Shown here in pieces: positions 1-32,864 of a stretch of 32,864 bases of DNA. Source of the DNA: Candidatus Roizmanbacteria bacterium GW2011_GWA2_37_7 (GTDB lineage Bacteria; Patescibacteriota; Microgenomatia; UBA1406; GWC2-37-13); the NCBI GenBank assembly GCA_000990445.1, contig LBTJ01000003.1:1-32864 (forward strand), in the 5' to 3' direction. Below the pieces are notes generated by a model. It made no database searches. It was not told where the DNA came from and worked only from the letters and a program-made list of their open reading frames with translations. The position numbers and the translations under genes are program-made. The first letter of the stretch is position 1. The number at the start of each line of letters is the position of its first letter.

Positions 1-206
1 TTGCAAGATATCCCACTGTTTATCTGATAATTTTCTCATATACCTATCAGACTACTATTAGAAAGCGCTACTTGTCAAGGTTATGAAATGACTTCTAATT
101 CACTTTTTGTTTTTGACATATTATTTTTTTAATTCTAGCTCATTTGCACAAAGGAGCATTTGACAATAGCAAATAATAAATGATAATATACTATCAACAA
201 GTAAAT

Positions 207-254
207 CCTTACATGTGGGTTACCGGAATGGCGACTCGTAAATAGCATGTAAGG
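207..254. repeat. Long-loop inverted repeat downstream of the AbiJ/DUF3800 ORF
   Basis: ccttacatg (207-215) and catgtaagg (246-254) are perfect 9-nt complements around a 30-nt loop that contains a smaller ttac/gtaa pairing. Confidence 0.6.
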
Positions 255-262
255 TTTTGTTA

Positions 263-1801
263 TTAAAATAGACTATTTTCTTCAAAAATCTTCTCTTTGA
301 TTAAGTTGTAATAGTATTCGTCGTTTGATTCATATTTTCGAAATATTGACCAACTGATAAAGTCAGTTGCTTGCAGGCATTTTTCTTGATAGGATGTGCG
401 GATCTTTATTTCGATATTTAGTTTGTGATTTGCAAGACTTTGCTTTTTAAGATAGTTCGAAAAATTGAGATTTAAAAACTTATTTGTGTCCTTTCTTTCA
501 ACAATGAGCTGGATTTTTTCATCAATCGGAATTATCTTTTTTGTGCAGATACGATCAAGTAAAATATTTGTCACATAATTGTATAGCACGTTCTTTTCAC
601 TCCTTAAGTTCGTATATACTTTTGACTTGTTAAGATATATTGTCATTATCTTGATATCAAGCTTACTTATTTTTTCTAATAGTCTTTTTTTAGTTATTTG
701 ATTTTCGTGATAGGCGTGCAGTACGGCGCTGTATCGAAGAAATTTCTTTTTTAACCCCCGATGAACTGCTTTGACTGCTTTTTGGACGGCTTTTTTATCT
801 TCTACCATCTCCTTTTGTATGCAATGTTGTAAAAAGACCATTCCTAAATTCAGCATAAGTCTTGAGTTTAGTTCATCAGGTTTTTCTATCATCGGATGAG
901 CCATGCCTTTTGATTGCCTCTCTCTTGCAAACACAGATTCTATATTTTTGAAAATTTGTATTGAAAAAGAATCATTTGGAATTAAATTCTTTGTCTGAGC
1001 CTGCTTAATAAGCTCTGATATGTTTCCTTTGCCTGCATTTCCATTTACAAGAATTTGCAAAAAAGCTTGGATAGCAGAGACAGTATGGGTAATTGAGGCA
1101 CTATAGTCTTTGTGTGTATGTTTATTAAACGCTTCTGAGAAATGTTCGTTTACCTTTTCCCATTTCTTATCAGCAAGGAATTCTAATACAGGTTCGAAGA
1201 TGTTTTGGGTAATATGTTTTTCTTGTCTGGGAATAAATCCTTGCCTTGTTAAAACAAAATTTATTCCAAAGTCTCCAAAGACCTCATTAAGTCTTTCAGT
1301 AAATTTATCAAACTCTTCAAATCTCCATTCTTTAGTTCTAGTCGTGAAATCCTTGGCAGTCTCTTTTTCGTTCTTATAAGGCTCTTTATCAGCTCTTTCT
1401 AAGAGAATTGCTTTGCAATAAATTGAAAACATCTCCATCACAATATTTTCTTCTTGTTTCATAAAAATGGATAGAAAATCCTGACAAGCGGAGTTTAATG
1501 AAGTATTTTCAAGAAATGTAGGCGCATAGTTTTTTGCTTTATACATTTCGTTTATTGTCATAATTGTCCGATAAATTCTTTCCTCTTTTAGTTGTTCTTC
1601 GCCATAGCCTCCAAAAAACCTGTACGATTCACCGGATTTGTATTGTTCTCTTCTTTTATCCTTATCAAAGAAATACCAATCTAAATGTTGCCACATAGTT
1701 AATTTTTCATCATCATCGAGCTCATTCCAGCCACGTAAACCTAAATCTGGCTTGAGTTCTTTTTTTACTTCTGGTTTAGTATCACTCCAAAGTTTAAACA
1801 T
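263..1801 (-). CDS. AbiJ/HEPN-like N-terminal region joined to a DUF3800-like C-terminal region; candidate defence protein
   Basis: Single ORF (536 aa from 1873; a better start is ATG at 1801, just after the hsdS stop at 1803). The N-terminal half has Abi-C/HEPN-like text (FARERQSKGMAHPMIEKPDELNSRLMLNLGMVFLQHC). The C-terminal ~175 aa match the DUF3800 pattern (ITKKRLLEKISKLDIKIMTIYLNKSKVY..., CLQATDFISWSIFRKYESNDEYYYNLIKEKI). Family calls are from memory of motifs. Confidence 0.6.
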   Translation of the reverse strand: MFKLWSDTKPEVKKELKPDLGLRGWNELDDDEKLTMWQHLDWYFFDKDKRREQYKSGESYRFFGGYGEEQLKEERIYRTIMTINEMYKAKNYAPTFLENTSLNSACQDFLSIFMKQEENIVMEMFSIYCKAILLERADKEPYKNEKETAKDFTTRTKEWRFEEFDKFTERLNEVFGDFGINFVLTRQGFIPRQEKHITQNIFEPVLEFLADKKWEKVNEHFSEAFNKHTHKDYSASITHTVSAIQAFLQILVNGNAGKGNISELIKQAQTKNLIPNDSFSIQIFKNIESVFARERQSKGMAHPMIEKPDELNSRLMLNLGMVFLQHCIQKEMVEDKKAVQKAVKAVHRGLKKKFLRYSAVLHAYHENQITKKRLLEKISKLDIKIMTIYLNKSKVYTNLRSEKNVLYNYVTNILLDRICTKKIIPIDEKIQLIVERKDTNKFLNLNFSNYLKKQSLANHKLNIEIKIRTSYQEKCLQATDFISWSIFRKYESNDEYYYNLIKEKIFEENSLF

Positions 1802-1802
1802 A

Positions 1803-3080
1803 TTAATTAAGTCCTCCTGAAAACGCCTTAGATAATACCGATTGTCGAATAATCTCAGATTTTCTAACACCAATTTCCAAAGCTTTTGTTAACTGCTCCA
1901 TAGTGGTTAATTGGCTTTTAATATACTCAACAATTTTTACCTGATTCTCTAGTGAAGTATATGGGACTGGAATCAATCTTAAATTTCCCAAAGGAATAAA
2001 TTGTTGGGTTGTACCTCTAACCATATTGTTTGCCTTTAGTATTTGGTATAGACTGTTTGATTTTAGCCAATATAATAAATACTCAGAGTTTAAATATTTA
2101 GGATTGACCTTGAACAACCCAACATTTTTAATACTGAACTGACTCTCTTCCTCAATGAGGACAGCATTACCGATAGTTCCTATCATTCCATATAAAATAT
2201 CGCCTTTAGCTACCGATGATCTTTTTGATATTTCTTTGTGATCTTCTTTAGAGATATACTGAATCTTTGACATATCAAGCCCGTTTAAAGTCAAGTTTTT
2301 AGAAGTAACTAGTGGAATTCCCGAATCAACATACCTTGGTGTGTCATGTGTTCCATCTCTTACTGATTGACATATCTCATAAGCACTTACCCAGAGCATA
2401 TTATTAGGCAAGCCTGGGAGCTTTATACTTATGTTTGGCATTCTACGTGCAATATCTTGACCAGTTTTATGTATATGAAATTCTTTGATTTCAGCACTAA
2501 GCCTATCAATATTAACTTTGTTTTCGGCTCCTTTTTTTAAATAAGCATTACCAATAAATGAAAATTGAAATAGCCGAGATTTGCTTTCAGTTTCTTTTAG
2601 TACTGTTTTTGTAGTATCTAAGATGGAAAACAACTCTTCTAACTTGTCCACAATTTGCTTTTGCTCATCCAGTTCCGGAACTCCAACAATTTTTGCATAA
2701 GCATCGTTCCTGTTCAGGCCTGGGATAGCAGTGGATCGATCTAGTTGTCCTAACCGTAAATGTCCAAGTAAATGGTATGCAAATTTGAGATTAATATTCT
2801 CTGGAGGAATTACATAATAGGTAGTATCTATCGGCCAACAAGGCTCTGTAGATAAATGAACAGCACCAACAGTACCTTTACGGCCTACTATTAGGCATGG
2901 AACTTTAACTAGGCTTTCTGAATGTTTCCCGACAATTCCATTTGAACCATAAACATTTACGTCTCCTGAACTAGTTCTTTTGTGTTTGGGCATTCCTTTT
3001 CCGTACTCTAGCGTTAAAACTTCTCCTAGTTTTTTAGTTTGCCAATGTTTTGGAATAGTTGTCATGTTTTTATTCAGCAA
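1803..3080 (-). CDS. hsdS: Type I restriction-modification specificity subunit
   Basis: Two target-recognition-domain-like halves (IPKHWQTKKLGEVLTLEYGKG...; LPNNMLWVSAYEICQSVRDGTHDTPRY...GIPLVTSKNL) with coiled-coil spacers (LDEQKQIVDKLEELFSILD; LENQVKIVEYIKSQL). Confidence 0.93.
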   Translation of the reverse strand: MLNKNMTTIPKHWQTKKLGEVLTLEYGKGMPKHKRTSSGDVNVYGSNGIVGKHSESLVKVPCLIVGRKGTVGAVHLSTEPCWPIDTTYYVIPPENINLKFAYHLLGHLRLGQLDRSTAIPGLNRNDAYAKIVGVPELDEQKQIVDKLEELFSILDTTKTVLKETESKSRLFQFSFIGNAYLKKGAENKVNIDRLSAEIKEFHIHKTGQDIARRMPNISIKLPGLPNNMLWVSAYEICQSVRDGTHDTPRYVDSGIPLVTSKNLTLNGLDMSKIQYISKEDHKEISKRSSVAKGDILYGMIGTIGNAVLIEEESQFSIKNVGLFKVNPKYLNSEYLLYWLKSNSLYQILKANNMVRGTTQQFIPLGNLRLIPVPYTSLENQVKIVEYIKSQLTTMEQLTKALEIGVRKSEIIRQSVLSKAFSGGLN

Positions 3081-5808
3081 ACAAATATTGATTTAATTCT
3101 TGTACTATTGGCTGTAATTGAGTTCCAAATACTTGTTGAGCTTTTATATATCCCCCTCTATCACGCATTTTAGGGTCGAGTTGAAAAACTTCGACCAGAT
3201 CATCTTCCCTGCCCGCTGAAGCTTCAGCGGAGGTGGGAAATCCACCCTTCTCAGCCACGAAATCCTTAATCATTGTTAACCACTCCATCTGCTCTTCTGA
3301 AAAATCCATGCCTCCTTTATGTTGATCTTTAAGCCAAATTTGATATCGTTCCTCAACAGTTGTTGGGAATGGCTCAAGATCGTGCGATTTATCTACTGCA
3401 AATCTGACCAAAGAAACGATGTTTGTAAGCACCCTGTCAGGCTTGGCGTTTCTCACCTTGGCTTTATATAAATTTCGGTACGCATTCCAAAGCGTTTCAT
3501 TTTGAAAACTTACGTTCGCGTGTGTAAGTTGCTCTGCTAGATCCTGTATTTGCTGATAGGTAACTACCCGCTTTTTGTATGGCTTGCTGAAAAGAATTTG
3601 CAAAGCAGTTATTTCATCTTGATGTTTTTTGATGTAATCTTCAAAACTTTCAACCACCTGTGATGGCTGGACTGGCTCGGGCTTTCCTCCGGATAATGGT
3701 TGGTCGGGGGATAAATCGATAACAATTTCATTTTTCCTCTTAATATCTAAAAGCAACTGCCTAAAGTCTGGATTATCAAAATACTTGAGGACTTCTTTTT
3801 GTTGTACTTCTTTGGCTGGTATATCTGGATCAACCACATCGAGAATTTCGTTTGCTACTTGTTTGAGAGTAACTCCACCTGTCTTTTTTTCAATCTGCTG
3901 TTTGTCCTCTGGGGTTAAAGACCTCTCAAACTTAGACAATCTCCCTGCCAAAGAAACCAAACCGTCTTCATCAATTGTTCCCAGAGCCGCTTTTTCTAGT
4001 AAATCTTTAAATGATACAAATGGTTTTCTCTCTAGTGTGCGTGAGTCTGTTTTTACATTTTCGGTAACCCCAACCGCATCAAAAATAACAAAGCGGTTTT
4101 TATACTCTGCATCAGGTGTTACTGATTTTAAATCTGTTGTTGATATCGTCCTTGTTCCTCTCCCTTTCATTTGCTCAAAATAAACTCTGGATTTCACATC
4201 TCTCATAAATATTAAACACTCAAGGGGTTTTATATCTGTACCTGTTGAAATCATATCTACTGTCACTGCAATTCTGGGGAAGTACGAGTTTCGAAAACTT
4301 TGGATCAGATCATCAGTTTTCTCTCCTGATCGATAAGTAATCTTTTTACAAAACTCATTACCCTTACCAAATACTTCTCTGATAATATGCACTATCTCTT
4401 CGGCATGGTTGTCATCCTTAGCAAAGACTAATGTTTTTGGAATTGTTTCTCGATCAGGGAAAATATCAACCAACCAGTTTTTATATACTTTAATGACTGT
4501 GCGTATCTGGTCTGGAGTAACCACACTTCGGTCTAGCTCGTCTGGTTTGTAAGTTAAATCCTCCTCCAGCTCTTCCCAGCGCAACTGTCTAGTTTGTCTA
4601 TCCCTTACATCTATGGTTGTACCAGCCTTGATGGTATTACCTTCTTCTCCGATCTGCGTTTTAATGCGATAAACATCGTAACCCACATTGATTCCATCAG
4701 CTACCGCCCTTTCGTGGGGATATTCCATTACCAAATTTGAGTTGAAAAAACCAATTGTCTGTTTTGCTGGGGTAGCAGTAAGACCAATTAAGTGTGCATC
4801 AAAATATTCAAGTACCTGTCGCCATAGATTGTAAATCGACCTGTGACATTCGTCAGTGATGATGAAATCAAAATCCTCAATGGGCACATTTCCATTGTAT
4901 TCGACTACAACCTCACTATCGTAAGCAAAATCTGGCGGTTTTTGGAACAATGATTCCTCCTCCAACTCATCATCAATATCTTTTTTCCCAGAGAGAATTG
5001 AGTACATTCTTTGAATAGTGCCTACACAAACCTTGCTGACGGGGTCAATATTTGGACTTTGTAAGTGCTGTACGTTATAAAGCTCGGTAAATTTTCGGCC
5101 ATCATGAGGAACTACATATTGTTGAAACTCTTTGACAGCTTGTCTAGCTAGATTTCCTCGATCAACCAAAAACAACACTCTCTTTGCTTTGGCATATTTA
5201 AGAAGTCTATATACAAATGTGACTGCCGTGTAAGTCTTTCCGCTTCCAGTTGCCATCTGGATTAGAGCTCTTGGTTTATCCTTAGCAAAGGATTTCTCTA
5301 AATTTATAATAGCTTCAACCTGACATTCCCTTAATCCTTTTGTTTCTAATTCAGGAAGATTTTTTAGTCTAGCTCTGAGGGTCTTTTTATCTGAAACCCA
5401 TTCCTGTAATGTTTCAGGCCTATGAAATGCAAATAATCTGCGAGATCTTACATCCGGATCCCTCTCATCTCTGAAAAATGTTTCAGTGCCAGTGCTTTCG
5501 TAAGCAAAGGGCAAGTTATCATCAATTGTTGGAATATTTTCAGAAGCTCCAGTCATATATTTTCCTGACTGATCTGCTACACCGCTTAAAGTTGTTCCTC
5601 CTGGTTTAGCTTCAATAACTCCCACTGCTTTGCGAGCGACAAAAAGCATATAATCTGCCTCGCCATTATTTGTTGGAAACTCGCGAACAGCAACTCCCAG
5701 TGAAGCACCAAGGTTTAGTTGGCGCCTGTTTTGGACTACCCAACCCGCCTTAGTAAGTAATTCATCAATTTTTTTTCTAGCTTCATCTTCTGGTGTCATA
5801 TAAATCAA
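3070..5808 (-). CDS. hsdR: Type I restriction endonuclease R subunit (helicase/translocase)
   Basis: N-terminal nuclease region (GEADYMLFVARKAVGVIEAKPGG), Walker A (QMATGSGKTYTA), DECH box (IITDECHRS), motif III (LIGLTATP), motif VI-like QMKGRGTR, and an EcoEI-type C-terminus (RDRGGYIKAQQVFGTQLQPIVQELN). Confidence 0.95.
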   Translation of the reverse strand: MIYMTPEDEARKKIDELLTKAGWVVQNRRQLNLGASLGVAVREFPTNNGEADYMLFVARKAVGVIEAKPGGTTLSGVADQSGKYMTGASENIPTIDDNLPFAYESTGTETFFRDERDPDVRSRRLFAFHRPETLQEWVSDKKTLRARLKNLPELETKGLRECQVEAIINLEKSFAKDKPRALIQMATGSGKTYTAVTFVYRLLKYAKAKRVLFLVDRGNLARQAVKEFQQYVVPHDGRKFTELYNVQHLQSPNIDPVSKVCVGTIQRMYSILSGKKDIDDELEEESLFQKPPDFAYDSEVVVEYNGNVPIEDFDFIITDECHRSIYNLWRQVLEYFDAHLIGLTATPAKQTIGFFNSNLVMEYPHERAVADGINVGYDVYRIKTQIGEEGNTIKAGTTIDVRDRQTRQLRWEELEEDLTYKPDELDRSVVTPDQIRTVIKVYKNWLVDIFPDRETIPKTLVFAKDDNHAEEIVHIIREVFGKGNEFCKKITYRSGEKTDDLIQSFRNSYFPRIAVTVDMISTGTDIKPLECLIFMRDVKSRVYFEQMKGRGTRTISTTDLKSVTPDAEYKNRFVIFDAVGVTENVKTDSRTLERKPFVSFKDLLEKAALGTIDEDGLVSLAGRLSKFERSLTPEDKQQIEKKTGGVTLKQVANEILDVVDPDIPAKEVQQKEVLKYFDNPDFRQLLLDIKRKNEIVIDLSPDQPLSGGKPEPVQPSQVVESFEDYIKKHQDEITALQILFSKPYKKRVVTYQQIQDLAEQLTHANVSFQNETLWNAYRNLYKAKVRNAKPDRVLTNIVSLVRFAVDKSHDLEPFPTTVEERYQIWLKDQHKGGMDFSEEQMEWLTMIKDFVAEKGGFPTSAEASAGREDDLVEVFQLDPKMRDRGGYIKAQQVFGTQLQPIVQELNQYLFAE
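3213..3230. repeat. 18-bp perfect palindrome in frame within hsdR
   Basis: ccgctgaagcttcagcgg equals its reverse complement; it encodes part of the low-complexity tract FPTSAEASAGR in HsdR. Confidence 0.85.
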
Positions 5809-5985
5809 TCTTTTCTAGAACAATTTTTGGTATATCTGCGAAATAGTATTCGTATTTCTAACTTTGAAAAAAACAAGGTAAAGTATTTTTACTCATCAAT
5901 GCCACTAGAATACAAAATAATTAGTTGACTATCAACTGTTATGAGAAGAGATAAATGATGATATCATCTCTGAAGAAATAGAGCG

Positions 5986-6000
5986 CCTGCCGCAGGCAGG
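5986..6000. repeat. GC-rich hairpin downstream of pnp
   Basis: cctgcc-gca-ggcagg is a perfect 6-bp stem with a 3-nt loop in otherwise AT-rich intergenic DNA. Confidence 0.65.
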
Positions 6001-6027
6001 TCGGAGAATGAAACCTTGATTAGAATT

Positions 6028-8139
6028 TTACCACCTCCGCCGTGAGTCATTCCTCGGACCACGACTGTCTCGACGATCAAAGCTTCTTCTTGGACGATCA
6101 TCTTGTCGAGGAGGGCGATCTTCGATCTGTATTGGAGTCCCATCAGGCATTTCAGTCATCTGAAGATTGATTCTTCCCATATTGTCAATCTCACGAACTT
6201 TGACTTTTACCTTATCTCCTACTTTTACAATTTCCTCCGGATCTTTCACAAATCCTGAACTCATTTTAGAAACATGTACCAGACCTTCTTTCCCCGGAAG
6301 AATCTCGACAAATGCTCCAAATGCCATGAGTCTCTTCACCTCACCGGTAAACTCTTCTCCCACCTCAATTTCTCGAGTCAAATTTTTGATCATATCAATA
6401 GCCAGTGCGACGTTGTTTCGGTCAATTCCAGCGATCGTCACTTTGCCATCATCATTAACATCAATATCAGTTTTTGTTTTTGCAATAATACTTCTGATCA
6501 TTTTACCGCCGGGTCCAATCACTGTCCCGATATCTTCTTGATCAAGTTGGATCTCTTCGATAGTTGGGGCAAACCGAGATACTTCCTTGCGTGGAGTCGA
6601 GATTGTCTTATTCATCGCCTCAAGAATTTTAAGGCGTGCATTTTGTGCACGTGTAAAAATTTCAGTAATCATTTCATCAGTCAACCCGGTATTTTTTACA
6701 TCAAGCTGAACTGCGGTCACTCCTTCTGAGGTTCCTGTTACTTTGAAATCCATCTCACCTGAGAAATCTTCGATTCCCATTATATCGGTCAAAATAACAT
6801 ACTCTTTGTCTGATCGCGACATCATACCCATCGCAATCCCCGCGACCGGTCGTTTTATCGGAACACCCGCATCCATAAGCGCAAGAGATGAGCCGCAAGT
6901 TGATGCCATTGATGTTGAGCCGTTTGATGTCAAAACTTCAGAAACAACTCTGATCGTGTAGGGAAATTCTTTTTCTGATGGCAGAACCGGAAGGATTGCT
7001 TTTTCGGCCAAAGCTCCATGCCCGATCTCACGGCGCGAGGTAAATCCGACTCGACCGGTTTCGCCAACTGAGTATGGCGGAAAATTATAGTGATGAATAT
7101 ATCGTTTTGCCTCTTGGCCCTCAGGACCTTCAATAAGCTGCTCAAGACTTGGCGCACCAAGCGTTGCAACAGAAAGTACTTGCGTATCACCTCGTGAAAA
7201 CATTCCGGTTCCGTGGGTTCGTGGCAGTATCGCAACCTGTGCAATTACTGCTCGAATTTCATCTAAACCCCGTCCATCAATGCGCTTTTTTGTATCAATG
7301 GTGTTGCTTCTGATCATCTCTTTGGTAAGATAATCTATAGCGTCGACTATCTGTTTTTTCTCAAATTCGATCTCTGATTGTTCTACAACTTTATCAACAA
7401 TTTCCCCGACAAACGATCCGTCATCAAATTCTTGTTCGACTTTATAATCGATAATTTTCTGAAGATCTGCTTTGAACTGACCTTTTAAAAGCTTTTTCAA
7501 TTTTTCATCGACCATTTCCTCAGAAACCGCTTCTTTTGGCTGGCCGATCTTTTCACGGATTGACTCAATAAAATCAATAATTTTTATATTCTGCTCTTTT
7601 GCAAGCCGTATCCCTTCTTGGATAGTTTGATTTGATAACTCTTCTGCCGCAGTTTCGAGCATTATGACTTTTTCTGTATTTGAAGTTACAAAAAGATCAA
7701 GAACAGAGTACTCATCTTCTTGCTGCGTTGGATTTATCACAAATGACTGTTCTCCATTCCCGTCGGCTTTAATACACCCGATGCGTGTTGCGGCAACTGG
7801 TCCATTCCATGGTGCAGGAGATACATGAAGGGCTGCAGAAACCGCATTAAGAGCAAGAATTTCCGGCGCATTCTCTTCATCAAGTGAAAGAAGCGTCACC
7901 ACAACCTGTACTTCACGGCGATAGGTTTTTGGAAAAAGGGGTCGGATTGATCGATCAATAATACGGCCTTTGAGGACCGCATCATCTGTTGGTCTTCCTT
8001 CACGTTTTACCCACCGTGAACCTTTGATAATTCCGCCTGCATACAGGCGCTCGATATACTCCACTTGAAGCGGGAAATAATCAATTTCTTTGTTCTCTTT
8101 TCCAAGAGTGACAGTAACCAGGACGCAGGTATCGCCCAT
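6028..8139 (-). CDS. pnp: Polyribonucleotide nucleotidyltransferase (PNPase), apparently N-terminally short
   Basis: Two RNase PH-like domains (REGRPTDDAVLKGRIIDRSIRPLFP; KKRIDGRGLDEIRAV...GTGMFSRGDTQVLSVATLG), KH motif (IGTVIGPGGKMIRSI) and S1 domain (GEEFTGEVKRLMAFGAFVEILPGKEGLVHVSKMS). The ORF starts at MGDTCVLVTV, which is internal in typical PNPases. Confidence 0.95.
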   Translation of the reverse strand: MGDTCVLVTVTLGKENKEIDYFPLQVEYIERLYAGGIIKGSRWVKREGRPTDDAVLKGRIIDRSIRPLFPKTYRREVQVVVTLLSLDEENAPEILALNAVSAALHVSPAPWNGPVAATRIGCIKADGNGEQSFVINPTQQEDEYSVLDLFVTSNTEKVIMLETAAEELSNQTIQEGIRLAKEQNIKIIDFIESIREKIGQPKEAVSEEMVDEKLKKLLKGQFKADLQKIIDYKVEQEFDDGSFVGEIVDKVVEQSEIEFEKKQIVDAIDYLTKEMIRSNTIDTKKRIDGRGLDEIRAVIAQVAILPRTHGTGMFSRGDTQVLSVATLGAPSLEQLIEGPEGQEAKRYIHHYNFPPYSVGETGRVGFTSRREIGHGALAEKAILPVLPSEKEFPYTIRVVSEVLTSNGSTSMASTCGSSLALMDAGVPIKRPVAGIAMGMMSRSDKEYVILTDIMGIEDFSGEMDFKVTGTSEGVTAVQLDVKNTGLTDEMITEIFTRAQNARLKILEAMNKTISTPRKEVSRFAPTIEEIQLDQEDIGTVIGPGGKMIRSIIAKTKTDIDVNDDGKVTIAGIDRNNVALAIDMIKNLTREIEVGEEFTGEVKRLMAFGAFVEILPGKEGLVHVSKMSSGFVKDPEEIVKVGDKVKVKVREIDNMGRINLQMTEMPDGTPIQIEDRPPRQDDRPRRSFDRRDSRGPRNDSRRRW

Positions 8140-8424
8140 TGAGGTACTGTTTCATAATAATAAATAGGTGAGAAAGATTTCGCCAGAAGATGTGTACTGC
8201 AAACGTTACTATTAATATAGTAGTAATAGTAGTTCGATTGTGTAACGCGTATCGTCAAGCGAATAACGTACAAGTTATCCGTTTCACGTTATACCCTTCG
8301 CACTTGAGAATGCTACGAGTATATACACTCGTAAGCTCATTTCGTGATGAAATATTTGCAAAATGAGCAACGATTAGTATATACGTTACACATCTGCTTC
8401 GTCTATTCTTTCAATAAATAATAA

Positions 8425-8700
8425 TTATTTCTTAAGTCCAATTTTATGAATGAGTTCTTTATATCTTTTTTCGTCAAGTTTTTGAAGATAATTGAGGATT
8501 CGTCTTCGTTTTGCAATCACCTTCAAAAGTCCGCGACGGGAATGATTATCTTTTTTATTTTCTTCAAGATGATTGGTCAGGCGCTGAATTTTAAATGTCA
8601 AGAGCGCAACTTGTACTTCTGGAGATCCTGTATCGCCTTTTTTTTGAGCAAATGTATCAATAATCTCTTGCTTTTTTTCCGGTAGCTGTATTTGAGCCAT
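8425..8700 (-). CDS. rpsO: 30S ribosomal protein S15
   Basis: 91 aa with S15 signatures (GDTGSPEVQVALLTFKIQRLTNHLEENKKDNHSRRGLLKVIAKRRRILNYLQ); rpsO-pnp order is classical. Confidence 0.97.
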   Translation of the reverse strand: MAQIQLPEKKQEIIDTFAQKKGDTGSPEVQVALLTFKIQRLTNHLEENKKDNHSRRGLLKVIAKRRRILNYLQKLDEKRYKELIHKIGLKK

Positions 8701-8807
8701 TATGGTAAATATGAATGAAAATGTATTTTTTCTATGAGCTTTCTGTAAATAACAAAAGCAATGTGTAGAATTATAATAGATACAGAACTAAGTTGCAAGC
8801 TTGAATC

Positions 8808-9140
8808 ATGAACTCAAACAGACTTTTTAGACAACGTATACATTCACTCAAACCACATATTCTTTTTTTGCTTATTGTTGTGATTGGGTTTATTGTCTGG
8901 TTTATTCCTCCGAAACATGTGGGAATTGTTCTTATGGTTATTACCGGCATAAGCGTAGTTACCTACATAGCATCTTCATATTTTTTTTCAAAAAAGCGAC
9001 AGGTGATGATTACTTCATTTATTGCACTTACGCTCTGTATGAGTTATTTACTTGGATTTCATGTTCTAAATACATTGCTCCTTCTATCATTTATAATTGT
9101 TGTGGCAAAGCTATTTCCAAATAAGAAAAAGATTGAATAG
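8808..9140 (+). CDS. Small hypothetical membrane protein
   Basis: 110 aa with several hydrophobic segments. TATAAT at 8772-8777 lies upstream of the ATG. Confidence 0.6.
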   Translation: MNSNRLFRQRIHSLKPHILFLLIVVIGFIVWFIPPKHVGIVLMVITGISVVTYIASSYFFSKKRQVMITSFIALTLCMSYLLGFHVLNTLLLLSFIIVVAKLFPNKKKIE

Positions 9141-9150
9141 TTTATCGAAT

Positions 9151-10569
9151 ATGTCAAACAAATATATCACCACCACACTTCCGTATGTCAACTCCGATCC
9201 GCATATCGGGTTTGCTCTTGAGATCGTGCAGGCAGACGTATGGGCGCGTGCACAAAAGCTTATTGGAAATACTGTTATCTTCAACACAGGCACCGATGAA
9301 CATGGGGCCAAAATCTATGAAAAAGCTAAAGAGCAGGGCAAAGAACCTCAAAAATTTGTTGATGAGTACGCTTCAAAATTTGATAATCTCAAATCAGCAT
9401 TACATCTGTGTTATACAAATTTTATTCGCACAACTGCTCCTCATCATAAACAAGCTGCGCAAGAGTTTTGGAAACGTTGTGACAGAAATGGAGATATCTA
9501 TAAAAAAAACTATAAAATTAAATACTGTGTTGGGTGTGAGCTTGAGAAAACAGATTCAGAACTCAAAGATGGCTGCTGCCCGCTTCATCCAAACCGTGAA
9601 ATCGACTATATCGAGGAAAAAAACTATTTTTTTAGATTTTCCAAATACCAGAAACAGCTGCTCAAGCTCTATGACGAACAACCAGATTTTGTACAACCTG
9701 CGCATCGTCTTGCAGAGATCCGGAACTTTGTGAAATCTGGACTTGAAGACTTCAGCATTTCACGACTCAAAAACAAAATGCCCTGGGGTGTGCCGGTACC
9801 GAGTGATGATGAGCAAGTGATGTATGTATGGTTTGACGCGCTTATAAATTATATCTCGACTCTTGGCTGGCCATATGATGAAAAAAAATTCAGTGACTTT
9901 TGGCCAGGGATCCAGGTTGCTGGAAAAGACAATCTCAGACAGCAATCTGCTATGTGGCAAGCCATGCTCATTTCAGCAAGATTACCACCATCAAAGCACA
10001 TTTTTATCCATGGTTTTATTTCCATGAATGGACAAAAAATAAGTAAATCAACAGGAAATGTTGTGGATCCGTTTGAGCTTGTCAAAAAATATGGAACTGA
10101 CGCGGTGCGTTATTATCTGCTTCGTGAGATTCCAACTCTTGATGATGGTGATTTTTCCTATGATCGGATGGAACAACTCTATGATGCTGATTTAGCCAAC
10201 GAGTTGGGAAATCTTGTTTCGAGAGTAACCACTTTGGCTGCAAAAGACGGCATTGTTCAACATGAACCAGTTACTGTTTTTCTACAAAATAAAATATATA
10301 TCAAGCTCATAGAACAGTTTAATTTTTCTTACGTTCTTGAGGATATCTGGAATACGATAAAAACCACAAACAAACTCATAAATGATACCGCTCCCTGGAA
10401 GCTGGAAAAGGCAGTAAGAGAGAAACTTCTGAAAACGTGGCTTACGCAGTTACAAAATCTTGCAATCAATCTTTCTCCATTCCTGCCTGAAACTTCGGAA
10501 AAAATAATTTCCGCAACAAGCGGTACAATTAAGAAAATACAACCACTATTTCCGCGCCTATCAAAATAA
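9151..10569 (+). CDS. metG: Methionyl-tRNA synthetase
   Basis: TTTLPYVNSDPHIGFALEIVQADVWARAQ with PYVNSDPHIG as the HIGH region; zinc-knuckle-like CVGCELEKTDSELKDGCCPLHP; KISKS motif (NGQKISKSTGNVVDPFELV). ATG 9151 is preferred over 9097. Confidence 0.96.
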   Translation: MSNKYITTTLPYVNSDPHIGFALEIVQADVWARAQKLIGNTVIFNTGTDEHGAKIYEKAKEQGKEPQKFVDEYASKFDNLKSALHLCYTNFIRTTAPHHKQAAQEFWKRCDRNGDIYKKNYKIKYCVGCELEKTDSELKDGCCPLHPNREIDYIEEKNYFFRFSKYQKQLLKLYDEQPDFVQPAHRLAEIRNFVKSGLEDFSISRLKNKMPWGVPVPSDDEQVMYVWFDALINYISTLGWPYDEKKFSDFWPGIQVAGKDNLRQQSAMWQAMLISARLPPSKHIFIHGFISMNGQKISKSTGNVVDPFELVKKYGTDAVRYYLLREIPTLDDGDFSYDRMEQLYDADLANELGNLVSRVTTLAAKDGIVQHEPVTVFLQNKIYIKLIEQFNFSYVLEDIWNTIKTTNKLINDTAPWKLEKAVREKLLKTWLTQLQNLAINLSPFLPETSEKIISATSGTIKKIQPLFPRLSK

Positions 10570-10609
10570 TAGTATTAAAAAATCATTACGGGTATAATGA
10601 ATCTTTAAA

Positions 10610-12736
10610 ATGAAAATAATAAGCAAGCTATTTCATTCAAAGACTTTGAAAAAAAGACTGTGGATTTTCTCATTTATCAGTTTTGGCGGACTTTTTGTTT
10701 CGCTCATAACAGCAGTCTTTGTGTATTCATATATATTTGTCGGCTTACCTTCGCCATACTCACTCAAAGATTACAAGGCAGTGCCGATTTCAAGTCAGAT
10801 TTATGATCGAAATGGTCAACTTTTATATGAAGTCTATCGCGATGAAAATAGAACGCCAGTCAAACTCACAACACTTCCAAAACAACTTATTGAAGCAACG
10901 ATTGCTGTTGAAGATAAAGATTTCTACAAACACGGAGGGATTTCTCTTATTTCAGGAATGCTTCGTGCGATAAAAGAAAATCTTCAAAGCAGCAGACTGC
11001 AGGGTGGCTCAACTATCACACAGCAGTTGGTCAAAAGCGCACTCTTGACGCCTGAACGAACCATACAAAGAAAAATAAAAGAAATAATTCTAGCAATCTG
11101 GGTTGAACAAATTTTTTCAAAAGATGAGATACTGGAAATGTATCTCAATCAAGTGCCGTATGGAGGCTCTTCTTATGGTATCGGTCAGGCAGCAAAAACA
11201 TATTATGAAAAAACACCGGATGAACTTGAGCTTCATGAAGCAGCGCTCCTGGCCGGACTTCCTCAAGCTCCAACTACGTACTCGCCTCATACCAATCCTG
11301 ATCGTGCAAAAGCCAGACGAGACAATGTGTTGAGAAGAATGTATGAAGAAGAATATATCACCGAACAGCAGATGGATGCTGCTATGAAAAAACCCATTGA
11401 AGTCCTGCCTCCAAGAACTAAAATTAAAGCGCCTCATTTTGTGTTTGAAGTAAAAAAACTTCTTGAGCAAGAGTATGGACTCAAGCAACTTGAAGAAGGC
11501 GGTCTAAAAGTGACAACAACGCTTGATCTTGAAATCCAAGAGGAAACAGAAAAAATTGTTCAGGAGGAGATTGAGGATATAGCTCGGCTTAAGGTTACAA
11601 ACGGCGCAGTTCTGGTGACCCGTCCGCCAACAGGCGAGATTCTTGCGATGGTCGGATCAGTGAATTATTTTGATGGCGGATCAGGAGCATTCAATGTTAC
11701 TACTGCGGGTACTCGGCAGCCAGGATCATCGATTAAACCCATAAATTATGCTGTTGGCATTGAGAGAGGGATTGTAACCGCATCAACCATGTTTCTCGAT
11801 GTACCCACATGTTTTTCAAATCCAGGGCAGCCGAAAGCGTATTGTCCAAAAAATTATGACGGATCATTTCATGGGCCGGTTCAACTTCGATATGCTTTAG
11901 CAAATTCATACAATATTCCAGCAGTCAAAATGCTCGCATTTAATGGAGTCAAAAATTTTATCGCATCTTCTTCTGCATTTTTGATAACGTCATTTAAGAA
12001 TCCGTCACAATACGGGCTTAAAACCGGAAAAACAATCTATGAATTGAAAGATTATAATTTTGTTCAAGATGTAAAAGAACCGATCGACCGACCAAATTAT
12101 CTCTCCATGAAAGCCGAAAAAGCAATTTCAGAAGGGACCGCATTTATTATTTCTCATATTCTTTCCGACAACAATGCACGTTCTTCTGCTTTTGGTACAA
12201 ACTCGGAGCTGGTGATCAAAGACAAAACCGTGTCTGTTAAAACAGGTACTACAAACGATCTGCGGGACAACTGGACGATTGGATATACGCCGAATTTTGC
12301 TGTGACTGTATGGGTTGGAAATAATGATTTTACACCGATGGCGCAAGGAATTGCTTCCGGACTGACTGGTGCGTCGCCTATCTGGAACCGTACCATGACG
12401 TATATCCTGGAAAATCAACCCGATCTACCTCCAGTCAAACCTTCATCGGTTATCGGCATGCAGGTTTGCAGTGATACCGGTGTGATAGCTGGAAAACAAG
12501 AAGGGGGCTACAACTGTCCGACACGATTTGAATATCTGATCCAAGGGACAAACTCAACCGCAAATGTATACCGCAAACAAGTCCCGGTCAACCGAGATAC
12601 TGATCAGTATCTCCCAGATCCAAATAACCCCGCAATTGAGATGCGTGAAAAAACAGTGATAAAAGATATGTTTGGTGAATACTGCGTGGACTGCAATCAC
12701 GAAGGTGAAACACGCCAGACTGTAACGGTACAATAA
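10610..12736 (+). CDS. Class A penicillin-binding protein (glycosyltransferase/transpeptidase)
   Basis: Single N-terminal TM; GT51 motifs (EDKDFYKHGGIS, LQGGSTITQQLVKSALLTPERTIQRKIKE); transpeptidase SxxK (TRQPGSSIKPI), SYN (ANSYNIPAVK) and KTGTT motifs. Confidence 0.96.
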   Translation: MKIISKLFHSKTLKKRLWIFSFISFGGLFVSLITAVFVYSYIFVGLPSPYSLKDYKAVPISSQIYDRNGQLLYEVYRDENRTPVKLTTLPKQLIEATIAVEDKDFYKHGGISLISGMLRAIKENLQSSRLQGGSTITQQLVKSALLTPERTIQRKIKEIILAIWVEQIFSKDEILEMYLNQVPYGGSSYGIGQAAKTYYEKTPDELELHEAALLAGLPQAPTTYSPHTNPDRAKARRDNVLRRMYEEEYITEQQMDAAMKKPIEVLPPRTKIKAPHFVFEVKKLLEQEYGLKQLEEGGLKVTTTLDLEIQEETEKIVQEEIEDIARLKVTNGAVLVTRPPTGEILAMVGSVNYFDGGSGAFNVTTAGTRQPGSSIKPINYAVGIERGIVTASTMFLDVPTCFSNPGQPKAYCPKNYDGSFHGPVQLRYALANSYNIPAVKMLAFNGVKNFIASSSAFLITSFKNPSQYGLKTGKTIYELKDYNFVQDVKEPIDRPNYLSMKAEKAISEGTAFIISHILSDNNARSSAFGTNSELVIKDKTVSVKTGTTNDLRDNWTIGYTPNFAVTVWVGNNDFTPMAQGIASGLTGASPIWNRTMTYILENQPDLPPVKPSSVIGMQVCSDTGVIAGKQEGGYNCPTRFEYLIQGTNSTANVYRKQVPVNRDTDQYLPDPNNPAIEMREKTVIKDMFGEYCVDCNHEGETRQTVTVQ

Positions 12737-12753
12737 ATTGACGAACCGATTGA

Positions 12754-12871
12754 CTAATCTATAAGCAATCGCAAGTAGAAGTCAAAACCGGGAAATTTGG
12801 AGCACTGAATGAAAGTTGAGATCATAAATGATGGGCCGGTGACAATTCTTCTTGATAGTAAAAATCTATAA
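12754..12871 (+). pseudogene. dtd: Frameshifted 3' remnant of D-aminoacyl-tRNA deacylase
   Basis: Frame 1 reads [18 protein letters not shown]. After a one-base shift at about 12808, the next frame reads [20 protein letters not shown] (12809-12871). Joined, [28 protein letters not shown] is the characteristic Dtd C-terminus. Confidence 0.8.
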
Positions 12872-12880
12872 AATAATTTT

Positions 12881-13663
12881 CTACACTGGAATTTGCTTCT
12901 GAAAACCAAAACGATACATATAGAGAATAACTGCAATACCCCCATGGATCCGAAAGCCAATCCGTATAGCGTCCATATTCATAAAACTCGTGTGTTTGAA
13001 AAGCGGTTCTTTGGTCAAAACAATGCTCGAATATATAAAAAAGACAATAAGAAACACGGTAATAAAATCAAGGAATCGTGACGAAGAAATGTTTTGATGA
13101 TTCTTTAGAGTTTCCCGAATCAACTTTTTAGCATTCAATCCTACAGCTGCCGCAAGTGCTATCATGATCAATCTTCCAAGAGGTGCTATCGGGAAAAAAG
13201 GGAGAAAAATACTAAAACTCAATGTCACCATACAAAATAAAATAAACATGCGTTTGAATTTTGACTCACTCAAAAATATTTCATTCTGGTCTCGGGAAAC
13301 AAGACGTTTTGCAATATACAACGCCAGAATTGTCTGTACTGGAACCCACCAGACAAAGTTAACAAATACGAGATTAATCCAGTTGACGCTGAGAAACTGC
13401 GGTGCGATATATACGACACTCGGTCCCAAAACCTGCCACAAAAGACCAAAAAAAAGCGCCACCCATCCAATGGTTATATCGTGCAATTTATACCGAGTGA
13501 TAAGGTATTCAAGACAGGCAAAATAAAAAAAATAGTTGAGGAATATTGCGATTAGTAAAGTCTGGTTTACAACCAGATTGTTTACTCCTCGAAGAGAGTA
13601 TTCAGCAAGAACATTGAAGAAGGAAGCGATAATAACAATTTTCCAGCTTGTGTTGAGTTTCAT
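12881..13663 (-). CDS. Hypothetical multi-pass membrane protein
   Basis: 260 aa with about seven hydrophobic segments. It starts 5 nt after the stop of the upstream yerC-like gene on the same strand. Confidence 0.7.
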   Translation of the reverse strand: MKLNTSWKIVIIASFFNVLAEYSLRGVNNLVVNQTLLIAIFLNYFFYFACLEYLITRYKLHDITIGWVALFFGLLWQVLGPSVVYIAPQFLSVNWINLVFVNFVWWVPVQTILALYIAKRLVSRDQNEIFLSESKFKRMFILFCMVTLSFSIFLPFFPIAPLGRLIMIALAAAVGLNAKKLIRETLKNHQNISSSRFLDFITVFLIVFFIYSSIVLTKEPLFKHTSFMNMDAIRIGFRIHGGIAVILYMYRFGFQKQIPV

Positions 13664-13668
13664 ATGTA

Positions 13669-13968
13669 TTATTTTAATAGTTGCAATACACTATTATATC
13701 CCCCGCATCCATTCTTGAGCCATAATGCTACACGAGTAACAGTGGTGGTTGAGGTTTTCATTTTCTTTGCGATTTCTATATATGACAGATTCGTGGTGTA
13801 AAGTAATTGCGCTATTGCGATTCTGCGACCAAACTCTTCAAGTTCTTTGGGTGTCAGCAAATCACGAAGTAAATTCAGTGCTTCTTGTATTGTTTGAACT
13901 TTAGTAATGGCTTCTGCAAGAAGTTTCTCGTTTACTGAATGGGAAATATAGTTTTTCTGGTTTGTCAT
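13669..13968 (-). CDS. TrpR-family regulator (YerC/YecD/HisR-like)
   Basis: 99 aa; TrpR/YerC layout (LLRDLLTPKELEEFGRRIAIAQLLYTTNLSYIEIAKKMKTSTTTVTRVALWLKNGCGGYN), with HTH YIEIAKKMKTSTTTVTRV. Confidence 0.88.
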   Translation of the reverse strand: MTNQKNYISHSVNEKLLAEAITKVQTIQEALNLLRDLLTPKELEEFGRRIAIAQLLYTTNLSYIEIAKKMKTSTTTVTRVALWLKNGCGGYNSVLQLLK

Positions 13969-13974
13969 GAAACA

Positions 13975-13980
13975 ATTATA
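13975..13980 (-). promoter_or_regulatory. Extended -10 (TGT-TATAAT) for the yerC-like gene
   Basis: Minus strand reads gTGTTATAATtgtttcATG; only 6 nt separate TATAAT from the start codon at 13968. Confidence 0.6.
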
Positions 13981-13984
13981 ACAC

Positions 13985-14013
13985 TTGACAAATCAATATC
14001 ATCATGTTAACAT
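13985..14013 (+). promoter_or_regulatory. his operon promoter: -35 TTGACA, 17-bp spacer, -10 TAACAT
   Basis: TTGACA at 13985-13990 and TAACAT at 14008-14013. The predicted transcription start is about 14020, the A of the leader-peptide ATG. Confidence 0.65.
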
Positions 14014-14021
14014 GCTAATAT
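13996..14021. promoter_or_regulatory. Palindromic operator candidate overlapping the his -10
   Basis: Perfect 12-bp palindrome catgttaacatg (14003-14014). Extended dyad over 13996-14021 pairs at 11 of 13 positions. The GTTAAC core matches the centre of the E. coli TrpR operator, and a TrpR-family gene is adjacent. Confidence 0.6.
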
Positions 14022-14082
14022 GAGTCAACAATCATTGAATACAACTGTTTCTATTCATCATCTCCTCGCATCTGCGGGGTAA
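14020..14082 (+). CDS. hisL: Histidine operon leader peptide MSQQSLNTTVSIHHLLASAG
   Basis: 20-codon ORF with tandem His codons (14056-14061) immediately 5' of attenuator hairpins and upstream of hisG; its stop codon overlaps the antiterminator arm. Confidence 0.75.
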   Translation: MSQQSLNTTVSIHHLLASAG

Positions 14083-14132
14083 ATTTGTATTGAAAACTTT
14101 TCAATTATCACCCCGCGAAGGCGGGGTTTTTT
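14064..14132 (+). promoter_or_regulatory. his attenuator with mutually exclusive hairpins 1:2, 2:3 and 3:4
   Basis: 1:2 = cctcgc (14064-14069)/gcgggg (14074-14079), one G-U. 2:3 = gcggggt (14074-14080)/accccgc (14110-14116), brought together by nested hairpin ttgaaaa-c-ttttcaa (14090-14104). 3:4 = accccgc (14110-14116)/gcggggt (14121-14127), then a T-tract. Confidence 0.82.
14110..14132 (+). terminator. Intrinsic (Rho-independent) terminator of the his leader
   Basis: accccgc-gaag-gcggggtttttt: 7-bp GC-rich stem, 4-nt loop, T-run. Confidence 0.85.
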
Positions 14133-14164
14133 AATGGCTCATTTTAATTATTTATTATATTTTT

Positions 14165-15040
14165 ATGAAAACTGATTTTAACAATAACAATCTTAAACTA
14201 GCAATCCAAAAAAAAGGCAGACTCACAGACGATACGATTCTTTTTCTTGAAAATGCTGGTCTCATACTTGATACCGATGGTCAAAGGCTATTTGCCAAAT
14301 GCAGAAATTATCCTTTAGATATCGTATTTGTCCGTGATGACGATATTCCCGATTTTGTTGAAAACAGTACGGTCGATATCGGTATTGTGGGTGAAAATAT
14401 TCTGTACGAAAAAAATTCACGAGTACAAAAAATGTTATTGCTAAACTTTGGATATTGCCGACTGGTAATCGCAGTACAAAAAGATTTACCAATTTCAAAT
14501 ATCGGTGATCTCAACAAGTCTAAAATAACTACCTCGTATCCTCGAAGTGTTCAACGATTTTTTAATAGTCAAAACATCCCCGTTGATATTCTCGAAGTAA
14601 AAGGATCGGTCGAGCTCTCTCCTGCTCTGGGGATTTCTTCGGTTGTTGCCGATCTCACATCAACCGGCAGTACGCTTGCCATTTGCGATCTGAGGATCAT
14701 TGAAACAATTTTTGAATCACAGGCAGTACTTATTTCGCGAACAAATATCAACAATAGAAGGCAAGGGCTAATTGACAGCCTTATTTTCCGGTTTAAAGCG
14801 TTTCTAGAAGCACAAAAATACAAGTACGTCATGATAAATGCACCAGAAGAAAAACTCGAACAAATAACAAAAATCGTACATGGTCTCAAAAGTCCCACCG
14901 TTACTCCTCTTGCAATAAAGGGTTGGATATCTATCCAGACAGCAATACAAGAAAATGTATTTTGGGAAAAGATAGAAAAAATAAAAGAAATAGGCGCTTC
15001 GGGAATAATTGCATTACCAATTGAAAAATTAATTATATGA
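14165..15040 (+). CDS. hisG: ATP phosphoribosyltransferase, long form
   Basis: LAIQKKGRLTDDTILFLENAGL; DIGIVGENIL; C-terminal regulatory-type domain (GLKSPTVTPLAIKGWISIQTAI...GASGIIALPIEKLI). Confidence 0.95.
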   Translation: MKTDFNNNNLKLAIQKKGRLTDDTILFLENAGLILDTDGQRLFAKCRNYPLDIVFVRDDDIPDFVENSTVDIGIVGENILYEKNSRVQKMLLLNFGYCRLVIAVQKDLPISNIGDLNKSKITTSYPRSVQRFFNSQNIPVDILEVKGSVELSPALGISSVVADLTSTGSTLAICDLRIIETIFESQAVLISRTNINNRRQGLIDSLIFRFKAFLEAQKYKYVMINAPEEKLEQITKIVHGLKSPTVTPLAIKGWISIQTAIQENVFWEKIEKIKEIGASGIIALPIEKLII

Positions 15041-16344
15041 AAGTAATTAAACTTAAGGATTTATCTAAACAGGATTATTTAAGAATCATCAATCGATCAG
15101 CTGGTAGCAATGAATCAATTATGCCTTCAGTCCGAAAGATTATGGATGATGTGAAAAATAATGGCGATAAAACAATATTGGAGAAATATCAATCACGTTA
15201 CGGTGCTGATAACTATAAAACGATTCAGGTAACAAAAGAAGAAATTAAGGCAGCTTACAAATATGTGAATATACAAACAATCAAGGCATTAAAGCAAATG
15301 ATTAAAAATATTACTCTTGTACAAATATCCCAACTTCCTTCCAAAAAAGACGCTGTGGTTAGATCAGAAAAAGGGATTAGAGTTTGGAGAGAATGGCGAC
15401 CGATTCAAAAAGTCGGGCTATATATTCCAGGTGGAAAAGCTATATACCCTTCCTCTGTTCTGATGAGCGCGATTCCAGCTCAAATTGCCGGCTGTAAAGA
15501 AATCATCATGTGCTCCCCTCCAGGATCAGATGGACAAATACCAGCAGTAACGCTTGTAGCAGCTGACATGATTAGGTTGAAGAAAATATATAAAGTCGGT
15601 GGCGCTGAGGCAATTGCCGCCATGACTTACGGGACAAAAATAATCTCTAATGTTTATAAGATTTTCGGTGCCGGCAATTCTTATGTAACCGCTGCAAAAA
15701 TGTTAGCTCTTGAAAAAATAAGCATTGATATGCCAGCCGGTCCTTCTGAAGTATTTATAATCGCTGATGAAACAGCAAATCCTTCTTTTATTGCCGCTGA
15801 TTTATTGGCTGATGGTGAACACGGAGAAGATTCCGCCTGTGTATTGTTAACAACATCAGAAAAGATTGCTCGACTAACCATAATTGAAATCGAAAAGCAA
15901 TTAAAATCGCTAGAAACTCAAAATCGAACAAGAGAATCTTTAAGAAAATACGGACTGTTTGCCGTAGCGGATAATATGGATGAAATTACTAGATTCACAA
16001 ACGAATATGCACCAGAGCACTTAGAAATAATGATAAAAGATTCTGAACGGCTGGTTAAAGAAATCACTGATGCCGGTTCAGTATTTTTAGGCAATTGGAC
16101 ATCAAAATCAAGTGGTGATTATGCAACCGGTGCTAATCACGTCTTACCGACAGGTGGTATGGCAAAAATGTATTCACCACTTGGAGTTGATTCTTATGGC
16201 AAATGGATGCAGGTCCAAGAATGCACGGAGCAAGGATTAAAAAATATAAAGGATACCATCGAAACAATTGCCATAGTGGAAAAATTACCGGCTCACAAAC
16301 AATCAGTTTCCATACGATTTATTAATAATGAAAAAAACTTATGA
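15037..16344 (+). CDS. hisD: Histidinol dehydrogenase
   Basis: VGLYIPGGKAIYPSSVLMSAIPAQIAGCKEIIMCSPP; IDMPAGPSEVFIIADETANPSFIAADLLADGEHGEDSACVL; YATGANHVLPTGG. Confidence 0.97.
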   Translation: MKVIKLKDLSKQDYLRIINRSAGSNESIMPSVRKIMDDVKNNGDKTILEKYQSRYGADNYKTIQVTKEEIKAAYKYVNIQTIKALKQMIKNITLVQISQLPSKKDAVVRSEKGIRVWREWRPIQKVGLYIPGGKAIYPSSVLMSAIPAQIAGCKEIIMCSPPGSDGQIPAVTLVAADMIRLKKIYKVGGAEAIAAMTYGTKIISNVYKIFGAGNSYVTAAKMLALEKISIDMPAGPSEVFIIADETANPSFIAADLLADGEHGEDSACVLLTTSEKIARLTIIEIEKQLKSLETQNRTRESLRKYGLFAVADNMDEITRFTNEYAPEHLEIMIKDSERLVKEITDAGSVFLGNWTSKSSGDYATGANHVLPTGGMAKMYSPLGVDSYGKWMQVQECTEQGLKNIKDTIETIAIVEKLPAHKQSVSIRFINNEKNL

Positions 16345-17429
16345 AAAATATTAATTTAACCAGATTTATAAGAAGTGATTTAGTTCAATATGAAGAATAT
16401 AAAGCAGTTCCGTCTGCTTATGATATTAGTGAGCAAAATCAAGTGGCGATTGAAAAGATTGACAAACTTGATGCCAACGAAAGTGTGTTTGGTCCAACAA
16501 AAAATCTTTATAAAGCGTTAGCAACATATAAAGGATATCGGTTTTATCCCGACCCTGAATATAAACGACTAAGACGAGCTATTGGTAAATATGTTGAAAT
16601 GCCTGACAACTTTATAGCAGTTGGCTCCGGTGGAGATGAACTAATTGATCTTTTATTAAGACTTATTCTTGAACCAAAAGATCAGGTAATAAACTCTCCA
16701 CCAACTTTTGGTAGTTATTCCACTTCTACATTTTTAAATCGTGGCGTTCTTATAAATATTCCCAGAATAAAGGATTTTTCGATAGAAATTGAAAAGATAC
16801 TTAATGCTATAAATGATAAAGTCAAATTGATTATCGTCTGTAATCCAAATAACCCTACTGGTAACTTGACCAATATCAATTATATTATTAAAATTCTTGA
16901 TACCCAAAAACTTGTATTAATTGATGAGGCGTATTTCGAATTCTCTGGTAAAACAGTTCTTCCACTTATTAAAAAGTATCCTAATCTTATTATTCTTCGC
17001 TCTTTTAGTAAATGGGCTGGGATTGCTGGATTAAGATTGGGATATCTTGTCGCTTCGCCTTATTTAATAAGACAAATAATGAAAATTAAATCCCCGTATA
17101 ATATAAATGTTGCGGCTGAACTGGCTGGATTAGTCGCTTTAGAAGACTACAAATACCAAGAAAGAATTATTAACGAAATAATAATAGAACGCAATACCCT
17201 TTATAAGGGTATAAAGAAAAATAGTAAACTGATAATTTATCCTTCTTGTGGCAACTTCTTATTTGTTCAATCTAATGAAACTTTATTCTTAAAACTTAAG
17301 AAGGGCTTTCAACAAAATAAAATTGCTGTTCGATATTACGATTCTGCTCTTACAGGAAAAGCACTTCGGATAACGGTAGGAACATCTACTCAAAATAATC
17401 GGGTTTTAGAAATTATTAACAACATATGA
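16341..17429 (+). CDS. hisC: Histidinol-phosphate aminotransferase
   Basis: KLDANESVFGP; YRFYPDPEYKRLRRAIGKY; CNPNNPTGN; VLIDEAYFEFSG; SFSKWAGIAGLRLGYLVAS. Confidence 0.95.
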   Translation: MKNINLTRFIRSDLVQYEEYKAVPSAYDISEQNQVAIEKIDKLDANESVFGPTKNLYKALATYKGYRFYPDPEYKRLRRAIGKYVEMPDNFIAVGSGGDELIDLLLRLILEPKDQVINSPPTFGSYSTSTFLNRGVLINIPRIKDFSIEIEKILNAINDKVKLIIVCNPNNPTGNLTNINYIIKILDTQKLVLIDEAYFEFSGKTVLPLIKKYPNLIILRSFSKWAGIAGLRLGYLVASPYLIRQIMKIKSPYNINVAAELAGLVALEDYKYQERIINEIIIERNTLYKGIKKNSKLIIYPSCGNFLFVQSNETLFLKLKKGFQQNKIAVRYYDSALTGKALRITVGTSTQNNRVLEIINNI

Positions 17430-18067
17430 AAAACAATTTTGACGGAATAATTTTTGATATGGATGGAATACTTGTCGATGTTTCAAAATCCTATCGTGAA
17501 GCAATTAGGCTAACGGCTGGTTATTTTTTAAATCGCGAAGTTAAAAAAGACGAAGTAGATAGGATTAAAAATATCGTTGGGATGAATAATGATTGGGATG
17601 CAACATATAAGCTTATAAATAACCCTAGAATTTCCTACGAAAAAGTTAAATCATATTTTCAAAACCTTTATCTTGGAAATTCGAAAAGAAAAGGATTAAT
17701 TGATAACGAACCGACATTAATATCTAAAGCAATATTAAAGCAGCTGAAAGAGAAATATAAGAAACTGGCGATTGCTACCGGCAGACCAAGGAAAGAAGCT
17801 CAATACGTAATTGAAAAGAATAAATTGCAAGGATTATTTGATTGTATCGTTGTTATGGAAGATATTATCAATGGCAAACCGGCGCCCGATATGCTTTTTG
17901 CTGTAATTAAAAAAATGAAGTTTAGAAATACTGTTTATGTTGGCGATAGTCCAAATGACGTTATTTCTGCTAATAAAGCCGGAATACCGTGTATCTATGT
18001 AGGAACACAAAAAATAGGGTCAGAGAGATTCTCGTCTATATTACAAGTTATTAAATATTTACTATGA
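17426..18067 (+). CDS. HAD-family phosphatase in the his operon, candidate histidinol-phosphatase
   Basis: HAD motif I (IIFDMDGILVDVSKSYREAIRLT), motif II (AIATGRP), motifs III/IV (KPAPDM, VYVGDSPNDVISANKAG). Lies between hisC and hisB with 4-nt overlaps; the operon has no other phosphatase. Confidence 0.85.
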   Translation: MKNNFDGIIFDMDGILVDVSKSYREAIRLTAGYFLNREVKKDEVDRIKNIVGMNNDWDATYKLINNPRISYEKVKSYFQNLYLGNSKRKGLIDNEPTLISKAILKQLKEKYKKLAIATGRPRKEAQYVIEKNKLQGLFDCIVVMEDIINGKPAPDMLFAVIKKMKFRNTVYVGDSPNDVISANKAGIPCIYVGTQKIGSERFSSILQVIKYLL

Positions 18068-18654
18068 AAAGAATTTCAAAAGTAGTTAGAAAAACTAATG
18101 AAACGGAAATTTCAATCAATCTCAATATTGATGGCAGTGGAAAAAGGAAAATCGAGACTCCTATCGGTTTCCTTAATCATATGTTATATCTATTTTCCAA
18201 ACATGGCTTATTTGATCTGGATATAAAAGCTAAAGGAGACACTTTTATTGATGATCACCACACTGTTGAAGATATTGGTATTGTTTTAGGTCAAGCATTT
18301 GCTGAAGCATTAAAAGATAAAAAGGGGATTAATCGGTATGGTTTTTTTATCCTTCCTATGGATGAAGCCTTGGCAAGCGTAGCAATTGATTTTGCAGGAC
18401 GATTTTCCTTCACTCAGCAGTGCGAATTTACGAGAGAAAAAGTTGGCGATCTAAGCACAGAGTTGGTATATGATTTTTGGGATGCATTTGCCCAGAATGC
18501 AAAAGCCAATGTATATATAAAGGTTGAAAATGGAAGAAACGATCACCACAAAATTGAAGCTATTTTCAAAGCAATGGCAAGAGCCTGTCGCATGGCCTGT
18601 GAACGGGATAAACGTAATCAATCAACAGTTCCATCAACAAAAGGAGTTCTATGA
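18064..18654 (+). CDS. hisB: Imidazoleglycerol-phosphate dehydratase
   Basis: TPIGFLNHMLYLFSKHGLFDL; DDHHTVEDIGIVLGQA; NDHHKIEAIFKAMARA. Confidence 0.97.
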   Translation: MKRISKVVRKTNETEISINLNIDGSGKRKIETPIGFLNHMLYLFSKHGLFDLDIKAKGDTFIDDHHTVEDIGIVLGQAFAEALKDKKGINRYGFFILPMDEALASVAIDFAGRFSFTQQCEFTREKVGDLSTELVYDFWDAFAQNAKANVYIKVENGRNDHHKIEAIFKAMARACRMACERDKRNQSTVPSTKGVL

Positions 18655-19265
18655 TAGCAATTATTGACTACGGCATAAACAATTTGGAAAGTGTAAGAAA
18701 TGCTTTAAACAAGCTTGTTGTCCAAACTGTGGTTACAAATAAACGTGAAATGATTCAAAAAGCAGATGCATTGATACTTCCGGGAGTCGGTGCTGCGGCG
18801 ATGGGAATGAAGAACTTGAAAGAACGCAAACTTGATAAAATTATCATAAACGACGTGAGAAAAGGAAAACCTATCCTAGGAATATGTCTTGGTATGCAAC
18901 TTCTTATGAGTAAAAGTGATGAAGGAGATATTAATTGTTTGGGTTTGATAAAAGGAAACGTAAAAAAATTGAGTAGCGAAATGAAAATTCCACAAATTGG
19001 ATGGAATCAGGTATGTTTAACCGACTCAGAGTCGGCACTATTTACAAATATTCCTGATAATAGTGATTTCTATTTTGTCCACAGTTATTATTGCAAACCT
19101 TATGATCAGAATATTGTCGCAGGAATAACAAAATATGGACAGGAATATTGTAGTATTCTAATAAAAAATAACATCGTCGGTGTTCAATTTCATTTGGAAA
19201 AAAGCGGAATGTCGGGATCTCTATTGCTGAAAAACATTATTAATTATTTTACGCAACTATGTTGA
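18651..19265 (+). CDS. hisH: Imidazole glycerol phosphate synthase, glutamine amidotransferase subunit
   Basis: [29 protein letters not shown]; nucleophile motif [20 protein letters not shown], where FHPEKS is the usual form. Confidence 0.96.
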
Positions 19266-20014
19266 CAAAGCGAATCATCCCATGTCTTGATATGACAGAA
19301 GGGAAAGTGGTAAAGGGTATACAGTTTGTCGATTTTCGTGACGCCGGTGATCCTATTGTTCTGGCTAAAAAATATGATGAGCAAGGAGCAGACGAGCTCG
19401 TATTTTTGGATATTACAGCAACAGTTGATAACCGAGATATTCTCCTTGATGTAGTACAAAAAACTGCAAAAGAGGTTACTATCCCATTTACCGTGGGTGG
19501 TGGTATACGAAAAAAAGAAGATATGCAAAAAGTACTTCGAGCCGGCGCAGACAAAGTGGGCGTAAATACCGGAGGATTTAATAGACCAACTTTGATATCG
19601 GAATGCGCTCAATCATTTGGAAGCCAATGTGTGGTTCTCTCTCTTGATGCAAAACGCGTGAAAAATCAATGGAATGTGATTATAAATGGAGGAAGAACTG
19701 ACACGGGATTATCAGCTATAAAATGGGCACAACAAGCAGTAGCGCTTGGTGCCGGTGAAATACTCCTTACCAGCATAGATACCGATGGTATGAAGCAAGG
19801 ATTTAATATTGAGCTTACAAAAGAAGTTACGAATGTGGTTAACGTACCGGTGATTGCATCTGGAGGTGCGGGGAAACTACAAGATTTTAAAGATATATTT
19901 GTTGAAGGCAATGCCGATGCAGCACTTGCCGCTTCACTTTTCCACTTTGGAGAATGCACAATACAACAGGTCAAAGAGTATTTAAATGATAACAATATTT
20001 CTGTACGATTATGA
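19259..20014 (+). CDS. hisF: Imidazole glycerol phosphate synthase cyclase subunit
   Basis: [82 protein letters not shown]. Confidence 0.97.
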
Positions 20015-20310
20015 AACTCACACCAGCAATAATCCAAGATATTAAAACTCAAGAAGTGTATATGCTCGGCTACATGAACGATGAAGCTCTTTCTCTTACT
20101 CAGAAAACAGGCTATGTATATTTTTGGAGCAGAAAAAGAAAAAAATTGTGGAAAAAGGGTGAAACATCGGGCAATACATTGTTGGTCAAACAAATATCTA
20201 CTGATTGTGATGATGACACGCTACTTGTTCACGTGGAGCTCAATGGAAATACAGTTTGTCACACAGGAAAAAAATCGTGTTTTTATAAAAATATAACCAG
20301 AAAATTATGA
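20011..20310 (+). CDS. hisI: Phosphoribosyl-AMP cyclohydrolase
   Basis: VYMLGYMNDEALSLTQKTGYVYFWSRKRKKLWKKGETSGN...DCDDDTLLVHVELNGNTVCHTGKKSCF. Confidence 0.95.
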   Translation: MKLTPAIIQDIKTQEVYMLGYMNDEALSLTQKTGYVYFWSRKRKKLWKKGETSGNTLLVKQISTDCDDDTLLVHVELNGNTVCHTGKKSCFYKNITRKL

Positions 20311-20582
20311 CACTAGAAGAACTCTATACCATTATTGAAACAAGAATAGAATCGAGGAAAAAAAATTCGTATATTTCTCGATTGTTTGAAAGCGGAACTG
20401 ATCAGATTCTTAAAAAAGTTGGAGAAGAGGCAATAGAAGTCGTCATAGCAGGGAAAAATAAAAATAGACAAGAAATTATTTCTGAATCTGCCGACCTGTT
20501 ATTTCACGTACTTATTTTACTATGTGAGAAAAAAATACAGCTTAAAGATATCTATGATGAGCTTGAGGCAAGAAGAAAATAA
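20307..20582 (+). CDS. hisE: Phosphoribosyl-ATP pyrophosphatase
   Basis: LEELYTIIETRIESRKKNSYISRLFESGTDQILKKVGEEAIEVVIAGK...ESADLLFHVLILL. Confidence 0.93.
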   Translation: MTLEELYTIIETRIESRKKNSYISRLFESGTDQILKKVGEEAIEVVIAGKNKNRQEIISESADLLFHVLILLCEKKIQLKDIYDELEARRK

Positions 20583-20885
20583 TCAGACTCGTTTCCATTT
20601 CATATAAAAGAGAGTGGTGATAAGAAGATAAATCGCCAGCCCATATGGAGACAAAAACAATGAAAGCAAAAACCCAAACAACGCAATAAGCACATATCCT
20701 TCATACGTCACACTACTTTTTAATGATCGTGTGATGACAAGAAACAAAAATAACACAACAAGCGATTCGAAGCGAAATGGAAGAACGGGAATATGGAAAA
20801 AATATGCAGCCACAAGAAATACACCAAATAATGCAGTAAACACATCCTTTTCATCGAAAAAAAACCGGTCAAGACGGAATATCAT
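20583..20885 (-). CDS. Small hypothetical membrane protein
   Basis: 100 aa, three to four hydrophobic segments; convergent with hisE. Confidence 0.5.
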   Translation of the reverse strand: MIFRLDRFFFDEKDVFTALFGVFLVAAYFFHIPVLPFRFESLVVLFLFLVITRSLKSSVTYEGYVLIALFGFLLSLFLSPYGLAIYLLITTLFYMKWKRV

Positions 20886-20949
20886 TGTTTGTGTAACGTA
20901 TAACGTTTCAAAATCTTAAATGACAATTTCTTAATTCTTAATTGGTTAA

Positions 20950-21096
20950 TTATTTCACCCACTCCAAAAGAAACCCCCATCCCTTTCCTAAAATATAGTA
21001 CTGATCAATAAAATAAGCTAAACTAAATGACGGAATACTGAAAAAAATTAAACGAACAAGTTTCTCTTTTAAATGTACGGGTGTTTGAAACCTCAT
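20950..21096 (-). CDS. Possible 48-aa membrane miniprotein
   Basis: MRFQTPVHLKEKLVRLIFFSIPSFSLAYFIDQYYILGKGWGFLLEWVK, with TATAAT (minus strand, 21104-21109) seven nt before the ATG. Confidence 0.4.
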   Translation of the reverse strand: MRFQTPVHLKEKLVRLIFFSIPSFSLAYFIDQYYILGKGWGFLLEWVK

Positions 21097-21190
21097 ATGA
21101 CTAATTATACATAATATACTTTGTTCGATCAAAAATTACAATTTTCATAATCTACCAGTGTTCCATGTTTCATGATAAAATGCTCATGCT

Positions 21191-22429
21191 ATGGATACTC
21201 CCCTTGCAGACAGACTCCGTCCCAAAAAACTCAAAGAATACGTAGGTCAAGAGCACCTGTTGGGAAAAGGAAAACCCATCCGAAGTATGATCGAGAACAA
21301 GAAAATATCTTCAATGATCTTGTGGGGGCCTCCTGGGTGTGGAAAAACAACTCTTGCATATCTTGTCGCACAATCAATTGACGCCGCGTTTGTACCCTTT
21401 TCAGCAGTAACGAGTGGGGTAAAAGAAGTCCGACAAGTCATCGCCGACTCAAAGCAAAGAAAGGAATTTTACAAACAAGACACAATAGTATTTATCGACG
21501 AAATTCATCGATTTAATAAAGCACAACAGGATGCATTTCTTCCCGCTGTTGAAAAAGGCGTGATAACACTAATAGGCGCAACGACTGAAAATCCGGGATT
21601 CGAAGTCAATGCTCCCTTGATTTCACGCTCACATGTCTATGTTCTCAAACAATTGACTGATGCGGAAATGAGAGTAATCGTTAACCGTGCAGTAAAAAAA
21701 TATCCACAAAATTCGTTTGCAAAAGAGGCAATGAATCATGTCATAACCTATGCAAATGGAGATGCTCGATCTGCAATTAATGCGGTTGAGCTTTCTGTCA
21801 CAATAAGTAGTGACAGGTCTAGACCTGTCACTACAAAAAAAATAAACAAGATTACCTTACAGATTGCCGAAGAAGCGCTCCAGCAAAAATCACTGTACTA
21901 TGATAAAAAAGGAGATTACCACTATGACACGATTTCCGCATTTATAAAAAGTATGCGGGGAAATCAACCAAATGCTGCGCTTCATTATCTGGCTCGAATG
22001 ATAAAAGCAGGTGAAGATCCGGTATTTATTGCACGGCGTATGGTGATTTTTGCTGCAGAAGATATCAGCAACGCACAACCTACTGCACTGGTGCTTGCTA
22101 CATCAACAATGCAAGCAGTTCATATGGTCGGCATGCCAGAAGCGCAAATAATCCTTGCTCAATGCGCTACATATCTTGCAACTGCCAAAAAATCAATCGC
22201 ATCATACTCTGGACTTATGGAAGCCATGCATGATATTGAATCAATGAAACTTGACCCGATCCCGCTTCACCTCCGTAATCCATCTAATAAAGTAATGAAA
22301 CAGGAAGGATATGGAAAAGGGCATGTTCGGTATCCGTGGCAGGAAGAAAGAAAAGGAAAAAAAGTTGTGCAGGAATACTTGCCTGAAAATTTGAAGGGAA
22401 AAAAGTATTATCGGACGGAGTGGAAATAA
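21191..22429 (+). CDS. rarA: Replication-associated recombination protein A (AAA+ ATPase, MgsA/WHIP family)
   Basis: [22 protein letters not shown]; Walker [14 protein letters not shown]; Walker [76 protein letters not shown]. Confidence 0.95.
21807..21834. repeat. 28-bp perfect palindrome in frame within rarA
   Basis: gtagtgacaggtctagacctgtcactac equals its own reverse complement; encodes [10 protein letters not shown] in a loop that varies between RarA homologues. Confidence 0.9.
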
Positions 22430-22463
22430 TTTATGAGGCGTAGTAATCAAAATTTGTGAGTTA

Positions 22464-22856
22464 TTACTTTTCTTTTTGAATGGAAGTATCTTGAAAACTT
22501 TTTCCAATACCGATCCCTCCTAAAAATGCAAATACTATTCTTAGTGCTTCGGGTAAATATTCTGGCATTATAAAGACAACAAGAAGTAAAATAAAAACAA
22601 CAAATCCAATTATTCCACCCCATTTAATTAAATTATTTCTATGATCAATTTTGAATCTTTCATGAAATTGCATATTCTCCTCATGTATGTATTCGTGCAC
22701 TTTTCTCCTTTGACTTAATACTTCAGAAATATGATCTTCATTCATTTTATCACTATCTCCTCTTTCAATTTCACGAAAAACTAAAGCAAGTTTTTTTTCA
22801 TTCTCTGTGAATAATGGTTCTTTCTTTTTTTGAAGTTCTTTACTTGTACTTTTCAT
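22464..22856 (-). CDS. Hypothetical protein with cytoplasmic coiled-coil-like region and two C-terminal TM segments
   Basis: 130 aa; charged N-terminus then GGIIGFVVFILLLVVFIM and LRIVFAFLGGIGIG. ATGA overlap with the upstream ORF. Confidence 0.6.
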   Translation of the reverse strand: MKSTSKELQKKKEPLFTENEKKLALVFREIERGDSDKMNEDHISEVLSQRRKVHEYIHEENMQFHERFKIDHRNNLIKWGGIIGFVVFILLLVVFIMPEYLPEALRIVFAFLGGIGIGKSFQDTSIQKEK

Positions 22857-23095
22857 ATTGTAAAATAATTCTTTGTATTAGACTGGTATGTGAATAAAAT
22901 TTGTTTTTCTTTTGTTTTATTGAATTTACAAATTGTATTTATATTACTAAGTAATTCTTTCTTTATATAAAAAGATATTAGACGAACTGCTAGCGCTTTT
23001 GAAATTTTTTTTTCTTCTACAAGCTGTTCGATTTTTTCAATTTTGTTACTTAATATATCGTTATATTGTTCTTTTATTTCATTTATGTTATTCAT
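22853..23095 (-). CDS. Hypothetical small protein
   Basis: 80 aa; 4-nt overlap with 22464-22856 suggests a two-gene operon. Confidence 0.5.
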   Translation of the reverse strand: MNNINEIKEQYNDILSNKIEKIEQLVEEKKISKALAVRLISFYIKKELLSNINTICKFNKTKEKQILFTYQSNTKNYFTI

Positions 23096-23168
23096 AGTAA
23101 AATCATACCATTAAATCAACAATTAGTAAAATTTGTAACATCTAATACAAATGCTTATGTTTAATGTA

Positions 23169-23783
23169 TCATTGTTGCTGATATTTTTCTTTTAACCTTA
23201 CGCAATTTCTATCTCTTTCTGATAGAATCATCTCATCTTTTTTTATCGGCCACTTAATATTCAACTCCGGATCAAATAAAGAAATTGCTGCATCGCCGCC
23301 TGTATCCCGATCAGCATACAGACGATCAACGAAATATACATAATCCATGGGCCCATCAAGGACTGCATACGAATTGCCCACACCCATCGGAACATACAAA
23401 GAACCACTCAACGCAGATTTTCCAAATCCAAGGATAAATGTTTGTACAGTTTTATAAGTGGGAGAATTTGATCGAAGATCAGCCAAAGCACAAAAACATC
23501 GACCTTGTGACACAAAAATAAATTTATTCCATCCTTCAGCATGGATCCCGCGTACTACATTTTTGAAAGATCGTGCATGATTTACTTGTTTGACAATAAA
23601 AATTTGACCAGTAACTTTCTCTATCTCGGGTATTCTTCCAATTTCAGAAAAAAACCCACGCACATCTTCGTGATGTGATTTTTGAACGAAAAATAACCCA
23701 TCAATAGCTGTTTTAAAAATGCCATTTTTAATTTTTTGAGCGTTTTGAATATCAAATTGCATATAAAAAATAAATTCTTGCAA
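23169..23783 (-). CDS. dTDP-4-dehydrorhamnose 3,5-epimerase-like (RmlC family) protein
   Basis: DVRGFFSEIGR; VKQVNHARSFKNVVRGIHAEGWNKFIFVSQGRCFCALADLR; YVPMGVGNSYAVLDGPMDYVYFVD. Confidence 0.8.
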   Translation of the reverse strand: MQEFIFYMQFDIQNAQKIKNGIFKTAIDGLFFVQKSHHEDVRGFFSEIGRIPEIEKVTGQIFIVKQVNHARSFKNVVRGIHAEGWNKFIFVSQGRCFCALADLRSNSPTYKTVQTFILGFGKSALSGSLYVPMGVGNSYAVLDGPMDYVYFVDRLYADRDTGGDAAISLFDPELNIKWPIKKDEMILSERDRNCVRLKEKYQQQ

Positions 23784-23799
23784 CTTTTTTGCAGTTGCT

Positions 23800-24186
23800 T
23801 TATTTGTTTATTGTACTAAAAAATTCCCTTGCCTGGATCTCATCTTTTTGCATCTGCTTGATAAGTAGTTCGTGTGAATCAAATTTTTGATTATCACGAA
23901 GTTTTTCCAATACTGTCACATCAATATGTGTCCCATAAATATCTCGTTCAAAATCAAGAATATACACTTCCGCTTTTTTATCATATTCATCAAATGTGAG
24001 CGGTTTACCAATAAAAATAATTGCTTGATAACGTGTCGAATCAAGAGTAACATATCCAACAAAAATTCCATCAGGAGCATTCATATAAACTTTCATATTT
24101 GCTGTTGGATACCCAAGCTTCGTGCCACGCCGGAGATGTTTTTGTACAATTCCTGAAAGAGTAAATAAAACTTTTACATTCTTCAT
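23800..24186 (-). CDS. Stand-alone riboflavin kinase domain (RibF C-terminal-like)
   Basis: ATG at 24186 gives MKNVKVLFTLSGIVQKHLRRGTKLGYPTANMKVYMNAPDGIFVGYVTLDSTRYQAIIFIGKPLTFDEYDKKAEVYILDFERDIYG; typical flavokinase G.GRKLGYPTAN and iG..pTF motifs. Confidence 0.85.
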   Translation of the reverse strand: MKNVKVLFTLSGIVQKHLRRGTKLGYPTANMKVYMNAPDGIFVGYVTLDSTRYQAIIFIGKPLTFDEYDKKAEVYILDFERDIYGTHIDVTVLEKLRDNQKFDSHELLIKQMQKDEIQAREFFSTINK

Positions 24187-24224
24187 TCCATATTCGCAAT
24201 TACTAATTCGCCTGCCAAAGCCAG

Positions 24225-24296
24225 TGCCACCAAGAGGATTCGAACCTCTGACAACTCGCTTATGAAACGAGTGCTCTACCTCTGAGCTATGGTGGC
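24225..24296 (-). tRNA. tRNA with CAT anticodon (Met elongator or Ile2; no initiator GGG/CCC anticodon stem)
   Basis: Cloverleaf on minus strand: GCCACCA TA GCTC-AGAGGTA-GAGC A CTCGT-TTCATAA-GCGAG TTGTC AGAGG-TTCGAAT-CCTCT TGGTGGC A; CCA not encoded. Confidence 0.92.
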
Positions 24297-24328
24297 ATGC
24301 GGCGGGCAGGTGAATTATAATATATATT

Positions 24329-25246
24329 ATGCCTTCAAACAACAGCTCAGAACAAAAAATAGAGCTTTCTATCATACTGCTTTCATACAATACAGCAGCA
24401 CTTACCAAACAAACAATTGAATCAATTCTTACCTCTCTTCATTCTGCTCAATTCAAATATGAAATTATAGTTTTTGATAATGCATCTCAAGATAAGTCAG
24501 TTGATTTAATAAAAAATATCGCAGAAAAGAACTCTCAGGTGAGGTGTATTCCACACACGAAAAATCTTGGATTTTCAAAAGGTAACAATGCTGCAGTCAA
24601 ACTGGCGCGTGGTATATATATTTTATTTTTGAATTCAGATATTATTGTTAAGGATGATGCAATAAGCAAACTTTTGGGGTATTACAAACAAAACCAACAA
24701 ACAGTCCATTTTGCTGGAGGCAAGTTATTTAATAAAGATGGTTCTGCTCAACCTTCAGTTGGCCCATTTTATTCTCTACCAGTAATTTTTGGTGCATTGT
24801 TTTTGAAAGGTGATTACTGGGGTTTAACACGTCAGTCTCCTGACAGAATAAAACGTATCGATTGGGTATCCGGCGCTTGCATACTCACAACAAAAAAATG
24901 TTTTCACACTGTTGGGGGATTTGATGAAAATATTTTTATGTATATGGATGAAATTGATCTTTTGTTCCGAGCAAAAAAAATTAATCTTAACACCTTTTTT
25001 TATCCATATGCACCATTTGTCCACCTTGGATCTGCATCAAGCGAAGGAAAAACATATCCTATCCTTCAGGTGTATAAAGGTTTCCTGTATTTTTATAAAA
25101 AACATTATTCTCCTCTCGCTGTATCTCTTCTTAAAGGTATGTTACAATTGAAAGCACTTATAGCTATTTGGATCGGTAAATTAACACAAAATCAATATCT
25201 AACTGAAACATATGCAAAGGCTTATACATTGGCTCAAGTGGATTGA
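24329..25246 (+). CDS. Family 2 glycosyltransferase
   Basis: LSIILLSYNTAALTKQTIESIL; EIIVFDNASQDKSVDLI; NLGFSKGNNAAVKLARGIYILFLNSDI; WVSGACILTTKKCFHTVGGFDENIFMYMDEIDLLFRAK. Confidence 0.93.
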   Translation: MPSNNSSEQKIELSIILLSYNTAALTKQTIESILTSLHSAQFKYEIIVFDNASQDKSVDLIKNIAEKNSQVRCIPHTKNLGFSKGNNAAVKLARGIYILFLNSDIIVKDDAISKLLGYYKQNQQTVHFAGGKLFNKDGSAQPSVGPFYSLPVIFGALFLKGDYWGLTRQSPDRIKRIDWVSGACILTTKKCFHTVGGFDENIFMYMDEIDLLFRAKKINLNTFFYPYAPFVHLGSASSEGKTYPILQVYKGFLYFYKKHYSPLAVSLLKGMLQLKALIAIWIGKLTQNQYLTETYAKAYTLAQVD

Positions 25247-26753
25247 TACTCATCTGCTAAAAATCTTTATCATCGGATTTATTTTTTTAATCCCCTTGTA
25301 TCCAAAACTTCCCTTTCGGATGATCAATTATACCTATATCGCCGTACGACTTGAAGATTTTTATTTGGTACTGGTAGCAGTACTATTTGTAGTTCAGTTT
25401 CTTCGCAAGAAGGTAAAAATACCATGGAAGATGATGTTTTTATTCATTGCATTCTGGGTAGCAGTTTTTGCTTCCTTTCTCTGGGGATACTATGTTCAGA
25501 AAACAGTGATTATTGATCACCTTGGATTTTTGCATAGTGTACGTAGGATTGAGTATATGCTTATTTTTTTTGTTGCCTACTCTTCAATACAGTCAAAAAA
25601 GGACTTTTTCTTGTACCTCAAGTTTATTTTTGGTGTTTTGTTTATTGTGTCCGTATACGGTTTTGGGCAAAAATTTTTGGGTTGGCCTGCAGTACAGACC
25701 ATGAATCCAGAGTATGCAAAAGGATATTTTCTCATTCTTGAATCATGGTCGCGTATATCTTCCACATTCGCAGGCCACTATGATCTTGGCGCATATTTGA
25801 TTCTTCTTATGCCAATAGTCATTGGATATTATTTGTATAAAGGTTCAAAAAAATATTTCGTATTATTTATTATCTCACTTGGAACTTTGGTACTTGCAGG
25901 ATCAAGAGCTTCATATATCGCATATATCTTTTCAATTTCAATATTTCTTTTTTATGTACGCAAATTTAAACTCCTTGTAGTCATTCTTATTGCCACTGCT
26001 ATTCTTACACCTTTATCAGATAATCTTGCAAATCGACTTTCCCGAACATTTCAGCAAACAAAAGTATTTGTTGATTCTGAGACAGGAGAAACATTTGTTG
26101 CACGTACTTTACGACCAGACGATCTTCCTCCCGGTGATTTTGGATCAAATAGTAATTTGTCAAATATTCAGACTGGAGCTCCTGTTGTTGTTGATGCGAA
26201 GACAGAAGAAGCAGCGCGAAAAAATATCCGTGAAGCATTGGTAAAACAGGCAGAAGAAACTGGTAAAAAATACTCACCTGAAGAGATAAATGCTACAGTA
26301 AATCAAATTTTTCTCCGCCAGATACCAATTAACAAATTCTTACCCGATATTTCAATCTCAACTCGCCTCCAAGTTTCATGGCCACGGGCATATCAGGCAT
26401 TTACGAAAAATATCTACCTGGGAAGCGGTCCGTCTTCGCTTGGAGAAGCAACTGACGGGGATTATCTAAGGTGGCTGGGAGAAACAGGACTTGTGGGAAC
26501 AGTATTATTGCTTGCTATTCTCGGAAGTATCATGATATCTATTATGAAAAAAATAAGAAATATGCAATTAAAATATAAATATATATTCTATGGATTTATT
26601 TTTGGATTTATTGGTTTATTTATCAATGCAGGATACATTGATTTATTTGAAGCATCGAAACTTGCCTATACGTTCTGGCTTCTTGCAGGGATCTTTTATG
26701 CATCAGCTGTCTTTTTTGTTCAAAAAAAGAATACAGCATCTTTGAAATTTTAA
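25212..26753 (+). CDS. O-antigen ligase/polymerase-like membrane protein
   Basis: Polytopic; Wzy_C-like STFAGHYDLGAYLILLMPIVIG and GTLVLAGSRASYIAYIFS, large extracytoplasmic loop, then YLGSGPSSLGEATDGDYLRWLGETGLVG. Confidence 0.85.
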   Translation: MQRLIHWLKWIDTHLLKIFIIGFIFLIPLYPKLPFRMINYTYIAVRLEDFYLVLVAVLFVVQFLRKKVKIPWKMMFLFIAFWVAVFASFLWGYYVQKTVIIDHLGFLHSVRRIEYMLIFFVAYSSIQSKKDFFLYLKFIFGVLFIVSVYGFGQKFLGWPAVQTMNPEYAKGYFLILESWSRISSTFAGHYDLGAYLILLMPIVIGYYLYKGSKKYFVLFIISLGTLVLAGSRASYIAYIFSISIFLFYVRKFKLLVVILIATAILTPLSDNLANRLSRTFQQTKVFVDSETGETFVARTLRPDDLPPGDFGSNSNLSNIQTGAPVVVDAKTEEAARKNIREALVKQAEETGKKYSPEEINATVNQIFLRQIPINKFLPDISISTRLQVSWPRAYQAFTKNIYLGSGPSSLGEATDGDYLRWLGETGLVGTVLLLAILGSIMISIMKKIRNMQLKYKYIFYGFIFGFIGLFINAGYIDLFEASKLAYTFWLLAGIFYASAVFFVQKKNTASLKF

Positions 26754-26769
26754 CATACGACACCAAATC

Positions 26770-28203
26770 ATGAAAAAAAAAGATGTACTCATACTAGTTG
26801 TTATTTTGCTTATCGGACTTGGCCTTCGACTATATAAAATTGACACTCCGCTTGCAGATCTTCATTCATGGAGGCAGGCAGACACCGCAGCTGTAGCGCG
26901 AAACTTTTCTCGTGACGGGATCAACCTTCTCAAACCAACATATGATGATTTATCAAGCATTCAGACTGGAATTGAAAATCCAAAAGGATTACGAATGGTT
27001 GAGCTGCCAATTTATAGCGCAGTAATTGCCCTTTTTTACAAATATTTACCTATAACTACTCTTGAAATATATGGAAGATTTATTTCAGCGGTTTTTTCAA
27101 TGATAACAATTGGAGTGTTATATTACTTTGCTTTAAAGGAAAAAAACAGGTTAGCGGCAATAGCAACCGCTGGCATATATGCGATCTATCCGTTTTTTGT
27201 GTTCTTTTCCCGGGTTATTCTTCCAGAAACAACAGCAGTTGCATGTATGATGCTTGCTTTACTATTTCTCTCTCTCAGCCTGAACAATAAAAAAAAATCT
27301 ATTATGCTCTTTTTATTCGGAGGCTTATTTTTTGCAGTCTCGCTTTTGACAAAACCAACAACGATTTTTTACTCGTTTGCAGCGGGATATCTTTTTTTAC
27401 AAGCATATAAATTCGAGATAATAAAGCAATGGCGTCCGTATATGTTTTTTATCATAGGACTTGCACCATTTATCTTGTGGCGATGGTACATCTTGCAATT
27501 TCCAGAAGGAATTCCAGCCAGTGGGTGGTTGCTCACTCAGGTAAACACGTTTGAAGGACCGAAGGAAATTTTTTTTCGACCTGCTTTTTTTCGGTGGATA
27601 TTTATGGAACGGATAGGAATTGCAGTTTTTGGGATTTATAGCACGGTGTTCTTTGTTCTTGGAGCAGTCGGCAAATATAGAAATTTCTTTCTTCATAGCA
27701 TTCTTCTTTCGGGATTTGTGTACTTATTTACATTCCAAGGAGGAAATGTCCAGCATGAATATTATCAAACCATTGCACTGCCGATGCTTGCGATAATTGC
27801 TGGCGTTGGAATAGCAAATATGTTTGAACTGCCATTCAAAAATATTCATAAGGCAACTCTTTACCCTGCAATTATTGTTACCATTCTTTTTAGTGTTGTT
27901 TTTTCTTACTATAAGGTAAAAGACTATTATGTATTCCCGAACGATCTTCCGCATATTGCCGAACTTATTAAGACGTTTACACTACCTGATGATAAGATTG
28001 TGACTGATCGAAGTGGAGACACGACACTTCTGTATTTAGCTGATAGAAAAGGAGCACCTGCAATATATAAATCGCTTGAAGAGCTGCATGAACTTGGATA
28101 CACGTACTTGGTGACTTCAAACAATGGCATGAAACAAGAACTAAAATCACGAAACTTTGAGATTGTGATTGAAACTGATCTTTATTTGATTGTAAAGCTC
28201 TAG
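26770..28203 (+). CDS. GT39/ArnT-like polyprenyl-phosphate-dependent glycosyltransferase
   Basis: LGLRLYKIDTPLADLHSWRQADTAAVARNFSRDG near the N-terminus, then many TM segments. Confidence 0.8.
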   Translation: MKKKDVLILVVILLIGLGLRLYKIDTPLADLHSWRQADTAAVARNFSRDGINLLKPTYDDLSSIQTGIENPKGLRMVELPIYSAVIALFYKYLPITTLEIYGRFISAVFSMITIGVLYYFALKEKNRLAAIATAGIYAIYPFFVFFSRVILPETTAVACMMLALLFLSLSLNNKKKSIMLFLFGGLFFAVSLLTKPTTIFYSFAAGYLFLQAYKFEIIKQWRPYMFFIIGLAPFILWRWYILQFPEGIPASGWLLTQVNTFEGPKEIFFRPAFFRWIFMERIGIAVFGIYSTVFFVLGAVGKYRNFFLHSILLSGFVYLFTFQGGNVQHEYYQTIALPMLAIIAGVGIANMFELPFKNIHKATLYPAIIVTILFSVVFSYYKVKDYYVFPNDLPHIAELIKTFTLPDDKIVTDRSGDTTLLYLADRKGAPAIYKSLEELHELGYTYLVTSNNGMKQELKSRNFEIVIETDLYLIVKL

Positions 28204-28235
28204 TATTTTATTGAGCACATTCGTCTAAATGAAGT

Positions 28236-29453
28236 ATGAATATTCTGATGCTTACGCCGTATCTTCCCTACCCTCCTGCATCAGGTGGTCAGATACGCAC
28301 GCACTATCTTCTCAAATACCTGGCTCGCAATCATTCAATAACGCTTGTTTCGCTTTACAAGGATGAAATCGAAAAACAATACGCAAAACATCTTCGATCA
28401 TACTGTTCTGAGATTCACCTGTGTAAACGAGCAAGCAAACCATGGAGACCTGGAACTATTATGAGGGCAATTTTCACAAATCAGCCATTTTTGATTGTGC
28501 GAAACTTTTCGCAGGAAGCATCAGATAAAATACAGTCGCTTCTTAAAAATAAATCGTTTGATGTTATCCACGCTGAAACGTTCTACATTATGCCTCATAT
28601 TCCGGAAACTACAATTCCTGTGCTCTTGGTTGAACAAACCATTGAATACAAAGTGTATCAACACTACACTTCTTCGCTTCCATTTTTTTTACGACTCCCG
28701 CTTTATCTTGACATTTTGAAGCTCAAATACTGGGAAAAGTTTTACTGGACAAAAGCAGATCTTGTAGCAACGGTTTCTGAGTATGATAAAAATGAGATAA
28801 AACGGCTTGCGTCAAATATTGAACCTGAAGTTATTCCAAATGGCGCAGGAGATGAGATGTTTGTAAAACAAATCCCATTAAAAAAACTTACAAAACCTAA
28901 ATTATTGTTTCTTGGTAATTTTTATTGGTTGCAAAATGTTGAAGCTGCAAAGTATTTGATTCAATCTATATACCCGCTTCTGAATAAAAATTTACTTCAG
29001 CTTGAACTTATAATTGCAGGACAAAATGCAGGTGGGAAAATCCTTACAACACATAAAAATAATATCTCAATTGTTGATCTTAATCCAGGTGATGAGCAAA
29101 CTGTCAAAAAACTGTATCATTCGGCAACATTGTTTATAGCTCCGATTTTTGGTCCTGGAGGAACACGGCTCAAAATACTTGCAAGCATGGCGTCTGGTCT
29201 TCCGGTCGTGTCAACAAGCGTCGGAGTCCAAGGACTTGGTATTGTCAACAACCAGCATGCACTTATTGCGCAGTCTCCTGAAGAGTTTGTTGAACAAATT
29301 CAAAGAATTCTGTCTGATGAAAAACTGTACCAAAAAATTCAAAACAACGCCTTTAAGCTAGTTTCTGAAAAATTTAGTTGGAAATCTATAGCAAAAAAAC
29401 TTGAGAATGTATATCGAAATATTATTAATCGCACATCAAAAGATATTGTATGA
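28236..29453 (+). CDS. Family 4 glycosyltransferase
   Basis: MNILMLTPYLPYPPASGGQIRTHYLLKYLARNHSITLVSLY; PKLLFLGNFYWLQNVEAAKYLI; FGPGGTRLKILASMASGLPVVSTSVGVQGL. Confidence 0.92.
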   Translation: MNILMLTPYLPYPPASGGQIRTHYLLKYLARNHSITLVSLYKDEIEKQYAKHLRSYCSEIHLCKRASKPWRPGTIMRAIFTNQPFLIVRNFSQEASDKIQSLLKNKSFDVIHAETFYIMPHIPETTIPVLLVEQTIEYKVYQHYTSSLPFFLRLPLYLDILKLKYWEKFYWTKADLVATVSEYDKNEIKRLASNIEPEVIPNGAGDEMFVKQIPLKKLTKPKLLFLGNFYWLQNVEAAKYLIQSIYPLLNKNLLQLELIIAGQNAGGKILTTHKNNISIVDLNPGDEQTVKKLYHSATLFIAPIFGPGGTRLKILASMASGLPVVSTSVGVQGLGIVNNQHALIAQSPEEFVEQIQRILSDEKLYQKIQNNAFKLVSEKFSWKSIAKKLENVYRNIINRTSKDIV

Positions 29454-30571
29454 AAATCGGTATTGACATTTCACAAATAGCTCACAAAGGCACAGGAGTC
29501 GCTCGATTTACCAATGGATTTATAGAATCGATTTTAAAACACAATTCTGAAAATGAGTGGACTTTTTTTTATTCCTCTTTTCGTGCAAAGATTGATCAAT
29601 CGCTTAAGCAAAAAATTGAAAATAGCCAGCACAAGCTACACACGTTTCCTTTCCCGCCTTCACTCTTATCATTCGTATTCAATGATCTACATAAGTACTC
29701 TAAACTCGTAACTTGTAACTTAAAACTCTTTACTGATCTTGATTGGTTTATCACATCTGATTGGATTGAGTTTCCATTGCCTATTAAAAAAGCAACAATT
29801 ATTCATGACCTTGTAGTTGAGAAACATCCAGAAACAGTCCATCCCCGAATCATACGTACCCATAAAAAACGGCTGAAATATGCATCTCGAGAGTCAAAGA
29901 TACTTTTTGCTGATTCTCAGGCAACTTCAAACGACCTTCAAGAAAAATATGGAATTGAGAAGAAGCGAATTATTATTAATTATCCCGGTGTAGAGATATC
30001 TCCGGCGCAATCGAAAGCCAATCAAAAAGCCTATCTCATAAAGCACGGCATCACAGAACCATACATCTTGACTGTAGGTAAACGCGAACCACGCAAAAAT
30101 CTACAACGGCTTATAAAAGCATTTCAGAACCTGAAACCTCATGGCAAATCTCCTCAACTCATAATCGTTGGGCCGGAAGGCTGGGGTAAAATAGATGAAG
30201 TCCAAAATAACAACATCAGGTTCCTTGGCTATGTATCTGATGAAGTTCTCTCAACGCTCTACACCAATGCTTGCTGTTTTGTATATCCATCAATATATGA
30301 AGGTTTTGGTTTCCCGATTATTGAAGCTATGAAATATGGTTGTCCCGTGGCAACAAGCAATGTCTCATCACTCCCTGAAATCGCAGGAAAAGCAGCTCTT
30401 TTTTTTGATCCTTTTGATGTTTCATCTATTCAAAATGCTATTGAACAACTTCTTCAAATACCAAAACTTCGTTTCGACCTTGTGACAAAGGGTTTTGATC
30501 AATCGAAAAAATATACGTGGGACAGATATTATAATACTCTTATCAATGCTTTTGAAAAGTACTCCTCTTAA
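29450..30571 (+). CDS. Family 4 glycosyltransferase
   Basis: YILTVGKREPRKNLQRLIKAFQNL; VYPSIYEGFGFPIIEAMKYGCPVATSNVSSLPEIAGKAALFFDPFD. Confidence 0.94.
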   Translation: MKIGIDISQIAHKGTGVARFTNGFIESILKHNSENEWTFFYSSFRAKIDQSLKQKIENSQHKLHTFPFPPSLLSFVFNDLHKYSKLVTCNLKLFTDLDWFITSDWIEFPLPIKKATIIHDLVVEKHPETVHPRIIRTHKKRLKYASRESKILFADSQATSNDLQEKYGIEKKRIIINYPGVEISPAQSKANQKAYLIKHGITEPYILTVGKREPRKNLQRLIKAFQNLKPHGKSPQLIIVGPEGWGKIDEVQNNNIRFLGYVSDEVLSTLYTNACCFVYPSIYEGFGFPIIEAMKYGCPVATSNVSSLPEIAGKAALFFDPFDVSSIQNAIEQLLQIPKLRFDLVTKGFDQSKKYTWDRYYNTLINAFEKYSS

Positions 30572-30588
30572 TAATTTTGAGCACACAC

Positions 30589-31698
30589 ATGAATATTGGT
30601 ATTGATGGAAACGAAGCAAATGTCGACAACCATGTCGGAGTTTCTGTATATACGCTTGAACTTCTCAAGCATTATGCAAAAATGAAACGGTCTGATATAA
30701 CGTTTACTATATTTCTTCGTGATGAACCAAAGAAATGCATGCCAAAAGAACATGATCAGTTTACATATGAAGTAGTTCCTGCAAAAATCTTGTGGACTCA
30801 GATCTTTCTCCCCTATCACCTTTTGTTTCGCAATGACATTGACGTATTTTTTGCACCAGCGCATTATAGTCCTCGGTTTATGAGGCAGCCATTGATCGTC
30901 ACTATCCATGACCTTTCATACAAATACTTCCCAAAAGAATTTTTAAAAAAAGATTTATATAAACTTGAAAATTGGAGCAACTATTCCATAATGAAGGCAA
31001 AAAAAATCATTGCAGTTTCAAAAACTACAAAAAAAGATATCCTTACTCAGTTTTGTCTGAATGATAAAGATATCCATGTTGTTTACAACGGCTTCAGCAA
31101 AACAAAAACTCATAATGAGAAAACAGATGACGTTCTGAAAAAATATGATCTAAGAACAAAAAAATATGTATTATTTGTTGGTACTTTACAACCACGCAAA
31201 AATATTCCCATATTAATCGAATCATTTCATGAGTTTCGAAAATTGCACCCGGAATTCAAACTTGTTCTTGTTGGTAAAAAAGGATGGATGTTTGATTCGA
31301 TTTTTACAAAAGTTCAAGAATTGAACCTTGAGGATCGCGTCGTTTTTCCAGGGTTTGTATCTGACGATGCGTTATCAAATCTGTATCAGAATGCGTTCTG
31401 CTTTGTTCTTCCTTCGCTCTACGAAGGATTTGGAATTCCTTTACTTGAGTCTATGAGCAATGGATGTCCTGTTATTACTTCATATGCGTCAAGTCTTCCT
31501 GAAATCGGCGGTGAGGCTTGTCTGTACTTTGATCCACATGACATTCACGATCTTTTAGAAAAGCTTGAAAAGCTTTTTACGGACAAGAAACTTTATACAA
31601 CATTGATTGCAAGCGGAAAAAAACGCGTTCATGAATTTTCCTGGGACAAATGCGCAGAAGAAACACTTGATGTGATTCAAAGCATTTGTCAAGTCTAA
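30589..31698 (+). CDS. Family 4 glycosyltransferase
   Basis: MNIGIDGNEANVDNHVGVSVYTLELLKHY; YVLFVGTLQPRKNIPILIESF; VLPSLYEGFGIPLLESMSNGCPVITSYASSLPEIGGEACLYFDP. Confidence 0.94.
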   Translation: MNIGIDGNEANVDNHVGVSVYTLELLKHYAKMKRSDITFTIFLRDEPKKCMPKEHDQFTYEVVPAKILWTQIFLPYHLLFRNDIDVFFAPAHYSPRFMRQPLIVTIHDLSYKYFPKEFLKKDLYKLENWSNYSIMKAKKIIAVSKTTKKDILTQFCLNDKDIHVVYNGFSKTKTHNEKTDDVLKKYDLRTKKYVLFVGTLQPRKNIPILIESFHEFRKLHPEFKLVLVGKKGWMFDSIFTKVQELNLEDRVVFPGFVSDDALSNLYQNAFCFVLPSLYEGFGIPLLESMSNGCPVITSYASSLPEIGGEACLYFDPHDIHDLLEKLEKLFTDKKLYTTLIASGKKRVHEFSWDKCAEETLDVIQSICQV

Positions 31699-31721
31699 AT
31701 TGTATTACGAGTTGCATGCAA

Positions 31722-32762
31722 TTAAGTGTTACCCAAGAGATAGTCAGGGAGGGGCGTTGCATGATATGCAACTGTTACCGAACTGGTGAGTTGTTTTTGT
31801 TTCATAATGCGATAGATTTTGTCTAACTTTTTTTTGAGATCACGGTGTAATTGAGCTGGGTTGAGAGTCTTGTACTGAGCTGTTACCGTGTCTTTTATCG
31901 TTTGTGATAGTTTATCAGATGTAATGACTCGTTGATAGGGTGTTTGTGCCCGTTCGTGTTTTTTGGTAACTTTCCCTGTTATGAGTTGTTTTTCTTTCTT
32001 TTTGAGTTTCATGGTGGTGTAGAAAAAGTTGGTGAGAAGTCTGTGTTCGTTCTGGTACACATTGTCAATGAGGTTGACCACGTGCTCATCATCGATCCGA
32101 TCATAACCAACTACTTTCCTCACGGAGTGATAGTTTTTTCCTTCAATATGGGCTTGGTCATTTTTGTGATAACTACGGCTTCTGGTGTAATCAAGATTTT
32201 GTTTTTCACAGTAGTGTTTGAGGAGCCAATTTACAAACTCAAATCCATTATCAAAGTCAATGGAGAGGAGGGGGAAAGGAAATTGTTTCTTGAGAATATG
32301 AAAGGATCCCACAATCTTTTTATTGGTTTTCTTGAGGAAGATCTTCTTCTCATTCCAGTGGGTTGCAATGTCAAGAATGTTAAGAGTTTCAGCGTAGATA
32401 CCCAACAAACTCATCCCACAGTGAAGTACACAATCCATCTCTCCATGTCCTGGCTCTGTGTATTCAACATCAGTAAAATGGGTTCTGACGGGGATGAGAC
32501 TTTTCAGAAGTGGTGATTTTCTTGTTCCTGATATACCGTATTCTTTTTTTGAAATATCTCGTTCCCCCTCAAGTAATCGATCTATGGTTGAGGTCTTCAT
32601 TGTACGGAGTAATTCTTCTTGTCGTCCGTATAATCGTATCTCGTCAAACTGTTTCAATTTATCAAGAAGTTCTCCGATTTGTGGCTCTAGTCTCTTTGAA
32701 CATGGTGAGCCTCCTGCTTTCCAAATCGCAGTCAAGGGCATGATCAGATCATCTTTGTACAT
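31722..32762 (-). mobile_element. DDE (rve-type) integrase-core transposase, probably N-terminally decayed
   Basis: AIWKAGGSPCSKRLEP; TIDRLLEGER; candidate catalytic D in GHGEMDCV, D in SIDFDNGFEF, E in DQAHIEGKNYHSVRKVVGYDR. An in-frame TGA (32778-32780) precedes GRQERMYKDD. Confidence 0.82.
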
Positions 32763-32864
32763 TCTTTCCTGTCTTCCTCAATGCAACACCCAAAAATTAC
32801 TTACAAATCGTATCATAAAGTAATTGCTGTTCATCATCCATTTTAAGAAGCGTTTTTTCTATTC

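Follow-up and report, generated by a model that had tools for sequence, protein, structure and literature searches.

The short region ahead of hisG in a Candidatus Roizmanbacteria genome contains a leader reading frame with tandem histidine codons, a set of competing RNA helices and an intrinsic terminator, and very probably functions as a ribosome-mediated transcription attenuator for histidine. The feature belongs to a known kind of element, the leader-peptide attenuator, but occurs in a phylum for which no report of this kind was found among the open-licence papers searched. The DNA that was analysed (the window, 32,864 nucleotides at full length) is a contig of a 0.96 Mb MAG. The operon under the proposed control lies on the + strand and begins with hisG in its long form (14165–15040; TIGR00070 and TIGR03455 both over cut-off), followed on the same strand by hisD, hisC, a HAD phosphatase, hisB, hisH, hisF, hisI and hisE (15037–20582).

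All parts of the leader are on the + strand. The reading frame (MSQQSLNTTVSIHHLLASAG, 14020–14082) can be read directly, with its ATG at the predicted +1, and includes two tandem His codons, CAT CAT (14056–14061), as the putative stall site. Arm 1 (CCTCGC, 14064–14069) begins 2 nt past these codons and has arm 2 (GCGGGGT, 14074–14080) as its partner; arm 2 can also pair with arm 3 (ACCCCGC, 14110–14116), and arm 3 in turn with arm 4 (GCGGGGT, 14121–14127), the helices 1:2, 2:3 and 3:4 being mutually exclusive. The 3:4 helix, together with a T6 tract (14127–14132) located 32 nt 5′ of hisG, is an intrinsic terminator ahead of this first structural gene, and no other terminator-like site occurs within 13600–14300. 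No forward gene is present between the PBP gene, which ends at 12736, and the leader, a distance of more than 1.2 kb, and the terminator can therefore act only on the leader transcript. Direct reading and folding place the frame, the His codons, the four arms and the T-tract exactly where the initial annotation had put them. The AT hairpin nested between arms 2 and 3 is also present, but it folds at 14089–14105 instead of the 14090–14104 given earlier, and the neighbouring gene called yerC is divergent from hisG.

The stretch 14060–14140 folds at −27.3 kcal/mol (z −3.6), which was equalled by none of 200 shuffled sequences. The competing helices were evaluated separately by shuffling the segment from the His codons to arm 3, with dinucleotides kept and the terminator held fixed. 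None of 300 shuffles matched the energy of the 2:3 helix in the window (p 0.0033), and one of 300 matched that of the 1:2 helix (p 0.0066). Combined over 14 free-standing leaders, the shuffle p values are 4e-9 for 2:3 and 1e-10 for 1:2; for a set of 17 loci in which close relatives were thinned they are 4e-9 and 6e-7, respectively.

The starts of the his operons of relatives were gathered from many Patescibacteria by a HisG search. The same design is found in 11 Microgenomates loci, the window included, which represent three families and seven genera (g1, g27, g6, g8, g20, g37 and g284, with the window's genus counted). L003 and L004 are from the window's genus, L006, L007, L008, L009, L012 and L014 from other genera of its family, L005 from another family of the same order and L015 from the Levybacteria, another family of the class. 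The window's genus and the relatives in its family are Ca. Roizmanbacteria (Patescibacteria, Microgenomates), in agreement with the CPR origin that had been suspected from the letters of the sequence. The leader frame, the His pair, the 1:2 and 2:3 complementarity and the terminator are all kept in each of the 11 loci, and the loss of the first three beside a retained terminator, which had been named beforehand as a refutation, is not seen in them. The number of tandem His codons is exactly two throughout, written as CAT CAT but as the synonymous CAT CAC in L007; a leader with two His codons, which the initial annotation considered unusual, is instead the rule of this clade. Arm 1 starts 1–2 nt past the His codons, and arm 2 starts 12 nt past them in nine loci and 14–15 nt in two, spacings at which a ribosome of the generally known footprint would cover arm 1 but leave arm 2 free when on the codons, and would reach over arm 2 when at the stop. 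The leader stop codon abuts arm 2 in seven of the 11 loci and is found 12–14 nt further on in four.

Since MAFFT misplaced the arms of diverged loci in the leader alignment, the arms were aligned manually. Canonical pairs then account for 234 of 242 arm pairs (73 of 77 in 1:2, 86 of 88 in 2:3 and 75 of 77 in 3:4), and the compensatory changes for which a search had been recommended are indeed present, with 12 columns altered on both sides (four, three and five in 1:2, 2:3 and 3:4). When arms were re-matched between loci, the observed counts were reached in 3 (1:2), 17 (2:3) and 0 (3:4) of 5000 cases, in a test that takes the hand-aligned arms and ignores the relatedness of the loci. The position of the nested hairpin is occupied by hairpins of unrelated sequence in L003, L004, L006, L008, L009, L012, L014 and L015.

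From the arrangement of these elements, a mechanism can be proposed. RNA polymerase would start at about 14020, and translation would begin at the leader ATG, probably with no Shine-Dalgarno sequence involved. When charged tRNA-His is scarce, we infer that the ribosome halts on the His pair and masks arm 1; 2:3 would then pair ahead of the synthesis of arm 4, the terminator would not form and hisG to hisE would be transcribed. When tRNA-His is charged, the ribosome would run on to the stop codon, where arm 2 ends, and cover both arms 1 and 2, allowing 3:4 to pair and transcription to end at the T-tract; in the case of no translation, 1:2 would form first and termination would again be favoured. 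The position of the ribosome was mimicked by masking RNA, with each locus folded separately. If a ribosome at the His codons is masked, arm 3 pairs upstream in 11 of 11 transcripts ending just past arm 3, and if a ribosome at the stop codon is masked, the terminator forms in each of the 11 loci. Folded without constraint, the whole window leader adopts at equilibrium 1:4 enclosing 2:3, not 1:2 with 3:4, so the switch would have to rely on the order of folding during transcription. With the stalled ribosome masked, the equilibrium of the full-length window RNA slightly favours the terminator (−17.7 kcal/mol), and L009, L012, L014, L015, L037 and L084 behave in the same way, so that anti-termination would depend on 2:3 being formed before arm 4 is synthesized. 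Folding order is generally held to matter in known attenuators. The reading as a ribosome-dependent his attenuator, as it was originally put forward, is supported by the competing helices, by the shuffle tests and by the His codons kept in 11 loci. The initial annotation did not mention the probable leaderless start, the predicted HisR-type operator, the T-box-like leaders that take the place of the attenuator in sister families, or the repressor-tail version, all of which are described below.

The promoter of the leader is predicted to consist of a −35 box TTGACA (13985–13990, + strand) and a −10 box TAACAT (14008–14013, + strand), with the leader ATG 6 nt past the latter. A −35 box TTGAC(A/T) with a 17-nt spacer is present in 12 of 12 aligned loci, and the geometry TTGAC(A/T)-17-TANNNT-6/7-start recurs in L001, L003–L006, L008, L009 and L082, of which L082 is from another class and uses a GTG start codon. 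L037 has an ATG at the equivalent place, but there it opens another short frame, and L007, L012 and L014 are exceptions, having a leader with a 5′ UTR. Two facts make a leaderless mRNA probable: the recurring geometry places the +1 on the start codon, and of the 29 genes in the window only 2 have a Shine-Dalgarno-like motif before them. The choice of start codon rests on the promoter prediction. The alternative that survives best accepts attenuation as real, but lets translation begin downstream (TTG 14035) or transcription elsewhere, which would leave the N-terminal half of the frame untranslated. A second possible −10 box, TAATAT (14016–14021), is preceded by TGC and would put the +1 inside the frame, so that the in-frame TTG would be needed; moreover, the predicted +1 of L007, L012 and L014 does not fall on the ATG. 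The repeated occurrence of the −35/17/−10/6-7/start geometry in the loci listed above nevertheless argues against such a start, which we regard as rather unlikely.

Attenuation with a leader starting at ATG 14020 is probably combined with repression. Divergent from the his operon lies a hisR-like gene of the TrpR/YerC family (13669–13968, − strand; Pfam PF01371 Trp_repressor, 68 bits), with a predicted −10 box TATAAT 6 nt before its ATG (13975–13980, − strand, a consensus match only). The best PDB match of its product is 3g1c, to which it is closer than to E. coli TrpR; 3g1c is a TrpR-like protein of E. eligens that was named HisR (PMC9413887). Palindrome comparison points to a predicted HisR operator, ATCATGTTA-N6-TAATATGAG, at 14001–14024 (perfect core CATGTTAACATG, 14003–14014), which spans the −10 box and the start codon of the leader and is also overlapped by the predicted promoter of the hisR-like gene. 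In the relatives the N6 palindrome scores a mean of 5.9 matches out of 9 (11 loci), compared with 2.75 after shuffling, the best one being CATGTTA-N6-TAACATG in L005; in L003 and L004 it is displaced by 8 nt. The published HisR motif ahead of his genes is TTTA-N6-TAAA, a 20-bp palindrome with an N6 centre (PMC9413887). The half-site in the window's order reads CATGTTA as against the published cacTTTA, the N6 layout is alike, and in L015 (Levybacteria) the TTTA-N6-TAAA form is found. Since an operator-like palindrome is accompanied by an adjoining divergent HisR-like gene, the operon is probably under double control by a HisR-like repressor and an attenuator, as in E. coli trp, and the protein bound over the −10 box and leader start would probably also repress initiation, giving two tiers. 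The TrpR-family gene and the palindrome over the promoter might even be taken to indicate that HisR repression alone controls the operon, with the hairpin as a constitutive terminator and the short frame as incidental. However, there is no upstream + strand gene in need of termination, and different genera retain the tandem His codons as well as the 1:2 and 2:3 helices although their sequences differ, which makes this explanation very unlikely.

A translation-free RNA sensor, for example a T-box that binds tRNA-His itself or a riboswitch for a small molecule, is the least probable explanation and a highly improbable one. In its favour, leaders of T-box type stand at the corresponding position in other families of the class (L017, RF00230). 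The window, however, has neither T-box motif nor match to the RF00230 covariance model, and the conserved part of its leader of about 110 nt is the reading frame with the His codons. Among the other Rfam models, RF00514 (His_leader) gave no match in a cmscan of the window, nor in one of the leader alone with hits accepted up to E 10, and no leader family scored above its gathering score for the window leader.

The families with T-box-like leaders include Gottesmanbacteria, Paceibacterota and others. These divergent T-box leaders 5′ of Patescibacteria his operons, in L017 and similar loci, are well under the Rfam gathering score, as illustrated by L017:1111–1330 (RF00230, E 6.6e-4, 32 bits, gathering score 93). 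They are often accompanied by a tRNA-His gene ahead of hisG, and L007 and L014 possess an attenuator plus such a gene. The tRNA-His (GTG) gene is located between the attenuator or T-box and hisG in L007 (1394–1468) and L014 (1287–1361), and likewise in L010, L017, L021–L023, L025, L029, L032, L033, L043 and L065; the regulated transcript therefore seems to include tRNA-His itself. Exchange of T-box and leader-peptide control is known between other groups (PMC2965389). A highly structured RNA element with a fold z of about −8 and no Rfam match sits between the terminator and hisG or tRNA-His in L005 (G075:C14:97672–97748) and L014 (G046:C10:45947–46051), and a further copy is found beside a TrpR-family paralogue (G046:C10:65844–65909). 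L065 and L032 have leader frames ending in HHTYS and HHSR, with a conserved C-rich sequence past the stop codon and no clear terminator, and may use another mechanism.

The surprising part is a version of the attenuator in which leader and repressor appear to be joined. In eight loci of other Patescibacteria classes (L039, L040, L047, L077, L079, L080, L081 and L087), a co-directional TrpR-family gene directly 5′ of hisG ends in a His-rich tail, e.g. VVHHHKSASSGKRVT, followed by competing hairpins. The C-terminal tails contain HHH, HQHH or HHHH, encoded by tandem His codons, and over nine repressor-tail loci, the weak L086 included, the shuffle p is 9e-6 for 2:3 and 0.03 for 1:2. L082 has the tail as a free leader, without a repressor domain, and a His tail is absent from the divergent HisR-like proteins of G000, G004, G005, G042 and G075. 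Genomes of f107 possess an extra paralogue with an HRHHR tail that does not adjoin hisG (L121, L122 and L125), so the His residues may in part be there for a different reason. Two further candidates were not counted as repressor-tail attenuators, L086 showing no significant competing helices and L078 no terminator stem by eye, and the HH within the FHHGxGGY motif of some TrpR-family proteins (L044, L048, L067 and L104) lies in the conserved fold and was for this reason not taken as a leader. From sequence comparison, we give an even chance to the view that in several Patescibacteria lineages the his repressor itself supplies, as its C-terminal tail, the leader peptide of the attenuator. If this is true, a stall caused by shortage of His-tRNA would have two simultaneous effects, blocking termination and leaving the repressor chain incomplete. 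The free-standing leader of the window and the repressor-tail form would then represent a single system in two states.

Two observations concern the gene content of the operon. The HAD hydrolase between hisC and hisB (17426–18067) is a candidate histidinol-phosphatase, with a weak match to the histidinol-ppas domain model. The his operon of the window (14165–20582) and of its genus has no hisA; G004, G005 and the close G036 have hisF only, most other family members that were checked carry hisA beside hisF, and a broken hisA-like stretch is present on another contig of the window's genome (G000:C79:4259–4829).

Several known systems can be compared. The E. coli trp operon is controlled by both the TrpR repressor and the trpL attenuator, and the window shares this two-tier logic of a TrpR-family repressor with a leader-peptide attenuator, but for histidine instead of tryptophan, in another phylum and with a shorter leader. 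E. coli hisL has seven His codons. The window leader resembles hisL (RF00514) in having a His-codon leader peptide and competing helices upstream of hisG, but differs by its two His codons, by the lack of a sequence or Rfam match, by being probably leaderless and by the predicted HisR-type site on its promoter. In hisL of E. coli and other gammaproteobacteria, the leader peptide is combined with pause, anti-terminator and terminator helices 5′ of hisG (PMC9413887). Predicted His-leader attenuators of Firmicutes also consist of a short frame with tandem His codons and alternative hairpins (PMC9413887; hisS/hisZ leaders, PMC2965389), but they have three to five His codons and were sought only in lineages without HisR and T-box control, whereas the window has a HisR-like gene and site. 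With the HisR regulon of Firmicutes (PMC9413887) it shares the TrpR-family regulator and the N6-centred palindrome, although the half-site differs and binding in the window is predicted. Translation of an attenuator leader peptide from a leaderless mRNA is described for ilvBNC of C. glutamicum (PMC11857589) and for mycobacterial poly-Cys leaders (as cited in PMC13236596), thus for other amino acids and another phylum, the Actinobacteria. Among the open-licence papers searched, amino acid sensing by leader peptides is reported for other phyla only, mainly Proteobacteria, Actinobacteria and Firmicutes; we found no paper there that joins Patescibacteria with leader-peptide attenuation, or the candidate phyla radiation with a T-box riboswitch.

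These findings suggest that small, uncultured CPR genomes which still make histidine regulate its synthesis tightly, and that families differ in how they sense tRNA charging, some through a leader peptide and others through a T-box. The system in the window would be a compact one, in which a repressor site and a leaderless start, both predicted, overlap with an attenuator within about 130 nt, and there are relatives whose leader peptide seems to belong to the repressor itself.
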